A stretch of DNA of 64,000 nucleotides, taken from Chelativorans multitrophicus (GTDB lineage: Bacteria; Pseudomonadota; Alphaproteobacteria; Rhizobiales; Rhizobiaceae). Below, one piece after another: positions 1 through 64,000 of this stretch. The notes beneath the pieces are model-generated. The model searched no databases. It was not told the DNA's origin and worked only from the letters and a program-made list of their open reading frames with translations. Where the stretch lies: assembly GCF_011317445.1 (NCBI RefSeq), contig NZ_JAAAPL010000001.1, positions 310,001-374,000 on the forward strand, in the 5' to 3' direction. A program made the position numbers and the translations under genes. How positions within the stretch are numbered: the first letter of the stretch is position 1; every line of letters starts with the position of its first letter.

Positions 1-2
1 GG

Positions 3-221
3 GCAAGCCTTGAGGAGCGCCGTCTGCTGCAGTTCTTTGGCGCAAAAGCAAATCCCGGGATATTCAAGGACGCGCGCCGTGAACTGCTCAATCTTGAGAT
101 TGAAAAAGAGGTGAATGCCAGGATTGCGGCCCACCTCAATGACCCGGAGCCTTACTTTTCAGAGTTCACGCCGTACGAATGGCGGTCTGCGAAGGGAGAT
201 GTGGAGGAGGTGGTCAATTGA
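3..221 (+). CDS. Partial phage protein, C-terminal 72 residues
   Basis: Frame 3 is open from the window edge to the TGA at 219-221 and encodes a charged, helix-rich C-terminus with a PYEWRSAKGD stretch near its end. The start lies before the window. It converges on and overlaps the tailspike gene by 8 bases. I do not recognise the family. The continuous frame and normal amino acid use support a real gene, which would be a rightward accessory or lysis-side gene at the end of the tail operon. Confidence 0.55.
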   Translation, partial: ASLEERRLLQFFGAKANPGIFKDARRELLNLEIEKEVNARIAAHLNDPEPYFSEFTPYEWRSAKGDVEEVVN

Positions 222-2751
222 CCACCTCCAGACTGCACCACGAGTAAAGCCCCGCGTTTAGATCCAAATCAGCCCCGCTGGTCTGGAAAACCTCAACGGT
301 TAGGACGTCGCCGGCCGCCACAGCTACTTTCCCGGATGTCACCGCCATGCCATACGCCCCTGAACCTGCGGGCTGAAGCTCATTGAAACCACCTTGCGCC
401 GCAGCTCCGTTGCGGCGCAGCCGGATCGCTCGCACTCCAGTATCGTTCGCTGCAAACTCTACGTTGACACTGACCCGGACAAACCGGATCCCCTCATGGG
501 CAGGCACGACAAAGTTCGTTGAGCTTGCGCCCGCATCAAACATGCCGAGGTCGTCCCGTGTTTTGGTGTTCCACTGGACGGCTGTGAACACATTATTCGG
601 GATGCCTTGAGGTGATCCCGTGCGAACAACCTCCGTGGTAGGCGTGACGCGCCGCAAGACGGTGATGTTGGCCTGCCCGAACGTCCCCGCCAAATGCTGC
701 CCGATTGTACCGGTCAGCCTCCCCGGTCTAAGCTGCACTCCGGACGCTCCAAGGCCAATCCTAACGACCTCTGCCACTGTGCCAGTGACGTTGTAGTCGA
801 ATATGTCTATGTCCCGAGCAAGGGCGCTCGTATCAATTTGGTTGGCGATGCGCCGGGTATCTCCGTCATAGTGGTGGGTGTTTGCCGCAAGCGTTGTGTC
901 AGTGACATTGCTGAGCAAAATATCAACCGGTGCCGACAAAGAGTGGTTGTTGGGGTCTATCTGATAGATAAGGTTCCGGTAAATTTCCAAAAACTTACCG
1001 CCTTTGATCCAGATGCCATTGTCCCGATAGGAGGCGTGGCAATTGTACATGTAACCAAGGGGCTCTGGATCAGTTCGCTCGATGTAATAGCCTTTGCGCA
1101 CCTCATTGGCGATACACTCATGGAAATACCATGCTTCCTCTGCCGTTCCTTGAGAGAAAAACCCCCAATGGGCGGAAGATGCACGGCATCGAACAACATA
1201 GGGTGAATAGCAACCGTCGAGGATAAATCCCTTGTTCATCAAAAAACGTGGATCGGTATCCGAATATAGACCATCCGGAGCCACCACCTCAGGTCCCCAG
1301 CAGCCCGTCGCAAAGCAGTCTATAAGGCGAGGACGCCAGTGCCCCGTCACATCGATCCCGAATGTTACATAGTCAGTTGCGATAGCCAGACCATTGACCC
1401 TGACATTTTGTAGGATCGCGGATGGTCGATCTTGAACGCCCCCGGGCGGCATTGTGGATTTTAGAGCCGTTCCGCCGGAAGCTTGACCGTCAATAACAAT
1501 ACTGAAATCCCGGAAGTGCGTTGCGGCTAAACGATCAGCGGATGTAAGAGCGATACCGTTGGCCGATGAGATAGCATCCAGCGTAAGGGTCGTGCTCTGC
1601 ATCCCAGCCCCAATGATGGAAATGATTTTGCTGGAGCTATCGCCGGAGACTAGATTTTCGAGATAGACGTTACCGGGGGGCAGAATGATCTGCCCATATC
1701 CACGGGCAACACTGAAATCGACGGCGTTCTGTAGAGCCTGATTCGCAATCTGGTTTTGCTGCCAAGGCCCGAAATCCTGTGCCTTTACGGTGAATGCGCT
1801 AGGAACCCAAACCTGGCCATTCTCATCGGTCCGGTAGATTCCATGGGATGGATTGCTGTCCGACCGAACCCAATCGTTACGAGCGCCAGGAGAATTGGGA
1901 TACCCTAGGACATTTATGGATGGCGCGCTTACCCCAGGATTTAGTTTCCCGATGTCATCAGGAACCGCTACGGAATTCTCATATTCATAAGCGCGGTACC
2001 AAGTCCTTGCAGTGGTACCCCCAGACTGGAAGGTATCCGTTGAACCATTATTTTGGTCAACGAACAGGCCGCCTCCGCCATCTCCGGATGAAGCGTATCC
2101 GTTAACGCGTATCGTCTGGATTCCTACTGGCACCTCAAGCGAAGGCATGCCCGCGACAGTCGAGTATATCGGCACATTGCCTTGGGAAACCGCATCCGAA
2201 GCATATCCGGCGGCGATGTCACGCGCCGCTTCAGCAGCAGCCTGAGCCGCCTGTGCTGCGAATTGCGCCGCTTCCGCGAGATGCTGCGCGAGCTCGGCCG
2301 CTTCCTTGTTTCGGAGCGAGGACGGATCAGCGTACAGGCGATAGTGAACACCTGCATCCGCCAGCAGGAACATGTCATTCGCCTTAACCTCCCCGGCTGC
2401 GATCTGCTGTCCACCATTGGTGAGGAGTGGCTTCGCTCCATCGCCAAGGTCGAGCGTGATTGGGCCCGAGTTTTCGGCGACCGTCTGTAACGAGATCAGC
2501 TGCATACCGGGCCCGGTTAGGGGCAAATTCGGCACCGCGACAATGTTGTTGCCGGTTCCGCCCGTGACCGTCGCACGCACGAGGAGATTAGGTAGATCAA
2601 TATCCCCGCCCTGGTCTGCGATAAGCGCGATGATTAAGCGCTCAACCTCTGTTCCCCACCGCTGAACGGCGTCGTTCTGGACACTTCGCGGATATCCCGC
2701 CGCATCAGTAGGCGCAAAGACATCCACAGCCGTCTCGGTAAAGCCGGTCAT
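214..2751 (-). CDS. Tailspike / tail fibre with pectate-lyase-like beta-helix
   Basis: This 845-residue protein is the last gene of the leftward tail operon and is likely the receptor-binding or capsule-degrading spike. The N-terminal 140 residues look like a particle-binding domain. Residues about 150-190 are an Ala-rich heptad-like helix. From about residue 330 (VKAQDFGPWQQNQIANQALQ) the sequence matches the start of pectate-lyase-superfamily beta-helices of phage tailspikes, and the body is rich in beta-helix-like turns. The C-terminal 120 residues look like a separate beta-rich tip. ATG at 2751 is chosen over TTG at 2754 because GGAG lies six bases before it. Substrate cannot be told from sequence. 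Confidence 0.8.
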   Translation of the reverse strand: MTGFTETAVDVFAPTDAAGYPRSVQNDAVQRWGTEVERLIIALIADQGGDIDLPNLLVRATVTGGTGNNIVAVPNLPLTGPGMQLISLQTVAENSGPITLDLGDGAKPLLTNGGQQIAAGEVKANDMFLLADAGVHYRLYADPSSLRNKEAAELAQHLAEAAQFAAQAAQAAAEAARDIAAGYASDAVSQGNVPIYSTVAGMPSLEVPVGIQTIRVNGYASSGDGGGGLFVDQNNGSTDTFQSGGTTARTWYRAYEYENSVAVPDDIGKLNPGVSAPSINVLGYPNSPGARNDWVRSDSNPSHGIYRTDENGQVWVPSAFTVKAQDFGPWQQNQIANQALQNAVDFSVARGYGQIILPPGNVYLENLVSGDSSSKIISIIGAGMQSTTLTLDAISSANGIALTSADRLAATHFRDFSIVIDGQASGGTALKSTMPPGGVQDRPSAILQNVRVNGLAIATDYVTFGIDVTGHWRPRLIDCFATGCWGPEVVAPDGLYSDTDPRFLMNKGFILDGCYSPYVVRCRASSAHWGFFSQGTAEEAWYFHECIANEVRKGYYIERTDPEPLGYMYNCHASYRDNGIWIKGGKFLEIYRNLIYQIDPNNHSLSAPVDILLSNVTDTTLAANTHHYDGDTRRIANQIDTSALARDIDIFDYNVTGTVAEVVRIGLGASGVQLRPGRLTGTIGQHLAGTFGQANITVLRRVTPTTEVVRTGSPQGIPNNVFTAVQWNTKTRDDLGMFDAGASSTNFVVPAHEGIRFVRVSVNVEFAANDTGVRAIRLRRNGAAAQGGFNELQPAGSGAYGMAVTSGKVAVAAGDVLTVEVFQTSGADLDLNAGLYSWCSLEVVN

Positions 2752-2784
2752 CAAGATCTCCAGATTTCAAGAATGAGCGGGGGC

Positions 2785-4935
2785 TTAATTGCCCGGAATG
2801 TTGAAGCTGCCGGTTGCGTATGCGCCCCTGGTGCCATTGCTGGTGTAGGAGGCCACGCGCCAGTTGACGGTCGAGCCGCCGCCGGAGCGGTTGTAATCTT
2901 TATGGACCTGCCGCGTTATGCCGGGACGGATGTCGTCCAGCGTGGCGATCACGGTCCACTCGCTGCCGCCAAAGCCGGTCTCTTCCTCGACCACAACTTT
3001 GACCGCTCGCAATTCCGGTACGGTTATGTCCCAGGTCGCCACGACAATGGGATCGCCGATTTCCTCACTCGTCGTCACGCTCGGAGCGCCTGTCGCGGTG
3101 TTGCTGACGCTCATCGGATCGACAATAAGCGGGTCCGAGAAATAGCCGACATCATCGCCGTCCACGAGGCGGACGCGGAATTCAGCTTTCAGGCCGTTGG
3201 TGTTGGTCCCGACATAGGCGTAATAGGTCGAGCCGGCCTGGTACTCCGTCATCGCTGCCCATTGGGTGGGGTTTTCGTCCGGATAGTAGCGATAGTTCGC
3301 TTCGGCCGTGCCGGCGTCCCCACCTGTGAAGCGGATGCGCGTTTCCCAGGTTCCGTTGGGATACTGCACCACGGTTGCCTGGTTTGGCGGCGCAGGCGTG
3401 GGAATGTCGGTCTCGTATTGGAGTTCTGGCAGCACCGGTGGCGCCGGCATTTCATCCACCGCCGGGTTCCACGGCACCTTCAGTTCGTCGGGTATTATTG
3501 CGACCGGAATTTCGCAGACGCCCTCGCTGTCGAGCATCCTCATTGGCGCGACGACACGGCATTTCACAAAAGCGCTTTCTCCGCCCTCGCCCACGTCAGG
3601 CACTTCCACGGTGATGGTGCGTAATCCCCACGCTGCTCGGCCGGCAAAGGTGGTTCGCACCAGGCCCTTCTGGGCTCGATCCATCCAGAAGAGGCGCCTC
3701 GCAATGCGCTGAGCCTGGCTTGCATTGTCGCAGAACGGAAGCTTGTAATGCTTTTCCTTCTCGCCGTATTTGCTGATGTCGGATTGCACGCGAGCCCAGG
3801 AGGCATTCGTAAGATCGATTTCCGCCAGATCGCCTTGCCGCTCATGGCTGTAATAGCTGACGCGGCAGACGTTCGGGCGCTTGGCAGCCTCCTCCGGCGC
3901 GAATTCGCGATCGATGATGTGGCGGTCAAGCAGCGTGAGCTCAGATACCGGGTCGTCCTCGGTGAACTTGAATGTGTGCAGCTTCGCCGGCGGCCGTCGC
4001 CATTCCAGCCCAGCACTTTCGAGCATGTCCAGAACGACATCTGTGGTGAGATTGCCTTCCCACCCGCCAGAGATCGTGCAGCGCGGCGCAGTACCCGTAA
4101 GTGTCGGAACCATCTGGTCGGCATCATCCGCGAGGGCGGCGATGGAGTTGAAGTCGATCAGGTCGTCCCGCATGTCGGGCAGAAGGCGATACCAGTGGAG
4201 GCACTGCAGCACACCGTTCAGTGTCCACCTGGTCTGCCCGTCGCGCGGGTCGAAGAACTTACCCACGCGGGCCTGCACCTCGAGTTCTTTGATCCCTCCC
4301 TGAAGGAGTGTCTGAAACCGCTCGCTCGCAGTGCCAGGGTTCCTGACGTGCAAAAGTGTTTGACCAATGCCTCGATTGCGAAAATCGTCATCGACGAGCG
4401 CCGGGAAGCCTGCCTTTAGCTGCGGCCAAACCGTCTCGCCCCCGGTTCCCATTTTGCTCTGCACGAACATGTTGGAGCCATTGGGTTTGGCCCAAGGTGG
4501 CGAGCTAACCGTCCCGTCGGATTCTACCGTGATAGAGCGGCCGTCATAGTAGTACTCTTCGATCGCATCGATGGGCCCGAAACAGTGAAAGATCAGGCGA
4601 TAGATGTCGTACCCGGTTGTATTGCCGAACCCAATTCTGCCTGCCAGCCGGACGCGCCCGGTCGCATAACGGCCGGGTCCTTCCGTGCCCGTTCTGGTGT
4701 TCTTGATGTCCTGCGGGTCGACGCGCGGCCGTGAAGGTGCGAGGGCGCTCTGGACAGCGGCAAGCGCGCCTACCGCGGCAAGCTGAAGCCCAGCATAGAT
4801 AGCTCCTGGCGCTATCCAGACAGGGGCTGCGGAAAACAGCAGGAACGTCAGCGGCGTGAAGATCGGATCGGCGGACGCATGCGCCGTCATCGCCAGGAGC
4901 GATGCCCCCGACAGAAATATCTTCTTGTAGTGCAT
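2785..4935 (-). CDS. Tail tip / host-specificity protein, lambda gpJ-like
   Basis: This 716-residue protein sits where gpJ lies in lambda-type tail operons, after the K-like peptidase gene and before the fibre gene. It begins with a basic residue pair and a hydrophobic, signal-like stretch (KKIFLSGASLLAMTAHASA), then more hydrophobic segments, then the conserved tail-hub region (about 70-450). The C-terminal third contains fibronectin-III-like beta repeats, for example around residues 500-600 and 610-716. It probably forms the tail tip that contacts the cell. The secretion-like N-terminus is odd for a virion protein but the start is set by a one-base gap from the upstream stop. Confidence 0.75.
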   Translation of the reverse strand: MHYKKIFLSGASLLAMTAHASADPIFTPLTFLLFSAAPVWIAPGAIYAGLQLAAVGALAAVQSALAPSRPRVDPQDIKNTRTGTEGPGRYATGRVRLAGRIGFGNTTGYDIYRLIFHCFGPIDAIEEYYYDGRSITVESDGTVSSPPWAKPNGSNMFVQSKMGTGGETVWPQLKAGFPALVDDDFRNRGIGQTLLHVRNPGTASERFQTLLQGGIKELEVQARVGKFFDPRDGQTRWTLNGVLQCLHWYRLLPDMRDDLIDFNSIAALADDADQMVPTLTGTAPRCTISGGWEGNLTTDVVLDMLESAGLEWRRPPAKLHTFKFTEDDPVSELTLLDRHIIDREFAPEEAAKRPNVCRVSYYSHERQGDLAEIDLTNASWARVQSDISKYGEKEKHYKLPFCDNASQAQRIARRLFWMDRAQKGLVRTTFAGRAAWGLRTITVEVPDVGEGGESAFVKCRVVAPMRMLDSEGVCEIPVAIIPDELKVPWNPAVDEMPAPPVLPELQYETDIPTPAPPNQATVVQYPNGTWETRIRFTGGDAGTAEANYRYYPDENPTQWAAMTEYQAGSTYYAYVGTNTNGLKAEFRVRLVDGDDVGYFSDPLIVDPMSVSNTATGAPSVTTSEEIGDPIVVATWDITVPELRAVKVVVEEETGFGGSEWTVIATLDDIRPGITRQVHKDYNRSGGGSTVNWRVASYTSNGTRGAYATGSFNIPGN

Positions 4936-4936
4936 T

Positions 4937-5404
4937 TCAGCCTAGCGCCCACACCTTCACGACAACAGGGCGGCGCTCCCACGTTCCGTCTGCGTTTCGT
5001 ACCGGGAATGCGCGCCCAACCACACCAATGGCTGCGGCCCCATCCAAGGTGCGAACGCACATTCCTCCCCCGAAGGTGAATATGCCGCCTACGCGCCCGC
5101 GCGTCGTCTCGATGATGCCGACATCGCCGACAACCGGCATTTCTCCGTACCGCGGCATGACGCCAGCCTGGCGGGCAATCCGGTTCCATACACTCACAAG
5201 ACCGCCCTCGGCGTCGATGATCCTGTGCGCCTCCGCCTCTGAGGAATACAGCGGCCAATCGAACTCCCGGCCCGTCTCGTTGGCGAACCATTGCGCAGGC
5301 CAAAGAGAGCAGTCGTCAACGCCCCAGGTCATCGGCTTGCCTTTCACGGCATCGACATAGGCGCGCAGGCGCTCGCCCCTTTCGCGAAGAACACGATCGA
5401 TCAT
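4937..5404 (-). CDS. NlpC/P60-like tail assembly peptidase, lambda gpK-like
   Basis: This 155-residue protein has the N-terminal cysteine motif WGVDDCSLWPAQW (Cys about residue 31) of DUF6950/NlpC-P60-like phage peptidases, which cut peptidoglycan stem peptides or process tail proteins. Later segments GDVGIIETTRG and GGGMCVRTLDG fit the same fold, but a catalytic His is not clear. The ATG at 5404 overlaps the TGA of the upstream gene (TGATG), which rejects the longer frame to 5503. Position between L-like and J-like genes matches lambda K. Confidence 0.7.
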   Translation of the reverse strand: MIDRVLRERGERLRAYVDAVKGKPMTWGVDDCSLWPAQWFANETGREFDWPLYSSEAEAHRIIDAEGGLVSVWNRIARQAGVMPRYGEMPVVGDVGIIETTRGRVGGIFTFGGGMCVRTLDGAAAIGVVGRAFPVRNADGTWERRPVVVKVWALG

Positions 5405-5988
5405 CAGTCTTCGCCGCCCTTGTAGAATTCGATGATCTTCGCGTTGATGTAATCCATGCCCTTGTCGCCAGGATAGCGTGCCCTCTGGCCAGACGGCGAC
5501 CACGCCGAATCGACAGCAGGAAAGTTCAGTCCCTCGAACACGGATGCGATCTTGAGCTGGATGAAGCGGATGGCCGCCCCCATGAACGAAAAGCGCGGTG
5601 CGGTAATCCTGCCAGGCACCAGTTCTTCCAGGTCAAGCAGCACCTCGCCGGTCTCAGCATCGAAGGTCGCGAAAAAGATGTCGCACCTCGCGCCATCAAG
5701 TGGTTCGCGTTCATCCCACATTTGCTTGAGCCATTGCCGGTTGGCGCCGGAAACGACCACGTCGACCACCGGTGCATGACCGAACCAAGGTTCCTCGATT
5801 GAGCCGATGCTGACGATCTGCCCTCCGAAGGGATCAGACACGCCCTCCCAGACATGGCCGCCGATTTCCTGCTGCCCCATGCCCGTGTGCAGACGGCGCT
5901 CGCCGCTAGGAAGATCGACGTACGCGAAAATCGCGCGCTGTACATGCGGCCGCGACAGTTTGTCGAGGATCGCTTCCGCTGTTGCCAT
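5404..5988 (-). CDS. Minor tail protein (position of lambda gpL)
   Basis: This 194-residue protein has no family I can name with certainty. It lies between the gpM-position gene and the NlpC/P60-like gene and is translationally coupled to the latter by TGATG overlap, so it is probably a tail tip or baseplate-hub component. The conserved-looking C-terminus (NFPAVDSAWSPSGQRARYPGD) precedes a short charged tail. No Cys cluster typical of gpL iron-sulfur binding is visible, so the comparison with gpL rests on gene order only. Confidence 0.6.
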   Translation of the reverse strand: MATAEAILDKLSRPHVQRAIFAYVDLPSGERRLHTGMGQQEIGGHVWEGVSDPFGGQIVSIGSIEEPWFGHAPVVDVVVSGANRQWLKQMWDEREPLDGARCDIFFATFDAETGEVLLDLEELVPGRITAPRFSFMGAAIRFIQLKIASVFEGLNFPAVDSAWSPSGQRARYPGDKGMDYINAKIIEFYKGGED

Positions 5989-5990
5989 GA

Positions 5991-6725
5991 TCAGCCCGTG
6001 AAATACTGCCTGACATAAGGGTCAATGACTTCAACCAAGGTCACGCTCGTGGTCTCAGTGTGTGCTGGAACTCGCGCCGGAGGCATTGCTGAGGTTTTGC
6101 TGGTAGGGCGCAGCACGATAACAGGGCGGAGTGTGCAAAAATCGCCCGCGGCGATTGCTTTCCTGAGCCGGTACTTCACGCGATAGGTACCCGGCTCCAG
6201 AACTTCGGTGATCTGGTACACTCCAAAATGGAAAGGAAAGAAGCCGATCCGATCCCCTATTCCGAGGGCATGACCCCAAAATTCGTCCCGAAGTCTGATA
6301 ACACTGCTATCAACGCCAGCGCTTGCCGCTACCCGCACGACAGGCGGAGACACTTTCCAGAACTGACCGTTCTCCCATGGCATTCCGTTCGACCACGGCT
6401 GCGCCGGCACATCATTCCAGCCGAGCCAGTCCGGGACACTCATCCCAGCTTCTGCGGGCGTCATCATGTCGGGGTCGATTACGGTGAAGCGCATGGCGTT
6501 GGCGCCGCCCATAAGAGCGTCGAGGATACCTCGCTGCGCGCGGGCCGCCCTGCCCTGCTTGATTGTTAGACCAAGGCGAAAGGCCCAGACAGAACCAATG
6601 CCCTCAAATGTCTGCTCTGAGCCGTCGGCCGCAGTATTGCTGCCCGAATTGCGAACATTGGGGCCCTGAACAACCTCGAGCGCATTCAGCCCAAGGCCAT
6701 CATTCCAAGTTAGGAGGCGACCCAT
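5991..6725 (-). CDS. Minor tail protein (position of lambda gpM)
   Basis: This 244-residue protein follows the tape measure gene directly (start ATG 6725, tape measure stop at 6726), where lambda has gpM. It has no recognised domain. The N-terminal 90 residues look like a beta-rich domain with a conserved WAFRLGLTIKQGR segment, followed by an FxVIDPDMM segment, and the C-terminus has a Pro/Ala/Thr-rich stretch (about 205-225) before DPYVRQYFTG. A role in linking the tape measure to the tail tip is inferred from position. Confidence 0.6.
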   Translation of the reverse strand: MGRLLTWNDGLGLNALEVVQGPNVRNSGSNTAADGSEQTFEGIGSVWAFRLGLTIKQGRAARAQRGILDALMGGANAMRFTVIDPDMMTPAEAGMSVPDWLGWNDVPAQPWSNGMPWENGQFWKVSPPVVRVAASAGVDSSVIRLRDEFWGHALGIGDRIGFFPFHFGVYQITEVLEPGTYRVKYRLRKAIAAGDFCTLRPVIVLRPTSKTSAMPPARVPAHTETTSVTLVEVIDPYVRQYFTG

Positions 6726-8669
6726 TTAGGCTGCACTCATCGGGCGAATGCGGCGGAAGTCTCGCTCATCGTTTCGCGCATCTACCATTGCCGGCACAGA
6801 ACGCGCGAGGCGGGCAGTGGTTTCCGCGCTCACCTGCTGCGCGATGGGGCGCGACGTACGCTCAACGGCCGTGTCGAAACCGCCATCTGCATCGAACCGG
6901 GAGACCAGTTCGATCGTCAGAGGTTGTTCATTAGCTGGAGACTGTACGCGCGGGATTACTGGAGCCACATACCCGCCCGACTTGTAGCCATTGGCAGCCT
7001 TGTGGAGGGCGTCGAGATTGGCTTTGCCGATACGCGCAGTGGCTTTGGCGTTGAAGACATACTCCTTGCCATGGACGATGCCCGCTGCAGCGTTTGCAGA
7101 ACCATCGCCGGTGTAACCGCCAGAAGCGAAACCGAGCAATCCACCGAGCAGCCCCTGCAAGAAGCCACCTCCGAGGAAGTTTGGGTTCAGCGATTGCATC
7201 AGCCGCAGCGCCACAGAAAGCGCCTGAGACAGCGCTTCGCGCCACGTGAGTGTACCGTCAATGAGACCCTTCAGGATTCCGCCAGTAGACTTGCCGGCTT
7301 CCAGAAATGCGCTTGCCGCATCATTGGTGGTCTCCCGGAGGCCTTCCCATGCATCCGTTGCCCTCTTAGCCGCGCTCTCCGCGCCGCCACCTGCTTTTCC
7401 GGCAGCCTCCTCAACTGCGTTAAAACTCCCAGCGAACTCCCGAAGCTTTTCGGCGGCGCCTGATGCGGCAGAGACAACTGCCGAACCAAAATTGCCGATA
7501 TAGTCCTGGCTCAGGGCCGATTGAACGGCTGCATTCCTTTCGCCGAGCGCACCCGACAGCTCGCCAGCAAACGGATTGGCAATCTGCCCGAAATCAACGG
7601 TGCCGATCTCTCCGATCTGAAACCCGCCAGGCAACACGGCAAGTGCGCTATTCACGCTGCCGATTAGTTCGTTCAGCATTCCCGATGCCGAATTGATCAT
7701 GCTCTCCATGGCCCGAATAGCCGCGTTGGCCGCCCCCACGGCTGCCGCGCCAATGATGTTGGGGAACTGGTTCCAGACGAATTTCAGGTCTTCGAATGCG
7801 GCTACAAAGGATCCAATGATAAAGTTGGCACCGGTCTTTGCTACCGCAACGAGATCAACTCCAAGAATCCGGGTGAGTTCATCGCGGAAGATGTTCGCAG
7901 CGGCTACGGCGGCCGTGATGCCGAGAACGAATGCGGCACCGGGATTGGCAGCGGCCATTGCTGCGGCAGCGGTGACCGCAGAAACAGTCAGGCGACCCAA
8001 CAGAGCAATCACCTGAACGATGCCGCCGATAATGGCTGGCGCGTATAAGAGGGCCAGTCCAGCCGCAGCCATAGCGGCATAGGGTGCAATCGCCTGCAGG
8101 ATGGAGGCGAGGCCGTTTAGCGCGCCGGCAGCGACAGCAGCCCAATCGACAAATTGCAAACCAGCAGCGAGCAGGGCGGTGAGAAGAATTGAGATCAGCG
8201 AGACGGGAGAGATCAGCGAGCCAAGCGCATCCCTGAAGACGCTCGCGGCCGATCCTCCGTTCTGCATTGCGTATTCCATCTGGCCGGCGATCTGCGTGCC
8301 CTGCTGAAGCGCGATGATCATGGGATTCATGCCCATCGCCGCAGTGACGCCGATGTCCTGGACCTGGGCGGCAAGGCCGGAGAAGCTGCCACTCATGCGG
8401 CGAGCGTTGTCATTGACGGCGGCGGCATGCATGCGCATCGCTGACGCGGCTTTTGTGGCTGCAGCGGCCTCTGAGTTCAGCGCAGCAGCGGCGCTATTGG
8501 CTGACCCAGATACGGCAGCGGATGCCGCACTGGCAGAGCGAGCGCCGGCGGCCGTGCCCTTCGTCGCCGCCTCGGCCCGCTTTGCCGCAGCCGACAGTTT
8601 CGTAAGGGAAACGGCGCCCTTGTCGGCTTGAGAGCTATCGACGGCAATGCCAAGCGTGGCGATGTCCAT
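6726..8669 (-). CDS. Tail length tape measure protein
   Basis: This 647-residue protein is Ala/Gly-rich and mostly helical, with an N-terminal KADKGAVSLTKLSAAAKRAE motif typical of lambda-type tape measure proteins, a long Ala-rich coiled region (20-110), a central hydrophobic block (about 150-260) that may insert in or cross the host membrane, and a C-terminal GKEYVFNAKATARIGKANLD stretch common in rhizobial phage tape measures. It sets tail length and passes through the tube during DNA entry. It follows the frameshifted chaperone pair, the standard order. Its modest length predicts a fairly short tail, perhaps near 100 nm. Confidence 0.88.
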   Translation of the reverse strand: MDIATLGIAVDSSQADKGAVSLTKLSAAAKRAEAATKGTAAGARSASAASAAVSGSANSAAAALNSEAAAATKAASAMRMHAAAVNDNARRMSGSFSGLAAQVQDIGVTAAMGMNPMIIALQQGTQIAGQMEYAMQNGGSAASVFRDALGSLISPVSLISILLTALLAAGLQFVDWAAVAAGALNGLASILQAIAPYAAMAAAGLALLYAPAIIGGIVQVIALLGRLTVSAVTAAAAMAAANPGAAFVLGITAAVAAANIFRDELTRILGVDLVAVAKTGANFIIGSFVAAFEDLKFVWNQFPNIIGAAAVGAANAAIRAMESMINSASGMLNELIGSVNSALAVLPGGFQIGEIGTVDFGQIANPFAGELSGALGERNAAVQSALSQDYIGNFGSAVVSAASGAAEKLREFAGSFNAVEEAAGKAGGGAESAAKRATDAWEGLRETTNDAASAFLEAGKSTGGILKGLIDGTLTWREALSQALSVALRLMQSLNPNFLGGGFLQGLLGGLLGFASGGYTGDGSANAAAGIVHGKEYVFNAKATARIGKANLDALHKAANGYKSGGYVAPVIPRVQSPANEQPLTIELVSRFDADGGFDTAVERTSRPIAQQVSAETTARLARSVPAMVDARNDERDFRRIRPMSAA

Positions 8670-8672
8670 AAC

Positions 8673-9421
8673 TCAGTCCTTCTTCTGCTTGGCCCGCTCA
8701 GCTGCTTCCGCCTGTTCCACCGCATTGGCAGAGAGGAAAGCAGCATCCATTTTGCGAATGATCGCGATCTCGACGCGGCGGATCAGGTTGCCGGTGAGTT
8801 CGGCCCAATCGGCGATTTCCGAGTAAGAAATGGGATTGGGTCCTGAGAAGCCCTGGCTACGCGCCGCGCTGAGTTCCCAGAACCATTCCCATAGATGCGC
8901 CCAATGCTCGGCAACGGTGAACTCGGGATTAAGATGCTCCATTCCGAAGCGGGCATTCCTATCCCGCCTCGTCTCGCCAGTTTCGTCCGGAGTATCGTAC
9001 CTGACCGCCAGCCTTACGGCTTCGCAGCAGGCCTCGGCGATTCCTTCGTAAAATTTGCGAGGTTGTTTGCCGCCTCGCTGACCTGGGCATAGATCCAGTC
9101 TTCCTTATCAAGGATTTCAACGGCCTTCTTAAAGGAAAACTCAGGCTTCTCACCGGCGTATGTGTGCTCGCCCCAATCCCATGAGGCGATCCAAGACGCG
9201 GCTTTTTCGAGCTCCTGGCGCAAACGCATTTCGCCCTTGACCAGCTTGCCGCGCTGCTGCCGCTCGGTCACCTCATCGACATGCTTGCGAAGCACTTTCT
9301 TGGCCTCCGCAGACGATGCCGAACGGATCTGAAAGATGATGCCGATCTTCTCCTCCGTGTCCGGCCTGACGAGATCGAGGGGAAACAGCGTCTCATAGTT
9401 GTAGATGCCGGCGATATCCAT
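8673..9421 (-). CDS. Tail assembly chaperone fusion, gpGT-like, made by -1 frameshift
   Basis: Reading starts at the gpG-like ATG (9421), shifts -1 at AAATTTT (9050-9056) and continues to the stop at 8673, giving about 249 residues: 124 from the first frame and 125 from the second. The second frame is open without stops from well upstream of the heptamer through 8942, where a spurious ATG begins the 89-residue segment MEHLNPEF. It carries an aromatic-rich segment (HWAHLWEWFWELSAARSQG), as in gpT-type domains. In lambda the fusion coats the tape measure and recruits tail tube subunits. The frame, heptamer and position all agree with that model. Confidence 0.82.
9014..9421 (-). CDS. Tail assembly chaperone, gpG-like
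   Basis: This 135-residue acidic/basic helical protein lies between the tail tube and tape measure genes, the place of lambda gpG. It begins MDIAGIYNYE and ends in a charged, Pro-rich tail (KESPRPAAKP). It is the product of normal termination; a fraction of ribosomes would shift at 9050-9056, close to its 3' end, to make the longer fusion. As in lambda, the short form should be in excess and neither form is expected in virions. Confidence 0.82.
   Translation of the reverse strand: MDIAGIYNYETLFPLDLVRPDTEEKIGIIFQIRSASSAEAKKVLRKHVDEVTERQQRGKLVKGEMRLRQELEKAASWIASWDWGEHTYAGEKPEFSFKKAVEILDKEDWIYAQVSEAANNLANFTKESPRPAAKP
9050..9056 (-). promoter_or_regulatory. Programmed -1 frameshift heptamer (A AAT TTT)
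   Basis: On the minus strand the sequence is AAATTTT, phased so that the zero-frame codons are AAT and TTT. This fits X XXY YYZ exactly (A AAU UUU), so both tRNAs can re-pair after a one-base slip. The -1 frame downstream is open for 125 codons and overlaps the zero-frame stop. I did not find an obvious strong stem-loop just downstream, so efficiency is unknown. Confidence 0.82.
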
Positions 9422-9429
9422 GTGTCACC

Positions 9430-9933
9430 TCAGGGTGTAATCGGCTGCGGATCAACGACGATCTCGGTCTGAACGAGACCGAGCGTGAAAATCTCGAGGA
9501 TGAAGTCCTCATTCCGGCCGTTCGGACGCGTTGGACCGGTGACAAGGCCGCGGTTGTAATAGACCGAGTTGGTCGTATCCTCGTCCGGCGCGTCGGCGTC
9601 CTCTGTTTTGTAAGCATAATAGTATTTGGTCTTTGCCGCCGCCCGCATCGCCTGCTGGCCGGGATCAGAGGGATTGCGTGCGCATTCCACCGCAGGATCG
9701 CCGGCATTGGAAATGCCCTTTTGCTTCTGGGTCACTTCGGTCGAGAGCTCGTCGTAGCTGACGATATTCGTGTTCGTGCCGCTCTCACCAATCGAGGCGA
9801 CATTCTTGACCTCGGTCCAGGTCAGGGCCTCGTATTGCGTCTGCGTCAGGTCGGTCGGCTGAGCGAGCGGGATCGGGCCGCCTGCGACCGTGCAAGCGAT
9901 GTAGAACTTGCGTCCCTTGTTTGTGTTGGCCAT
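9430..9933 (-). CDS. Major tail tube protein
   Basis: This 167-residue protein precedes the chaperone pair and has the composition of lambda gpV/N-type tail tube subunits: an N-terminal MANTNKGRKFYIA strand, a WTEVKNVASIGE segment, and a TEVTQKQKG segment typical of siphovirus tube proteins. It polymerises around the tape measure to make the tail tube. The C-terminus ends in VVDPQPITP with no extra Ig-like domain, so this is a short, single-domain form. Confidence 0.82.
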   Translation of the reverse strand: MANTNKGRKFYIACTVAGGPIPLAQPTDLTQTQYEALTWTEVKNVASIGESGTNTNIVSYDELSTEVTQKQKGISNAGDPAVECARNPSDPGQQAMRAAAKTKYYYAYKTEDADAPDEDTTNSVYYNRGLVTGPTRPNGRNEDFILEIFTLGLVQTEIVVDPQPITP

Positions 9934-9936
9934 GGG

Positions 9937-10152
9937 TCAGCCCTCCTGCTTGGCCTTCGGCAGCAGATCGGATACGGAATGCACCTTCACCCCGACATCT
10001 TCATATGCCGCCTTGATGTTGGGATAGTCGCCGTTCAGGTAGACCGTCTTGGCCTCCTTCTTGACGCCGGTGAAGTGGACCGGGTTGACGATTGTGATGT
10101 CGTCAGCCTTCTTCAGTCCGGGCACTCGCGTGCCGGAGTAGACAAGCTTCAT
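9937..10152 (-). CDS. Small phage protein between tail terminator and tail tube
   Basis: This 71-residue protein starts at ATG 10152 with a purine-rich region upstream and ends three bases before the tail tube ATG. It contains a short beta-rich part (MKLVYSGTRVPGLKKADDI) and a segment VYLNGDYPNIKAAYEDVGVKV. I do not recognise a family. Position suggests a tail assembly or connector accessory protein. Confidence 0.55.
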   Translation of the reverse strand: MKLVYSGTRVPGLKKADDITIVNPVHFTGVKKEAKTVYLNGDYPNIKAAYEDVGVKVHSVSDLLPKAKQEG

Positions 10153-10163
10153 CTTTGCTTCTC

Positions 10164-10583
10164 CTAGATGATGGCTTCGATTGAGACGGTGACCGGCACC
10201 AGGAGGTGCGTATCGTCGGGAATGGGTTGGGCGATCTCCGGCGCCTTGGTGACGCGCGCCGTAACACCATAGGCGGTCATGCGAAGGTCTGCCGGGAAGT
10301 GCGCCGCCACCTGCCCCGCAATCTCGATCGCAACGGCAGCATTCTGGTTCTTCCGCTCAAACACATCGATCTGAAGCCGCGAAAGGCGCTGGTGAGGATC
10401 GGAACCGCTCAAAAAGAGCCGTCTATTGATGTTGGGTATCCAGGTCACGCGCAAATAGCTCGACAGCGAAGCATTGAAGCTCTCATTCGGCCATGCGACC
10501 GGCAGGGCCGGCGACAAGACGAGCGACTGCACCCTCGCCTTTAGTGCGAGCCAGATCGACGTTTCTATTGATGGATAGGCCAT
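10164..10583 (-). CDS. Tail terminator protein, DUF4128/gpU-like
   Basis: This 139-residue protein has the pattern of the DUF4128 phage tail terminator family: an N-terminal ETSIWLALKARVQSL helix, a LRVTWIPNINRR strand, then LQIDVFERKNQNAAVAIEIAGQV and a final beta hairpin ending in VPVTVSIEAII. Such proteins form the ring that stops tail tube growth and binds the head connector. It lies just before the tube genes in operon order, as expected. Start ATG 10583. Confidence 0.75.
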   Translation of the reverse strand: MAYPSIETSIWLALKARVQSLVLSPALPVAWPNESFNASLSSYLRVTWIPNINRRLFLSGSDPHQRLSRLQIDVFERKNQNAAVAIEIAGQVAAHFPADLRMTAYGVTARVTKAPEIAQPIPDDTHLLVPVTVSIEAII

Positions 10584-10685
10584 ACTTCGCTCATAAAAAT
10601 GGGCGCCTCAGAAGAGCCGCCCGTGCCTACTCCTATGCGCGCTCGCTGTGCTAGGAATGAGCTGCTAATGCTCCGGGGGAGACAC

Positions 10686-11546
10686 ATGAACCAGCAGGAA
10701 CAGCGCGAGGTGAAGGACGCCGCCAGCGTTGTGGCATCGGTTCAGACGAACTGCGCCACCGAGACCCCGTCCCAGATCATTACGGTCGCCAGATCGTCGC
10801 TCATGTCCTGGTTTGGCATTTTAGGTGGGGTGCTCACTATTTTTTCTAATCTGCAAGGAATTCTTGATCTTGCAAGATGGGCCCATTGGCTCGCGGGTGT
10901 TTGGACCACCTATGCGGTAGGGTTTTGGCGAGCAATCTTCGGTGTATTTGGAATTCGCACTGATGCCGACGCTACGATGATGATTTGCATGGCGGCGTTT
11001 GTCACGATGATCGCCTTGGGAGCACGGGTCGAAAATGATGTTTTGACCTCCGACCGGGAAGAATGGCCAATATCATTTCGCCGAGCAGCAAATTGGCGAG
11101 TTGCAGCGGCGACGGCAATTTATCTACTTCTCAGCCTCACGACCTACTATCTCTATTTCATACCTTGGCTCGCCGACGCCTACATCCATGACCCAATATT
11201 TATCTCCGCTGTCGCTAAAACGATTTACATCACTGCGATTGTCATAGGCCTCCAAGGCTGGCCGACGAAGCTCTCTATCTTTGTAGCCCTTTCATTTGCT
11301 GCTCTAAGTCATGTCTTCACCTACGGACCTATGCGAGACGCAATAGAACCCAACATATCTGAAGGTTTATCCGCGGCGCTTGCATTGGGCTTTGCCGTCG
11401 TTTCCGGCCTTTCCGTCGTGATATTGGCACCCCCAAGAGCTTTCTGCCGTCGCCTTATGTTCGTGATTGCTGGGGTGGCAATTCTCATTGGGCTAAGCGA
11501 ATTGTCGACGCTTGGGTTGTCCGTTTCGGCGCCGCCTGTTAGCTGA
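10686..11546 (+). CDS. Polytopic membrane protein, rightward accessory (moron) gene
   Basis: This 286-residue protein starts at ATG 10686 behind a strong GGGGGAGAC ribosome site, which rejects the longer frame from 10599. After a 35-residue soluble N-terminus there are six or seven hydrophobic segments, at about 40-60, 98-113, 143-165, 175-190, 200-215, 230-250 and 260-275. The gene runs against the tail and head genes around it and looks more AT-rich than they do. Such lysogen-expressed membrane proteins often act in superinfection exclusion or change host surface behaviour, but nothing here identifies a mechanism. Confidence 0.75.
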   Translation: MNQQEQREVKDAASVVASVQTNCATETPSQIITVARSSLMSWFGILGGVLTIFSNLQGILDLARWAHWLAGVWTTYAVGFWRAIFGVFGIRTDADATMMICMAAFVTMIALGARVENDVLTSDREEWPISFRRAANWRVAAATAIYLLLSLTTYYLYFIPWLADAYIHDPIFISAVAKTIYITAIVIGLQGWPTKLSIFVALSFAALSHVFTYGPMRDAIEPNISEGLSAALALGFAVVSGLSVVILAPPRAFCRRLMFVIAGVAILIGLSELSTLGLSVSAPPVS

Positions 11547-11586
11547 TCCGGTTCCGATCTCGGACGTTTCATGCTAGCCAACTTGG

Positions 11587-11793
11587 ATGAAGCCGCTCAG
11601 CGACAACGAGATCCACGAAAGACTGACCGCTGCCCGCCAGCTTATTGGCGACGAGACGGCGGAAACCGTTCGCGGCGATACGGCTCTTGAGGCAGCCCGG
11701 CGTGTGCTTTCCGGCCTCTCCCTCGCCCTGCTCCTTGCAGGTGAGCAGGAAAGCGATCGGCTGGCCGGCGTCAAAGACCAAGACGCGCCTTAA
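11587..11793 (+). CDS. Small rightward hypothetical protein
   Basis: This 68-residue frame follows the membrane protein gene by 40 bases on the same strand and overlaps the 3' end of the convergent HK97-gp10-like gene by 23 bases. The sequence is amphipathic and helix-rich (NEIHERLTAARQLIGDETAE, then LSGLSLALLLAGEQESDRLAG), more protein-like than the antisense frame at 11574-11774. No good ribosome site is visible; it may be coupled to the preceding gene. Function unknown. Confidence 0.5.
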   Translation: MKPLSDNEIHERLTAARQLIGDETAETVRGDTALEAARRVLSGLSLALLLAGEQESDRLAGVKDQDAP

Positions 11794-12187
11794 GCTCCGC
11801 AACCTTCTCTGCAACGATTGCTTGCCACCGCTGGGCGACCATATCGACCCATGGCCGCGGCGGCCTTCCCCCTGCCCCGTAATGAACGTAGGCGCCGTAC
11901 TTGGCTGTGTAGCCGAGATAGATCGTCTCCCCGACATCTGCAGCCATGATGACGAGTTCGATCTGTCCATAGTCGGGCGTGAACGTGCCGCCCGGATTGT
12001 CGAGCGAAAGCACCGGCATGGCAGTAGTCGAGGCCCGAAGCGAGGCGCGAAGAAAGCCGGTGTCGACTGGAACGAGCGCCTGCATCTGCGAAACGAGCTC
12101 CTGCACGCTCTCGCGAAAAACGGCCTCGATCGCACCCTCGACCTTGTGAACCCAGGCATCGATCTGGGCCGAGAAGGATTGGGCCAC
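11771..12187 (-). CDS. Head-tail / tail completion protein, HK97 gp10-like
   Basis: This 138-residue protein has the hallmark VPVDTGFLRASLRAS segment and a C-terminal GxxxxYxGYTAKYGAYVHYG segment of HK97-gp10-type proteins, which join the tail to the head connector. The start is GTG at 12187, overlapping the TAG of the upstream minor head gene (TAGTG), so the longer frame to 12256 is rejected. It ends near the convergent small gene at 11587-11793. Confidence 0.8.
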   Translation of the reverse strand: MAQSFSAQIDAWVHKVEGAIEAVFRESVQELVSQMQALVPVDTGFLRASLRASTTAMPVLSLDNPGGTFTPDYGQIELVIMAADVGETIYLGYTAKYGAYVHYGAGGRPPRPWVDMVAQRWQAIVAEKVAELKARLGL

Positions 12188-13236
12188 TACGCCGCCCTCT
12201 GCCGGCGCGCGACATTGGCAAAGTGGTCGATCTTGTATTCCACCCAGCAGCGGCAACCGACGATTTCAGAAGCAGGTGCCTGCGGGTCACCGGGATAACG
12301 CAGCATTGCGCCGCTCGGGCTCTGGAAGAAGCCGTCCATCGGTGCAGACTTCCCGCTCAGGATCCTGTGCGTGTGCCTCACACGGCTATCACCGGCCGAG
12401 CGCCACAACTTTGTTACATCCTCGACCATGATCTTGCCCGCCGCGATCTGCTGCCGGATCGCGTCATCCCGGCTCTTGCCAAGCGCAGTCATGGTCTCGG
12501 TGCGGGCCAGCATCTCGCCGCGAAGTTCGAGGAGGCGGTCCGAGTACCTGCCGACTATCCTATTAACGGTCTCGGCAGGGATCGGTTTACCCTCTTTGAT
12601 GGCTGCTGTGACTACCCGATCGAAGCGCTTATCCCGCCTGCCGCGGCTCAGGTAGTGGTGTAGCTGGTCGGGCTCACCAGAAAGCAGCTCATGGCGCGCT
12701 CGGGCAACATACTCGCTCTGGGCTGTGGTGAGCCCGATCACCCCGCCTTCCCTGCGGTTCGTTGCCCTCGACACTCTTCCGACGACATTTAAGGCCGTCT
12801 GGCGCGGGTTCTGGCCGACCGCCAGCCCTTCGGTCAGCGCGTTACGGATCGCCTCTCGCTGATCCTCTACAATCCGCGTCACTAGCGTCGAGGAATGCTC
12901 GCGCAACCACGCCTCGGCCTCTGGATTGCGGATGCCGAACCGGAACACCACCCGGTTGCCCTCGGGATCGCTCATCCTGGGCATGTTCTCGACCGAGGCC
13001 GCACCACCGGCGTTGTATGCCTCTGCTATAGCGAGTTCGAGCTTGGCAAAGGCATCGGCGTCGAGGTGCATCGCCTCGATTGCGCCGGCCACATCACCGC
13101 GCTCCAGCCTCTCGACGACGACGCGCAGGACGACCGCATTGCGGATATCGTCCACAGCCGAGAGGAATGCCAAGCGCAGCCGCCCGTCATAGGTCGCGAG
13201 TAGTTGCTCGATGAGGTCACGGGTTGGGCGTGCCAT
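12187..13236 (-). CDS. Phage minor head / morphogenesis protein, Mu F (SPP1 gp7) domain
   Basis: This 349-residue protein is helical in its N-terminal 150 residues and has the Mu F signature in its C-terminal half: W-R-S-A-G-D-S-R-V-R-H-T-H-R, then GFFQSPSG, LRYPGDPQAPASEI and the final GCRCW. Such proteins associate with the portal inside the capsid and may help DNA ejection. It normally sits next to the portal gene, but here it lies seven genes later, between the connector genes and the gp10-like gene. TAGTG overlap couples it to the gp10-like gene. Confidence 0.82.
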   Translation of the reverse strand: MARPTRDLIEQLLATYDGRLRLAFLSAVDDIRNAVVLRVVVERLERGDVAGAIEAMHLDADAFAKLELAIAEAYNAGGAASVENMPRMSDPEGNRVVFRFGIRNPEAEAWLREHSSTLVTRIVEDQREAIRNALTEGLAVGQNPRQTALNVVGRVSRATNRREGGVIGLTTAQSEYVARARHELLSGEPDQLHHYLSRGRRDKRFDRVVTAAIKEGKPIPAETVNRIVGRYSDRLLELRGEMLARTETMTALGKSRDDAIRQQIAAGKIMVEDVTKLWRSAGDSRVRHTHRILSGKSAPMDGFFQSPSGAMLRYPGDPQAPASEIVGCRCWVEYKIDHFANVARRQRAA

Positions 13237-13330
13237 GGGCTAGGTGAACCGTTCGCGAGGTGATATGCGTTTGAGCAATGGACTCTCCTGTGCGGCGCGG
13301 TAATCTCATCTCAGGGAACGGGAGGGGGAA

Positions 13331-14002
13331 ATGCCAAACGATCACGTGCTTCGTCGCCTTGAAGGCATCTGGGCCCAATTGAAATCGGCGCATTTGGCTG
13401 GAGCTGGGCTTTCCACTAGTTCTAAGGGACGGGAACGAGAGGCTTTCGTCGATCTATTCTTGAAGAGCGTTTACCCTCCGATCTACCGTTTCGGGTCTGG
13501 AGACGTAACGGACGCTGCAGGGCACAAGAGCGGCCAGCTCGACGTAGTAATCGAGTTTCCCTTCGGCCCCTCATTGCCATCGGTAGGGTCCGATCAAGTG
13601 AGGCTATACCTAGCGGAATCGGTCGCGGCCGTCGTCGAGGTAAAGTCGGACTTAGCCAATCAATGGTCGGAGGTGCGTAGGACAGCTTCCCAACTTGCCC
13701 CGATAACCCGAAGATTTGGCGCGGCAATGATCATGGGAAATCCGCCTTCAAATCATGTTCCGCTGATCGCTGTCGGGTTCAAGGGATGGTCTAGTATCGA
13801 AACGCTCGCGCGGCACGTCGATGATACGCCAGGTGTTGAGGCCGCACTTGTAGTGGAAAGCGGTCTGTTCGCATCTTCAACAGGAACCGGAAATTGGCGT
13901 GCCGGTGGAGTCGCGGCACTCTGGGCGATGATTTGCTTTACGCACTTTCAACTGAATGCTCTTCAGTCCGCTTCAACTGACCCTCTGCAGTACCTTCGCT
14001 AA
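13331..14002 (+). CDS. DUF6602-like PD-(D/E)XK nuclease-like protein, rightward accessory gene
   Basis: This 223-residue protein lies between the Mu F and connector genes on the opposite strand, behind a very strong GGGAGGGGG ribosome site. Residues 32-40 (KGREREAFV), 55-72 (FGSGDVTDAAGHKSGQLD) and 98-106 (ESVAAVVEVK) match the DUF6602 arrangement; D71, E103 and K105 form a PD-(D/E)XK-like core. Family members are found in defence and accessory loci. A role in lysogen defence is inferred from the fold and the independent promoter-like context, not shown. Confidence 0.65.
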   Translation: MPNDHVLRRLEGIWAQLKSAHLAGAGLSTSSKGREREAFVDLFLKSVYPPIYRFGSGDVTDAAGHKSGQLDVVIEFPFGPSLPSVGSDQVRLYLAESVAAVVEVKSDLANQWSEVRRTASQLAPITRRFGAAMIMGNPPSNHVPLIAVGFKGWSSIETLARHVDDTPGVEAALVVESGLFASSTGTGNWRAGGVAALWAMICFTHFQLNALQSASTDPLQYLR

Positions 14003-14150
14003 CTCTAATGCGAAACTTGGGCCAATGAAGCCGGACTCGGCTTTCGCGCAGACAAGTTCCACGACATGGCCGGCCTTCGGATGCGGTCACTCGAAAAATT
14101 CCTTCCGATCCAAGCCGAGTAAGCTTATCACAAGAAATAACCTCCGTTGA

Positions 14151-14516
14151 CTAAGCCTCACACCACGCCTTCCACGCTACCGTCGTCCCAGCAGCCGGTA
14201 TCGGCGTCAGATTCGTGATCGCCCTCTCCACGCCGTCGATGATGAGCGTGTCAGTGAGCTCGGGCACGACAGCAGGGACAGCGAACGTCACCAAGTCGCC
14301 GGTCTCGACAATCAATACGCCATTTTCGTAGCGCTGGTGGAGCCTGCGGACACTGGCCTTGAGCGGATAGGTCGCCGGCGTCTCAACAGGCGGGTCCCAT
14401 TCGTTCTGGCCCGGCGACAGTGTAACGCGCTTAAGCAGGACGGTGCCTTGCTGGAAACGATCGAGCAAGCGCGTCGCCGTGCCCTGCATGCGGCCGTAGT
14501 CGAAGCGCCGGGCCAT
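14151..14516 (-). CDS. Head closure / head-tail adaptor protein
   Basis: This 121-residue protein has the layout of phage head completion proteins (stopper class): an N-terminal helix, then a beta barrel with LLKRVTLSPG, TYPLKASVRRL, GDLVTFAVPA and DTLIIDGVERAITNLTPI. It overlaps the upstream connector gene by one base (CAT of its start and TCA of the stop share 14516), so the two are translated together. It would cap the connector before the tail binds. Confidence 0.68.
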   Translation of the reverse strand: MARRFDYGRMQGTATRLLDRFQQGTVLLKRVTLSPGQNEWDPPVETPATYPLKASVRRLHQRYENGVLIVETGDLVTFAVPAVVPELTDTLIIDGVERAITNLTPIPAAGTTVAWKAWCEA

Positions 14517-15004
14517 CAGACCACCATGATCGACGGGAACCCGCCGAGAGGCCGCAGGAACGGCGCCAGCAGCCCCTCGATGACGGTCATGACTGGTATC
14601 AAAGTTCCGGCGAAATCCGCCGAGCTGGCCTGCTGGTATTCGACCTCGACCGCGCCGTCGACCTTCTCGCGCTTAACGCGCTCGGCCGCCGATCCGATGA
14701 CCGACAAGCTTTCCGGCTCCCTCGCCTCCTGAAGCGCAGCCTCATAGCTGGCATGGATGACAGGGAGAGGCACGACGTCATCAGGGATGGCAGAGCCGCC
14801 GGCATATGCGCCAGTGCGTGGCCATGCCCGCTCCTGCTCCCAACCACCTGTCTTCTCGCCGACGAAATTCATGCCGTAGATCCCGTCGACATAGACGGAC
14901 CCTCGCTGGCGAAGCACGGCCGGCGACGGAGCGCCATCGGGCAGTGTATAGCCATTCTCTGCCAGCCAGGCATTGAACCCGCTGTCGTCTCCGTAGCCGG
15001 CCAT
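14516..15004 (-). CDS. Head-tail connector, DnaT-like ssDNA-binding family name
   Basis: This 162-residue protein matches the phage family labelled DnaT-like ssDNA-binding protein, which in structural operons acts as connector adaptor after the capsid genes. Features are the N-terminal FNAWLAENGYTLPDG, VLRQRGSVYVDGIYG, and a helical VVPLPVIHASYEAALQEA. The start is ATG 15004 with GGGAG seven bases before it; the longer frame from 15073 is rejected because it would run into the CsbD promoter region. The DNA-binding name should not be taken as function here. Confidence 0.68.
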   Translation of the reverse strand: MAGYGDDSGFNAWLAENGYTLPDGAPSPAVLRQRGSVYVDGIYGMNFVGEKTGGWEQERAWPRTGAYAGGSAIPDDVVPLPVIHASYEAALQEAREPESLSVIGSAAERVKREKVDGAVEVEYQQASSADFAGTLIPVMTVIEGLLAPFLRPLGGFPSIMVV

Positions 15005-15075
15005 GGTGTTTTCTCCCGCTCGGGAACTTCCGATCATTCGTGCGGTTTGAAGGTTCCCCGTCACGGAGAACAATC

Positions 15076-15258
15076 ATGCACAAAGATGAATTGAAGGGTT
15101 CCGCAAAGAAAATGCGCGGAACAGTCAAGGACGAGGTCGGTAAAGCCACCGGCGACGATAAGATGCGCGCCGAGGGGAAGGCCGACAAAGCAGAGGGCAG
15201 CATTCAGAAAGGCGTCGGCAAGGCTAAAGACACCGTTCGCGACGCCCTCAAGCATTGA
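15076..15258 (+). CDS. CsbD-like stress protein, rightward accessory gene
   Basis: This 60-residue, highly charged protein has the full CsbD pattern: LKGSAKKMRGTVKDEVGKATGD, then KAEGKADKAEGSIQK-like repeats and KAKDTVRDALK. CsbD proteins are small, disordered, general stress induced cytosolic proteins of unknown biochemical role. The start at 15076 follows GGAGAA by five bases. It sits alone, reversed, in the head gene cluster and ends just before a perfect bidirectional hairpin. A stress-linked benefit to the lysogen is inferred. Confidence 0.85.
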   Translation: MHKDELKGSAKKMRGTVKDEVGKATGDDKMRAEGKADKAEGSIQKGVGKAKDTVRDALKH

Positions 15259-15261
15259 GGT

Positions 15262-15287
15262 AATGGGCCGCACAACCGCGGCCCATT
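15262..15287. terminator. Bidirectional hairpin between convergent genes
   Basis: A perfect 10-base-pair stem (AATGGGCCGC / GCGGCCCATT) with a six-base loop fills the 32-base gap between the CsbD gene and the end of the convergent gene at 15291. There is no long T run on either side, so it may be a weak or Rho-assisted terminator or a transcript-stabilising stem. Confidence 0.65.
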
Positions 15288-15290
15288 CGC

Positions 15291-15656
15291 CTACGTCTTT
15301 GTAGCCTTGACGTATTCTGCCTTTTCCTCTTCGGACATGGCGCTGAACGCATCTGCATCGGCTTTCGACAAGCCAGACGCCAGGACTTCGTCGCCCTGAA
15401 CGATATCAAACCTGCCGCCGCCATGGTGAACCGCCCTGAGGGCAGTCGGATCCAGTTCGGGTTGCCCCGTTTTCGCCTTGCCGCCCTTGGCCTTCACCTT
15501 GACGCCTTCGCGCTCGAAAGCCTCGATCTGCGCCTCGGTGAGTTCCTTTGCATCAACGATATCCGCCTCCTTGCCGGCAGGGACGACCCGATGGCCGCCC
15601 CTCACCTTGAAGGCCTTGGCAACATGGCTGCCGTTCTTGACGTGATACTGCGCCAT
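15291..15656 (-). CDS. Small head-region protein after major capsid gene
   Basis: This 121-residue protein starts at ATG 15656, two bases after the capsid stop. It has an N-terminal beta domain (YHVKNGSHVAKAFKVRGGHRVV), a basic linker (KVKAKGGKAKTG) and a C-terminal helical piece with SGLSKADADAFSAMSEEEKAEYV. Proteins of this shape occur at the same place in Mu-like and lambda-like head clusters (FI-like position). Function is not established; role in packaging or connector assembly is inferred from position. Confidence 0.58.
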   Translation of the reverse strand: MAQYHVKNGSHVAKAFKVRGGHRVVPAGKEADIVDAKELTEAQIEAFEREGVKVKAKGGKAKTGQPELDPTALRAVHHGGGRFDIVQGDEVLASGLSKADADAFSAMSEEEKAEYVKATKT

Positions 15657-15658
15657 GA

Positions 15659-16684
15659 TCAGGTCCTCACTCCCTTCCTCAGGACGTCGGGACGCTGCAC
15701 GAAATACAGCGGATAGCTGTAGAGCTCGCCGCGGGTCCATGCCTGCCGATCGCGATCCGGGATGTTGATGGCGTAGGTGTCCTGCCCAAGCGTATTAATG
15801 TACGGGCCGAACTCGGCCGGTGCCATCGCCTTCTTGAACACGTCACGCGCGCCCACGGGGAAGAACTTCGCCTCGTCCGTGTCGATCGCCACGGTCGAGT
15901 TGTCGTCGGTGCCCCGGTAGTTGTGCCAGGTGATGCTCCCGTAGGTGAAGGACTGGAACGACCGGTCCTGTCGCAGGTCGGCGGCGGCCTGCCAGTTGAT
16001 GTAGGTCTTCTCCACCTCCGGATGCGTGATCAGAGCGTCGAAGAAGGCATCCCCGACCAGGGAGTGGACCGTAGTCGACGGTGTGAAGGCACCGCCAGCA
16101 GAACGCTGCATGGACCGGATCACCTCGGCGCACTTCAGACGGACCGCACCAGGCGCCGGGCTCGGGTTGTCGAGATCGAAGTCGATCGCGGCAGGCTCAG
16201 GCACGCCGAACTCGGTGAAGTAGTTGTAGATCACCGTCGTGCCATCGGCATCGAGCAGGAGACCCTGAAGGGCGCCCAGTCGATGGTACTCGTGCGTAAG
16301 CTCCAGGTCGTCGCGGACCATCGCCATTCGGCGCAGGTACTCCGCTTGCACCTGGGCGAACTCGGTTTCAGACCCGAATGCGCGAATGCCCTGGATCTCT
16401 TCCGCATAGAGCGTGAAGCCCTTGGCAAGCCGCACGGTCTTGAGCGGAACCGCGTTACGAGGATCAACCTCCAATTCCTTGGGCGGAGAGCCAACCGGGC
16501 TCGCGGGAATGAGCGTCAGCTTGTTCTCGCGACGATCAACGAAGATCGAGCGCGTACGCACAGGCATCGGCTCGAAAATTCCGAGCTGGCCAAGAAGCTG
16601 GGGTTTGTACCCGACCTTCTGAACCGCGCCGGTGAGCGAGGTCATCGAGAAGGCCGAGTTGTTGAAGACGTCCATAGATGCCAT
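15659..16684 (-). CDS. Major capsid protein, gpE family
   Basis: This 341-residue protein matches the lambda gpE-type major capsid family in length and in motifs: MDVFNNSAFSMTSLTGAVQK at the start, TRSIFVDRRENKLTLIP, RLAKGFTLYAEEIQGIRAFG, and the C-terminal PAEFGPYINTLGQDTYAI. It forms the icosahedral shell (HK97 fold). It follows the decoration and DUF2213 genes, the usual lambda-like order. No separate N-terminal delta domain is visible, consistent with a separate scaffold. Confidence 0.88.
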   Translation of the reverse strand: MASMDVFNNSAFSMTSLTGAVQKVGYKPQLLGQLGIFEPMPVRTRSIFVDRRENKLTLIPASPVGSPPKELEVDPRNAVPLKTVRLAKGFTLYAEEIQGIRAFGSETEFAQVQAEYLRRMAMVRDDLELTHEYHRLGALQGLLLDADGTTVIYNYFTEFGVPEPAAIDFDLDNPSPAPGAVRLKCAEVIRSMQRSAGGAFTPSTTVHSLVGDAFFDALITHPEVEKTYINWQAAADLRQDRSFQSFTYGSITWHNYRGTDDNSTVAIDTDEAKFFPVGARDVFKKAMAPAEFGPYINTLGQDTYAINIPDRDRQAWTRGELYSYPLYFVQRPDVLRKGVRT

Positions 16685-16698
16685 GGTTTCGGCCTCCT

Positions 16699-17064
16699 TT
16701 AGCGAACGATAATGCCGAGCGCCGCCAGAGCCGCGTTGGCCGTAGCCTTCGCAGCATCATCAGCGCCAGCCTGGTAGATGAGATGCGCACCGTTCACCTC
16801 GCAGTCGCGAACGACGACGGTGCGCTTGACCGTACCGACCGCAGCCTCGAACAGGATGCCGGCAATAGTCTCGGCTCCCGTTGCAGCGGCCGGGTCATAG
16901 CGCACGAAGTGGCCCGTCGACGTATGTTTGCCGAGGATCGTGCCGGCCTGAAGGCCAGGTGTAGCCCCAGCGGCAACCGTGCCGTCATCGCGGCTGCGAT
17001 ACATGCCGTTCGCCTCGGAGACGAGGAAATTGGCAGTGCCGCGGTGTTCATTGAGCTGTGCCAT
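16699..17064 (-). CDS. Head decoration protein, gpD-like
   Basis: This 121-residue protein fits the lambda gpD-type decoration family: a disordered N-terminus (HRGTANFLVSEANGMYRSRD), then TVAAGATPGLQAGTILGK and a beta-rich core with VVVRDCEVNGAHLIY. It trims and stabilises the expanded capsid as trimers on the surface. It lies between the capsid gene and the protease/scaffold-like gene, as in lambda. Confidence 0.85.
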   Translation of the reverse strand: MAQLNEHRGTANFLVSEANGMYRSRDDGTVAAGATPGLQAGTILGKHTSTGHFVRYDPAAATGAETIAGILFEAAVGTVKRTVVVRDCEVNGAHLIYQAGADDAAKATANAALAALGIIVR

Positions 17065-17068
17065 TGAA

Positions 17069-18193
17069 TCAGGCTCCCTTCTTCACGCTGACGCCGGCGG
17101 CGGCAAAAACACCCTCGGCCCACGCGTCGTTGGCTACGATGGAATGGTCCTGGGTGCGGAGCGCATCGCGAACGCTGTCGTTCGGCTTGGCATCCTTGGT
17201 CAGGGCCTTGAACATGCCGGTGATCTCGGCTTCGGAGACGTCCTTGACCGCCTCGTCGCCAAGACGGGCCGTGACAACCGCCTTGCGGATTTCCGCATCC
17301 GACTTGCCATCGGTGACGATCTTCTCGTCCACAGCCTTAGCAGCGGTCACCAGCGCTACACGATCCGCAACCATGCGGTCGATATCGGCCGGCTTCGGAG
17401 CAGCGTCCTCGAGCTTCTTCTTGTCCGCCTTGAGGGTGCCAATCTCCTCGTCCTTCTTGGCGACGGCATCGGCATGGTCGGCCGTCAGCTTGGCGATGTT
17501 CGCTGCGGAGTCGGCCAGCGCCTTCTGCAGCTTCTCGATGGCCTGGGCGCCCTGATCGGTGGTCTGCACCGACAGTCCGTCCACGACCACAGTCCTGAGT
17601 GCGTCGCTCATCGCGCGCGTCTCCTTTTCTGGGGTGGGAGTGATCGGGGCGGCGCCCCACTTTCCCGCGCTGTCGCCAACGCGAGCCTGTGAACCCGCTC
17701 GGGCCTTATCGACCAGTGCGAGGTGATTGATGCGGATGGACCGCTGAACTGCGTCGTATGGTTGGCCGTCTGGCGTCACGCCGGCGGTGAAATCAAAGTC
17801 GGCAATGTAGCCTGCCGAAAGTTCCCGCTTGCCGCCCTCGATTTGGCCGATCGCTGCGGCATCCTTGAAGATCAGGGGCAGTTCTACCCAATCGCCAACC
17901 TGCTTGGCGGCCGTGCTGACCTCGCCGACGGACAGCGCCTTCCAGTTGTCAGCCGTGACCTGTTCTGTCGGATGATCGATCGTGATCGGGGCGTGGCTGA
18001 AGCTCTGCAGGCTGTCCTTGGCGAATACCTCCTCGGCCGGCCGATAGACCCGAACGATCTTCATCTCTGGCTTGCCGAGCTCGTCGCCCGTGTAGAGCTG
18101 AATGCCAGCGCGCACGCATTTGGCGGTGGCGACAAGATAGCCGTCACCGGTCCGCCGCGTTCCCGCGACGGTTACAGCGTCTGTGAATTGCAT
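17069..18193 (-). CDS. DUF2213 prohead protease / scaffold-like protein
   Basis: This 374-residue protein has a DUF2213 N-terminal domain (about 1-160) with TRRTGDGYLVATAKCVRAGIQ and HAPITIDHPTEQV, the S78/U35-like fold region of capsid maturation proteases, with His in LSHAPITIDHP as a likely catalytic residue. A coiled coil follows (about 205-270, LQKALADSAANIAKLTADHADA) and a helical C-terminus to DSVRDALRTQDHSIVAND. The combination suggests a protease fused to a scaffold, cut during head maturation. It is encoded upstream of decoration and capsid genes. Confidence 0.78.
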   Translation of the reverse strand: MQFTDAVTVAGTRRTGDGYLVATAKCVRAGIQLYTGDELGKPEMKIVRVYRPAEEVFAKDSLQSFSHAPITIDHPTEQVTADNWKALSVGEVSTAAKQVGDWVELPLIFKDAAAIGQIEGGKRELSAGYIADFDFTAGVTPDGQPYDAVQRSIRINHLALVDKARAGSQARVGDSAGKWGAAPITPTPEKETRAMSDALRTVVVDGLSVQTTDQGAQAIEKLQKALADSAANIAKLTADHADAVAKKDEEIGTLKADKKKLEDAAPKPADIDRMVADRVALVTAAKAVDEKIVTDGKSDAEIRKAVVTARLGDEAVKDVSEAEITGMFKALTKDAKPNDSVRDALRTQDHSIVANDAWAEGVFAAAGVSVKKGA

Positions 18194-18256
18194 GAGACTC
18201 GACTTTCAGTTGACGGTAGGCCTACTCTCACGAGACTGGGCGAGAGGGGGACAACA

Positions 18257-18712
18257 ATGAACGAATGGTTTGTTTTCGCAGCCAGCTGCGTGTGCTTGGC
18301 CGTAGGACTGCTGCTATGCTTCTTACCGGCCAGACGTTATCTGATGCCGGCCAATATAGGCGCTGCCGGCGGGCTCTTTCTCATTTGCGGCGTGGTTCTA
18401 ATGACCACCTTCAAGTGGACCGAAGTCGCGCTCAAAATAAGTGGGCTTGAGGTAAAATTGGCCGAGGCGGAGAACGAAGCCCGCATGGCCCAATCTGCTC
18501 TTACCGCAATTAAGGTGGCTACTTCACCAGAGGGCAAGAAACAGTCCCTAGATGCTCTACTCGCCAATTATAGACAGCTTTCGAACACCGACCCAACGGC
18601 CTCTCAATTGGCTGACTTTGAAAGAGCACTCGACAGCGCTGATGTAACAATTGTTCCCGTGCAAGCTCTAGGCGCGATTAATCAGCGGTCTACAGATACT
18701 CAGAACGATTGA
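18257..18712 (+). CDS. Two-TM membrane protein with coiled coil, rightward accessory gene
   Basis: This 151-residue protein starts at ATG 18257 after GAGAGGGGG. Residues 5-22 and about 35-51 are hydrophobic and likely cross the inner membrane; residues 55-90 (EVALKISGLEVKLAEAENEA) form a coiled coil, then a polar cytosolic domain. A longer frame from 17723 is rejected, being antisense to the DUF2213 gene. It runs against the head genes. A similar two-TM plus coiled-coil layout is encoded at 36600-37010 in the lysogeny module. Function unknown. Confidence 0.72.
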   Translation: MNEWFVFAASCVCLAVGLLLCFLPARRYLMPANIGAAGGLFLICGVVLMTTFKWTEVALKISGLEVKLAEAENEARMAQSALTAIKVATSPEGKKQSLDALLANYRQLSNTDPTASQLADFERALDSADVTIVPVQALGAINQRSTDTQND

Positions 18713-18742
18713 CTAGCTTCCTTAAAATTGGCGCTTCGATCT

Positions 18743-20131
18743 TCAAGGATCTCTTGGAAGATCTCCGGCTCGCTGATTCTTGCCCTCTGCCGGCATCGCT
18801 GCCGCAAGATCCTCTTCATCCTCCTCCTGGTCGGCGAGCGTGCCGTACTTCTTGATCGCGGCCTCGAGGCCAGCCAGCGTTCCGTCTTCCACTAGCTCGG
18901 AAACGAACGCATCCGACAGCGCCTCTACCGGCATCAGTGGACTTTCCTGCCCCTTGCCGGCGATGGTGCGAGCAGCATCGGATTTGGCCTTGAATATTTC
19001 CGCCTTTTCCTTCTCGCTCATCTGCCAGAGCGGGTTCCAGACGTAGTGAATATCCGGATCGCGACTGCCGAGAGCTGAGCGGATCAGGCATTCGTCCAGG
19101 TTTGCCAGCGCCGGCTGCATTTCCAGCGTCTGGCCCGAGGCAATGCGGTCGTAATAATTCCTGAGATCAGCCTCGCCCGTCGAATTCAGTCCGCCCGGCG
19201 ACATTCCAAACAGGCGCGTCATCGGAATATCGGCCGCGCCGCTGACATTCTGGAAGAACCGATCCATCAACTCATGCAAGTTGGTGAAGCTCGCCGACTT
19301 GCGCTCGTACTTCTCCTTACCGTCGAGGATGAGCATGCGGTTGATGCTCTTGCCGGTGGCGGCGATGCGATAGCGATCCGTGACCTTCCGCTCGCCGTCG
19401 GGCGTGCCGACATAGGCCATGAGGCCTTCCATCGTCACCACATCGACATTGGCCTCGAAGATCAGGCTGGCGATGTTTGCTGACGTGCTGTCCGCCTGCT
19501 TCACCGCCTCCAAGACTGAGGTGAGGACGCTATCGCCCCAGGCATAGCTGGCGCTAGAAGTGATATCCCGATCGGGAAGCTCATTGCCGATAAAGATGGC
19601 GAGCCGAGAGGGGTGGATTTTGACCCGGGCGGTCGTGCCGCTGACAACGGTGTAATCCTTCGGCCGACCATAGAGAGGCGAAAGCGGATCACTCTCGATC
19701 TCGCACGGCTGAAGCTGGCGCGGCGTGAGTACGGTCAAGAAGCGGATACCACCGGCTTTCACCTTCTCCACATTCAACGGCTGCGAGGCATCATCGCCCA
19801 GATCGAAATAGATCGCAGCCCCGCCAAACAGCCTCGCCTTCTTCCGCACCTCCAGAACCTTGCCCTGAACGCCAAGGCGGGTTTCCTCCGCCTCCAGCTT
19901 CTCGATCTGAGGGTTCTTGGCCTGCCATGCGCGCCATGCGCGGCAGGAGTCCAGCGCCGGGATGTCGATAATCTTTCTCGGCAGCCAGGACGTACGATAG
20001 GCCGCAACCAACTGCTGCAGGTCCACTGTCGGCTCGGTGTAATAGACCGTCGCCGCCTTGTCCCGCTCGGTTCCCAGTCCGGCAATGGCGCTGGCGAGGC
20101 CATCGCGGACGAAGGTCAGAATGTTGCCCAT
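18743..20131 (-). CDS. Portal protein, DUF1073 family
   Basis: This 462-residue protein matches DUF1073-type portal proteins: YRTSWLPRKIIDIPALDS near the N-terminus, LRVLGSAFIQ-like region replaced here by RKKARLFGGAAIYFDLG, the SSASYAWGDSVL segment, and the C-terminal MTRLFGMSPGGLNSTGEAD and NPLWQMSEKEKAEI. It forms the dodecameric DNA channel at one capsid vertex. Some members of this family are fused to Acb1 anti-CBASS domains, but the normal length and lack of paired H-x-T motifs argue against that here. Confidence 0.85.
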   Translation of the reverse strand: MGNILTFVRDGLASAIAGLGTERDKAATVYYTEPTVDLQQLVAAYRTSWLPRKIIDIPALDSCRAWRAWQAKNPQIEKLEAEETRLGVQGKVLEVRKKARLFGGAAIYFDLGDDASQPLNVEKVKAGGIRFLTVLTPRQLQPCEIESDPLSPLYGRPKDYTVVSGTTARVKIHPSRLAIFIGNELPDRDITSSASYAWGDSVLTSVLEAVKQADSTSANIASLIFEANVDVVTMEGLMAYVGTPDGERKVTDRYRIAATGKSINRMLILDGKEKYERKSASFTNLHELMDRFFQNVSGAADIPMTRLFGMSPGGLNSTGEADLRNYYDRIASGQTLEMQPALANLDECLIRSALGSRDPDIHYVWNPLWQMSEKEKAEIFKAKSDAARTIAGKGQESPLMPVEALSDAFVSELVEDGTLAGLEAAIKKYGTLADQEEDEEDLAAAMPAEGKNQRAGDLPRDP

Positions 20132-20138
20132 CCGAGCC

Positions 20139-21650
20139 TCACAGGTTGTCCAGGTTCATGCCGAGGAAGCCACAGATATCGAGCGCGGCATCAATGAAGG
20201 GGTCCACCTGGTCATCGAACCCGCCATCGGGGAACGCCGCCAGTTCATTCTCAAAGTCTTTCAGCCACAGGGCCGACTTGGGCAGCACGATCAATCCCGC
20301 CGCAGCCGCCGGCACCACGTCGAGGGCGCGAGTGTATTTATCCTTCTCGCGCTGCATCGCGATCACCGGTATCGCCTTGCGGGTGAGCGACTGGATTAGG
20401 CCGGTACCGGATACCTTATCCTCGATTGCCATCTTGCGAAGGTGGCCGTATCGGTCGGCAGGCCAATCATCACCGCGAAGGCGCGTCCACAATGCAAAGG
20501 CGGTCTTCTCTAGCTCGGGCGCCTCAAACCGCCCGCGCACCACCTCGAGTAGATAGGCCTTGCCATCCACCCCGGCGCCCCAGTGCTCGAATACGGTGTA
20601 ATCGTTGCGCTCTTTTGTCTTCTGCGCCGTATCGACGTAGATCGCGCGCCATGAGAGCCGGGGCACATCATCGTATCGGGGCAGCAAACCCGGCTTGAAC
20701 AGGTTGCCACCCGCAACCGTAGGTTCCTGTGCGTACTGGCCCGCGTAGACGTGCGGAGCGCCTTGCAGAACCTTGATCTGCTCGCGGGTGTGCTTCTCCT
20801 CCCACAGCGGCCCGTCATGCAGCCCGTGCGGGATGAGAGTGACATTGCCGGGCGGAGCCTTACCCTCGCCCTCGATAAGCACCGGAAGCTTGAGCAGATG
20901 CCAGTGCTCGCCGGAGTTCTCCAAGAGGTGTGCCACGAAGTCATCGATGTGCAGGCGCTGCATGATCACGATGACCGGCACGTCCTCATGCGCCAGGCGG
21001 GATCGAAAGGTGTTCTCCCACCGCTCGTTGATGAACTTCCGGGTCGTGTCGGACGAGGCATCGTCCGGCTTCAGAGGGTCGTCAATGACCAGCGCACCGG
21101 TAAAACCTGGCTCAGCTAGTATACCCGCACGAAACCCGGTAATGGGCTGACCGGCAGCAGCGGCACGCAGGTGCCCACCGGCGGTTGTCCGCCACAAACC
21201 CTTGGCGTTTTGGTCCGGCCTCATCGTCACCGGCCAGTGGGCCTGATAGCCCGGCAGGCTGATGACGTCCTTGACCTTGGTCGAGTTATCGAGTGCCAGC
21301 GGCTCGGCATAGCTGGCATGGATGAAGCGCGACCGCGGATTGATTGCAAATCCACGGGCAATGAAGTTCACCACCGCCAGCTCGGTCTTACCATAGCCAG
21401 GCGGAATGCAGATGATCAGGCGCTTGATCTCGCCCGTGAATACCTGATCAAGGGTCCCGCACATGACGGGATGAAACGGCGCAACCGAGAATGGCTGCCC
21501 TTCCTTCTCCCGGAAGAATTTCATCGTGAAGGCCAGATGCGAGCCGAGCAGTTCATTCCGCTCAGCTTGACGATCGGCCTCAGACCTCCTCGCCTCCCTC
21601 TCGGCCCTGATCGCCGTCAACAATTCCGATCTGGACAAGTGCACGTTCAA
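20139..21650 (-). CDS. Terminase large subunit
   Basis: This 503-residue packaging motor has an ATPase Walker A motif PPGYGKTE (about 83-90), Walker B ALVIDDP (about 186-192) and a C-terminal RNase-H-like nuclease domain beginning near WRAIYVDTAQKT (about 330) with acidic residues in AIEDKVSGTG and FDDQVD. It cuts concatemeric DNA and pumps it into the capsid. The listed start is TTG at 21650, 71 bases inside the upstream gene; a later start is possible since no ATG lies before residue 43. Followed directly by the portal gene. Confidence 0.9.
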   Translation of the reverse strand: MNVHLSRSELLTAIRAEREARRSEADRQAERNELLGSHLAFTMKFFREKEGQPFSVAPFHPVMCGTLDQVFTGEIKRLIICIPPGYGKTELAVVNFIARGFAINPRSRFIHASYAEPLALDNSTKVKDVISLPGYQAHWPVTMRPDQNAKGLWRTTAGGHLRAAAAGQPITGFRAGILAEPGFTGALVIDDPLKPDDASSDTTRKFINERWENTFRSRLAHEDVPVIVIMQRLHIDDFVAHLLENSGEHWHLLKLPVLIEGEGKAPPGNVTLIPHGLHDGPLWEEKHTREQIKVLQGAPHVYAGQYAQEPTVAGGNLFKPGLLPRYDDVPRLSWRAIYVDTAQKTKERNDYTVFEHWGAGVDGKAYLLEVVRGRFEAPELEKTAFALWTRLRGDDWPADRYGHLRKMAIEDKVSGTGLIQSLTRKAIPVIAMQREKDKYTRALDVVPAAAAGLIVLPKSALWLKDFENELAAFPDGGFDDQVDPFIDAALDICGFLGMNLDNL

Positions 21651-21954
21651 GAAGTTCGAGCTCCTCGTCGGTCATGCCCTTGAGCTTGGTGACGTCCATG
21701 GTTTGGATGGGACCGCCGTTACGGCCAGTGTGCTGCATGGAGGCAAGGCGCGGATGCATGTACGGAGCCGCATCCTTCGCAATCGAAGCCGCCTCATCCC
21801 ACCGCATGTGCTTAGCGTGCTCACGCATTGCGGTAAGCATGACCTCCAGCGGCGTCAGTCCTTCGGCAGTTGCCTTGTCCGCAATCGCCCGAGTTCGCCG
21901 TGTGGTTGCTCCCTTCGGTCTCCCCGCGCCTATTCTCTTGCCACCGCGCGCCAC
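21580..21954 (-). CDS. Terminase small-subunit-like protein
   Basis: This 124-residue protein starts at GTG 21954 with MARGGKRIGAGRPKGATTRR, the basic GxGRPKG leader common in small terminase subunits and DUF5681-like phage proteins, followed by a helical core (TPLEVMLTAMREHAKHMRWDEA) and a C-terminal acidic tail. It is the first gene of the leftward packaging/late operon and overlaps the large subunit gene. It would recognise the packaging site. The assignment rests on sequence style and position. Confidence 0.65.
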   Translation of the reverse strand: MARGGKRIGAGRPKGATTRRTRAIADKATAEGLTPLEVMLTAMREHAKHMRWDEAASIAKDAAPYMHPRLASMQHTGRNGGPIQTMDVTKLKGMTDEELELLERALVQIGIVDGDQGREGGEEV

Positions 21955-21996
21955 GTTTGATTACCTTTGATTTAATTCAACCACAGGGGGTGCATC

Positions 21997-22494
21997 GTGA
22001 AAATTCTGGCGCCGTTCGAGGCCACAAATCTCAATGAAACCAAGGTGGGGGACTTGATCCGTATTATCCATTCGCCATCGCCGTTCGGGCTAATTGTCCA
22101 TAGCTACCAGGGACAACGCGTCGTGGCAGTGCTGCAAGATGCCGAAACCCGTCCGCCGTACCACATCGCTTACAAAAGAGACTTCCCGTGCTTCCGCTAC
22201 ACTGCCGGTTGGGTTCTCGAATTGCCGCAGGATGGTGCCGAGTTTTCCGCAGACAAACTCGCGTCAACAGCTGGCGTTATACACATCGGAAAGAACGGCC
22301 CACTACTCAACCTAAGCGCCTCAACAGCCGAGGACGAACCTCTGACGGTCAATCTTAATACGTTCGATTGGGACGATGTCGATCATCGCGACGCTGCGTT
22401 TCCAATATGGCGCATTTGGGCTTCTGCGGATGACATGCAACGGGATGATGCGACGCCGATCTTCGAGTTCAAGGCGCCCCAAAGCACCACCTGA
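21997..22494 (+). CDS. Rightward accessory protein of unknown function
   Basis: This 165-residue protein starts at GTG 21997 behind CAGGGGG. It is soluble and beta-rich in the first half (VGDLIRIIHSPSPFGLIVHSY, VVAVLQDA), with Trp-rich acidic segments near the end (FDWDDVD, FPIWRIWASADDM). It diverges from the terminase small subunit gene and starts a run of three rightward genes up to the convergent integrase. I do not recognise the family. Confidence 0.65.
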   Translation: MKILAPFEATNLNETKVGDLIRIIHSPSPFGLIVHSYQGQRVVAVLQDAETRPPYHIAYKRDFPCFRYTAGWVLELPQDGAEFSADKLASTAGVIHIGKNGPLLNLSASTAEDEPLTVNLNTFDWDDVDHRDAAFPIWRIWASADDMQRDDATPIFEFKAPQSTT

Positions 22495-22587
22495 CCAAGC
22501 CTGCCGCCTTGGTCGCCTCTCACCAAAAACTTGCCCTTTGCGCGCTCCTGCGTGAAGCTCTCGTGACGTGGGTTGGGGAGCATAGGC

Positions 22588-22884
22588 ATGCCAGATTTTC
22601 CGAAGACGCGGGAAGCAGCCAAAGGGACTGCCACCGAATGGGCATGGGAAACACCCGATCACTGGCCCCGCAGTATCCGTCGTGTTTCCTTGGACGATGA
22701 TGGGCTTGGCTTAGATCCGACAAACGGCGGGCTTTACTGGCAGGGCCAGCCGCTTGTCACCGAAAAGCGGTGGAGCACCACTGAACGTCGAATTGCTATT
22801 GCCGGCCTGCTGATCGCCTCAATTGGCGTTGCTGCGACAGTTGTGCAAGCTTGGGCTGCAGTTTGCGCCTCACCCGCGCCTTAG
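22588..22884 (+). CDS. Small protein with C-terminal membrane anchor
   Basis: This 98-residue protein starts at ATG 22588, seven bases after GGGGAG. A polar Trp-rich N-terminus (EWAWETPDHWPRSIRRVSLDDDG, split by turns) precedes a single hydrophobic segment at about 69-93 (IAIAGLLIASIGVAATVV). It would be a tail-anchored inner membrane protein. It lies between two other rightward genes and is probably part of the same accessory set. Function unknown. Confidence 0.6.
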   Translation: MPDFPKTREAAKGTATEWAWETPDHWPRSIRRVSLDDDGLGLDPTNGGLYWQGQPLVTEKRWSTTERRIAIAGLLIASIGVAATVVQAWAAVCASPAP

Positions 22885-23009
22885 CTCCATCCGTCGCTGT
22901 ACCGATTTGGTTGCAGGCGCATTTCTACACCAATACTGGTGATACTCGCGCCCGCTCTACTAGACAGGGCGCTTGCTTTTCCCCCATAACTTGCATTGGG
23001 GGCAATGAA

Positions 23010-23465
23010 ATGATGCAAAAATTGACCATTACTGCGGTTCTGGCGCTTGGGCTCGCCGGCTGCGCAACCACAAGCTACAATGTTGACGAACTACCAACAA
23101 AGGACACTCGCGCCCTTTGCCGAATCGTCGCTGAACATCCTAACCAGGAATACAAGGCCGAAGCGGTCAAACTTCTCGCGAAACGCGGCGCTACTCCTGA
23201 AAGGTGTGTACGATTAATCCAAGCCGACAACGCCATGATAACTGGGATCGCAGTTGCCGGAGCCGCAGTAGCGGTTGGAGCTGCCGCGAATAATGGCGGG
23301 TACTACACGCCGCGATATCGCGCCTATGGCGTCGCCTGGGATCAGTTTCAAAACGAATATTACCAAACGACATGGCGTTGCCGCGATCGGGCTAATGGTC
23401 AGTTCGTTCCTGATTATCAGTGCAGCCACCTAGCAATGGTGGATTCCACCTGGCCTGGCTGGTGA
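23010..23465 (+). CDS. Small lipoprotein, rightward accessory gene
   Basis: This 151-residue protein starts at ATG 23010 after TTGGGGGC. The N-terminus MMQKLTITAVLALGLAGCATTS is a clear lipoprotein signal with lipobox LAGC, so Cys18 would be acylated. The mature part has a charged helical region, a short Gly/Ala-rich hydrophobic stretch at about 85-105, and a Tyr/Trp-rich C-terminus with several Cys. Lysogen-made lipoproteins can block adsorption or alter the envelope; that is inference. It converges on the integrase gene 15 bases away. Confidence 0.75.
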   Translation: MMQKLTITAVLALGLAGCATTSYNVDELPTKDTRALCRIVAEHPNQEYKAEAVKLLAKRGATPERCVRLIQADNAMITGIAVAGAAVAVGAAANNGGYYTPRYRAYGVAWDQFQNEYYQTTWRCRDRANGQFVPDYQCSHLAMVDSTWPGW

Positions 23466-23480
23466 TATCATGCAGGACCA

Positions 23481-24911
23481 CTAGCGAGGCAATTGCGACA
23501 ACAACTCGCCCCTGAATTTCGAAAAGTTGGACCTTGGCCAAGACGTATCGTGGTTCACTTCGGCGTAAGCACGCCAATCGCCATTGCCGAATCGCTCCCT
23601 CATTCCATCCAGAGCAGGCTTCATGACCGCTGCCATCTCAATGTATTCAGACCTTAGCGGCGAAAACCGCCGCTGAACTTCAGCCTCCGAAAGCTGCGGT
23701 GCTAGGTGACCATACGTCCGATCCACCGTGGCAATGTCGGCGTGGCCAAGCTGCTTTGCCACAATGGACAACTGCATTCCAGCCTGCACCAGTTGGCTGG
23801 CATAAGTGTGCCTGAGACTGTGAAACACCGTACTCTTCGGGAGCCCGCAGGCATCGGTCAGATCGCGAAACAGGTGTTTGTAACGCTCGCTCCAGGGGCG
23901 CCCGTCCTGGTTTCGGAAAACATATTCGTGGCCCTGCCGCTTACGGCAGAGTGAAAGAAAGAAAGCCATCCCTTCTTCCGGCAGGAGGACGAACCGCGGC
24001 CTATAGTTTTTCGATGGAGAAACGTAGATTCCGAAACCCTCACGGCCAACGTCTGCAACTTTGAGATAGACCAATTCTCGCACTCTGCAGCCGGTATAAA
24101 GGGCGCCAAGAATAAGCTCCCGGAGGTCCGGACGGGCCGCCTCTATAAGCCGCTTGCATTCTTCTCTTCTGAGGAAGACCATGCGTGGACGGTCGACGTT
24201 CGGAAGATGCCTCAGGCACCGTTGCGGGCGATCAGTATCAATCTCGCCATTGTCCCAAGCTAGCGCAAATGCACCACGCAGGGTGCTGGTCAGCGCATTC
24301 ATCGTCTTCTTTCGTTTGCGCAGCGCCTCGGGATCCAAATCGCTGATATCGCGACGCGCACCGATGGCACGATTCCCGTATTTTGGGGGCGTTTCCAGAA
24401 CGTCGACGCATAGCTGGTGAAAGTGCCGCCCATTGAAATCAGCCAATGGCACGCTCGCAACGCGGCCCGCCAAGTGGTGATTGATCATGGTAAGGACCGA
24501 ATAGAAGGTTGTCGGCGCTGCAGCCAGTCGCTTCCATTCAAGATAGTCGCGGAGCGCATGCCCAACCGTATAGACCGGCCCGATAGGGCAGTAGATCAGT
24601 TGGCCGTTGTACCGGACGATATGGCGCGAAATGGCCTTCGCGCTAATTGAAGTCGAGGCAAACCATTGCTCGGCTTCCCTAACTGCCCCCTCGAAGGTGA
24701 GACCGGGATAGCGGGCGCTTTCCATCGGCCCCAGCGAAGTCTCATGATAGAGACCATTCCTGGCTCGGTAGCGCGCCTTCCAGATGGCTTTGGTATTGCC
24801 CTTACAGAGAACCCCGACGTGGCGGCCCGGGCCAAGTTCGTACCAATATGGAGCCCTCCTAGGAGCGAGACTGTCTCTGATCTGCTGTGACGTAAGATCG
24901 TACTTTGCCAT
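23481..24911 (-). CDS. Second tyrosine recombinase / integrase, complete active site
   Basis: This 476-residue recombinase has an N-terminal arm-binding-like region (20-70, RRAPYWYELGPGRHVG and WKARYRARNGLYHETSLG), a core-binding SAM-like domain (about 115-230) and a catalytic domain with R276 (TGCRVREL), K301, H364 and R367 (HSLRHTY), H390 (QLGH) and nucleophile Y400 (RTYGH). It lies between the leftward early genes and the terminase genes, far from the attachment site at 45.8 kb. It could be a relic of a second element, a resolvase, or the phage's actual integrase. The ATG is at 24911. Confidence 0.88.
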   Translation of the reverse strand: MAKYDLTSQQIRDSLAPRRAPYWYELGPGRHVGVLCKGNTKAIWKARYRARNGLYHETSLGPMESARYPGLTFEGAVREAEQWFASTSISAKAISRHIVRYNGQLIYCPIGPVYTVGHALRDYLEWKRLAAAPTTFYSVLTMINHHLAGRVASVPLADFNGRHFHQLCVDVLETPPKYGNRAIGARRDISDLDPEALRKRKKTMNALTSTLRGAFALAWDNGEIDTDRPQRCLRHLPNVDRPRMVFLRREECKRLIEAARPDLRELILGALYTGCRVRELVYLKVADVGREGFGIYVSPSKNYRPRFVLLPEEGMAFFLSLCRKRQGHEYVFRNQDGRPWSERYKHLFRDLTDACGLPKSTVFHSLRHTYASQLVQAGMQLSIVAKQLGHADIATVDRTYGHLAPQLSEAEVQRRFSPLRSEYIEMAAVMKPALDGMRERFGNGDWRAYAEVNHDTSWPRSNFSKFRGELLSQLPR

Positions 24912-24970
24912 CCGCTGATCCTCCAGGCCTGCATGGCCGTAAGGATCACACGCTCGCGTGGCGCTGTCGC

Positions 24971-25630
24971 CTAAATAACTTCCCGCTCCTTCTGCTTTAG
25001 TCCTCTCCGGCGCCTGCGCTCATTGCGCTTTCTGGCCCACGAAAAATCAGCTGACCGATCAGAGAAGAAAGAGCTGAATGCATCATCAGCGGCCCATGAA
25101 ACGATGCTGGATGTCTCCTGCACAGGTACCGCGAGGCTATCCAAAGTATCCTCGATTTCAGGCTCCTCAGGCAACACCCCGAAACCCGCATTTTCGTTAT
25201 TCTGCGATGCCCTGCCGAGGAGTTTTCGCGCAATGCATGCAAGAGCGCGGTCTTTGCGACGCCTTCCTGTTTCAGGGTGAATGCCTGCTTTTTCGAAGCA
25301 CCAGTCCTTGAAGTGCAGGTTCGGGTTGGCCATGGCCCAGACCCAGGCCGAGAGCGCAGCACGGTCCTGTTCCTTGTCGACCAGTGCCAGCCAGCCCAGT
25401 GCTTCCTCCGCGTGGGAGACCTGCTGCGGTGTCGGCCGGCGCAATATCCGCTCCCAGAGCAAGCGTGCTTCTTCCTCTAATCGCTCCTTGCCCCAGCCGT
25501 TCACGTCTGCCCAGGAATGGGCATAGCCGAGATTGAGCGATCGGGCATGCGACGGCCCCACCTGACCGCCACTGAAGATGGCGATTTCCGCTGCCTGAAT
25601 CAGGCGCTCTGAAATCTCGCCTGGGTTCAT
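24971..25630 (-). CDS. DUF6362-like phage protein with HTH-like core
   Basis: This 219-residue protein resembles DUF6362 proteins: SWADVNGWGKERLEEEARLLWERI, RRPTPQQVSHAEEALGWLALV, then DRAALSAWVWAMAN and a TGRRRKDRALACIARKL helix that looks like a helix-turn-helix. Such proteins are common near terminase genes of alphaproteobacterial phages and may control late genes or DNA packaging. The C-terminal 60 residues are variable and end in a basic Arg/Lys-rich tail. It is the last gene of the early block before the second integrase. Confidence 0.6.
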   Translation of the reverse strand: MNPGEISERLIQAAEIAIFSGGQVGPSHARSLNLGYAHSWADVNGWGKERLEEEARLLWERILRRPTPQQVSHAEEALGWLALVDKEQDRAALSAWVWAMANPNLHFKDWCFEKAGIHPETGRRRKDRALACIARKLLGRASQNNENAGFGVLPEEPEIEDTLDSLAVPVQETSSIVSWAADDAFSSFFSDRSADFSWARKRNERRRRRGLKQKEREVI

Positions 25631-25821
25631 GGATCGAGCTTTCCTCGCGTGGTGGATGCGCGCCAGGTCTCACCGTGGCACTTGATGACGAATATCCCCT
25701 CGCCAGTTTCCCGGTTCGTGTCGGCAATCTCAGGCGTGAATTCCTCAACATCCTTTCCGCACACGCCGCAGAACAGAATGTCACCTATGCCGCCGCGCGG
25801 AATTCGAGGAACCCTGACCAT
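25627..25821 (-). CDS. Small zinc-ribbon-like protein
   Basis: This 64-residue protein overlaps its downstream neighbour by four bases (ATGA) and follows the stop at 25821 of the preceding gene directly. It carries a C-G-V-C-G knuckle at about residues 18-22 and a second Cys-His pair (KCHGETW) near 48-49, enough for one zinc site. It may be an adaptor for nucleic acid or protein binding. Confidence 0.62.
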   Translation of the reverse strand: MVRVPRIPRGGIGDILFCGVCGKDVEEFTPEIADTNRETGEGIFVIKCHGETWRASTTRGKLDP

Positions 25822-26267
25822 TAGATCCTCCTCCGATCATCCAGCAGATCGAGCTGATCCGCATTCGGGCCAAACCTACGGTATAACCGCTCGTAGACCA
25901 TACCGCCCAAGGCAAAACGCTGAGGGATGAGGCCCCTCAAATCCTGGCACATGAACTGCAGTTCACCGGCCGGGATGCGGTCCCACGTCTCCAGCCAAGC
26001 GCCGGCTTCTCGCTCGATGAGCGCCTGACACGCGCGAACCATATCCGAGACCATCCAGAGCCCCACCTCATCGAGCAAGAGCTTGTGATTGCCTGCTTCC
26101 ATGAGCGTCGACAGCACGAGCCGCAAGTGCCCTTCCCCATGACGTCGATATATGCGGGCGAGCGTTTCCACTGCGCGCGTTTCGCCGGGCTCCGGGTAGC
26201 GGTGCTTGTCTATGATGCGGATGCCGTACTCGTCGCATAGGCTCTGGATGTGGCTGGGGATGATCAT
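25821..26267 (-). CDS. Phage early protein of unknown function
   Basis: This 148-residue protein is soluble and helical, with VETLARIYRRHGEGHLRLVLSTL and a C-terminal GGMVYERLYRRFGPN motif. Tight coupling (overlap of start and stop at 26264-26267) to the nuclease-like gene upstream suggests joint function in replication or DNA processing. I have seen this type in rhizobial prophages but cannot name a domain. Confidence 0.6.
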   Translation of the reverse strand: MIIPSHIQSLCDEYGIRIIDKHRYPEPGETRAVETLARIYRRHGEGHLRLVLSTLMEAGNHKLLLDEVGLWMVSDMVRACQALIEREAGAWLETWDRIPAGELQFMCQDLRGLIPQRFALGGMVYERLYRRFGPNADQLDLLDDRRRI

Positions 26268-26899
26268 GCTGCCTTCGCCTCCACGATGGCCGGATCAGCC
26301 TCGGCGAACTCCCGAGCTCGCAACATACGGCAGACAGCGCGCTCGATTTCGCGGCCGGTCATGAGGCGCGACATTTCGGGAGCCAACTTGTAGGCTGGAG
26401 TGCGGTTGCTGCACGATATCCCGTGGCGCGAAGCCACGAACCGCAGTTCGTCGGTCCAGAGCAGCAAGAGCATGCGGTGGAACCAAGGAATACTGACGCC
26501 TGGTTGCCACCATGTTCCCGATGTCGGATATTCCCATATGGTGAACCGCCTGCTTTCCGCCGTTGCAGCCCGCAATGGCGACGGGATCTGACGCATTCCG
26601 TATTTGGTTGGCTCCATGCCGGGCGACTTTGTCCACTTCTCATGTGCTGCCACGATGAGCCCGTGACAGGTCGGACCGAAGTCCTTGATCTGTCCCGCAA
26701 GACGGTCGAGCTTGTCACGCTCGCTTTTGATCTCGCATATCCATATCCGATCGGGCTGGACCGCTACGACATCGGCGCGGGAACTGCCGTGTTCCACGTT
26801 CATTTCATGAATGATGCGAGCATCGGGCCACAACTCGCGGAAGCGCTTCACCACAGCGTCCCGAATTTCCCATTCGGAGGAGGATCGTGTGTGCTTCAT
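26264..26899 (-). CDS. PD-(D/E)XK nuclease-like protein, sce7726/MmcB-like
   Basis: This 211-residue protein begins EWEIRDAVVKRFRELWPDARIIHE and then has RADVVAVQPDRIWICEIKSERD, giving D43, E56 and K58 as a PD-(D/E)XK site. The fold is that of sce7726/VRR-NUC-related nucleases in phage replication modules. The C-terminal half has Trp-rich segments (TSGTWWQPGVSIPWFHRM) and a helical end. A role in recombination or DNA repair during replication is inferred from its place next to the DnaB-like helicase. Confidence 0.68.
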   Translation of the reverse strand: MKHTRSSSEWEIRDAVVKRFRELWPDARIIHEMNVEHGSSRADVVAVQPDRIWICEIKSERDKLDRLAGQIKDFGPTCHGLIVAAHEKWTKSPGMEPTKYGMRQIPSPLRAATAESRRFTIWEYPTSGTWWQPGVSIPWFHRMLLLLWTDELRFVASRHGISCSNRTPAYKLAPEMSRLMTGREIERAVCRMLRAREFAEADPAIVEAKAA

Positions 26900-27184
26900 C
26901 TACCGCACCTCAACCTCGACTGGTTTCTTGCCAGGCCTGAAAAGCTTCTCGGCGGCGATTTTGGCTACTGAGACCTTCTCACCGTGGCGACGGTATTTCC
27001 GCTCCTCGATCTTGTGTTTGATGCGACAGGCCGCGAGCTCGGCTTCCTCCGCCGTACCGAAATAGAGTACGCGCCCTTCCCTATGCTCTCTCACCAGGAA
27101 GGCCTCGGAGCGCCACGCTACTCGGAAGCGTCCGATATAGGCGCCGCCTATGGTCGTCTCCGCGAATGCCGTGGAGTGATTCAA
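26900..27184 (-). CDS. Small phage protein after helicase gene
   Basis: This 94-residue basic protein follows the helicase gene; its TTG start at 27184 overlaps the helicase stop and has GGAGG seven bases upstream. The AYIGRFRVAWRSEAFLVRE part is beta-like, then RVLYFGTAEEAELAACRIKHK and a Lys-rich tail ending KPVEVEVR. No family recognised. Confidence 0.55.
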   Translation of the reverse strand: MNHSTAFAETTIGGAYIGRFRVAWRSEAFLVREHREGRVLYFGTAEEAELAACRIKHKIEERKYRRHGEKVSVAKIAAEKLFRPGKKPVEVEVR

Positions 27185-28626
27185 AGCATCGCCTCCATAA
27201 GCTCGGGCTGGTCGTTCATCTGCTCGCTGCGATAGCGGGTAAAACGAGCCTCGAAGATGAGATTCCGGGTGATGGCGGCATTGCCGAAGCGAACCTTAAT
27301 GGCCCCGATCTGGGCAATGTCCTCACCACCCTCGCGAACAGCTGATGGGAACACCTTCGCAATTTTCTTCCAGTCGCTCTCAGACGAGGCGATGGCCTTC
27401 CGCTCCTCAAGGAATTTCAGGTAGCGATAGACATAGAAGATGGCGTCGTAGGCCTGCTTGGCCGGATCACCGCCAAAAAGGTCCGCTGAGATTGGCCGGG
27501 GGTTGTCGCGCTTCATGCCGTAGCTGTTGCGCTGATTGAGGATGAGCCAGGCGGCGCCCGTCTGCTCGGCACCAGCCTTAAACACCTTGTTGATGTCCTT
27601 GGCCTTGGTGCCCTCGTCCGCGCGCCTGTCTTCCGGCTTCACGGCGCCGATATGGTCAACGACGATCAGCGGGACATTTCCGTTGCCGAAGCGCTTCACG
27701 AAGGCGCGGGCGAAGGCGAGGAGCTGCGGCGCGCTATGATCTGTGCATTTGACCACCTCGAAAGGCTCCCGATCCATCCAGTTGGAGAAGTCGACGACCG
27801 TCTCCCATTCCTTTTCGGAGAGGTCGCCTGCCCGCTGCCGGCGCGCCTCTATACCGTGCTCTTGCGCCACCAATTGCCGGATGCACTGCTCCGCGGATTG
27901 GTCGAAGCTCAGGAACTGGACAGGATGCCCCTTCTTTAGCGCGTGCATGATGATCTGCAGGGTGAGCGAGGTCTTGCCCTCGCCTGATGAGGAAAGAAGC
28001 CCGTAGAGGTTTCCTGCCTCGAATGACGGCTCGGAGATGACCGCGGCAATCTCCGGCAGGCAGATCGGCACGCCGAGCACCTTGCCCCGCTGGCGGGCCT
28101 CTGTGAGGCTCTGAAGGTACTGCCGGCCATGGGAAGCTGTTCCGCTGGCGCTCACGCGCTCGGCGCGGAGCTTGGCAAGCATATCCTCGACCGGGCCCGC
28201 CTCCGTCAGCGGGTCCATGCCCGGGCGCCTCTGGTAGAGCTTGGCAACCGTGTCCTCGCAGGCGACGATGATCTGCCGGGACATCCAAGCGTCGAAGATC
28301 GAGGCTGCATAATCCCGTGCCATGACGATCGTCACAGCATCGGCGCAGAGCGCGGCGAGGTATTGCGCGACGGTCATCTCTCCGACCTTGGCATCGGCCG
28401 GGAGGAAATCGCGCAGGGTGATCGGGTCCGCTCTGCGGCCGACGGTGATCAGATCCCCCGAGGCCTTGAAGATGTCGCGGTGCAGCGGCTCAAAGAAGTG
28501 CTCAGGCCGCACTATACGCGAGACCAGGTCGTAGCAGGCGTTGTTCACCATCACGGCGCCGAGCAGTGCTTGCTCGGCTTCGATGTTGTGCGGGACTTCG
28601 CGGATGGGATCGGCGAGCGCGTTCAT
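27181..28626 (-). CDS. Replicative DNA helicase, DnaB-like
   Basis: This 481-residue protein has a DnaB N-terminal domain (IEAEQALLGAVMVNNACYDLV, PEHFFEPLHRDIFKA) and a RecA-like motor with Walker A SSSGEGKTS (about 213-220), Walker B PLIVVDHIGAVKP, and the LILNQRNSYGMKR sensor region. It would unwind the phage origin fork as a hexamer. ATG 28626 with GGGAGG upstream is chosen over the longer frame to 28773, which overlaps the divergent HNH gene. No phage helicase loader or primase is obvious nearby. Confidence 0.88.
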   Translation of the reverse strand: MNALADPIREVPHNIEAEQALLGAVMVNNACYDLVSRIVRPEHFFEPLHRDIFKASGDLITVGRRADPITLRDFLPADAKVGEMTVAQYLAALCADAVTIVMARDYAASIFDAWMSRQIIVACEDTVAKLYQRRPGMDPLTEAGPVEDMLAKLRAERVSASGTASHGRQYLQSLTEARQRGKVLGVPICLPEIAAVISEPSFEAGNLYGLLSSSGEGKTSLTLQIIMHALKKGHPVQFLSFDQSAEQCIRQLVAQEHGIEARRQRAGDLSEKEWETVVDFSNWMDREPFEVVKCTDHSAPQLLAFARAFVKRFGNGNVPLIVVDHIGAVKPEDRRADEGTKAKDINKVFKAGAEQTGAAWLILNQRNSYGMKRDNPRPISADLFGGDPAKQAYDAIFYVYRYLKFLEERKAIASSESDWKKIAKVFPSAVREGGEDIAQIGAIKVRFGNAAITRNLIFEARFTRYRSEQMNDQPELMEAML

Positions 28627-28715
28627 CCGATCGCCCTCCCAAGTACCAAGCCGTTGACTGAGATCCCGATTGCCTGTTCCCTTTCCGAAATGGGCAGGGA
28701 TGGGAGAATCCACAG

Positions 28716-29528
28716 ATGGCGTGGGGTTATGAGCGCGACCGCATCTACAACCGCCGGCGTGACATTCACGCAAGATTTCGGGGTCAACAACAGGGAGGCA
28801 TAATCACACCAGCCGCTCACCCCCTGGTGATCATCATTACAGGAGAAGAGGGCCTGGAGCACGGCTATGCCGACCGTTGGCGAGATGATGGTGCGTTCGA
28901 ATATTTCGGTGAAGGACAGATCGGTGATATGCAAATGCTCCGCGGGAACGAAGCGATCGCGCGACATTCCGAGCGTGGCAAAGACCTTCTTCTCTTCAGG
29001 AAGGAGCGAAGCGGTCTCCGATTCATCGATGAGCTGGTCTACGAGGCACACCACATCGAACGTGCACCTGACCGACAAGGCGATCTTCGTAATGCAATCG
29101 TTTTTGAGCTTCGTCCCCTGGATGGAATAGCAGAGGCTATAGGCGAGCCTGAAGCCATCGCTCACCCTAACCTCGCACTCATGCGGGCCGCTGCTTTTCG
29201 AGCGGCGAACTTCGCCCCCGATCGCCGCCCGGTACAGGGAGCCGCGATCGAACGAAGCCGAGCAGTGAGGGACTATGTCGTGGCCCGTGGGAACGGCCGG
29301 TGCGAGGGGTGCGAGAGTCCAGCTCCATTCATGCGCGCTAACGGCACTCCTTATCTGGAGCCACACCACTTGCGCAGACTGAGTGATGGCGGCCCGGATG
29401 ATCCGCGTTTCGTTATTGCGCTTTGCCCGAACTGCCATCGCCGAGTTCATCATGGGATGGACGGCCAGGCCTATAACACAGAGCTTTTGGACCGAATGGC
29501 ACTCATTGAGCCGCCGGTTGAGGTTTGA
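28716..29528 (+). CDS. McrA-like HNH endonuclease (type IV restriction-like), rightward accessory gene
   Basis: This 270-residue protein has a 130-residue N-terminal modified-base-recognition-like domain: YNRRRDIHARFRGQQQGGI, FTGE-like IITGEEG, GYADRW, EYFGEGQIGDM and RGNEAIARHSERGKDL. This arrangement is typical of McrA/ScoMcrA-like enzymes. The C-terminal half is an HNH nuclease with C-E-G-C, LEPHHL and CPNCHRRVHHG. Such proteins cut DNA with modified bases or phosphorothioate links. It faces away from the helicase gene within the replication block and may defend the lysogen. Exact specificity cannot be read. Confidence 0.75.
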   Translation: MAWGYERDRIYNRRRDIHARFRGQQQGGIITPAAHPLVIIITGEEGLEHGYADRWRDDGAFEYFGEGQIGDMQMLRGNEAIARHSERGKDLLLFRKERSGLRFIDELVYEAHHIERAPDRQGDLRNAIVFELRPLDGIAEAIGEPEAIAHPNLALMRAAAFRAANFAPDRRPVQGAAIERSRAVRDYVVARGNGRCEGCESPAPFMRANGTPYLEPHHLRRLSDGGPDDPRFVIALCPNCHRRVHHGMDGQAYNTELLDRMALIEPPVEV

Positions 29529-29536
29529 ACGAAAGC

Positions 29537-30088
29537 TCACGCCGCCGCCCTCACCCGTTGCAGCAATTTCAGTTCTTGGCAGTGGCCAGCGCACCAGAGA
29601 GCTATTACGGCGGCATCCCGCGAATCGGCGTTCGGGCTGTCAATGCGGAGCATGTCGCAGTACGCCTTGGCGCGCTGCTTGGGCGCGCCGCGGATATGGT
29701 ACGGGATGATGCTCTGCCACGTCCTTGGCGAAACCAGCGTGCAGGGTACGTTCTGCCCAAGCACCACCATTTCAGCCGCGCCGGCGAGCCAGTTGAGCTG
29801 CATAATCGTGTTGGCGTTGATGGTACTGGTCTCCTCCTCAACGCCCATGAGGGTGCGGGTTTTCTTCTTGAACTGCGGGATGAAGGTCAGAGGCGCTTCC
29901 ATGGCCGCGAACGCCGGCTGATGCTGGCGGATCAGCTTAGGCAGCTTCCGGCGCATATCCTGCGTCTTCTCGAAGGCGTTGGAGCCCTCCAGCTTGATCG
30001 AGCCGGAGAGTATGGCGGATGGCGTCTTATCCGTATCGTGGATGGCCCAGCCGAGCTTGGAAGCCACATCGAGCGCCAGGATCAGCAT
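29537..30088 (-). CDS. RuvC-like Holliday junction resolvase
   Basis: This 183-residue protein has the RNase-H-like RuvC pattern: first strand ILALDVASKLGWA (D7), second acidic residue in AAMEAPLTF (E64), and C-terminal NADSRDAAVIALW (D155, D158). It would resolve branched replication or recombination intermediates before packaging. The inner ATG at 30088 is preferred as GGAGG lies eight bases before it; ATG at 30103 is the alternative. It lies between the rightward HNH gene and two rightward DUF982 genes. Confidence 0.8.
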   Translation of the reverse strand: MLILALDVASKLGWAIHDTDKTPSAILSGSIKLEGSNAFEKTQDMRRKLPKLIRQHQPAFAAMEAPLTFIPQFKKKTRTLMGVEEETSTINANTIMQLNWLAGAAEMVVLGQNVPCTLVSPRTWQSIIPYHIRGAPKQRAKAYCDMLRIDSPNADSRDAAVIALWCAGHCQELKLLQRVRAAA

Positions 30089-30123
30089 GGAACCTGCCTC
30101 CATGCGGGGCGATTTGGCCGGGT

Positions 30124-30375
30124 ATGACTATTGGATCGTGGAGAACGCCCATCAGAATACGCGCCGGACAGCGGGGCACCGTGCTTACGTTTGTCAATGA
30201 TGCGCTGAGTGCTGCGGTGCTCCTTTTCCACGGCTGGCCCGAGCAGGCAATGCTGACCCCGAAGCATCTTGAGGCTCAGGAACGGTGTCATCTCTGCATG
30301 GTGGGCAGATGCGATCCTGAGGAAGCTCGGAAGGCGTTCATCAAGGCCGCAGAGGAAGCCGGCATTCTGCATTGA
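30124..30375 (+). CDS. DUF982 family protein, first of a tandem pair
   Basis: This 83-residue protein matches DUF982: WRTPIRIRAGQRG, then NDALSAAVLLFHGWPE, KHLEAQERCHLCMVGRCDPEEAR and AFIKAAEEAGIL. DUF982 is a small family of unknown function expanded in rhizobial genomes. The start at 30124 is weakly supported by a GGCCGGG stretch. It diverges from the RuvC-like gene and is followed 39 bases later by a second, diverged copy of equal length. Confidence 0.7.
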   Translation: MTIGSWRTPIRIRAGQRGTVLTFVNDALSAAVLLFHGWPEQAMLTPKHLEAQERCHLCMVGRCDPEEARKAFIKAAEEAGILH

Positions 30376-30414
30376 GGCGGGAACAAGCCCCCTCGCCTGC
30401 GGTTCGGCAGCGCT

Positions 30415-30666
30415 ATGGTTGTTGGTGGATGGAAGCCGGCTGTTTCGGTTCATGCGGGGCGGCACGGCGGCAGGAATTACGTCATCACCGATGCGGCGAA
30501 GGCCGCAGACGTACTCCTGCATGATTGGCCGGATAACGCGCCAAGAGGCCGGAAGCACCTGAAAGCGAGAAAGGTTTTGCTGCGCTGCCTGGAAGGGAAG
30601 TGCGATCCCGGACAGGCGAGACAGGCATTTGTTGAGGCTGCGGAGGAAGCAAATATCCTGGCGTAG
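30415..30666 (+). CDS. DUF982 family protein, second of a tandem pair
   Basis: This 83-residue protein has the same layout as its neighbour: WKPAVSVHAGRHGGRNYVITDAAKAADVLLHDWPD (read in parts), KHLKARKVLLRCLEGKCDPGQAR and AFVEAAEEANIL. Identity to the first copy is moderate, so the duplication is old or both were acquired together. It converges on the methyltransferase gene three bases away. Function unknown. Confidence 0.75.
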   Translation: MVVGGWKPAVSVHAGRHGGRNYVITDAAKAADVLLHDWPDNAPRGRKHLKARKVLLRCLEGKCDPGQARQAFVEAAEEANILA

Positions 30667-30668
30667 CG

Positions 30669-31589
30669 TCATTCGGCCGCCTCCGCGAAGAGGTCACCGA
30701 AGACACCCGAGGCCTCTGCATCGATCAGGTTCTTGATCGCCTGTCGAAAATAGGCCGGGTTGAGCTCTGTACCGATGAACTTGCGGCCTTCCTCGATCGA
30801 TACAACGCCCTCAGACCCGATACCCATAAAGGGGGAATAGACGACATCGCCCCGGTTCGACCACATGCGCAGCGCGCGCCGCGTGATGTTAAGCGGCATT
30901 GGGCAAAGGTGCTTCTCGTCTTTGTCGCTACGAGCAACCTTGACGTTCAGCACGTCCGTCTCAGGAAGGTCTTGGCGCGGATAGTTCCACACCGGTGAGG
31001 CGTATTGCTGCCACTCTTCGACGGGGAAGGTTTCCTTGGTGTGGGTAACCGGTCGGACTTCCTCACCATCACTCGCCCACTTCCGGAACACGAGTAAATA
31101 CTCTGGCAATCCCATGCGGGAGAAAGTGGAGTCGGCGCGTAGGGTCTTCCAAAGCAGACCGTGCGCCTTCGTCTTTTGCATCTCGCGAACGGGATCGCGC
31201 CAGATCGTGATCCTGGAATGGAAGTCCCATCCCTCTTCGATGTGGAGCCGAGTGCAATCATCAGAGAAGGGCCGGAGCCCCGCCGTGCCTCGCTCACTGG
31301 AGTTCTGATAATAAACGAGATCCTTGACGTGAATAGCCGTCAGGCGCCCCGGGCGCGTTGCACGAAATTTCTCGCGGACAAGGAACCGGTATTGTTCAAA
31401 GAATTCATCATCCGACGCGCAGTTGCCCATGTCAGCGACGCTCTCGCTGTAGATGTACAGCGAGGAGAACGGCGGCGAGTAGACGCTGAAATCTATACTG
31501 TTGGCAGGCAGAGCCGCGGTGAACGGCACGCAGTCAGCGCAATAAGCATTGAAGCTTCGGCCTGCGGCCTGGTCGATGACATTCGTCAC
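30669..31589 (-). CDS. DNA methyltransferase, N4/N6 type, beta-class order
   Basis: This 306-residue protein has catalytic motif IV as SPPF (38-41) near the N-terminus and the AdoMet-binding motif I as SPFMGIGSEG near residues 255-265, the order of beta-class (N6-adenine or N4-cytosine) enzymes, ending in the conserved GRKFIGTELNPAYFRQA. Start GTG 31589 with a G-rich site overlaps the helicase stop by four bases (GTGA), so the longer frame from 31610 is rejected. It probably protects phage DNA or marks it for regulation; no cognate restriction enzyme lies beside it. Confidence 0.83.
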   Translation of the reverse strand: MTNVIDQAAGRSFNAYCADCVPFTAALPANSIDFSVYSPPFSSLYIYSESVADMGNCASDDEFFEQYRFLVREKFRATRPGRLTAIHVKDLVYYQNSSERGTAGLRPFSDDCTRLHIEEGWDFHSRITIWRDPVREMQKTKAHGLLWKTLRADSTFSRMGLPEYLLVFRKWASDGEEVRPVTHTKETFPVEEWQQYASPVWNYPRQDLPETDVLNVKVARSDKDEKHLCPMPLNITRRALRMWSNRGDVVYSPFMGIGSEGVVSIEEGRKFIGTELNPAYFRQAIKNLIDAEASGVFGDLFAEAAE

Positions 31590-32968
31590 GCGGCTTCCCC
31601 CCTCATCCATACGGGCAACTGCATGGGCTGCGTTGGCTGGTAATCGATCTTGATCTGCCGGCTCTCGTGGGCGCGGCGCATGGCGGCGTGCATCTCCGCC
31701 TTCATCGCTTCGTGATCGGCGCTTTTGCGCATCACCACGTCCCAGATGTTGCGCTCCGTGTCAGCCATCGCAATATGGCATTCAACTTCGCGCGACTGAC
31801 CGAAGCGCCAGCAGCGACGGACCGCCTGGTAGAACTGCTCGTAGGAAAAGGAGAGGCCGACAAACGCCACACGGGCGCAGTGTTGCCAATTAAGGCCGAA
31901 GCCGGCCACCGAAGGCTTGCTTACAATGATGCGCAGACTGCAGTCGGAGAAAGCGACGAGACGTTCCTCCTTCATGGCGTCCGGCATCGAACCGCGAACC
32001 TCGACCGCATCGGGAATACGCTCGGTCAGCGCATCGGCCTCATAGTCGGTGTCGCACCAGATCACCCAAGCCTCATTCGGCTCGGCTGAGACGATTTCGG
32101 CAATCTTCTCTGCCCGCTGGTCGGCCGTCAGTCTTTTCTCGCGATGAATCGACGTTGCCGAAGTTTCGGGGATACGAAATAGCGTTTCATCTGCGCCTAT
32201 TGAGATGTCGGCCGCGACCACATGCCGATGGATGTTCAGCTTTGGGAGGATGAAGCCCTCATCGGTAAACCCGAGATCCGACGGTTTGGATATGCAGCGT
32301 GACCAGCTCGCCACCCAATTCCAGAACGGTTTTACCGCGTGCCCCTTGAGACGATACCGCCCCATATTCGTCTGGTCAGCAATGAACCAGCGCGACAGCA
32401 TCTCATTCGATGGCATTACGCCCAAAAATTGGGAATGCTGTCCGAGCTCCATATGATCGTTTGGCGCCGGCGTGGCCGTGCACGCGAGCCGGAACGGTGT
32501 TTGCGCGAACATCGATATGAGCTTACGCGAGGTCGCGCCGGTGAAGTTCTTGATGATGGAACTCTCGTCCAGTATCACGCCGCCGAATGCGTACGGGTCG
32601 AAATTGTCCACCTTGGCGTAATTTGTGACGTTCACCCCGGGGCCGATCTCGGATTGATTACGCACAACGCGCGCTTCCAGGCCGAACTTCTTCGCTTCGC
32701 GCACATGCTGCGGCGCGACGGCGAGAGGAGCGAGCATTAGTACAGGCTTCCCGGTATGCTCGGAGACAACCCTGCCCCACTCCAGAGACACCAGAGACTT
32801 GCCGAGTCCGGTATCAAGGAATGCGGCACCGGAACCGACAGAGAGAAGAAATTCAGTGACGGCGCGCTGGTACCCGAACATGCCGTCGTGGAGCGGCGGG
32901 ATACTCGTCAGGCCCCGCTTAGGTGCCTCTACGGCTCGGCGGCGGAGAAGCTCGAGATAGTCTTGCAT
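31586..32968 (-). CDS. SF2 helicase, DEAD/SNF2-like
   Basis: This 460-residue protein has Q-like FGYQRAVTEFLL, Walker A DTGLGKS (52-58), motif II DESS (134-137, usual DEAH/DExx variant), motif III TATPAP, and C-terminal helicase motifs including SKPSVAGFGLNWQ and QAVRRCWRFGQS. It resembles the SNF2-related helicases common in siphovirus replication modules. Tight overlap with the methyltransferase gene suggests they are made together. Likely role in replication fork restart or recombination. Confidence 0.83.
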   Translation of the reverse strand: MQDYLELLRRRAVEAPKRGLTSIPPLHDGMFGYQRAVTEFLLSVGSGAAFLDTGLGKSLVSLEWGRVVSEHTGKPVLMLAPLAVAPQHVREAKKFGLEARVVRNQSEIGPGVNVTNYAKVDNFDPYAFGGVILDESSIIKNFTGATSRKLISMFAQTPFRLACTATPAPNDHMELGQHSQFLGVMPSNEMLSRWFIADQTNMGRYRLKGHAVKPFWNWVASWSRCISKPSDLGFTDEGFILPKLNIHRHVVAADISIGADETLFRIPETSATSIHREKRLTADQRAEKIAEIVSAEPNEAWVIWCDTDYEADALTERIPDAVEVRGSMPDAMKEERLVAFSDCSLRIIVSKPSVAGFGLNWQHCARVAFVGLSFSYEQFYQAVRRCWRFGQSREVECHIAMADTERNIWDVVMRKSADHEAMKAEMHAAMRRAHESRQIKIDYQPTQPMQLPVWMRGEAA

Positions 32969-32969
32969 A

Positions 32970-33062
32970 TCACCCTGCCCCCACCAGAACGGCGACGAAG
33001 CCGACGATCGCCGGGATCGCCATGGCCCAAATCACCAGCATCCATTTTGCTTGAACGGACAT
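32970..33062 (-). CDS. 30-residue single-TM peptide
   Basis: A short frame from ATG 33062 to TGA 32970 encodes MSVQAKWMLVIW followed by a hydrophobic stretch ending VAVLVGAG, one transmembrane helix. Its stop and the helicase ATG are one base apart (TGATATG), and it lies exactly in the gap between two coupled genes. No homology can be judged at this length. Confidence 0.42.
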   Translation of the reverse strand: MSVQAKWMLVIWAMAIPAIVGFVAVLVGAG

Positions 33063-33070
33063 GATTGCGC

Positions 33071-33601
33071 TTACTCGGCGGCTTCGGGGAAAGGCTCGTC
33101 TTCGGTCTCATCCGCCTTCATGGCGTTCCGCTTTTCCATCGCGGCCTGGAGCTCTTCGCGCATGATGCGCTGACCCTCGTGCCAACCCTTCATCCAGGCT
33201 TGGCCCTGCTTGCTATCGGCTCCGTAAGGCGGCTCGGGGTTCTTGCCGGCGAGGCCCGCGACCTTGCCTTCATCGAAACAGCGCTCGTTAGCAGGGCGCC
33301 GGTCGGGGAACAGATCGCCTTGCTCACCGGGTGGCAGAGCGTTGAAGGCCTTGGCAATCTCGATCAATTCCTTGATCTCGGCCACGAAAATGGACGTGTC
33401 TTCCATCGTGGAGAGCCGGATCGCCGCATCGATCTCGGAAAGCTTGAAGCCGTCGCCCTTAGCTTCGGCACGGATCTGTTTCCGGCGTTCTCGGAGCGGC
33501 TGCATTTCCTCCTCAAGCTCAAGCAGCCGGCGCACATGGTGCATGCGCAAGGCGCTCTTCTGCTCAGTTGTCAACTCGCTGTTGTGGCCGATATCAGTCA
33601 T
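33071..33601 (-). CDS. GapR-like (DUF2312) domain fused to an RMF-like domain
   Basis: This 176-residue protein begins with IGHNS, a start common in rhizobial phage proteins. Residues about 25-90 (LEEEMQPLRERRKQIRAEAKG, GFKLSEIDAAIRL) align by eye with GapR, the alphaproteobacterial protein that binds overtwisted DNA. Residues about 112-145 carry the ribosome modulation factor pattern: G-x2-A-G-x-A-G-K, a P-Y pair, W-x2-G-W-x-E. RMF drives ribosome hibernation. A DNA-topology binder joined to a ribosome binder in one early phage gene is unusual; function of the fusion is inferred. Confidence 0.66.
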   Translation of the reverse strand: MTDIGHNSELTTEQKSALRMHHVRRLLELEEEMQPLRERRKQIRAEAKGDGFKLSEIDAAIRLSTMEDTSIFVAEIKELIEIAKAFNALPPGEQGDLFPDRRPANERCFDEGKVAGLAGKNPEPPYGADSKQGQAWMKGWHEGQRIMREELQAAMEKRNAMKADETEDEPFPEAAE

Positions 33602-34038
33602 GTTGCGTCCTTTCGGCTCGGAAAATCAGCATCGCGCCCCAGGCCTGAAAGCGGCCGCCCAAGGCGATCAATTTCTGCCCGGTAAAGATCAGGATCGATC
33701 GCCCGAAGCTTCGCGGCGAGGACGGCGTTTTTCTGCTGCGCGATGAAGAGCTCATGTTTGGCACGGGTCAGGCTTCCCTCGTTGTGCTGGTGAACGGCCT
33801 CGCGCACGGTGTCTGCGATGTCCGCTGGAATTCGTTTGATCTTCTTCCAGCGAAGCCGCTCGATGATGGTTTGCGTGAGCCCGGTGGCGCGGGCCGCCCT
33901 CCAGTTCTGTTCTTTGGCTGTCCCCGTGCCGCCCAGCAGGCGGACGGCAGACGCCATCTCATCGGCAATCAACTCAGCACGCATGATTTCCGTCTCGCGC
34001 CGTGAGATTTCCGTGGCGCGCCCCTGTTTTTCCGTCAT
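33598..34038 (-). CDS. Phage early protein, HTH-like
   Basis: This 146-residue protein starts at ATG 34038 and overlaps the next gene by four bases. It is basic and helical: EIMRAELIADEMASAVRLLG, then NWRAARATGLTQTIIERLRWKKIKRI, which looks like a helix-turn-helix, and a C-terminal DPDLYRAEIDRLGRPLSGLG. It may regulate or bind DNA in the early operon. A longer frame from 34194 is rejected because its first 52 residues look non-coding. Confidence 0.6.
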   Translation of the reverse strand: MTEKQGRATEISRRETEIMRAELIADEMASAVRLLGGTGTAKEQNWRAARATGLTQTIIERLRWKKIKRIPADIADTVREAVHQHNEGSLTRAKHELFIAQQKNAVLAAKLRAIDPDLYRAEIDRLGRPLSGLGRDADFPSRKDAT

Positions 34039-34230
34039 TTGGAATTTCTCGCTCGCTATCTTCGTGACGGTCGAAGTCGGCGACTGAGCCAGCGCCGTGC
34101 TGGCCAAAGAGCCGAAGCGGCTCAATCTCGAATGGAAGGAAAGGAATGGAGAATGCGCACTCGAAGGAACCGGCAAGCTCATGCGAATGCGCAACTCGAT
34201 CTCTTCGGATATGCGGGCGCGAGTGGGGCA

Positions 34231-34419
34231 TCACAGTCCCCCTCGCCGCGCCAAATCCTCGGGCGAAAGCCGAGGAAGGAATTCATCTGGAATCCGGACT
34301 GGCGCCCCTTCTCGACCGGCATGATGCCAATGATGCCGAAGCGTGGCGCAGGCATAGCCCGCAAACCAGCCAATGGCAGATCCAACCAGCGCGCTTAGGA
34401 GCATGGCTAATGCCGTCAT
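34231..34419 (-). CDS. Small membrane protein of the early operon
   Basis: This 62-residue protein overlaps the upstream GcrA-like gene by ATGA at 34416-34419, strong support for the frame. Residues 1-25 (MTALAMLLSALVGSAIGWFAGY) form one TM helix; the rest is basic with His residues. Small TM proteins like this recur in the early region (32970, 35123, 38911). Function unknown. Confidence 0.58.
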   Translation of the reverse strand: MTALAMLLSALVGSAIGWFAGYACATLRHHWHHAGREGAPVRIPDEFLPRLSPEDLARRGGL

Positions 34420-35126
34420 GCGTCGACACTCCTCAGGAATGTCGGGAGACCTTCCGCGGCGCGCAGCTCATCAACGAGCTTGATCACCTGAGCCCAGGTC
34501 AGCTTCCTTGGCCGGCCGCGGCCGCTGGAGATCTTGATTTTCCCCTGCCAACCGCTGAGCGTGTAACCTCGCTCTTCGAGGAACTTCTGTATCGAATAGC
34601 GATCCGTTGTCTGCCCAGCATCGAACCGACGCACGCCGTTTCGGGCGATGAATTCCTCTATGAGCTTCTGCTCATTGCTGATGACGTGGAGAGCTGCCTT
34701 GTCGTCTGGCTGCGGTTCACGCTGCCAATGCCGGCGTGTTTCGCCCCTGAACACTGCGGAAGCCCTTACCGTGGCATTCCGGCCAACGCTGCTGTGTCCT
34801 TTTTCGGCGTTTTTGTTGCCGGTTCCCGGCGTTATCAAACGGATGCCGAGCCGGTTTGCTCTGCCGAGGATGGAATTGCGGCTTCTGTCGAGCCTCGCTC
34901 CGATTTCGCTGCCGGTGCGCCCCTCTGCAGCCATCTCGGCAAGGATTCGGTCTTCCTCTGCCGTCCACGATACCCGCGCCGGCCGGGCTTTATCACGATG
35001 CTGGCGAGCCCCGTTCGGAGACCTGCCATCCCCCCTGCCGGCCGGCTGGCCCTGGACCAAGGTGGGCGTTCTCTCACTACTGGCCGCAACATGGCGGCGG
35101 TCATGCACCAGAGCGTCTGAATTCAT
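34416..35126 (-). CDS. GcrA-like / Myb-type DNA-binding protein
   Basis: This 236-residue protein starts at ATG 35126, overlapping the upstream stop (ATGA). After a disordered N-terminus of about 50 residues it has VSWTAEEDRILAEMAAEGRT, GSEIGARLDRSRNSILGRANRLGIRL, which matches the GcrA helix-turn-helix pattern (W-T-x-E, eG-s-x-s-x-I, sRNaxxGrxxRLG). A second basic segment near the C-terminus (YSIQKFLEERGYTLSGWQGKI, GRPRKLTWAQVIKL) may be another DNA-binding part. GcrA controls methylation-dependent cell cycle genes in alphaproteobacteria, so a phage copy could tap that circuit. Confidence 0.66.
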   Translation of the reverse strand: MNSDALVHDRRHVAASSERTPTLVQGQPAGRGDGRSPNGARQHRDKARPARVSWTAEEDRILAEMAAEGRTGSEIGARLDRSRNSILGRANRLGIRLITPGTGNKNAEKGHSSVGRNATVRASAVFRGETRRHWQREPQPDDKAALHVISNEQKLIEEFIARNGVRRFDAGQTTDRYSIQKFLEERGYTLSGWQGKIKISSGRGRPRKLTWAQVIKLVDELRAAEGLPTFLRSVDA

Positions 35127-35308
35127 GCTGCCCACCACACGATGGCGACGAGCCAGAAAGCGGCACAGCCGAGACACACCACGCGCCAGGCCCACTGGCT
35201 TCTGGTTTCGGGATAAAGATCCTGGGGAGACGGGGAGGAGTTCGCCTCCCCAGGACGCGGCACCACGCAAAGGGGGCTAGCGCGGTGATGGGAATTGATG
35301 CTTTTCAT
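35123..35308 (-). CDS. Small protein with C-terminal TM helix
   Basis: This 61-residue protein ends with WRVVCLGCAAFWLVAIVWWAA, one hydrophobic helix, after a polar N-terminus. Its stop overlaps the GcrA-like start (ATGA at 35123-35126). No ribosome site is seen before ATG 35308, and that start lies 15 bases from the start of a rightward gene, so the true 5' end is uncertain. Confidence 0.5.
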   Translation of the reverse strand: MKSINSHHRASPLCVVPRPGEANSSPSPQDLYPETRSQWAWRVVCLGCAAFWLVAIVWWAA

Positions 35309-35322
35309 GAGGAATGTGCCCC

Positions 35323-35565
35323 ATGGCTGTGCAAGCCGAACCGCCGAAGATTACCGAACCGGAGACGGTTCAAACGCCTTTCTGCACTGCCGTTCGCATA
35401 GAACTCGGCAGCGACCATGTGCGCCTGGTCGCGTTTGATGAAGTTCAGATCGTCGGCTATGATGGAGGCGAATGCCGGATTGTCGGCCGATGGGCGATGA
35501 CCAAAGATTCCGCTCGCGCCCTGCTTCGTGAGCTGCGCAAAAGCCTGCACCGGGGAGCGCATTGA
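35323..35565 (+). CDS. Small rightward phage protein
   Basis: This 80-residue protein (ATG 35323, nine bases after GAGGA; ATG 35314 is the alternative) has an N-terminal Pro/Thr region and a compact alpha/beta core: TAVRIELGSDHVRLVAFDEVQ, GGECRIVGRWAMTKDSARALL, then a basic helix. This layout recalls DUF3467-like phage proteins. It converges on the Cro-like gene three bases away, so the two transcripts would overlap end to end. Function unknown. Confidence 0.58.
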   Translation: MAVQAEPPKITEPETVQTPFCTAVRIELGSDHVRLVAFDEVQIVGYDGGECRIVGRWAMTKDSARALLRELRKSLHRGAH

Positions 35566-35567
35566 GA

Positions 35568-35810
35568 TCATGCCGCCTGCTCCGTTGCTGGTCGCGCTAC
35601 CCCAGACGGCCAGACAGCATTCTCAGGCCATTGATCGGAGAACCACTGAAGCGCCGCGTTATAGCGACCAACGGTGATGTCTGCTCCACGTCGCAGTGCC
35701 GCGAGCTTCTTGCTGTCGTTGAAGACCCAAAAGCTAACCGTCACCTCCTTGGTGCTGGTGGCTCGCATGAATTCGTCGGCGATCGAGATCAGGTGCGAAA
35801 CATCGTTCAT
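35568..35810 (-). CDS. Cro-like small DNA-binding regulator
   Basis: This 80-residue protein is divergent from the repressor gene across an 85-base operator region, the classic Cro position. The core SIADEFMRATSTKEVTVSFWVF, DSKKLAALRRGADITVGRYN reads as a helix-turn-helix followed by WFSDQWPENAVWP. Its start codon lies six bases from the first operator palindrome. It would compete with the repressor for these sites when lytic growth begins. Family membership is inferred from position and pattern. Confidence 0.66.
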   Translation of the reverse strand: MNDVSHLISIADEFMRATSTKEVTVSFWVFNDSKKLAALRRGADITVGRYNAALQWFSDQWPENAVWPSGVARPATEQAA

Positions 35811-35816
35811 ACGCCG

Positions 35817-35893
35817 ATATTCGGTCTTTTTCCCGAATATGTCAACGGTTTTATTCCCGAATGCTTCTAGATCTTAAATCGGGAATAATACCG
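35817..35893. promoter_or_regulatory. Divergent operator region with three CGG-N6-TCCCGAWT sites
   Basis: Three copies of one motif lie between the Cro-like and repressor genes. Site 1, 35822-35838, sits in a perfect 8-base inverted repeat (ATATTCGG at 35817-35824, CCGAATAT at 35833-35840). Site 2 is 35846-35862. Site 3, 35877-35893, is on the minus strand and ends two bases before the repressor ATG, so it likely mediates autoregulation. The spacing CGG, six bases, TCCCGA is exact in all three. Confidence 0.78.
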
Positions 35894-35895
35894 GC

Positions 35896-36588
35896 ATGCT
35901 GAGAGACATTCTGGAACGCATTGATGAAAGGCTTGCCGAAGTCGGGCTCACCGAGTCGCGCGCAGCCAAAATGGCCGGCCTTAGTGACTCTGCTATCCGC
36001 GATATGCGGCGTGCGGTGAAGTCGGGAAAAGAGGATGCAGGCGTCTCGACGCGCACCCTCGCCAAGCTGGCTCCGGTTCTGCAAACCAGCGCAGAGTGGC
36101 TACTAACGGGAGGCCCTGAGGGTATTCGCTCCCGAACTGTTCCGATAATGGGCTATCTTGGAGCGGGCGCCGAGGTCGAACCAGAATATGAGCAAGTGCC
36201 ACCGGAAGGGCTCGACCAGGTGGATGTTCCCTTCTCAGTCCCGGACGAGATGATTGCCTTCAAAGTCCGCGGTGATTCAATGCTGCCGGTCTACAAGGAT
36301 GGCGCCGTGATCATCGTCTATAGCGAGCAGAAGAAGCCGCTGCATTCGTTTTACGGGGAGGAAGCCGCCGTGCGGACCAGCGACGGCCGACGCTTCATCA
36401 AGACGATCATGCGCGGCCCCGATGATACGGTGAACCTGCTCTCCCACAATGCGAGCCCAATTGAGGGTGTGCGCCTGGAATGGATCGGTGAGATATTCGC
36501 CGTCATCCCTCCAGGCGCACTCCGAAGTGTCGGAAGATCCGTTGAAAAGCAGGGCGGCATACAAGGGCAGCTAAAGCTGAGAGCATAG
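35896..36588 (+). CDS. LexA/CI-like repressor with S24 autocleavage domain
   Basis: This 230-residue repressor has an N-terminal helix-turn-helix domain (about 1-72; TESRAAKMAGLSDSAIRDMRR is the HTH), a likely Ala90-Gly91 cleavage site in GYLGAGAEVEP, and an S24 peptidase domain with S128 (VRGDSMLPV) and K169 (RRFIKTI). It should hold the prophage silent and be inactivated by RecA filaments after DNA damage. The next two rightward genes follow within 12 bases and by overlap, so membrane and ImmA-like proteins are co-expressed with it. Confidence 0.88.
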   Translation: MLRDILERIDERLAEVGLTESRAAKMAGLSDSAIRDMRRAVKSGKEDAGVSTRTLAKLAPVLQTSAEWLLTGGPEGIRSRTVPIMGYLGAGAEVEPEYEQVPPEGLDQVDVPFSVPDEMIAFKVRGDSMLPVYKDGAVIIVYSEQKKPLHSFYGEEAAVRTSDGRRFIKTIMRGPDDTVNLLSHNASPIEGVRLEWIGEIFAVIPPGALRSVGRSVEKQGGIQGQLKLRA

Positions 36589-36599
36589 GGGCACCCGGA

Positions 36600-37010
36600 A
36601 TGGCCATACTTTGGGTGGTAAACGGTCTTCTCCACGTCGCCTGGATCTCGCTTGCAATCTATATTTGGAACCAAGGGGGAGCATCAAACGTCGACCTAGA
36701 CACCCTCTCCATGTCGATGACAGCGGTCGAGGTTACACTCGTCGTGTTGGGCTTGGTCGGGTTCGGTGTAGCCACCATTGTCGCTGATCGCGTGGCCAGG
36801 CGCGCTGCTCCGGAAGCGGCTAAAGACGAGGCGCGGGAGCTGGCGAAGAAGATCGCGCGCGAAACCGCAGAGAATCTGGTACGATCGGAGTTGCCGGCTC
36901 TGGTGCGCCGGGAACTAGCGGATCAACATCGCACCGACAGCGTTTTAGGAGATCCGGACGATCTCACAGAAAGAGTACCAGCCAGCACCCTGGATAGAGA
37001 GCCGACATGA
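36600..37010 (+). CDS. Two-TM protein with long coiled coil in lysogeny operon
   Basis: This 136-residue protein starts 11 bases after the repressor stop and overlaps the ImmA-like gene by ATGA. Residues 3-24 and about 43-63 are hydrophobic; residues 67-110 (ARRAAPEAAKDEARELAKKIA, RETAENLVRSELPALVRRELA) form an amphipathic coiled coil. Membrane-bound partners between a repressor and its protease are not part of the usual ImmR/ImmA pair, so it may sense envelope state or exclude other phages. Function unknown. Confidence 0.68.
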   Translation: MAILWVVNGLLHVAWISLAIYIWNQGGASNVDLDTLSMSMTAVEVTLVVLGLVGFGVATIVADRVARRAAPEAAKDEARELAKKIARETAENLVRSELPALVRRELADQHRTDSVLGDPDDLTERVPASTLDREPT

Positions 37011-37540
37011 TACGCTACGAAGTCGAGGACGAAATTATCCGCAAGTATGCGGTTGTCGCTCCGGTCGATGTAAAAGCGATCATCCGCGACATCGGCCTCA
37101 CGTATGTCGAGCGAGACATGCCTCCCGGCGAATCCGGCTACATAGAGTATGACGGCTGGACGTGCACGATTGCAGTCAATGCGAACGAGGGCCCTCAACG
37201 AAAACGGTTCACGGCCGCACATGAGCTCGGTCATTTTCTAATGCACAGGGATTTGCTCCGAAAACAAAAGCACTTGGATCGCCTCTTTGACGAGGCCGCA
37301 AACAGAAACACTGCGGCACCGCTCGAGTATTGGCACGAAGTGCAGGCCAACAATTTTGCGGCTCGGCTGCTGATGCCGAAGCAAACTGTCGAACAAGAGA
37401 TAGCCTCTGGCAACAACACCATCGAAGGTCTCGCCCGCAAGTTCGATGTGTCGCGTTCGGCTATGGAATACCGCATCAAATCATTGCGGCTAGAGAGACA
37501 ACTCGCAGACGATCCAGATCGAGCACCAGCGGAATTGTAG
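37007..37540 (+). CDS. ImmA/IrrE-type zinc metalloprotease
   Basis: This 177-residue protein has the HELGH zinc motif (H72, E73, H76) in RKRFTAAHELGHFLMHRD and the second conserved helix EVQANNFAARLLMP with E111 as third ligand. In ICEBs1 and related elements ImmA cleaves the neighbouring repressor upon DNA damage or signalling. Here the repressor also has its own S24 domain, so two inactivation routes may exist. The C-terminal 40 residues resemble an HTH-like tail (IEGLARKFDVSRSAMEYRI). Confidence 0.83.
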   Translation: MIRYEVEDEIIRKYAVVAPVDVKAIIRDIGLTYVERDMPPGESGYIEYDGWTCTIAVNANEGPQRKRFTAAHELGHFLMHRDLLRKQKHLDRLFDEAANRNTAAPLEYWHEVQANNFAARLLMPKQTVEQEIASGNNTIEGLARKFDVSRSAMEYRIKSLRLERQLADDPDRAPAEL

Positions 37541-38056
37541 CGTGGAGTTCCATACTGAGACAAACCCATAAGCCTCGAAAAGGATGGTCCTGTGAAGGCC
37601 ACCCTGCCCTGTCGAGATCCGCGTCTCGACCAAGCATCCGTAAAGCCGATTTGAACCGACAGGTAGTTTTGTTTTCCCGGACCCTACCGGGCTGTGACGG
37701 CATCCTCGCACCGGTCAGGTGGTCTTAAGGTACGCGCCGTCCAACTCGTCTTCACATCAGTCCTGTCGTTATCCCGTGGCTTGCAAGGCCATTCTCGGGC
37801 GGGCCATCAACCCCGTCTGGCTTCGTCCGGCGATTCGCGGCACCGGCACCGTTTGGGCAATTCATGCACCGGATGATCGGCGTGGCGGGGCAATCGTCCG
37901 TGAAGACCGCCGCTTTGGCACCTTGACCGCTTCATCTTGCCGGGAACCTCCGAGCAGACACAAGATTTTGCGATTTCAGTGCCGAGAGGCAGCAATTTCG
38001 ATTGCATCCGCAGTTATGTAACGGTATAACAATCACGACTTTGTTGCCGCGCTCTC
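37541..38056. other. Long non-coding gap in the lysogeny region
   Basis: About 500 bases between the ImmA-like gene and the terminator at 38057. Frames here lack ribosome sites and protein-like sequence. The rightward terminator at its far end implies a transcript enters or starts here; an unannotated regulatory RNA is possible but not shown. Confidence 0.4.
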
Positions 38057-38091
38057 GCCCCGGTCGGATCATCCCGCCGGGGCTTTCTTTT
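38057..38091 (+). terminator. Intrinsic terminator before the rightward early operon
   Basis: GCCCCGG (38057-38063) pairs with CCGGGGC (38077-38083), followed by TTTCTTTT. It would stop rightward lysogeny-region transcripts just before the operator cluster at 38092-38170 and thus isolate the recombination operon from repressor-operon readthrough. Confidence 0.72.
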
Positions 38092-38170
38092 AGGTCCGAT
38101 TCCCGAAGCTCGTCAACATTATTCGGTTTTATTCCCGATTTCTGTTGCATATCGGTTTTTTTCCCGATAT
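38092..38170. promoter_or_regulatory. Second operator cluster, upstream of the rightward early operon
   Basis: Two exact CGG-N6-TCCCGAT sites lie at 38124-38140 and 38153-38169; the second is inside a 7-base inverted repeat (ATATCGG at 38149-38155, CCGATAT at 38164-38170). A weaker copy, AGG-N6-TCCCGAA, lies at 38092-38107. The motif equals that of the repressor/Cro operators, so the same repressor should silence the exo-recT-int operon from here. The first gene starts about 70 bases on. Confidence 0.75.
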
Positions 38171-38241
38171 CTTCTTCTTCATCGAACACCGCCGGCACGA
38201 AGAAGCGACCGCCGATCTGCCGGGAACTGATGGGGATGAAG

Positions 38242-38571
38242 ATGAACGCCCTCGCAATCACCACCGCCGGCCTGACGCGTGCGCTTACCGCGTTCACCAC
38301 CGAACCCACGCTCCGTGATGTCCATCGCTGGGGCTGGGAGCAGGAAGCCAACCCTTACCCTCGGTTTCTCTGGGCCATCGAAGCTACTGCGCTCCTCAAG
38401 CCCGACGTTACGGTCAGCACGGCGAAGGCGCGGCTGCAAAAGGTCATTGCCCGCGACGAAATCCGCCGGGCTGCCGGTGATTGGAAGTTCGACGCAAATC
38501 GCCTCATCGCGGCCAAACAGCAGCTCGCGCACATCGAGGCGTTCGAGCAGCGGCATGCGAGGGCTGCGTGA
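38242..38571 (+). CDS. First gene of the rightward early operon, unknown
   Basis: This 109-residue protein could start at ATG 38230, 38236 or 38242; the last has GGGG six bases upstream. It contains LRDVHRWGWEQEANPYPRFLWAI and a basic helical C-terminus with KLTANRLIAAKQQLAHIEAFE-like helices. It overlaps the next gene by TGATG. Function unknown; position suggests an early regulator or host-takeover factor. Confidence 0.58.
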   Translation: MNALAITTAGLTRALTAFTTEPTLRDVHRWGWEQEANPYPRFLWAIEATALLKPDVTVSTAKARLQKVIARDEIRRAAGDWKFDANRLIAAKQQLAHIEAFEQRHARAA

Positions 38572-38918
38572 TGGCGACCGAAGCGAAGCACACGCCGGGG
38601 CCGTGGAACTGGAAGCCGCGCCATCACGTCATCAACGAAAGCGCCGTTCTCTCACCTGATCCCCATTCAGAAAACGGTGGGTTCGTGGTTGCACACACAT
38701 ACGGCCCAAAGCACGCCGCTAACGCCCGCCTGATCGCCACCGCGCCTGTCCTGCTGGAGTCTCTAAAGACGGCTCGAGATGCCATAGCATCGGTCGCCGT
38801 TGAGACGTTCGGCGTTGCAGATCATGGCGGATTATCGGACCCATACCCAATCCAAGCCGAGCTTCTGCACAACATAGACGCCGCCATCGCCAAGGCGGAG
38901 GGCCGCTCCGATGCGTGA
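38571..38918 (+). CDS. HTPGPW-type phage protein
   Basis: This 115-residue protein opens with EAKHTPGPWNWKPR, a signature seen in many phage proteins of unknown function, followed by ENGGFVVAHTYGPKHAANARLIATAPVLLESL, the second conserved part. It is coupled to its neighbours by start-stop overlaps on both sides. No biochemical role is established for this type. Confidence 0.68.
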   Translation: MATEAKHTPGPWNWKPRHHVINESAVLSPDPHSENGGFVVAHTYGPKHAANARLIATAPVLLESLKTARDAIASVAVETFGVADHGGLSDPYPIQAELLHNIDAAIAKAEGRSDA

Positions 38919-38997
38919 CCTCCTCCAAGACATTTCCAGCCTCATTGCCGTGACGGCATTCGTACTGGTCGCCGGCGCCTATCTCGGGGCGCTGTGA
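38911..38997 (+). CDS. 28-residue single-TM peptide
   Basis: ATG 38911 overlaps the end of the HTPGPW gene and the TGA at 38995 overlaps the next ATG. The peptide MRDLLQDISSLIAVTAFVLV and four-residue tail region form one TM helix. Overlap at both ends supports translation. Confidence 0.45.
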   Translation: MRDLLQDISSLIAVTAFVLVAGAYLGAL

Positions 38998-39182
38998 TGC
39001 AGGCGGATTTGGTCTCAGAAACCGCCTTCGCGATCTACCAGACATGGAGCCGCGAGCGTGATCCAGATCGAGCCCGGCGCCGGTTTGAGGCACTGAGACC
39101 AGCCATCCGCGATCAATTTGAAGCTGAAGCCAAGGCGGCAATCCGCGTGGTGGAAGCCTTTCAGCAGGAGCAATTCGCATGA
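38997..39182 (+). CDS. Small helical early protein
   Basis: This 61-residue protein starts at ATG 38997 (TGATG overlap) and ends four bases into the exonuclease gene. It is helical and charged (AIYQTWSRERDPDRARRRFEA, AEAKAAIRVVEAFQQE). It may be a partner of the exonuclease, but this rests only on overlap. Confidence 0.55.
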   Translation: MQADLVSETAFAIYQTWSRERDPDRARRRFEALRPAIRDQFEAEAKAAIRVVEAFQQEQFA

Positions 39183-40165
39183 CGATGCAAAGCCTGGGCG
39201 ATGTCGTCGGAAACCTTGTCGACGGTATCGGAAACGAGCGGTACTGGCGTGGCGGCAAGATCGCGGAGCCGGGCGTCTATGCCGGCGTCGACATAGAGCG
39301 TTATCACCATGACCCCGACCTGTTCGACGGGTTCTCAATTTCGAGCTCTGGCCTGCGCGCCCTGTTGCGCCGGCCGGCCGAATATTGGTGGTCGAGCCCA
39401 TACAATCCAAGCAGCCAGGAGCCCGAGAGCAAGCCCGCGCTCGATTTCGGCAAGGCCGCTCACATGCTTCTCTTGGGAGAGGATGGCTTTGCCGGACAGT
39501 ACTCCCTCCGCCCTGCGACCTACACCGACAGCAAGGGCGATGAGAAGCCTTGGAACGGCAACGCCACGTCGTGCAAGGACTGGCTTGCCCAGCAGGCGAA
39601 AGCCGGCCGGACGGTCATCACCGAAACCGATATTGCCCATATCCGGCACATGGCCGACGCGCTTTCGCGCAAAGAGGCAATCCGGCTTGGTATCCTCAAT
39701 GGCAAGATTGAGCGATCCATCTTTCACAAGGACCGGGATATCTGGCTGAAGAGCCGCCCCGATGTAATCCCGATATCGTCTGGTGACTTCGTGGATCTGA
39801 AGACCGCGGCATCGGTCGATGACGAAACCCTGTCGCGGGCCATCTTCGCCCACGGCTACCACGTCCAAGCCGGTCTCCTGCGCGTGATCGTGCGGGAGAT
39901 TCTTGGGCCCGACGCCTTCACCTCATTCACCTTCGTCTTTGTCGAGAAGGCCCCGCCCTATGACGTGCGGGTGATGCAGCTCAAGGACGCTGACATCGAT
40001 ATTGGTGAGCGCCAGGCGCGGCAAGGTCTGAAGCTCCTGCGTGAGTGCCTGCGGCGCCAGGAATGGCCCGGATATGACGGCTTCGATCAGCACATCTCGT
40101 ACATCGAAATGCCTTCCTGGGCGAAGACCCGGATTGACAACGAACTCAATGCGGAGGCCGCATAA
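39179..40165 (+). CDS. PD-(D/E)XK exonuclease, RecE/exonuclease VIII-like
   Basis: This 328-residue protein has the exonuclease VIII-like layout: SISSSGLRALLRRPAEYWWS, then LDFGKAAHMLLLGE, the core WLKSRPDVIP with SGDFVDLKTAASVDD (D and D-x-K acid/lysine site), and HGYHVQAGLLRVIVREIL with the helix that completes the nuclease site. It would resect linear ends to 3' single strands for the adjacent RecT. Together they form a phage homologous recombination pair. Confidence 0.83.
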   Translation: MTMQSLGDVVGNLVDGIGNERYWRGGKIAEPGVYAGVDIERYHHDPDLFDGFSISSSGLRALLRRPAEYWWSSPYNPSSQEPESKPALDFGKAAHMLLLGEDGFAGQYSLRPATYTDSKGDEKPWNGNATSCKDWLAQQAKAGRTVITETDIAHIRHMADALSRKEAIRLGILNGKIERSIFHKDRDIWLKSRPDVIPISSGDFVDLKTAASVDDETLSRAIFAHGYHVQAGLLRVIVREILGPDAFTSFTFVFVEKAPPYDVRVMQLKDADIDIGERQARQGLKLLRECLRRQEWPGYDGFDQHISYIEMPSWAKTRIDNELNAEAA

Positions 40166-40167
40166 CC

Positions 40168-41313
40168 ATGAACCAGATCGCCACTCGTGAAGCGTCCATA
40201 ACTCAGGTCGGCATTGCCACCGGAGCCGGTGGATCGAGCATAGCACCGCAGAACCTCGGCGAGGTTGTCCGGTTCGCCGAAGTCATGTGCAAGGCCGATA
40301 TAGCTCTGCCGAAGCATCTGCGCGGGAACGCCGGCGCCTGCATGGCCGTGGCACTCCAGGCCTTGGAATGGCAGATGAGCCCGTTTGCGGTCGCCTCCAA
40401 GTCCTATTCAGTCAATGGGCAGATCGCCTATGAGGCGCAGCTGATCGCGGCAGTCGTCAACACGCGATCGGGCATCAAGGGCCGGCTGAAGTATCACTAC
40501 TCCGGCGAGGGCGATCAGCTCGTTTGCAAGGTGGTGGGCATTCTCGACGGTGAGGAGTGCGAATATGAGACCCCGCCCATGGGCTCGATTAACCCGAAGA
40601 ACTCGCCGCTTTGGAAGACCGACCCGAAACAGCAGCTCGGCTATTACGCTGCCCGCTCCTGGGCGCGCCGCCACTGCCCCGAAGTAATCCTCGGCGTCTA
40701 TGACCGGGACGAGGCCGAGCAGTTCCGCGGCCCAGAAAATGCCAAGGACGTGACGCCCACCGTAATGCAGCGCCTTCAGGCTCAGCAGCAGCCGCAGGCA
40801 ACCTCAGAGACGCGCGAGGGTTTCAATCAGGCCCATGTGACCCGGGAGATGGAAACGCTCGCCAGTGATCAGGGCGAAGCTGAATTCGAGGAAAACGATG
40901 ACAAACCGTCGGCTCCCCCCGCCGACGACGACGCGGCGGCATCCGACTCCGCCCCCCAAGCCCAGGATGCCGCCGCAAACCCTTCCGCTGCCGATACCGG
41001 TGGCGATGAGGAGGCCGGCGCCACTGTCCCAACTGAGAAGGCGGCTCATGGTGAGCCGTCGGCGCCGGCCTCCGATCCTGTCAGGCAAGAGCTCAAGCGT
41101 GAGTGCTTGGACAAGTTCCTGACCACTGCGAGCGATGTGACCAAATCGCCTCAGGACCGACGCGAGCAGATCGGGAAGATCAAGGACGCCTGGAAGGTCG
41201 AACTGCCCCACGATCAGGAGTTCGTGAAGGCCTGCCTGCAGACGGCCGACAAGGTTGCCAAGGGCGAACTGAATGCCAACGCGGCAATGAAGTATTTGGA
41301 GGGGCTGCTGTGA
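40168..41313 (+). CDS. recT: RecT-type single-strand annealing protein
   Basis: This 381-residue protein has RecT-family motifs: FAEVMCKADIALPKHLRGNAG, LEWQMSPFAVASKSYSVNGQIAYEAQLI, and KTDPKQQLGYYAARSWARRHCPEVI. It anneals complementary strands after exonuclease resection. The C-terminal half (about 215-315) is acidic, low complexity and Ala/Pro-rich before a final helical domain. It is two bases after the exonuclease gene and overlaps the J-domain gene. Confidence 0.85.
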   Translation: MNQIATREASITQVGIATGAGGSSIAPQNLGEVVRFAEVMCKADIALPKHLRGNAGACMAVALQALEWQMSPFAVASKSYSVNGQIAYEAQLIAAVVNTRSGIKGRLKYHYSGEGDQLVCKVVGILDGEECEYETPPMGSINPKNSPLWKTDPKQQLGYYAARSWARRHCPEVILGVYDRDEAEQFRGPENAKDVTPTVMQRLQAQQQPQATSETREGFNQAHVTREMETLASDQGEAEFEENDDKPSAPPADDDAAASDSAPQAQDAAANPSAADTGGDEEAGATVPTEKAAHGEPSAPASDPVRQELKRECLDKFLTTASDVTKSPQDRREQIGKIKDAWKVELPHDQEFVKACLQTADKVAKGELNANAAMKYLEGLL

Positions 41314-41948
41314 GCGTTTCAGCCTACCCCCTCCAGTGGCCCACCGGCCGGCCGCGCACTTCACCCAGCGCTCGTCAGTACGGTCGTTTCAACAAAAAGC
41401 AGCACAACGGCCGCTGGAACGAGACCAAGAGCCTAAGCGTAGCCGACGCCTTAGGCAGACTTCAGGATGAGCTCGACCGCATCGGCGCCCGTTATCCAGT
41501 TATATCGACGAACTTGGAGCCGCGCCTTGATGGCTTGCCGCGCTCCGGTCAGCCGGAGCCGGTCGATCCTGGTGTAGCGCTTTACTTCGACCTGAAGGGC
41601 GAACCTCATTGCCTGCCCTGCGATACCTATACCCGCGTTGCCGACAACATCGCCGCAATTGCCAAGCACATCGAGGCGACACGCGCGATCGAGCGATACG
41701 GGGTTGCCAGCATCAGGGAGATGTTTGCTGGTTTTGCTGCCTTACCTCCTCCTGGCGGGGCAGAAAGCCAACTGTGGTGGAAAGTGCTGGGTGTCGAGCC
41801 AACCGCAAGCGAGGACCAGATCCAAGCGGCGTATCGCAAGCGCGCTGTGGAGTTTCACCCTGACCGGCCGGGCGGATCGGCTGCGGCCATGGCCGAATTG
41901 AACGCCGCTCGGGATGCTGCTCTTAGAGCTGTGCGTGGGATGGCGTGA
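41310..41948 (+). CDS. J-domain protein in the recombination operon
   Basis: This 212-residue protein starts at GTG 41310 after GGAGGGGC, overlapping the recT stop by GTGA; the longer frame from 41103 is antisense-like and rejected. Residues about 150-212 are a J domain: WKVLGVEPTASEDQIQAAYRKRAVEFHPDRPGG with the HPD motif. J domains stimulate host DnaK, used by lambda P-type systems to remodel replication complexes. The N-terminal 145 residues are unrecognised and include YPLQWPTGRPRT and an LPCDT segment with one Cys. Confidence 0.8.
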   Translation: MSVSAYPLQWPTGRPRTSPSARQYGRFNKKQHNGRWNETKSLSVADALGRLQDELDRIGARYPVISTNLEPRLDGLPRSGQPEPVDPGVALYFDLKGEPHCLPCDTYTRVADNIAAIAKHIEATRAIERYGVASIREMFAGFAALPPPGGAESQLWWKVLGVEPTASEDQIQAAYRKRAVEFHPDRPGGSAAAMAELNAARDAALRAVRGMA

Positions 41949-42343
41949 TGGCGCGCACCGTCTCTGAATGGGTCGGCCGCACCGACGATAGCCAGCCCAC
42001 CGACGCATGCAAACTGCGCATCTTGGACCGGCAGGGATATCGCTGCGCTCTGACGGGCATGGAGTTTTCGCCGGCGAACCGGCCAGAGTTCGACCATATC
42101 ACGCCGCTATGGCTGGGCGGCGAAAACCGCGAAAGCAACCTGCAGGCCGTCACGGCAGACGCCCACAAACGCAAGACCAAGGCAGAGGCCACGGTGCGCG
42201 CGAAGGTGAAGGTCAACGCCAAGCGCCATCTGCTCGGCAAGAAAAAGTCGGCGCGGCCAATCCCAGGATCCAAATCCACCAGGTTCAAGAAGCTCATCAC
42301 CGGCGAGGTCGTAGACCGTCGGACAGGCGAGGTAATTTCATGA
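41948..42343 (+). CDS. HNH endonuclease
   Basis: This 131-residue protein has an HNH nuclease core: CKLRILDRQGYRCALTGM, then PEFDHITPLWLGGENRESNLQ and a His in DAHKRKTKAE, giving the beta-beta-alpha metal site; only one Cys pair is partial, so it may lack the structural zinc. The C-terminal 50 residues are very basic. It may nick DNA in packaging or recombination. It is coupled by overlap at both ends. Confidence 0.8.
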   Translation: MARTVSEWVGRTDDSQPTDACKLRILDRQGYRCALTGMEFSPANRPEFDHITPLWLGGENRESNLQAVTADAHKRKTKAEATVRAKVKVNAKRHLLGKKKSARPIPGSKSTRFKKLITGEVVDRRTGEVIS

Positions 42344-43533
42344 CGAGCAATTCAGAGATAAGCGAGAAGGAAGTCGAGGCGGCGTTCCGAGCATTTTGCG
42401 ATGCTTGCCAATTTCGTGACGGTGAGGAGCAATATCGGGACTTCGATACGGAAAAGGCGGCGCGTCCTGAACTGTATAACTTTGGGATGAAGGGAATGCG
42501 AACGGCCCTCGAAGCCGCCGCCCTTGCCAGAGCGGAAGCCAATGCCGGGGAGTTGTCGCCAGAAGATGAGAATTATCTTCAGGAGGTCGCAGATGGCGCT
42601 TGGGGAGATGATCCAAGAACGCGCGGCCTTGCTCGGGACAGGTTAGCAGCCCACCCCGCCCCGCAGCCGAGCGGGCCGGTGGAGGCGCTGGACGATCTAA
42701 CGCGCGACGAGATCAGCAGCCTGGCAAAGCGCCTGTGCCCAGATTGCGGTCGAGAGAAAGCAATGTCTGCGGCGGATGCCGCCAGGGGGCAGTGCCCTAA
42801 ATGGTGGGCCATCACAGACGCCGACGCAGAAAAGGATTGCCGAAATCACGTCCCGCAGCCGAGCAGGCCGACGCGGGAGCTTATAGAAGCTGGCCTGCTT
42901 CGCGGCGATGAGTCCTGCGAGTGCGGGGAATGCACCGTAGAAGAATGCAACGACTGCATGATGCCCGATGCAGCCCCGCAGCCGAGCGGGCCGGTGGAGG
43001 TCAAGCCCCTGGAGTGGCGCGAACGCTGGTATGGTTCGGAACCGATGCGGGGGTGGAGCATCGTTCAAGACCGCGAACTTGTCGCTTACCTGGGTCCTGA
43101 AGTTGACGGCAAGCAGGTTACGGCAATCGTACTTGCGCACAACGAGGCTATCTCCGCCCTCACGGCAGGCAAGCCGGTCGAAGCGGTCTTCGCGGAATTT
43201 GCCAAGAAGCAGGAGCGTCTACGCCATGATTTCGAAGCGGCAATCTTCGACAACCTCGAAGAGCTTTATGAGGGCGAGCCGATCCCGGCAGGCAAGCCGG
43301 AGCAGGAGATGCCGAGCGGGTGGCAACCGATGGAGACCGCGCCGAAGGACGGAACACCTGTGTTGCTTTCCTGGGGCCTAGGATACCATCCATTATCGGG
43401 CCGCTTTGAATACGGCAAATGGGGATTTTTAGGCTTCGACTGGGGATTCAACCCCTTCCCAACGCAACCGCGATACTGGTTGCCGCTCGACACTCTCCCC
43501 GCCGCCCCTACGGCAGGAGGTGGCGATGCGTAG
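42340..43533 (+). CDS. Modular early protein with repeated PQPSGPVE linkers and DUF551-like end
   Basis: This 397-residue protein starts at ATG 42340 (overlap with the HNH stop). It appears to be a string of small modules joined by near-identical linkers: APQPSGPVEA, PQPSRPTR and APQPSGPVEV. Module 2 has two C-x2-C pairs and a C-x-C-G-E-C stretch suggestive of zinc binding. The last 60 residues (GWQPMETAPKDGTPVLLSWG and YWLPLD) match DUF551. A perfect 27-base repeat underlies linkers 1 and 3. Function unknown; see repeat entries. Confidence 0.68.
   Translation: MTSNSEISEKEVEAAFRAFCDACQFRDGEEQYRDFDTEKAARPELYNFGMKGMRTALEAAALARAEANAGELSPEDENYLQEVADGAWGDDPRTRGLARDRLAAHPAPQPSGPVEALDDLTRDEISSLAKRLCPDCGREKAMSAADAARGQCPKWWAITDADAEKDCRNHVPQPSRPTRELIEAGLLRGDESCECGECTVEECNDCMMPDAAPQPSGPVEVKPLEWRERWYGSEPMRGWSIVQDRELVAYLGPEVDGKQVTAIVLAHNEAISALTAGKPVEAVFAEFAKKQERLRHDFEAAIFDNLEELYEGEPIPAGKPEQEMPSGWQPMETAPKDGTPVLLSWGLGYHPLSGRFEYGKWGFLGFDWGFNPFPTQPRYWLPLDTLPAAPTAGGGDA
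42659..42685 (+). repeat. 27-base repeat, first copy (PQPSGPVE linker)
   Basis: CCCCGCAGCCGAGCGGGCC and the following eight bases recur perfectly at 42974-43000, exactly 315 bases (105 codons) later and in frame. An imperfect middle copy is at 42852-42870. Confidence 0.85.
42974..43000 (+). repeat. 27-base repeat, second copy (PQPSGPVE linker)
   Basis: Identical to 42659-42685. The spacing is a whole number of codons, so recombination between the copies would delete a 105-residue unit without changing frame. Confidence 0.85.
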
Positions 43534-43759
43534 GCTGACGGAAGCGCAGATGCGCGCGCTCAAGGCGATGCCTTTTGATTACATGGAGTGGGGATTGGAT
43601 CTACTCGGCCCGCTACCTGAGGCGGTTAGATCTCGCTCGACCCTGCACGCTCTTGAAGAACGAGGACTCGCTAAATGCCTGTCCGGCGCGATGTCAAGGC
43701 AGTGGATTATCACCGAAGCAGGCCGCGCCGCCCTCAAAATGGAGGGCTGCGATGGGTGA
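43526..43759 (+). CDS. Small wHTH-like early protein
   Basis: This 77-residue protein starts at ATG 43526, five bases after AGGAGG and overlapping the previous stop. It has LTEAQMRALKAMP, LHALEERGLAKCL and WIITEAGRAAL, the pattern of a small winged-helix (MarR/PadR-like) domain. It may bind DNA in the early operon. Confidence 0.6.
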   Translation: MRRLTEAQMRALKAMPFDYMEWGLDLLGPLPEAVRSRSTLHALEERGLAKCLSGAMSRQWIITEAGRAALKMEGCDG

Positions 43760-43973
43760 TCTGCATTCGGAGATCGAGAACCTTGAAGCATTCGAGCCAG
43801 TCTGGAACCGCAAGTGTGAGGTGTGCGGTGAGAAACCGGTGGTTCGTGCCACGGAACTCTGCGGTCCTTGCACTTGGGGCGAAGCGGATACCGCCAACGG
43901 TGCATGGTGGGGCGACGACGACGCTAATCGGCTCGCCACCCTCCGCGCCAAAGCACAGGAGAGCGGGCGATGA
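43752..43973 (+). CDS. Small zinc-finger-like early protein
   Basis: This 73-residue protein (ATG 43752, overlapping the previous gene) has C-x2-C-G-E and C-G-P-C knuckles (KCEVCGEKP and LCGPCTWGE), enough for a four-Cys zinc site, followed by a Trp-rich acidic helix. Function unknown. Confidence 0.6.
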   Translation: MGDLHSEIENLEAFEPVWNRKCEVCGEKPVVRATELCGPCTWGEADTANGAWWGDDDANRLATLRAKAQESGR

Positions 43974-44320
43974 TGAGCGCACGGGAAATCATTCAGCAGG
44001 CAGTCGTCAGGTGCAACCAGTTCTGCGACCAGACATACGCTAGCGCCGTGCTCAACGAACTCGCCGCCGCAGGCTACCGCCTCGTCGCCCCCGGCGAGCT
44101 AGACGATGAGACCCTGGAAAGGGCGGTGGTGCACCTCCTCGAAATCTCGCAAGCCATGTGGGATCGGGCAGAGACGAAGCGGCCAGCCGATGGATGGGAA
44201 CGCCCTCCTGAGGGCGAGAAGGATGACGCCGTCACCGCATGGTGCTTCGAAAAGGCAGCGAACGCAATTCGTCCCCTGAAGGCAGACCGCCGCGCACTAG
44301 AAGGGGACGGGCGGGGATGA
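43970..44320 (+). CDS. Early protein of unknown function
   Basis: This 116-residue protein starts at ATG 43970 or 43973 with overlap to the previous stop. The N-terminus AREIIQQAVVRCNQFCDQTYA is helical and a KDDAVTAWCFEKAANAIRPL helix follows near the end. It precedes the excisionase-like gene and overlaps it. No domain recognised. Confidence 0.55.
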   Translation: MMSAREIIQQAVVRCNQFCDQTYASAVLNELAAAGYRLVAPGELDDETLERAVVHLLEISQAMWDRAETKRPADGWERPPEGEKDDAVTAWCFEKAANAIRPLKADRRALEGDGRG

Positions 44321-44586
44321 GCGTCCGTTTCCCTGTCGACCCGCGGATGATACCGCCCCAGAAGGTCGCAAGGCGGCTGGGCGTTTCGGTTGCAACCTTT
44401 AGAGAAAAGCTGCCCGCCCTCTTGGCAGATGGCTTCCCAAAGCCAGATTCCATCCTCGGCAACTTCTGTTTGCAAGCTGTGGACAGATGGATTGATCAAA
44501 AGGCTGGCTTGCTTCCCGAGGACGATCCGGTTTCCGCTCAGGCTGCGATGTTGCGGTCAGTTCGGGAACGGGCATGGGCAAAGTGA
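44317..44586 (+). CDS. Excisionase-like / AlpA-type DNA-binding protein
   Basis: This 89-residue protein has PPQKVARRLGVSVATFREKLP, a MerR-like winged helix-turn-helix, and LQAVDRWIDQKAG, typical of phage excisionases and AlpA-like regulators. It overlaps the integrase start by 13 bases, the usual xis-int arrangement. Together they would direct excision at the tRNA-Asp site. Confidence 0.72.
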   Translation: MSVRFPVDPRMIPPQKVARRLGVSVATFREKLPALLADGFPKPDSILGNFCLQAVDRWIDQKAGLLPEDDPVSAQAAMLRSVRERAWAK

Positions 44587-45704
44587 AAATCCGCTACTAC
44601 ACCGTGAAGAAGGGGCGCGGGTATTGGCAACCCACCCAGGCCATGCGCTCTCTCGGGTTCAACCCGGTTTCATGCGGACCAGATGGTCCCGCCGCCTGGG
44701 CGAAAGCAGAGAAGCTGAATACGGCATGGGACGCGCGCCTATCGCAGGCAGCCCCAGCCATTCCCGATATCCAGAAATGGCCGGCGGGCTCGATCGGAGA
44801 AGCCTTCGACATTTACCGTCAAACGCCGGAATGGGCCAAGAAGGCAGTCAGAACGCGGGAAGATTGGGAGCGCGGCTGGAAGTATATCGGCCCCGTGTTC
44901 GGCCGTTTCTCACCCCTCCTGGTCACCATGCCGGTGATATCGGAATGGAGGCAGGGGATCGAGGATCAGGTAAGCCTCAGGGAGGCGCACCGGGCCATGA
45001 AGATCTGGCGCGCGCTCTGGAAGGTAATGGCGGCGATGCGCTATTGCACTCCAGATGCCGACCCCTCATTCGGGGTTAGAAACACAGAGCCCAAAGGGCG
45101 CCGGGAGACATGGAAGGAAGGCGAGGCCGTCCGATTGGTCAAGCGCGCGATTAGAATGAAGTATCTCGGGCTCGCGGCCGCCCTTGCCTGCATGTGGGAC
45201 GGCGCAGTCGCCCCGGTCGATGCACGCAAACTGACGCTGGCCCAACGCCAGCAGGATGACCTGGGAACATGGTTCGAGCTTGGTCGAGCAAAGACAGGCC
45301 GCGATGCCGTTCTTACGCTTTCGCGCCGCACGGAAAGACTTCTGAACTGGTATTTGGAGAAGCAGTTCGGTGAGGCCGAGCCGATCGGAAGCATGTGCAT
45401 CTTTCGGACCCGCCGCGGGGCTGCCTATACCAAGAACAGCTTCGCAGAGGATTTTCGGGATATCAGGAATGCCGAGTTCCCCGGTGATACGCGGAAAATG
45501 CTGGACTTCCGGCGCTCGGGATCGGTCGAGGCCGTGGCCGGAGGCGTAGAGGGGACAGCACTTTCGGCCAAGCTTGCTAACTCGCTCAGCCAATCGAAAA
45601 AGCTCGAACAGACATATGTGCCTGTGCACGTCGAAATGGTGCGCGCGGCCGATGCGGCGCGGAAGCTTGGCCGAGAGAAACTGAGGGGAAAAAAGACAGG
45701 GTGA
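44574..45704 (+). CDS. Tyrosine recombinase-like integrase with divergent active site
   Basis: This 376-residue protein sits 85 bases from the tRNA-Asp attachment copy, the expected integrase position. K240 (RAKTGRDAV) and the likely nucleophile Y348 (EQTYVPV) are present. Box I, normally T-G-x-R, reads GAVAPVDARKL, so the first catalytic Arg is Ala or displaced; the H-x-x-R box reads DFRRSG and the second H/W position falls at LANSLS. This pattern occurs in a rhizobial phage integrase subfamily, so it may still be active. The N-terminal 60 residues resemble an arm-binding domain. Confidence 0.78.
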   Translation: MGKVKIRYYTVKKGRGYWQPTQAMRSLGFNPVSCGPDGPAAWAKAEKLNTAWDARLSQAAPAIPDIQKWPAGSIGEAFDIYRQTPEWAKKAVRTREDWERGWKYIGPVFGRFSPLLVTMPVISEWRQGIEDQVSLREAHRAMKIWRALWKVMAAMRYCTPDADPSFGVRNTEPKGRRETWKEGEAVRLVKRAIRMKYLGLAAALACMWDGAVAPVDARKLTLAQRQQDDLGTWFELGRAKTGRDAVLTLSRRTERLLNWYLEKQFGEAEPIGSMCIFRTRRGAAYTKNSFAEDFRDIRNAEFPGDTRKMLDFRRSGSVEAVAGGVEGTALSAKLANSLSQSKKLEQTYVPVHVEMVRAADAARKLGREKLRGKKTG

Positions 45705-45788
45705 AATCGTTCCAAGTTTCACGGTTTGTCCAAGGTCAAATCGTTGCTCTCAGAAATTTGGAACCTGTTGTTTTTGCTGGCTATCCTC

Positions 45789-45838
45789 TCGGCCTGTCAC
45801 GCCGGAGGTCGCGGGTTCGAGCCCCGTCACTCGCGCCA
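45789..45838 (+). pseudogene. tRNA-Asp(GTC) 3' half, right attachment site (attR)
   Basis: The sequence gives the anticodon arm TCGGC-CTGTCAC-GCCGG with anticodon GTC at 45796-45798, the variable loop, a T arm (GCGGG TTCGAGC CCCGT), acceptor strand CACTCGC, discriminator G and CCA at 45836-45838. The D arm and 5' acceptor strand (expected GCGAGTG) are absent. This is what remains at the far end after a phage integrates into a tRNA 3' half; the intact tRNA should be at the left end, outside the window. Confidence 0.88.
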
Positions 45839-46059
45839 TTTTTCAGTGACTTAGATGAAGTTCTTCCGAAAAAGCTGGAACTCCAGCCGGCAATCCGGCT
45901 TTGACTTCTTTCGTCCTCTCCCCAGCCTTCCCCCAGATTTTTCGTGAGCTCCGCCGCTGTCGCCGCGATCGATGCTTGGCGGGGAATGCGCAGCTATGCG
46001 TGTGCCCCTCCAACCTTCGCAGCAACTGTGCGACGTGATCCACCAGGCTGCAAAATGCC

Positions 46060-46557
46060 TTAGAGCGCCCCCAAAGCCTTGAGGATGTGCCAATGGTCTT
46101 CAAACATCTGCCGCGGCTCAAGCTCGTTCGGCGAATACCAGCCTGCGTCAGCCGCGTCATCGGATCCCGCCACCCGGTAGCGTTCAGAGGTGCCTGGCAG
46201 CCGGAAGAGAAATGCGTTTGTAATGATTCGTCCACGGCCCGACCGGTGCGGATCGTCGAAGACCTGGCTAGACCGCAGCGCGGCTCGAAGTGTCTCATCC
46301 GATAACAGGCCCTTCTCATCGGAGATGCCCGTCTCTTCCTTCAATTCGCGAAGCGCTGCATCGAGAAGGCGCTCATCGAGATTGATGAAGCCACCCGGTA
46401 TTGCCAAGAGGCCCTGCCCCGGCGGACGGCCGCGGCGAACAAGCAGGACCCGCGCATCGCGGCAGAGAACCACTGCGTCGGCGGTAACATGAGGACCAGG
46501 CCCCCATGTCTCCTTGTATCTTAGACAATATTCCTCGTCAGAGACTTGGTCGGTCAT
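46060..46557 (-). CDS. NUDIX hydrolase
   Basis: This 165-residue protein has a complete Nudix box, G56-x5-E62-x7-R70-E71-x2-E74-E75-x-G77, in PGGFINLDERLLDAALRELKEETG. The family hydrolyses nucleoside diphosphate-linked substrates such as ADP-ribose or oxidised nucleotides, with Mg2+ held by the Glu residues. The WYSPNELEPRQMFEDHW end fits this group. It is the first host gene right of the prophage, leftward, about 220 bases from the tRNA fragment. Confidence 0.87.
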   Translation of the reverse strand: MTDQVSDEEYCLRYKETWGPGPHVTADAVVLCRDARVLLVRRGRPPGQGLLAIPGGFINLDERLLDAALRELKEETGISDEKGLLSDETLRAALRSSQVFDDPHRSGRGRIITNAFLFRLPGTSERYRVAGSDDAADAGWYSPNELEPRQMFEDHWHILKALGAL

Positions 46558-46633
46558 TTCGAGCTCTCACCCTTTAGCGCCAGCCTATCGGGCAGCAGGC
46601 CCTGTGGCGCTCAGCGCCAGTCGCCAACCGGCC

Positions 46634-47437
46634 CTAATCGTCCGAATCCGGAATCTTCAGCAGATAACCGCAGGCTTTGCAGTGGACCGCGTCAGGATCA
46701 TGCCGTTGCAGACCGCAGCGCGGACAGGGATGCCATACCTTTTGCGGCCGGAAAATCGCCTGTCCCAGCCGAATGAAAAGCGTGACCCCGGCCAGCATGA
46801 TTGCAACCGCGGTAAGCTTCCCCCAAGGGCCGGGTAAAAGGATATCTCCGTAGCCCGTGGTGGTCATGCTCGTAACGGTGAAATAGAGGGCATCGATATA
46901 GCCGGTGAAGCCGGAGCCCTCGCGGAAGAAGAAGGTGTAGATAAAGCCCGTTACGACAAAGAGAAACGTCACCAGATTGACGACCGACTGCACGACCTCG
47001 CGCCATTGGGCGTAACCGCGCCTGATCAGGGGCTGCCAGAACACACCGCTGCGTGACAGAGACCACAGCCGCAAAACGCGGAGAAATCCGAGATTCGCGA
47101 GCCAGAGCGGAAAGAGCAGGGTCAGCATGATGAAGATATCGACGATGCTCGTCGGCTGCCGCAGCCAGCGCGGAATATCATTCGAAGCCATCGCGCGGGC
47201 CGTGATGTCGAGCGCCAGCAGCGCCGCGATGGAGTAGTCTACCCAAAGGAAGTAAGGCCCTTCACGGATCACCGGGCTGGCGATGAAGAAGGCAACGATC
47301 AGCAGGTCGACTGCCATGACGGAATATTGGAAGCGCAGAGCATGTGGAGATCGGCCGTGATAGAGCAGACGGAGGCGATCCCGCAGGCCATCGATACCGA
47401 TGGGGCGCTGCGTTTCTGTGGCGGGGCGGTCATCCAT
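46634..47437 (-). CDS. Voltage-gated-type potassium channel with zinc ribbon tail
   Basis: This 267-residue membrane protein has an S1-S4-like hydrophobic region (about 35-150), then a pore loop with selectivity filter TTTGYGDI and a final TM segment (LTAVAIMLAGVTLFIRLG). The C-terminus has a zinc ribbon, C-P-R-C-G and C-K-A-C-G, which may sense a ligand or fold the cytosolic end. It is an inner membrane K+ channel. ATG 47437 is chosen over TTG 47446. Likely role in osmotic or membrane potential control. Confidence 0.85.
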   Translation of the reverse strand: MDDRPATETQRPIGIDGLRDRLRLLYHGRSPHALRFQYSVMAVDLLIVAFFIASPVIREGPYFLWVDYSIAALLALDITARAMASNDIPRWLRQPTSIVDIFIMLTLLFPLWLANLGFLRVLRLWSLSRSGVFWQPLIRRGYAQWREVVQSVVNLVTFLFVVTGFIYTFFFREGSGFTGYIDALYFTVTSMTTTGYGDILLPGPWGKLTAVAIMLAGVTLFIRLGQAIFRPQKVWHPCPRCGLQRHDPDAVHCKACGYLLKIPDSDD

Positions 47438-47691
47438 AGTGTTCAATCGGGCAAGTCAACTTTCCTTGTCAATGAATAAACGGCCCTTTTCAGACCTCAA
47501 AGGGTTCCAAACCGATGCAGAACAACGGATCGATTCGTGCGATCACCTTGGATGCAGCACGCAATTTGCCTCTGAACAATCCGACATAGCTCATCTAAAC
47601 GGCTGCTCTGAAGGGATGTTCTAAACCAACAAGGCTTGCCAGCCGGCGCCAAGTAGCCCTGACAGGCCGACTGCCCTAGAGGACCAGCGGA

Positions 47692-48510
47692 TCATTCCCG
47701 TGACAACCGGCGAGGTGTGAGGCGGGCGTGGAAAATCCGGCCATCGGTTATGAAACGGGTTCCCACCGGCTCGCCGGCTTCGATATAGCGTTCCTCCGTG
47801 ATGCCCTCGGAGTCACGAAGCGCGGCCACGATATATTCGCGCTCGGAATCGGCATCGCGGTCCACCTTGTGCGAGATCTGCCACGTCATCGATTGCAAGC
47901 CGAAACCGGTATCGGTCGTGCCGGCGCCGACCCAGACATTCGATTGCGACGGATCGATATTCTGCCTGCGTATCCAGTAAGCAAGGTCGCCGTCCTGAGG
48001 GTCGATGTCCGTCGCCCAGAAGCGGATGTGATGCCGTTTCCTGGGGCTGTCGCCGACGTCCTTCTGAAAGCCGATGTCCTGCCTGCGGCCGAACAGATAT
48101 AGCGCGCTGAAAGGGGCCGTGGGATAGGAGCGATTCAGCAGGAAGCTGACCGCCATTCTCGCGCCGGAGCGAATTGTGAGCGGATCCGCAACGTGCCAGC
48201 CTGCTGCGGCAAATGCTGAGCGGAGCTGCTTCTCAGTCCCGATCAGGACGATATTGACGGGATCTGCCGGAAGGCCGTCCGCTGCGCGCGTGACTCTCGG
48301 GATACGGTTGCGGCGCAGAATCGCCACGCTGGCGCGGATCACCGGCGGCAGGACCACATAGGCTGCAAGGGCGTAAGTGAGCAGCAACGCTGCGAAGACC
48401 GGAACCCGCTGCTCGATGCGATCGAAAATCTGGGTGACAATGAACCACAGCGTCGCCGAGGCGATCAGCAGGATGAGGACGCGTTGGATCCATCGGCCGA
48501 GGCGGGTCAT
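47692..48510 (-). CDS. LssY C-terminal-domain membrane protein
   Basis: This 272-residue protein has two N-terminal hydrophobic segments (about 8-28 and 37-58) followed by a soluble domain with NIVLIGTEKQLRSAFAAAGWHVADPLT, PFSALYLFGRRQDIGFQK and RKRHHIRFW, the LssY_C pattern. This domain is found in type I secretion- or envelope-associated proteins with unknown activity. The start at 48510 lacks a clear ribosome site; the longer frame to 48651 overlaps the next gene and looks less protein-like. Confidence 0.7.
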   Translation of the reverse strand: MTRLGRWIQRVLILLIASATLWFIVTQIFDRIEQRVPVFAALLLTYALAAYVVLPPVIRASVAILRRNRIPRVTRAADGLPADPVNIVLIGTEKQLRSAFAAAGWHVADPLTIRSGARMAVSFLLNRSYPTAPFSALYLFGRRQDIGFQKDVGDSPRKRHHIRFWATDIDPQDGDLAYWIRRQNIDPSQSNVWVGAGTTDTGFGLQSMTWQISHKVDRDADSEREYIVAALRDSEGITEERYIEAGEPVGTRFITDGRIFHARLTPRRLSRE

Positions 48511-48586
48511 GGAGCGCAGAATAAATGGAAAACCCCTGCCGACAGTAGCCAGCGGGCACACAGCCCATTTAGGCGCGGCAGCCGGA

Positions 48587-49459
48587 TCACAGGCGTGCAT
48601 CCTCCACATTGATCCGACGGTAGACCGCCTCGGCGAAGGAATAGAGGGCAAATGCGATCAGGCCCAAACCCATGAGCGTCAGCAGCAGCCATCCGAGTGG
48701 GAGGCTTTGAATGAACTCAAGCGCTGCTTTGGAGCTGGCCTGTTCGCCACCTCTGACGGATCTGGTTGCGAGAAGAAAAGCCAGGACCAGGAAAACAACG
48801 CCCCTCGCTATCAGCCCGGTTTTCGCGACCGGGTGAATGATCTTCATCTTGCTCTGGTCCGTGTCGATGTAGCGGGTGTATCTTTCCCGCACCGCCTTTA
48901 CGATGTGGGCGAGGCCAGCGCCGGCCAGTGCGAGCGCCAGCCCGGCAGCCACCCAGCGCGCTCCGACGAAGCCGGCAAGCATATTCGCCCAATCACCGCT
49001 ACCGCCACCACCGCCGCCGCGGGCAAGCGACCAGGTGTAGGAGGCAAGGGCCGCATAGATGACACCGCTCACGGCGAGCCCAAGGCGAATTGCTATGCCC
49101 TGCGCCTCCTTCCCATGGCGGTCGACGTCGGACCAGGCCTGGATAAGGCGCCAAAGCGCATAGAAGCCGAAACCGACGATAAGGACATAGGCAATGGCGG
49201 TTCCTGCTTTGCTGGAAAGGAGCACGAGCAACGCATCCTGCGAGCCCAATGCTTCTCCCGTTCCAATCGCAGCCAAGGCCGCGAAGAAGCCGATCACAGC
49301 ATAGATCAGGCCCCTTGCGGCATAGCCGATGCGCGCCAGCGGGCGGAACCACCGTTTCATTTTGCCAGCCACTCCGCCCTCCTCGCGCTGCAATCTCCGG
49401 CGGAAGAATGCCCGAGGCAGCAAGCTCGTTCCGCGGGCAACTGCATCTTTGCCAGCCAT
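48587..49459 (-). CDS. DUF1206 family membrane protein
   Basis: This 290-residue protein has three similar two-helix units, each with an A-R-x-G-Y/I-A-A-R-G-type motif (ARIGYAARGLIYAVIGFFA, RLGLAVSGVIYAALASYTW, KTGLIARGVVFLVLAFLLA), the DUF1206 pattern, for about six TM helices. A poly-Gly stretch sits between units 2 and 3. Start ATG 49459 is one base after the antiporter stop (TGATATG), suggesting coupling; an inner start near the first unit is possible. Function of the family is unknown. Confidence 0.78.
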   Translation of the reverse strand: MAGKDAVARGTSLLPRAFFRRRLQREEGGVAGKMKRWFRPLARIGYAARGLIYAVIGFFAALAAIGTGEALGSQDALLVLLSSKAGTAIAYVLIVGFGFYALWRLIQAWSDVDRHGKEAQGIAIRLGLAVSGVIYAALASYTWSLARGGGGGGSGDWANMLAGFVGARWVAAGLALALAGAGLAHIVKAVRERYTRYIDTDQSKMKIIHPVAKTGLIARGVVFLVLAFLLATRSVRGGEQASSKAALEFIQSLPLGWLLLTLMGLGLIAFALYSFAEAVYRRINVEDARL

Positions 49460-49460
49460 A

Positions 49461-50507
49461 TCACTGAACAAAGGCCAGCGCCGCAAGGCCGCCCAGAAAA
49501 AGGACGACCACGGCAAGGGAATCGTAGCCCATGCGCAAAACCGCTGCGTCTCTTCTTTCCAGGAGACCAACAATGAATATGCCGATCAAGCCCGCCGCGA
49601 GGAGAGAGGACAAAACTTCAAACCGGCCCAGCTCGTTGATGACCGCGGCGCCCGGAAAAACGGCATCCGCGAGGACGATTAGCGAGAGGTTCACGAAATT
49701 TGTGCCGAGAACCTGGCCAAATGCCATCTCATAGCGACGCAGCCGGATCGATTGGATGATGGTGCTGAGTTCGGGAGTCGAGGTTGCAACTCCGATGAGC
49801 GCGAATCCCACCATCCCGGCGCCCAGGCCCGTTTGCTGGGCAAGCGCGTCGCCGGTCTGCGAGAGCACGTAGCCTGCAGCGAAGATAACCGCTCCGGCCA
49901 GAGCCGCCTTCCAGACCGCTTCTGAAAGCGGGCCCCGCTCTTCGCCTGTTTCGGCCTCTGCTTTGGATTCTTCTCTCTTGTCCGAAACTTTCCAGGGGCT
50001 CCGATCGGCGTAGCCGGAGGAGAGCCAGAAAGACACGACGCTTACTGCAGCAAGTGCGAGCCCCCAAGCGCCGACACCGTAAAGGAGAATATCTCCGGTG
50101 GTGATCGCGACGGCAACGGCGATCAGCACCAGCATGCAGAGCACGCTCATCATGAGGGTTGCCGGACTCGCGACGATCGACGTCAGGGCATCCCGGCGAA
50201 CAACGGCATCACCGATCGCGAGGAAGAACACGTTGATGGCCGCACTGCCGAGCAGATTGTTGACCGCCAGAGCCGGGATACCTGCGCTCGAGGCGGTAAT
50301 GACATTTGCGACTTCCGGCAGCGATGTGACGCAGCCAAGCAGAAGCATTCCGGCGAAGACCTGACCGAGCCGCGTAAGCGTGCTGATCCTGTCCACATAG
50401 ATGGTGAGCCTGACGCCGCCGCTCCAAACAACGATGCTTGCCGCCAGGAAGACAGCCGCGTTGACCCATATCGGAAAGTCTTGAGTATTCACCGGCAGCC
50501 CATCCAT
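49461..50507 (-). CDS. Ca2+/cation antiporter, CaCA family
   Basis: This 348-residue inner membrane protein has two homologous halves of hydrophobic helices. The alpha-1 repeat carries GCVTSLPEVANVITA and NNLLGSAAINVFFL; the alpha-2 repeat carries VATSTPELSTIIQS and VLGTNFVNLSL. These G-T/S-S-x-P-E and G-x-N-x-x-N motifs line the ion site of Na+/Ca2+ and related exchangers. A charged linker (about 170-200, KREESKAEAETGEERG) separates the halves. It likely exports Ca2+ or another divalent cation. Confidence 0.85.
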   Translation of the reverse strand: MDGLPVNTQDFPIWVNAAVFLAASIVVWSGGVRLTIYVDRISTLTRLGQVFAGMLLLGCVTSLPEVANVITASSAGIPALAVNNLLGSAAINVFFLAIGDAVVRRDALTSIVASPATLMMSVLCMLVLIAVAVAITTGDILLYGVGAWGLALAAVSVVSFWLSSGYADRSPWKVSDKREESKAEAETGEERGPLSEAVWKAALAGAVIFAAGYVLSQTGDALAQQTGLGAGMVGFALIGVATSTPELSTIIQSIRLRRYEMAFGQVLGTNFVNLSLIVLADAVFPGAAVINELGRFEVLSSLLAAGLIGIFIVGLLERRDAAVLRMGYDSLAVVVLFLGGLAALAFVQ

Positions 50508-50983
50508 TCCGCACCGCTAATCTGAACGAAATGCGTAAGGGGGCCGATCGATCCTATTTCGAGCTGATCCACGGCGGACCTGACGGACCCGCCCGGCGTT
50601 CAGGGTCGTCAAGCGCAATCAATAAATCGGATTTTGCAATAGCCTGCCGCTGTTGAAACAGGAGGCCGAGGCGCCGACCCGTTTGGGAAGGAACCAGATG
50701 ACGTTGAACAATGGAGAAACACGGAATGCCGAACGGAAAAATAAGCCCGATGACGGGCCATTGGCCGAATTCGTGGTTGCCGGTCAGCAGCTTTGACGCG
50801 CGACTCGATGCGTGGAGGCGAGGTATCACTACGCCGGGAGTACAACAAAATCAGCAGCCGCCAGTCCTGCAGGGCCATCAGGCGAATAATGCGGGAAATG
50901 CCGATGGGAACGCCGGTCATATCGGCGGGAATGCACGTTAGCGGCCGACCTGTCCGACGAAGCGTTGTGCGCGCGAGAGAAGG
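50508..50983. other. Intergenic region, no convincing gene
   Basis: This 476-base gap between the antiporter and the old yellow enzyme gene holds only short, low-quality frames on both strands. The two genes are both leftward, so promoters for the antiporter operon probably lie here, but I could not pick a specific one. Confidence 0.45.
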
Positions 50984-52096
50984 TCAATCATCCGCGCGAA
51001 CAGCGAACAAGTCCTTGTACCGTCGCGGCTGGGAACGGAGATACTGTTTGGGCGCCTTGACCCGTGCACCCAGATGGGCGGCGGCATGCCAGGGCCAGTG
51101 CGGGTCATAGAGAATGGTGCGGGCAAGCGCGACGAAATCAGCATCGCCCGTGCCGATGATCGCTTCGGCCTGCTCGAATTCGGTGATCAACCCGACGGCG
51201 ACGACCGGCATGCGGACAGCAGCCTTGACCGCCCGGGCGAGCGGAACCTGGTAGTTGGGCCCGATCGGAATCCGCTGCGCGGCCGAAAGCCCGCCGCTCG
51301 AAACGTGGATCGCGCCGCACCCCCGCGCTTCGAGCGCCTTGGCGAATGCCACGGTATCCTCGATGGTCCAGCCGCCCTCGGCCCAGTCCGTACCGGAAAC
51401 CCGCACGGTCACCGGCTGCTCGGCCGGGAAGGCGGCACGGACCGCATCAAAGACCTCAAGGGGAAAGCGCATGCGGTTTTCGAGCGAACCGCCATATTCA
51501 TCGTCTCGGCGGTTCGACAGCGGCGAAAGAAACTCATGCAGAAGATAGCCATGCGCCGCGTGGATCTGCACCGCGTCTAGCCCGAGGCGGGCAGATCGCC
51601 GCGTGGCTTCGGCAAAGGCATCCCGCACGCGGGCGAGTCCGGCGCGATCAAGCGCGATCGGCGGATTCTCGCTCTCCTTGAAAGGCACCGCCGAGGGGGC
51701 CTCGGTTTGCCAGCCGCCCGGAAGGCCGGGACGTATCTGCCCTCCCCCCTTCCATGGGATCTCGGAGGACGCCTTTCGTCCCGCATGCGCAAGCTGGATG
51801 GCGATGGGCATATCCGACCAGCGGCGGACCGTTTCCAGCACACGGCGCATCGCAGCTTCATTTTCATCGGAGTAAAGCCCGACATCGGCGTAGGAGATCC
51901 GGCCCTCGGGTGTTACGGCGGTCGCCTCGATGGTGAGCAATGCCGCGCCGGATAGGGCCAAGCCACCGAGATGAATGGTGTGCCAGTCGGTCATGCAGCC
52001 ATTCTCGGCCGAATACTGGCACATCGGCGCGATCACGATGCGGTTGTCCAATTGAAGCGAACCGACGCGCATCGGGGTGAAAAGCTTGGAACTCAT
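50984..52096 (-). CDS. Old yellow enzyme (NADPH:flavin oxidoreductase)
   Basis: This 370-residue FMN enzyme has the family pattern: LFTPMRVGSLQLDNRIVIAPMCQYSA, HAGRKAS, the catalytic QIHAAHGYLLHEFLSP loop with SNRRDDEYGG, and the FMN phosphate region MPVVAVGLI plus DADFVALARTILYDPHWP. The YqjM/XenA-like clade reduces activated alkenes and nitro compounds with NADPH. Cytosolic. It ends about 35 bases before non-coding DNA and is followed upstream by hupB on the same strand with a terminator between. Confidence 0.88.
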   Translation of the reverse strand: MSSKLFTPMRVGSLQLDNRIVIAPMCQYSAENGCMTDWHTIHLGGLALSGAALLTIEATAVTPEGRISYADVGLYSDENEAAMRRVLETVRRWSDMPIAIQLAHAGRKASSEIPWKGGGQIRPGLPGGWQTEAPSAVPFKESENPPIALDRAGLARVRDAFAEATRRSARLGLDAVQIHAAHGYLLHEFLSPLSNRRDDEYGGSLENRMRFPLEVFDAVRAAFPAEQPVTVRVSGTDWAEGGWTIEDTVAFAKALEARGCGAIHVSSGGLSAAQRIPIGPNYQVPLARAVKAAVRMPVVAVGLITEFEQAEAIIGTGDADFVALARTILYDPHWPWHAAAHLGARVKAPKQYLRSQPRRYKDLFAVRADD

Positions 52097-52194
52097 TCTC
52101 CGGGACTTCCTTGAGGTAAAAGGCTGGAGCTTTCCTTAAGCCTCTTTGGCGCGATTGGAAAATCTCTGCCAATTATAAGGCAGCTTCGCGGCAC

Positions 52195-52221
52195 AACAGA
52201 AAAGCCGGGCAGAGCCCGGCC
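52195..52221 (-). terminator. Intrinsic terminator of hupB
   Basis: On the minus strand GCCGGGC-TCT-GCCCGGC is followed by TTTTCTGTT, 22 bases after the hupB stop. Confidence 0.78.
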
Positions 52222-52242
52222 TTTCGGAATAAAGGAATGATT

Positions 52243-52515
52243 TTAATTGATCGCGTCCTTCAGGCCCTTGCCCGCAGAGAATTTCGGGACGTTACGGGCC
52301 GGGATTTTGACCTCGGCGCCGGTCTGCGGGTTGCGCCCAGTGGAGGCTTCGCGCCGCGACACGCTGAAATTGCCGAAGCCGACGAGGCGGACATCGCCCC
52401 CGCTCTTGAGCTCACCCGTGATCACAGAGAACACCGCGTCGACAGCCGACTGAGCATCACCCTTCGAAAGGCCGGCCTTCTCGGCGACGGCGGATACCAG
52501 TTCGTTCTTGTTCAT
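52243..52515 (-). CDS. hupB: HU DNA-binding protein
   Basis: This 90-residue protein is a typical HU: MNKNELVSAVAEKAGLSKGDAQ, the helical dimer core, then VGFGNFSVSRREASTGRNPQTG and the beta-arm segment EVKIPARNVPKFSAGKGLKDAI. HU dimers bend DNA and shape the nucleoid. ATG 52515 after AAGGGG is chosen over an upstream ATG at 52524. It lies downstream of lon in the same orientation with a terminator on each side, so it is its own transcription unit. Confidence 0.9.
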   Translation of the reverse strand: MNKNELVSAVAEKAGLSKGDAQSAVDAVFSVITGELKSGGDVRLVGFGNFSVSRREASTGRNPQTGAEVKIPARNVPKFSAGKGLKDAIN

Positions 52516-52656
52516 AAACAACAAACCCCTTCCTTGTCATGGCCGGAGAGCGACTCAACCGGCAAGGTCCGCACTTTATGAAGAACTCGCCGCGCCACCA
52601 AGCGGCAAATGCTGGGGATTCTCAAAAAATCCCCGCATTTCTGCGGTTTTCAGCGA

Positions 52657-52690
52657 AAAAAGCCGGCCCTGACGGGGCCGGCTTTTATCT
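52657..52690 (-). terminator. Intrinsic terminator of lon
   Basis: On the minus strand AAAGCCGGCCC pairs with GGGCCGGCTTT around a CGTCA loop, followed by a T-rich run. The hairpin core is 52662-52682, about 28 bases after the lon stop. Confidence 0.82.
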
Positions 52691-52709
52691 TTTTGCTGGA
52701 AATGGCAGC

Positions 52710-55124
52710 TTAGTGGGCAACCGCGGGCTGGCCTGCGTCTTCAGACACGTCCGCCGTGGCGGGTGTGGTGACGGGCTCCACCCACTCGATCGGCTCGGGC
52801 AAGCGTACCAGCGCATGCTCCAGAACCTCGCCCACGCGGCTGACGGGAACGATCTCCATGCCGCTCTTCACGTTCTCCGGGATATCCACCAAATCCTTGG
52901 CGTTCTCTTCCGGGATCAGCACCTTTTTGATGCCGCCGCGAAGGGCTGCGAGGAGTTTCTCCTTGAGCCCGCCGATCGGCAGGACCCGGCCGCGCAGCGT
53001 GATCTCACCCGTCATCGCGACATCCTTGCGGACCGGAATCCCGGTGAGCACCGACACGATCGCCGTCGCCATCGCGACACCAGCCGACGGACCGTCCTTG
53101 GGTGTCGCGCCTTCCGGCACGTGCACGTGGATGTCCCTCTTGTCGAAGAAGGGCGGCTCGATGCCGAAATCGACAGCCCTTGAACGAACATAAGAGGCCG
53201 CTGCGGAAATCGATTCCTTCATCACGTCGCGCAAGTTGCCGGTAACCGTCATGCGGCCCTTGCCGGGCATCATGACGCCTTCGATCGTAAGCAGCTCGCC
53301 ACCCACCTCGGTCCAGGCGAGGCCCGTGACCACGCCGACCTGATCCTCGCCTTCGACCTGGCCGAAGCGGAACCGCGGCACACCGAGATAATCGGCCAGA
53401 TTGGCCTCGGTCACCTCGACGGAAGTTTTGCCGGTCTTGAGGATCTCGGTGACCGCCTTGCGCGCCAGCTTCATCAACTCGCGCTCGAGGTTACGCACAC
53501 CGGCTTCCCGCGTGTAGGTGCGGATGACGGTCTGCAGGGCCTCATCGGTGACGGAGAACTCGCTGGGCTTCAGCGCATGCTCGCGAACGGCCTTCGGCAG
53601 AAGGTGCCGCTTTGCGATCTCCACCTTTTCATCTTCCGTGTAACCGGCGATGCGGATGATCTCCATGCGGTCCATAAGCGCCGGCGGGATGTTGAGCGTA
53701 TTCGCCGTCGTCACGAACATCACGCTCGACAGGTCGTATTCGACCTCGAGGTAATGGTCCATGAAGGTCGCGTTCTGCTCCGGATCGAGCACCTCAAGCA
53801 GCGCCGAGGAAGGATCGCCGCGGAAATCCATGCCCATCTTGTCGATCTCGTCGAGCAGGAAGAGCGGATTGGACTTCTTGGCCTTCCTCATCGACTGGAT
53901 GACCTTGCCGGGCATCGAGCCGATATAGGTGCGCCGGTGACCGCGAATCTCGGCCTCGTCACGCACGCCGCCCAGCGCCATGCGCACGAACTCGCGCCCG
54001 GTCGCCTTGGCGATCGATTTGCCAAGCGAGGTCTTACCGACGCCGGGAGGGCCGACGAGGCAGAGGATCGGACCCTTGATCTTATCCTGCCGGCTTTGCA
54101 CGGCCAGATACTCGATGATGCGTTCCTTCACCTTCTCCAGGCCGAAGTGATCGGCGTCGAGCACCTCCTCGGCAAAACCGAGGTCGCGCCGGACCTTGGA
54201 ACTCTTCTTCCACGGGATCGACAGCAGCCAATCGAGATAGTTGCGCACGACCGTCGCCTCTGCGGACATGGGCGACATGGTCTGCAACTTCTTGAGCTCG
54301 GCTTCCGCCTTCTCGCGCGCCTCCTTGGAGAGCTTGGTCTTCTTGATGCGCTCCTCAAGCTCGGCCACCTCGTTGCGGCCGTCCTCGCCCTCGCCGAGCT
54401 CCTTCTGGATCGCCTTCATCTGCTCGTTGAGGTAATATTCGCGCTGCGTCTTCTCCATCTGGCGCTTGACGCGCGAGCGGATGCGCTTTTCCACCTGCAA
54501 CACGGAGATCTCGGCTTCCATGAAGCCCATGGCCTTCTCAAGCCGCTCGCGGATGGAAAGCGTCGCAAGCATCTCCTGCTTTTCGGGGATCTTGATCGCC
54601 AGGTGCGAGGCAACCGTGTCCGCCAGCTTGGAATAATCCTCAATCTGGCTCGTCGCGCCGACGACCTCGGGCGAGATCTTCTTGTTGAGCTTCACATAGT
54701 TCTCGAAGTCGGCAACCACAGAGCGCGCGAGCGCCTCGATCTCGACCTCGTCTTCCTCGGGCTCGGCCAGCGCCACGGCACGAGCCTCATGGAAATCCTG
54801 CCGATCCGTGAAGCCGGAAATGCGGGCGCGCGAAGCACCCTCCACCAGCACTTTCACAGTGCCATCGGGAAGCTTTAGCAGCTGCAGCACATTTGCGAGC
54901 GTGCCGATGTCGTAGATCTTGCTCGGATCCGGATCGTCGTCGGCCGCGTTCATCTGGGTCGCCAGAAGAACCTGCTTCTCGGCGCCCATTACTTCTTCGA
55001 GAGCCTTGATCGACTTCTCGCGCCCTACAAAAAGCGGCACGATCATGTGCGGGAACACGACGATGTCGCGCAAAGGCAACACCGGGAACACGGCCTCGCT
55101 CGGAGTTTTCGGAGCTTCTGTCAT
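52710..55124 (-). CDS. lon: ATP-dependent protease Lon
   Basis: This 804-residue protease has the N-terminal substrate domain ([22 protein letters not shown]), a coiled-coil middle (about 200-290), Walker [10 protein letters not shown] (about 358-366), Walker [11 protein letters not shown], and the Ser-Lys protease domain with the nucleophile in [10 protein letters not shown] and the lysine in [10 protein letters not shown]. It degrades damaged and regulatory proteins in the cytosol as a hexamer. Length is normal. The leftward gene order lon-clpX-clpP read from the right (clpP, clpX, lon, hupB) is typical of Rhizobiales. Confidence 0.95.
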
Positions 55125-55374
55125 TTTTTCAGCCTTTCTGGCCGCGACCGCTTGGGAGCCGGCCGGACCATACTGTTATGGGGCATCTTTCCGCAAGGAT
55201 GGGCTTGTCAACCGCAACACCGCTCCAGAATACGAAATCCGCCACCGCTTGCTCCTTAAGTGGAGGCATGCGGGGTCAATATCAACCCCGGTACGGAGCG
55301 GATGAGGCCCAACGGAAGGGAGAACACGGCGGCCGCCGCCGCCGCTCTTTTCCGAATGAGTGGGCCATTCTCGA

Positions 55375-56649
55375 TCACGCGCTGACGCTACCCTTTTCCT
55401 TTTCGCGTTCGGCGTAGATGTAGAGGGGCCTGGCACTGCCGGCGACCACATCTTCGGAGATAACAACCTCCTGAACGCCTTCCAGCGCCGGTAGCTCGAA
55501 CATGGTGTCGAGCAGGATCGCCTCCATGATCGAACGCAGGCCCCGAGCGCCCGTCTTGCGCTCGATCGCCTTGCGGGCAATCGCCCGCAGCGCGTTTTCA
55601 TGGAAGGTAAGTTCCACATTCTCCATCTCGAACAGGCGCTGATACTGTTTCACCAGCGCGTTCTTGGGCTCGGTGAGGATCTGCACGAGCGCTTCCTCGT
55701 CCAGATCCTCCAATGTCGCAAGGATGGGCAGGCGCCCGACAAATTCAGGGATCAGACCGAACTTCAACAGGTCTTCCGGCTCCACCTGGCGCAGGAGCTC
55801 GCCCGCGCGGCGGTCCTCCGGAGAGGATACGCTTGCGCCGAAGCCGATGGAGGTTTTCTTGCCGCGATCGGAAATGATCTTCTCCAGCCCTGCAAAGGCG
55901 CCGCCGCAGATGAACAGGATCGACGAGGTATCCACCTGGAGGAATTCCTGCTGCGGATGCTTGCGACCGCCCTGGGGAGGCACGGAGGCAACCGTCCCTT
56001 CCATGATCTTCAGGAGCGCCTGCTGCACCCCCTCGCCCGACACGTCGCGGGTGATCGAGGGGTTGTCCGACTTGCGGGATATTTTGTCGATCTCGTCGAT
56101 ATAGACGATGCCGCGCTGCGCGCGCTCGACATTATAATCCGCCGACTGCAACAGCTTCAGGATGATGTTCTCGACATCCTCGCCGACATAGCCTGCCTCG
56201 GTCAACGTAGTGGCGTCGGCCATCGTGAAGGGAACGTCGATAATGCGGGCCAGCGTCTGGGCGAGCAGCGTCTTTCCGCACCCCGTCGGGCCGATCAGCA
56301 GGATGTTGGACTTCGACAGCTCCACATCCGCGTTCTTGCCCGCGTGGGCAAGCCGCTTGTAGTGGTTGTGAACGGCTACCGAGAGCACGCGCTTGGCGTA
56401 GGTCTGGCCGATCACGTAATCGTCCAGAACCTCCATGATCTCCTGCGGGGTGGGAACACCCTCGCGCGACTTCACCATCGAGGACTTGTTCTCCTCGCGG
56501 ATGATGTCCATGCACAGCTCGACGCATTCATCGCAGATGAAGACGGTCGGGCCGGCGATCAGCTTACGGACCTCATGCTGGCTCTTGCCGCAGAACGAGC
56601 AGTACAGCGTGTTCTTGGAATCACCGCCGCTGTTGCTGATCTTGCTCAT
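55375..56649 (-). CDS. clpX: ClpX, unfoldase subunit of ClpXP
   Basis: This 424-residue AAA+ protein has an N-terminal zinc-binding domain with C17, C20, C39 and C42 ([10 protein letters not shown] and [10 protein letters not shown]), Walker A GPTGCGKT, Walker B YIDEIDKI, the GAFAGL pore-2 region and a conserved C-terminal helical domain. It unfolds substrates for ClpP, and in alphaproteobacteria ClpXP degrades the cell cycle regulator CtrA. It lies between clpP and lon. ATG 56649 is the only good start. Confidence 0.95.
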
Positions 56650-56980
56650 GCTTCACTTTCCTTTCAGTACTGCCGGCATCCACCCTCGGTGACACCGGGG
56701 GGAGCAGGCGACGGCAGACCGCAAGGTCGCTCCGTCATCCCTCCCATCCGCATCTTCCGAACGAAACACAAATCCGAAGGCGCGGCAACGATTCTGGTTC
56801 CCAGAAAAACCTAGGCTGTTGAAACTCAACATTGCCTTAACCTAGGCGGTTGCCGGCGCTTAGGGAACAGGAAAATGTGACAGAAATGACGCAAAGCCAC
56901 CGATTTTGATAAATGGGGTCTTGCGATTCCAGGAGGGGCTGGACAGCCTCCGCCCTACGCTGCGTCACGTTTGCGGGCGA
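56650..56980. promoter_or_regulatory. clpX upstream region with 9-base direct repeat and small hairpin
   Basis: This 331-base gap lies between clpP and clpX. AACCTAGGC occurs at 56808-56816 and again at 56839-56847, 31 bases apart (about three helical turns), flanking the small inverted repeat GTTGA-AAC-TCAAC at 56818-56830. The layout suggests an operator or a paired protein site; no known motif is assigned. No gene is seen here. Confidence 0.5.
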
Positions 56981-57613
56981 TCACGAGGTTCGTGGAGCCT
57001 CGATCGCCTCGCGCTCGCTTATCACCCTGTCCACCAAGCCAAAGGCCTGTGCTTCGTCAGCGGTCATGAAATGATCACGGTCGAGCGTCCGCTCGATCGT
57101 GTCGTAGTCCTGTCCCGTGTGCTTAACATAGATCTCGTTCAAGCGTCTTTTCAGCTTGATGATGTCCTGGGCATGGCGCTCGATATCGGAGGCCTGGCCC
57201 TGGAAGCCGCCGGAGGGCTGGTGCACCATGACGCGGGCGTTCGGCGTAGCGAAGCGCATGTCCTTGTGCCCGGCGCAGAGCAGGAGCGAGCCCATGGAGG
57301 CTGCCTGTCCGATGCAAAGCGTCGAGACCGGCGGCTGAATGAACTGCATCGTATCGTAGATCGCCATCCCGCTGGTCACGACGCCACCCGGCGAATTGAT
57401 GTAAAGCGCGATCTCCTTTTTCGGGTTTTCCGCCTCCAGGAACAGAAGCTGTGCGCATACGAGAGTGGCCATGCCATCTTCGACCGGCCCGGTTATGAAG
57501 ATGATTCGCTCCTTCAAAAGGCGCGAAAAGATATCATAAGCCCGTTCGCCGCGGTTCGTCTGCTCGACGACCATGGGCACCAGATTCATCGCGGTCTCGA
57601 CGGGATTCTTCAT
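56981..57613 (-). CDS. clpP: ClpP protease subunit
   Basis: This 210-residue serine peptidase has S106 in [13 protein letters not shown]131 in MVHQPSGG and D180 in LDRDHFM, plus the handle-domain helices. It forms the tetradecameric chamber that works with ClpX and ClpA. ATG 57613 with GAAGGA six bases before is chosen over 57643. A CTTG and CCTATCTA pair at 57696-57699 and 57669-57676 on the minus strand resembles a heat shock promoter but with a spacer one base off the usual range. Confidence 0.94.
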
Positions 57614-57952
57614 GGGGGTTCCTTCGAAGCTGGTATCCATCACTCCAGTGATGGAGTCTTGATGCCCCTAGATAGGATGGCAACTTGCTATTGCGCAAGA
57701 CCGGCAGCAACGCAAGCTCGCGGACTTTTGGGGAGAGGCAGCAAGGCGCGGCCGGCTGCCGCTATCGGACCATAAGAAAAGCGGAATTGCTCCAATCAGA
57801 TGGCATGATAGGAAATCTCCGGCGTTTTGGGGAACAGGCGATGCCCGGCGGATCAGATTTCGTCCAGTCTGCGTGACAAGTAGCAGGATCCACAGGCAGA
57901 TCTCCTCAGGATTTAAGCAATATTTCGAACTTAATTTTTTCGAGGTCACAAT
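57614..57952. promoter_or_regulatory. Divergent region between clpP and the effector-like gene
   Basis: This 339-base region must hold the promoters of clpP (leftward) and the rightward gene at 57953. It includes the CTTG/CCTATCTA pair at 57669-57699 on the minus strand, a weak candidate for a heat-shock-type clpP promoter. Before 57953 the DNA becomes AT-rich (GGATTTAAGCAATATTTCGA region), unlike nearby host DNA. Confidence 0.45.
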
Positions 57953-59041
57953 ATGCATGTTCCCGCTCGTTCTTCGGCGGCCGCGGCGAGCCCTCCTGGT
58001 CCCAGCCTGGAAAATATGCCTGCCAAGGCCCTGCAGAAAATTGGCCGCTATGCAGGCAACTTGAGCGCGCTGGCGCTCACGAACAAGCAGATCCGCGGCA
58101 AGGTCACTTCCCTGCTGGAGGTCGACAGGATTGAGCACGGCGCACGGAGCGTTCGGACCGCCCATGAATTTAACCGAGTGCTGCAGGAAGCGGAACAACT
58201 TCCTATTACCGCCCGAGCAGACATTCTGAAGATCCTGACACCCAGAATTACCGGCAGAGCCACTTGCCATGCCCTTTTGGAAGCGCTCAACAGGTTTGAG
58301 ACCCAAGCCGGAAAATTATTGGCGTCTTCAAGCGCCGTTCTTTCCGCCGGGGAGAGGGCGAATATAGAATCGGCGCTCAGATATAAAGACGCATTATCCG
58401 ATCCCATCCGCGCGGCCGTCCTCGTCGTAAACGGCAGTGAGGTGCAACACCCGGAGAGTGCTGGGCATATATTTGCCAGGCTGAGAGAAGACCTCAGCTC
58501 GGATCGGACAATTCCCGTACGCCACCTTCTTCAAGAGCTCAGCGGCCACCGCCCCGAAGCCACTTCCCTTCCGCGCTCGGGCACTGTTCCGGCCGAGTTC
58601 TGGGGGCCGGGAGACATAGCGGAACGGGTGCAGTTCATGCGGCAGGCCGAATTCTATGAGGTGGTCAAGCCCATGATAAGAGAAGCGTTGAAATCCGGCC
58701 CTTGCATCTTCGTGCCAAGCGACAATCGGCCCCTGCAAATCATCACGGCGCTTGCCGGGGATGAGATCAAGTCGACAGCCGTCCTGGACGGGCCTGAGCG
58801 CACCTCCATCAACGACAATAGTTTCTGGGGCCTCCACATCGCTCTCAATACGAAGTTCATGGGACGCGACAGGATCGAATTTCCGCGTGTCGGCGATTTG
58901 ATCTCTCTTAGAAAGAGCCTGCGACGGAAGCGGCCGCTCGCCTCGATTGAAGTTCGCAGCGCTTCCTCCCGGCCGTGTGGGAGCGGGAGGAAGCGCCCCG
59001 GTATCAAAGCTTTGAGAGCGCCTGCTCCAGATCGGCGATGA
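57953..59041 (+). CDS. F-box-like, effector-like protein of unknown function
   Basis: This 362-residue protein lies alone on the rightward strand between clpP and metY. The N-terminus (1-20) is disordered and Ala/Pro/Ser-rich. Residues about 18-50 (LENMPAKALQKIGRYAG, NLSALALTNKQIR) resemble an F-box motif by pattern. The rest is helical with repeated Leu/Ala residues and no recognised enzyme site. The last 40 residues are Arg/Pro-rich and are encoded inside a 13-base-pair hairpin, overlapping metY by 38 bases, so the native C-terminus may be lost. A host-acting or horizontally gained gene is possible; evidence is by eye only. Confidence 0.5.
   Translation: MHVPARSSAAAASPPGPSLENMPAKALQKIGRYAGNLSALALTNKQIRGKVTSLLEVDRIEHGARSVRTAHEFNRVLQEAEQLPITARADILKILTPRITGRATCHALLEALNRFETQAGKLLASSSAVLSAGERANIESALRYKDALSDPIRAAVLVVNGSEVQHPESAGHIFARLREDLSSDRTIPVRHLLQELSGHRPEATSLPRSGTVPAEFWGPGDIAERVQFMRQAEFYEVVKPMIREALKSGPCIFVPSDNRPLQIITALAGDEIKSTAVLDGPERTSINDNSFWGLHIALNTKFMGRDRIEFPRVGDLISLRKSLRRKRPLASIEVRSASSRPCGSGRKRPGIKALRAPAPDRR
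58959..58996. terminator. Strong hairpin at convergent gene ends
   Basis: GCGCTTCCTCCCG (58959-58971) pairs perfectly with CGGGAGGAAGCGC (58984-58996) around a 12-base loop. It lies eight bases past the metY stop and could end metY transcription, though no T run follows. It also lies within the last codons of the rightward effector-like gene. Confidence 0.6.
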
Positions 59042-60287
59042 TGTCCTCCACATCCTCGATACCGACCGAGAGCCGGACCACATCAGGTCCAGCGCCGGCC
59101 GCGATCTTCTGATCGTCGGAGAGCTGGCGATGGGTGGTCGAGGCCGGATGAATGATGAGTGACTTGGTGTCACCGATATTGGCGAGGTGTGAAAAGAGCT
59201 CCACACCCTCAACCACCTTCACGCCTGCCTCATAGCCCCCCTTCAAGCCAAAGGTGAAGACCGCGCCGGCGCCCTTTGGGGAATATTTCTGCATGAGCGC
59301 GTGGTTCGGATCCTCCGGCAGCCCTGGATAGGAAACCCAGGCCACAGCGGGATGCTTCTGCAGCCACTCGGCCACCTTGAGGGCATTGTCGCAATGGCGC
59401 TGCATGCGCAGCGGCAGCGTCTCGATCCCGGTGAGGATCAGAAAGGCGTTCTGGGGCGAAATCGCAGGGCCGAAATCGCGCAGACCCAGCACGCGCGCCG
59501 CGATGGCGAAGGCAAGATTGCCGAAGGTTTCGTGCAGCACCATGCCGCCATATTCGGGCCGCGGCTGGGACAGCGCCGGATAATTGCCGGATTTCGACCA
59601 GTCGAATGTGCCGCAATCCACCAGTATTCCGCCGATCGAATTGCCATGGCCTCCCATGAATTTGGTGAGCGAGTGGACGATGATATCGGCCCCGTGCTCG
59701 ATCGGCCGCAAGAGATAGGGCGAGGCCATGGTATTATCGACGATGAAGGGCAGGCCGTGGCGCTTGGCCACTTCGGAGATCTTCTCCAGATCCACGAACG
59801 TGCCGCCGGGATTGGCCAGGCTTTCCACGAAAATGGCGCGGGTGTTGCCGTCGATCTGGTTTTCGAAGGACGAGATGTCGTCGGGATCCGCCCAGCGGAC
59901 TTCCCAATTGAAATTCTTGAAGGCATGGCCGAACTGGTTGATCGAGCCGCCGTAGAGTTTTCTGGCTGCGATGAAGTTGCAGCCCGGCTGCATGAGCGTG
60001 TGGAACACCAAAAGTTGCGCCGCATGGCCCGATGCGGTGGCTAGCGCCGCGGTGCCGCCTTCGAGCGCAGCCACCCGCTCCTCGAGCACCGCCTGCGTCG
60101 GGTTCATGATGCGCGTATAGATGTTGCCGAAAGCTTTCAGGCCGAACAGCGATGCTGCATGCTCCGCGTCATTGAAGACATAGGAGGTGGTCTGATAGAT
60201 CGGCGTTGCACGGGCGCCCGTGGTCGGGTCGGGCTGAGCGCCAGCGTGGATCGCAAGCGTGTTGAAGCCGGGGGTGCGTTCGGTCAT
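59004..60287 (-). CDS. metY: O-acetylhomoserine sulfhydrylase
   Basis: This 427-residue PLP enzyme makes homocysteine from O-acetylhomoserine and sulfide. Family marks are FNTLAIHAGAQPDPTTGARATPI, YTRIMNPTQAVLEERVAALEGG, SGHAAQLL, the PLP lysine in HSLTKFMGGHG, and the C-terminal SVGIEDVEDIIADLEQAL. The length and FGNIYTRIMNPT segment favour MetY over the shorter MetZ. ATG 60287 after GAAGGAAAC is chosen over 60308. Cytosolic, methionine pathway. Confidence 0.9.
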   Translation of the reverse strand: MTERTPGFNTLAIHAGAQPDPTTGARATPIYQTTSYVFNDAEHAASLFGLKAFGNIYTRIMNPTQAVLEERVAALEGGTAALATASGHAAQLLVFHTLMQPGCNFIAARKLYGGSINQFGHAFKNFNWEVRWADPDDISSFENQIDGNTRAIFVESLANPGGTFVDLEKISEVAKRHGLPFIVDNTMASPYLLRPIEHGADIIVHSLTKFMGGHGNSIGGILVDCGTFDWSKSGNYPALSQPRPEYGGMVLHETFGNLAFAIAARVLGLRDFGPAISPQNAFLILTGIETLPLRMQRHCDNALKVAEWLQKHPAVAWVSYPGLPEDPNHALMQKYSPKGAGAVFTFGLKGGYEAGVKVVEGVELFSHLANIGDTKSLIIHPASTTHRQLSDDQKIAAGAGPDVVRLSVGIEDVEDIIADLEQALSKL

Positions 60288-60357
60288 GGCGTTTCCTTCG
60301 TTGAGCATGCTCGTTACGTAATCAATACAAAGAGCCCGGAGCTGGGCAAAGAAGATT

Positions 60358-60374
60358 TGCCCGAATATCGGGCA
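60358..60374. promoter_or_regulatory. Inverted repeat upstream of metY
   Basis: TGCCCGA-ATA-TCGGGCA is a perfect 7-base inverted repeat with a 3-base centre, about 70 bases before the metY start. It could be an operator for a sulfur or methionine regulator. A SAM-II riboswitch, common before metY-type genes in this class, was looked for and not seen. Confidence 0.5.
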
Positions 60375-60481
60375 GGCGGAGAAATAAGATGCCGGATTGC
60401 CCCGGTGATGGCCGTGTGTTGCCGGGCTGATTGGAACGAACGGACATTTGGGCCGCGCGAGGAAATGCCCAAACCCTCCTT

Positions 60482-60919
60482 TCAGCCGAGCTTGCGCCCA
60501 AGACGCGGGATTTCGATGGCCGGGCAGCGGTTCATCACCACCTTTATGCCCCTTTCCTCAAGCCGTGCGGCTGCGGAATCATCACGGATCCCGAGTTGCA
60601 TCCAGACCACTTTGGGCAGCGGGTCCATGGCCAGAATTTCCTCCGCAACGCCGGGAATGGCGGCGGGCGCGCGGAAGACATCGACCATGTCCACCGGCTC
60701 AGGAAGCTCGGCCAGCCGGGCATAGGTCATCGCACCCGCGATCTCCTTGCCCTCCTGACCCGGATTAACGGGGAAAATGCGATATCCATTCCTCCCGAGA
60801 AAATTCATGACGCCGTGGCTGGGACGGCCGGGTTTAGGGGATGCGCCGAGCACCGCGATGGTCTTCACGCTGCCCAGAATGCCGGCGATGTAGCTGTCGT
60901 CGTAGGAATCGTGGTTCAT
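60482..60919 (-). CDS. CoA-binding domain protein, YccU-like
   Basis: This 145-residue protein is a single CoA-binding Rossmann-like domain: VKTIAVLGASPKPGRPSHGVMNFLGRNGYRIFPVNPG (read in parts), DMVDVFRAPAAIPGVAEEIL, VVWMQLGIRDD and MNRCPAIE. Such small proteins bind CoA or derivatives; a precise role is not known. Its ATG overlaps the upstream VOC gene stop by four bases, so the two form an operon. Confidence 0.85.
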   Translation of the reverse strand: MNHDSYDDSYIAGILGSVKTIAVLGASPKPGRPSHGVMNFLGRNGYRIFPVNPGQEGKEIAGAMTYARLAELPEPVDMVDVFRAPAAIPGVAEEILAMDPLPKVVWMQLGIRDDSAAARLEERGIKVVMNRCPAIEIPRLGRKLG

Positions 60920-61365
60920 TCCGGAAGCGTGATACGCCCTTCTGCGTCGAGCGGAAAATCCGGGTTATGCGCCACTTCCCAGAGATTGCCCTCGGTATCC
61001 TCGAAATAGCCCTGCATGCCGCCCCAGAAAGCGCGCTGGGCGGGCTTGAGGATGCGACCGCCCGCCTTCTCTGCCTGCTTCAGGATGAGCCTCACCTCCG
61101 CTTCCGAACGCGTGTTGTAGGCGAGCGCGACGCCAGAAAAATCCGGCTTTGCCCCGCTCCCGCGGCGATAATTCTCGTTGGCGACATCGGCTGCAAGCTC
61201 CTCGCGCGGCCATAGCGCCAGGATCATGCCGCCCATCTGGAAGAAGGCCACGCCTTCGGTAATCTTCCCGTTTCGCTCCAGCCCCATCGCCTCATAGAAA
61301 CGGGCGGCGCGATCCAGATCGTCCACGCCGAGGGTAATAACGGAAATGCGCGGCTCCATCTTCAT
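60916..61365 (-). CDS. VOC family (glyoxalase-like) protein
   Basis: This 149-residue protein shows the vicinal oxygen chelate fold pattern: RISVITLGVDDLDRAARFYEAMG, VAFFQMGGMILALWPR, FSGVALAYNTRSEAEV and the closing GYFEDTEGNLWEVAHNPDF with the metal Glu. It may be a lyase, dioxygenase or resistance-type protein. ATG 61365 after AGGAG is chosen over 61398. It is the first gene of a two-gene operon with the CoA-binding protein. Confidence 0.82.
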   Translation of the reverse strand: MKMEPRISVITLGVDDLDRAARFYEAMGLERNGKITEGVAFFQMGGMILALWPREELAADVANENYRRGSGAKPDFSGVALAYNTRSEAEVRLILKQAEKAGGRILKPAQRAFWGGMQGYFEDTEGNLWEVAHNPDFPLDAEGRITLPE

Positions 61366-61532
61366 TGCGCTTTCTCCTCTTTGCCTTTTCCCTAACATAG
61401 GGCTGCGTGCAGATCAGCCGGGAAAAGGCCAGATCACAGCCTGCCGGACCATGAGCGGGCTGATAGGCCGCAAAACTGCGGCCGCATTTCCGTTCCACAG
61501 CGCCAAATTGTTGCGGTATCTTATTACCTCCT

Positions 61533-61554
61533 TTGTAAGCCATTGATCTTACAA
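61533..61554. promoter_or_regulatory. Inverted repeat in the rplM-VOC divergent region
   Basis: TTGTAAG-CCATTGAT-CTTACAA is a perfect 7-base inverted repeat with an 8-base spacer, 33 bases before the rplM -35 element and 168 bases from the VOC gene start. It could be an operator for either unit. Confidence 0.42.
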
Positions 61555-61586
61555 GACTATTCATGGTGAAGTGGAGCTACCCTCAC

Positions 61587-61615
61587 TTGACTTCCTGAGA
61601 TGGCCCCCGTATAAG
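61587..61615 (+). promoter_or_regulatory. Sigma70-type promoter of rplM-rpsI
   Basis: TTGACT (61587-61592), a 17-base spacer and TATAAG (61610-61615) lie about 105 bases before the rplM start. This matches the housekeeping consensus closely. The roughly 100-base leader between it and rplM may carry L13-type autoregulation. Confidence 0.75.
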
Positions 61616-61720
61616 CGCGCGACCATGGCATCAGCCGGGTTTCGAGGGCCATTCGGCCATCGGCAAGCAACAAGAAACGCCTTGTCCGTGCGGCAAGGTC
61701 CAACAGAAGCGGAAAGAACC

Positions 61721-62182
61721 ATGAAAACCTTCTCGCAGAAGCCTGCGGAAGTGACGAAGAAGTGGGTGCTGATCGACGCCGAGGGTCTCGTCGTCGGCCG
61801 TCTCGCAACCATCGTCGCCAACCGCCTGCGCGGCAAGCACAAGCCCACCTTCACCCCCCATGTGGACGATGGCGACAACGTCATCATCATCAATGCCGAC
61901 AAGGTGGTCTTCACCGGCAAGAAGTATCAGGACAAGACCTATTACTGGCATACGGGCTATGCCGGCGGCATCAAGGAGCGCACGGCGCGCCAGATCCTCG
62001 AAGGCCGGTTTCCCGAACGCGTGGTCGAGAAGGCAGTGGAGCGCATGATCCCGCGCGGGCCGCTCGGACGCCGCCAGATGAAGAACCTGCGCGTCTATGC
62101 AGGCAGCGAACATCCCCACAGCGCGCAAAATCCCGAGAAGGTGGATATCGCCGCTCTGAACAAGAAGAATGCGAGAGGCTAG
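61721..62182 (+). CDS. rplM: 50S ribosomal protein L13
   Basis: This 153-residue protein matches L13: [32 protein letters not shown] (in parts), [36 protein letters not shown], and the [37 protein letters not shown] end. L13 binds 23S rRNA early in 50S assembly and can repress its own operon. ATG 61721 follows GGAAAGAACC. It is followed six bases later by rpsI. Confidence 0.95.
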
Positions 62183-62187
62183 CCCCT

Positions 62188-62670
62188 ATGGCTGAAATCA
62201 ATTCCCTCCAGGAGCTCGGTGCAGCGACGCGTGAAGCAACGCAGCAGCCGGCCGCTCCGGTGCACGTGCAGAAGCTCGATGCCCATGGGCGCGCCTATGC
62301 AACCGGCAAGCGCAAGAACGCCATCGCCCGCGTGTGGGTGAAGCCGGGCTCGGGCAAGATCCTGGTGAACGACAAGGAGTTCACCCAATATTTCGCCCGT
62401 CCGGTGCTGCAGATGATCCTGCAGCAGCCGATCGTCGCGACGAACCGCAACGGCCAGTATGACATCGTCGCCACCGTGGTGGGCGGCGGCCTGTCCGGCC
62501 AGGCGGGCGCCGTGCGTCACGGCATTTCCCGCGCCCTCACCTTCTACGAGCCGGAGCTTCGCGCCGTGCTGAAGAAGGGTGGTTTCCTTACGCGCGATTC
62601 CCGCGTGGTGGAGCGCAAGAAGTACGGCCGCGCCAAGGCTCGCCGTTCCTTCCAGTTCTCGAAGCGCTAA
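62188..62670 (+). CDS. rpsI: 30S ribosomal protein S9
   Basis: This 160-residue protein carries an alphaproteobacterial N-terminal extension (about 30 residues) and then [22 protein letters not shown], the FNGNQ-like core region [34 protein letters not shown] and the C-terminal tail [17 protein letters not shown] whose basic end reaches the P-site tRNA. It is the second gene of the rplM operon, closed by a strong terminator. Confidence 0.95.
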
Positions 62671-62698
62671 GGCGCTTTACCAGTACAGGACGGAAAAA

Positions 62699-62720
62699 GC
62701 GGGCTTCGGCCCGCTTTTTT
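62699..62720 (+). terminator. Intrinsic terminator of rplM-rpsI
   Basis: GCGGGC-TTCG-GCCCGC is followed by six T, 28 bases after the rpsI stop, a textbook intrinsic terminator. Confidence 0.9.
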
Positions 62721-62780
62721 GTTGCACGCACGCAAAGCCCCCCATAGCCATAGGCGGCCTTTTCGGAGGGAGTTACCGCG

Positions 62781-63728
62781 ATGCCATCCAAGACCATCGA
62801 CCACGCCTTCACCGCGCGGCAGATCACGGGAGCCGCCGGCGACCCGACTTACGCGGGCGCCCTCTCCTTCATGCGCCGCAAATTCACAAAGGATGTGAAG
62901 GGCGCGGATGCCGTGGTGTGGGGCATACCGTTCGATGCCGCGGTTTCGAACCGGCCGGGCGCGCGCTTCGGGCCGCAGGCGATCCGCCGCGCCTCCGTCA
63001 TCTTCGACAACGACCCGCAATACCCGTTTCACCTCGATCTGTTCGATACGCTCGCCGTGGTCGACTATGGCGATTGCCTGCTCGACTATGGCCGTCACGA
63101 CCTTACTCCCGCGGCCATAGAGACCGAGGCTTCGAAGATCCTGGAATCGGGCGCCTTCCTCGTCACACTCGGCGGCGACCATTTCGTCACCTGGCCGCTG
63201 CTCAGGGCACATGCGGCCCGACACGGACCCCTCGCCCTCGTCCAGTTCGATGCGCATCAGGACACCTGGTGGGACGACGGCAACCGTATCGACCACGGCT
63301 CCTTCGTCGGGCGGGCGGTACGGGACGGCGTGATCGATCCCGCCCGCTCCATCCAGGTCGGCATCCGCACCCATGCGCCGGAGGATTGCGGCCTCAAGAT
63401 CGTGCATGGCTACGACCTTGAGGAAATTCGTGCCGCCGAAATCGCGCGCATGATCGCCGAGCGGGTGGGCGACGCGCCGGCCTATATCACCTTCGATATC
63501 GATTGCCTGGACCCCGCCTTTGCGCCGGGCACGGGCACGCCGGTTGCGGGCGGGCCTTCGACAGCGAAGATGCTCTCCATCCTTCGCCAGCTCGGCGGGC
63601 TCAACATCGTGGGTGCTGACGTGGTGGAGGTTTCGCCCCCTTATGACCATGCCGATGTCACGGCCATTGCCGGGGCCTCCATCGCCATGCACTATCTGGG
63701 GCTTCTGGCGGAGAAGCGACGGCCATAA
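62781..63728 (+). CDS. speB: Agmatinase (ureohydrolase family)
   Basis: This 315-residue enzyme hydrolyses agmatine to putrescine and urea. The manganese site motifs are GGDHFVTWPLL, DAHQDTW and DIDCLDPAFAPGTGTP, in order, with the conserved ARFGPQAIRRAS start region. ATG 62781 follows GGAGGG. It is separated from rpsI by a terminator, so it is its own unit. Arginase or another ureohydrolase cannot be fully excluded, since specificity loops are not decisive by eye. Confidence 0.87.
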   Translation: MPSKTIDHAFTARQITGAAGDPTYAGALSFMRRKFTKDVKGADAVVWGIPFDAAVSNRPGARFGPQAIRRASVIFDNDPQYPFHLDLFDTLAVVDYGDCLLDYGRHDLTPAAIETEASKILESGAFLVTLGGDHFVTWPLLRAHAARHGPLALVQFDAHQDTWWDDGNRIDHGSFVGRAVRDGVIDPARSIQVGIRTHAPEDCGLKIVHGYDLEEIRAAEIARMIAERVGDAPAYITFDIDCLDPAFAPGTGTPVAGGPSTAKMLSILRQLGGLNIVGADVVEVSPPYDHADVTAIAGASIAMHYLGLLAEKRRP

Positions 63729-63818
63729 TCCTCAAGTTATGGTTCAAGAAGTTTTCGGATTGATTCCGGAACGCTTCTCAACCATTTGAAGGCTGACTCT
63801 TTTTCGGGCGCGAACAAT

Positions 63819-64000
63819 ATGACGGCAAAGATCTTCATCGACGGCGAACACGGCACCACGGGGCTCCAGATCCGCGCCCGCCTTGGAGAGCGCAGGGATA
63901 TCGAACTCCTCTCGATCCCCGTGGAGCGGCGTAAGGACCCAGCCGCCCGCGCAGAGTTCCTGAACGCGGCCGATATAGCCATTCTCTGCCTGCCGGACGA
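63819..64000 (+). CDS. argC: N-acetyl-gamma-glutamyl-phosphate reductase, 5' part
   Basis: The first 60 codons are present, cut by the window edge. [20 protein letters not shown] contains the NADP-binding G-x2-G-x2-G-like start of the short (class 2) ArgC found in alphaproteobacteria, and AAFLN-like [16 protein letters not shown] continues it. ArgC makes the third step of arginine synthesis. Its place after rplM-rpsI is common in Rhizobiales. The catalytic Cys lies beyond the window. Confidence 0.85.

Follow-up and report, generated by a model that had tools for sequence, protein, structure and literature searches.

What are the repeated sequences that are found in two clusters within 64,000 nucleotides of Chelativorans multitrophicus DNA (the window; positions 310,001–374,000 of contig NZ_JAAAPL010000001.1)? 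The repeated motif most likely provides the landing sites of the master repressor of a dormant virus, in a lambda-like layout common to many related phages. Six sites had been described in a sequence-only reading as five exact and one near copy of CGG-N6-TCCCGAWT. All six are located where that reading placed them. Four are exact (35822, 35846, and 38124 on the plus strand and 35877 on the minus strand) and two are imperfect: the site at 38153 departs from the motif at one position (GATA for GAWT) and that at 38092 at two. Each of the five good sites combines a CCCG half with a CGGT half, and they have a T-rich middle in common. The clustering of the motif exceeds chance. In 300 shuffles of the window, which preserved dinucleotides approximately, exact copies numbered 0.21 on average and 2 at most, and three copies (exact or with at most one mismatch) within 80 bp occurred in none of the 300. 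With two mismatches allowed, the window has 58 matches versus 56.2 expected, which is the chance level.

The same reading had proposed that copies scattered at random over the genome would speak against operators. CGG-N6-TCCCGAWT proved too loose for this comparison, as it has 13 exact copies in the genome (4,821,260 bases), 9 of them outside the window, and 304 copies with one mismatch allowed, as compared to 106 for the reversed pattern. The N6 segment is not free, since the nine copies outside the window mostly have an N6 that is not T-rich. A refined motif, CGGTNTTNTTCCCGA, which was derived from these very sites and includes their T-rich middle, has five exact copies in the 4,821,260 bases by whole-genome search, all inside the two clusters (35822, 35846, 35879 on the minus strand, 38124, and 38153). 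At one mismatch it has 13 further genomic copies outside the clusters; the reversed pattern, searched as a control, gives 8 copies with at most one mismatch. Scattered copies do not refute the operator reading when the T-rich middle, itself taken from the same sites, is made part of the motif.

The first cluster is located between two divergent genes, and its sites are best read, from sequence, as operators of the product of the rightward one (35896–36588, plus strand). This 230-amino acid protein has an N-terminal helix-turn-helix (HTH) and an S24 domain (open reading frame, Pfam, and PHROG; PF00717, E 4.4e-12), an Ala-Gly cleavage site (A90-G91), and a Ser/Lys dyad (S128 and K169). R35 and D36 are located within helix 3 of the HTH. 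By its sequence the protein is an S24-type (CI/C2/LexA-like) phage repressor, and self-cleavage is predicted. Two further genes follow on the same strand. The first is a 136-amino acid open reading frame (36600–37010), which has no family match in Pfam or PHROG and whose N-terminus looks membrane-bound by eye. The second encodes an ImmA/IrrE-type metallopeptidase (37007–37540; Peptidase_M78, Pfam E 3.5e-22).

The leftward gene (35568–35810, minus strand; phrog_7669, E 7.9e-21) occupies the position of cro and encodes 80 amino acids. A putative PR-like promoter can be read from the sequence on the minus strand at 35817–35845, with TTGACA (35840–35845), a 17-nt spacer, and GAATAT (35817–35822), and the ATG of the 80-amino acid protein is 6 nt beyond GAATAT. 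Candidate operator OR1 (35822–35835, plus strand) has the core CGG-N8-CCG and is located in the PR spacer, at the center of a perfect inverted repeat with 8-bp arms (ATATTCGG/CCGAATAT, 35817–35840). The sequence-only reading had reported such a repeat in each cluster, and both are present; the second, ATATCGG/CCGATAT at 38149–38170, has 7-bp arms. Candidate operator OR2 (35846–35859, plus strand) is 24 bp from OR1, its left arm extends into the PR –35 element, and its center is 43 nt from the repressor ATG. Candidate operator OR3 (35880–35893, minus strand) overlaps a putative PRM –10 element, AATAAT (35884–35889, plus strand), which is assigned from the sequence and from relatives and lies 6 nt from the start codon of the repressor. 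The OR3 core ends at 35893, 2 nt before the ATG at 35896, and so the third site does adjoin the repressor start, as had been noticed.

The second cluster precedes a recombination and integration operon on the plus strand. Candidate operator OL2 (38124–38137, plus strand), recognized as a motif copy, is 29 bp from candidate operator OL1 (38153–38166, plus strand), which coincides with the 38149–38170 repeat and lies in the spacer of a PL-like promoter (38145–38173, plus strand). This promoter, assigned by analogy, consists of TTGCAT (38145–38150), a 17-nt spacer, and TATCTT (38168–38173). It is a weak match, and its –35 element sits 2 nt farther from the site than in the consensus of relatives. 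The sixth site (38092–38108, plus strand) is not counted as established, because it has a single good half and no counterpart is evident in the OL consensus of relatives. The genes past OL, all on the plus strand, encode a 113-amino acid protein with no family match in Pfam or PHROG (38230–38571), a 115-amino acid protein of phrog_1273, annotated as function unknown (38571–38918), an exonuclease VIII-like protein (39179–40165; DUF3799 PDDEXK by Pfam, phrog_412), a RecT-like annealing protein (40168–41313; Pfam and PHROG), and a weakly matched integrase (44574–45704; phrog_1, E 1.2e-7, no Pfam match). A promoter scan of the window listed nothing at either cluster, an Rfam search of 34000–40000 had no match at E≤1, and a tRNA search of the window found none. 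The clusters might instead be repeats of an ordinary kind, or hairpins of terminator type with T-rich loops, that bind no protein. A terminator-like hairpin is indeed scored at the 38149–38170 repeat, with a weaker one at 35813–35825. However, the three such hairpins in the region compare with 2.6 expected by chance, and the sites keep their spacings and their placement with respect to promoters and ATG even as their letters drift with the repressor. We consider this explanation exceedingly improbable.

Relatives fetched through the S24 domain mostly have a different HTH domain, as judged by eye. Among 397 genomes of the order, a search with the HTH domain was positive in 8, that of the window included, and the relatives found in this way mostly have the same site arrangement with other letters. 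We scanned viral contigs for this layout with the pattern CGG-N8-CCG-N3/4-TGTCAACGG-N8-CCG. The N4 form matched 85 viral stretches, versus 2 for the reversed N4 pattern, and the N3 form matched 32, the reversed control having been run for the N4 form only. Within –1500 to +2500 of the 117 layout matches, of which roughly a dozen are chance matches within coding sequence as judged by eye, the 80-amino acid family was found in 85, the repressor HTH in 73, both in 63, and either in 95. The gene for the 80-amino acid protein is on the minus strand beside OR1 in 83 of 85 loci. A third site, 18–23 nt after OR2 with an ATG at most 6 nt beyond, is present in 89 of the 117 (N3 and N4 pooled). In these, OR1–OR2 spacing is 24 in 65 loci, as in the window, and 23 in 24 loci, these being the only values that the pattern permits. 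The distance from the OR2 center to the A of the ATG, for which the criteria allow 39–50 nt, is 43 nt in 54 of the 89 loci and 42–46 nt in all of them; the 43 nt of the window is the commonest class.

The strict layout occurs in two named phages, Aurantimonas AmM-1 and Rhizobium RHph_N3_2; Acetobacter phiAX1 and Pelagibaca vB_PeaS-P1 have looser versions of it with three sites. The window's own motif has no copy with at most one mismatch in 54 loci (L022–L075) except in its own phage (L041). Four other phages were set aside: phiLM21 has a different repressor HTH and small gene and no such sites, and Enterobacter phage CobraSix, Ruegeria phage 45A6, and Microcystis phage Mwe-JY08 have different HTHs and different dyads. 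Among host genomes, 14 of 385 at the class level and 13 of 398 at the phylum level matched a 15-base part of the layout, and we claim no host census because these matches are mostly without operator character by eye.

For quantitative comparisons, one chance match (L106) and near-duplicates more than 85% identical over 105 nt were removed from the 89 loci, leaving 73, and removal of loci with less than 1500 nt past the ATG left 56. In each of the 56, downstream sites were sought with a weight matrix built solely from the locus's own three OR sites. An additional site was found in 48 of the 56 distinct loci, as compared to 2.8 expected from permuted-column matrices, and none in the other 8. Two sites 24–32 bp apart were found in 37 loci, with 0.0 expected from permuted columns; the separation is mostly 28–30 bp (29 in the window), and by this scoring a pair is absent in 19. 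The pairs start 0.3 to 3.1 kb past the ATG. In 32 of the 37 pairs TTGAC is located directly before the second site, so that this site would occupy the spacer of a promoter directed rightward. Pfam assigned seven downstream proteins from seven loci to a DNA clamp, RecT, DUF2303, DUF5131, and three integrases; downstream homologues of the window's exo, recT, and int were detected in 3, 1, and 1 of the 56 loci, respectively. A second site cluster at the promoter of a recombination/integration operon is thus found in the window and in relatives.

The promoters were examined in the same alignments. The PR –35 element TTGACA is conserved in the relatives, although it is itself part of the search pattern, and the PR –10 element is weak (2.1–2.3 of 6 matches). 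In both directions the end of the best TATAAT-like hexamer is 6 nt from the ATG, with a mean of 2.95 of 6 matches for the repressor (peak over offsets 3–11) and of 2.58 for the 80-amino acid protein (peak over offsets 2–13). A Shine-Dalgarno-like tetramer stands before the ATG in 5 of 73 repressor genes and in 3 of 57 small genes, whereas among other open reading frames 376 of 1197 have one before their first ATG (Fisher, 1e-6 and 5e-6, respectively). The deficit before the repressor ATG is in part unavoidable, since the space is taken up by operator letters. From these observations we infer that both divergent mRNAs begin at or next to the AUG, that is, are leaderless. In the relatives the operators appear to overlap the PR spacer, the PRM –10 element, and the PL spacer, and promoter placement appears to resemble that of PR, PRM, and PL in lambda, with weak –10 matches and a promoter scan of the window that is empty there.

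Taken together, the locus is very probably a prophage immunity region that works like that of lambda. A repressor dimer would bind sites of the form CGG-N8-CCG, which in this phage have CGGT on one side and CCCGA on the other. Filling of OR1 and OR2 would shut the leftward PR of the 80-amino acid Cro-like gene, because OR1 lies between its –35 and –10 elements and OR2 over its –35 element. Repressor bound at OR2 would probably boost its own transcription from PRM, since the OR2 center, 43 nt before the repressor start, is close to the activating position of lambda OR2, and at OR3, over the PRM –10 element, abundant repressor would probably switch PRM off. The exo-recT-int operon would be shut as well, because OL1 lies between the PL –35 and –10 elements with OL2 29 bp upstream. 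Cooperative binding of the repressor at both clusters might also loop the intervening DNA, as the sequence-only reading had suggested for the clusters by analogy with lambda. Release might come through SOS-type self-cleavage via the S24 domain, through the adjacent ImmA-like protease, or both.

A simpler circuit may be imagined, in which repression at OR and OL is local and negative only, PRM is not activated from OR2, and OR and OL are not joined by a loop. This is a genuine possibility, though short of an even chance. The variation of the OR–OL distance among relatives accords with it, in that a loop would fit only if it tolerated such differences, whereas the narrow range of OR2–ATG distances is what is expected if OR2 has to keep a constant position with respect to the PRM start.

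Which protein recognizes the sites was addressed through co-variation of protein and operator. Removal of loci that had no majority base at operator position +4 (4 of 6) left 67 distinct loci in which that base is clear. Residue 36 of the repressor carries by far the most information on this base (z 22.9), compared with 76 other HTH columns, the next best of which has z 7.0. The preceding residue, Arg35, is invariant. G accompanies Asp36 in 12 of 12 loci, T accompanies Asn36 in 46 of 49 (the remainder being two C and one A), and A accompanies Gly36 or Thr36 in five of six. In held-out loci, found through the 80-amino acid protein, by name, or by HTH, the rule fits 29 of 31 cases (Asn 24/25, Asp 4/5, and Gly 1/1). 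The misses are L232 (Asn with G) and L228, which has no real-looking sites. Informative cases among these are few, because 25 of the 31 have Asn and 24 of these fit T, the common base. One locus, L043, is not independent, being one contig with L144, which nearly duplicates training locus L103, and the fit without it is 28 of 30; L080, L083, L077, and L043 had been inspected before the rule was formulated. Lys36 occurs with A in 7 of 8 further nonduplicate loci with sites (the exception is L282), a post hoc link outside the held-out score. In this further material Ser36 occurs once with T and once with G.

The window itself departs from the rule in part: it has Asp36, and the halves of its OR sites are mixed at +4, with three G and three T. 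Its nearest relative (L152) also has Asp36 and is mixed at +4, whereas Asn together with CGGT is found in the next (L129, L126, and L163). In a tree from which column 36 was excluded, there are 17 changes of residue 36 and 18 of base +4. The independent Asp/Asn pairs that lie on supported branches number four and go in the expected direction (mean 3.9 same, 0 opposite), too few for significance; the window, tied at +4, was set to G by hand for this test. In the repressor model residue 36 falls within helix 3 (residues 33–42), and in a profile alignment to P22 C2 it aligns with a recognition-helix Gln (Gln37 in our numbering). For Asn to read the adenine, and Asp the cytosine, of the opposite strand would be chemically ordinary. 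Repressor residue 36 thus appears largely to predict operator base +4. A second pairing, between residue 21 and base –1, is suggestive: it has z 10.6 in the training set, and in the held-out loci, by eye, Arg21 with G holds and Asn21 with C and Ser21 with T fail in several.

These results bear on whether the sites belong chiefly to the 80-amino acid protein, or equally to both proteins, and not to the S24 repressor. Lambda-type Cro and CI use shared operators, and the 80-amino acid family accompanies 85 of the 117 layout matches. The model of this protein (pLDDT 86) has structural neighbors with the XRE-type HTH at middling scores, and no placement in a Cro family was obtained: Pfam and NCBIfam give no family at E≤0.01, a PDB profile search gives no match at E≤10, PHROG 7669 is annotated as function unknown, and two predicted viral proteins matched by the model at E≤0.001 are uncharacterized in one case and nameless in the other. 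Sixty family members were extracted from this position, including that of the window and two with doubtful starts. The best column of the 80-amino acid protein has z 9.1 against the operators and is confounded with clades, as compared to z 22.9 for repressor residue 36. Moreover, the window's 80-amino acid protein has the residues of CGGT phages (L36 and T46), yet its operators carry a CCCG half. Assignment of the sites to the small protein is accordingly rather unlikely, and the five CGGTNTTNTTCCCGA sites are still most plausibly bound by the S24 repressor. The original proposal of phage-repressor operators at both clusters, on the OR/OL plan of lambda with autoregulation through the third site, is supported by conservation of this plan in dozens of distinct phage loci and by the co-variation of recognition helix and operator.

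As in lambda, three right operators are located at divergent promoters with a putative PRM –10 element under OR3, and the left operators are about 2.3 kb away, before a recombination-integration operon. Lambda OR2 is about 42–43 nt from the repressor start and activates PRM, and the lambda repressor message is leaderless. The locus differs from lambda in its 14-bp core (CGGN-N6-NCCG), which has another geometry and other letters, in having two good left sites rather than three, in an 80-amino acid protein without sequence match to Cro, in the ImmA-like protease of the repressor operon, and in a gene at the cro position that looks leaderless too. The repressor head is of the P22/434/SinR kind and is related to phage 434 and P22 C2 repressors in HTH fold and sequence, although a single-sequence search against 434 alone was not significant (E 0.44–0.93). 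The arms of 434 and P22 operators have the letters ACAA; those here have CGGT/G/A, and an invariant Arg35 precedes the specificity residue. Operators of Rhizobium phage 16-3 also have ACAA-type letters, unlike CGG-N8-CCG here.

According to PMC12429752, the C repressor of 16-3 with its oL and oR is a studied lambda-like switch of rhizobia. For Brucella phage BiPBO1, PMC4729917 describes a repressor and a divergent gene (ORF68 and ORF69) reminiscent of cI/cro, with no Cro similarity, and operators that were not found in silico. Both articles (PMC4729917 and PMC12429752) state that the operators of other phages of alphaproteobacteria could not be found, and Cro-like proteins of Sinorhizobium and Paracoccus phages are mentioned in two more (PMC5537653 and PMC6536676). 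The operator class, the fixed layout, and the residue-36 link appear new relative to a lambda-type switch, as none was found in print among the matches listed in the non-subscription literature; for the layout, these matches include excerpts of PMC10460002, PMC3317979, PMC5488378, and PMC8566455.

The plan appears to be constant across a large group of phages, with operator letters that would drift with the recognition helix, chiefly at residue 36 and base +4. Members of the proposed family are seen in Rhizobium, Aurantimonas, Acetobacter, and Pelagibaca phages and in many viral contigs for which no host is named. The proposed chassis is OR1-TTGACA-OR2-OR3-ATG and OL2-TTGAC-OL1, with both divergent messages leaderless, and the proposed pairs are Asn, Asp, and Gly/Thr/Lys at residue 36 with T, G, and A at +4, respectively. 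We rate the chances as even that these phages constitute a family of switches with a fixed chassis, in which immunity is changed mainly by paired changes of residue 36 and base +4, with a looser pair at residue 21 and base –1. If so, immunity groups would be readable from sequence, and the fixed layout would allow operators, promoters, and probable start sites to be found directly. The layout also suggests a function for the uncharacterized small-protein family phrog_7669, and the natural pairs of residue and operator base would make immunity specificity testable phage by phage.

The repressors of related loci L022–L075 have an S24 half in common with the window repressor (35896–36588, + strand), at 44–70% identity over the matched part (the window's own copy excluded), while their N-terminal HTH halves, judged by eye, are mostly unlike that of the window protein. 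This combination of a common S24 half with mostly different HTH halves suggests domain exchange at the linker.

Upstream of the left operator cluster, ~550 nucleotides (37541–38090) that are flanked on one side by the ImmA-like metallopeptidase gene have no convincing ORF by eye, and an Rfam search of 34000–40000, which covers this interval, gave no matches at E ≤ 1. A terminator-like hairpin, identified by eye and absent from the hairpin scan list, lies at ~38056–38090, directly upstream of the operators. In two phages, an annotated tRNA gene immediately follows the small gene of the 80-amino acid family: tRNA-Met in Rhizobium phage RR1-A (6275–6351) and tRNA-Leu in Agrobacterium phage Rivra (6246–6321).

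The early-left operon of relative L113 looks like it contains a diversity-generating retroelement, as a reverse-transcriptase-like ORF ~6 kb past the repressor adjoins proteins with repeated GGSW/GSNAGSRYA-type stretches (both by eye).

RR1-A and the R. rhizoryzae plasmid locus have a similar operator layout with the CGG core altered to GCGTA...TACGC, and lysine at repressor residue 36. The altered core and Lys36 together suggest that the CGG operator core itself can also drift.
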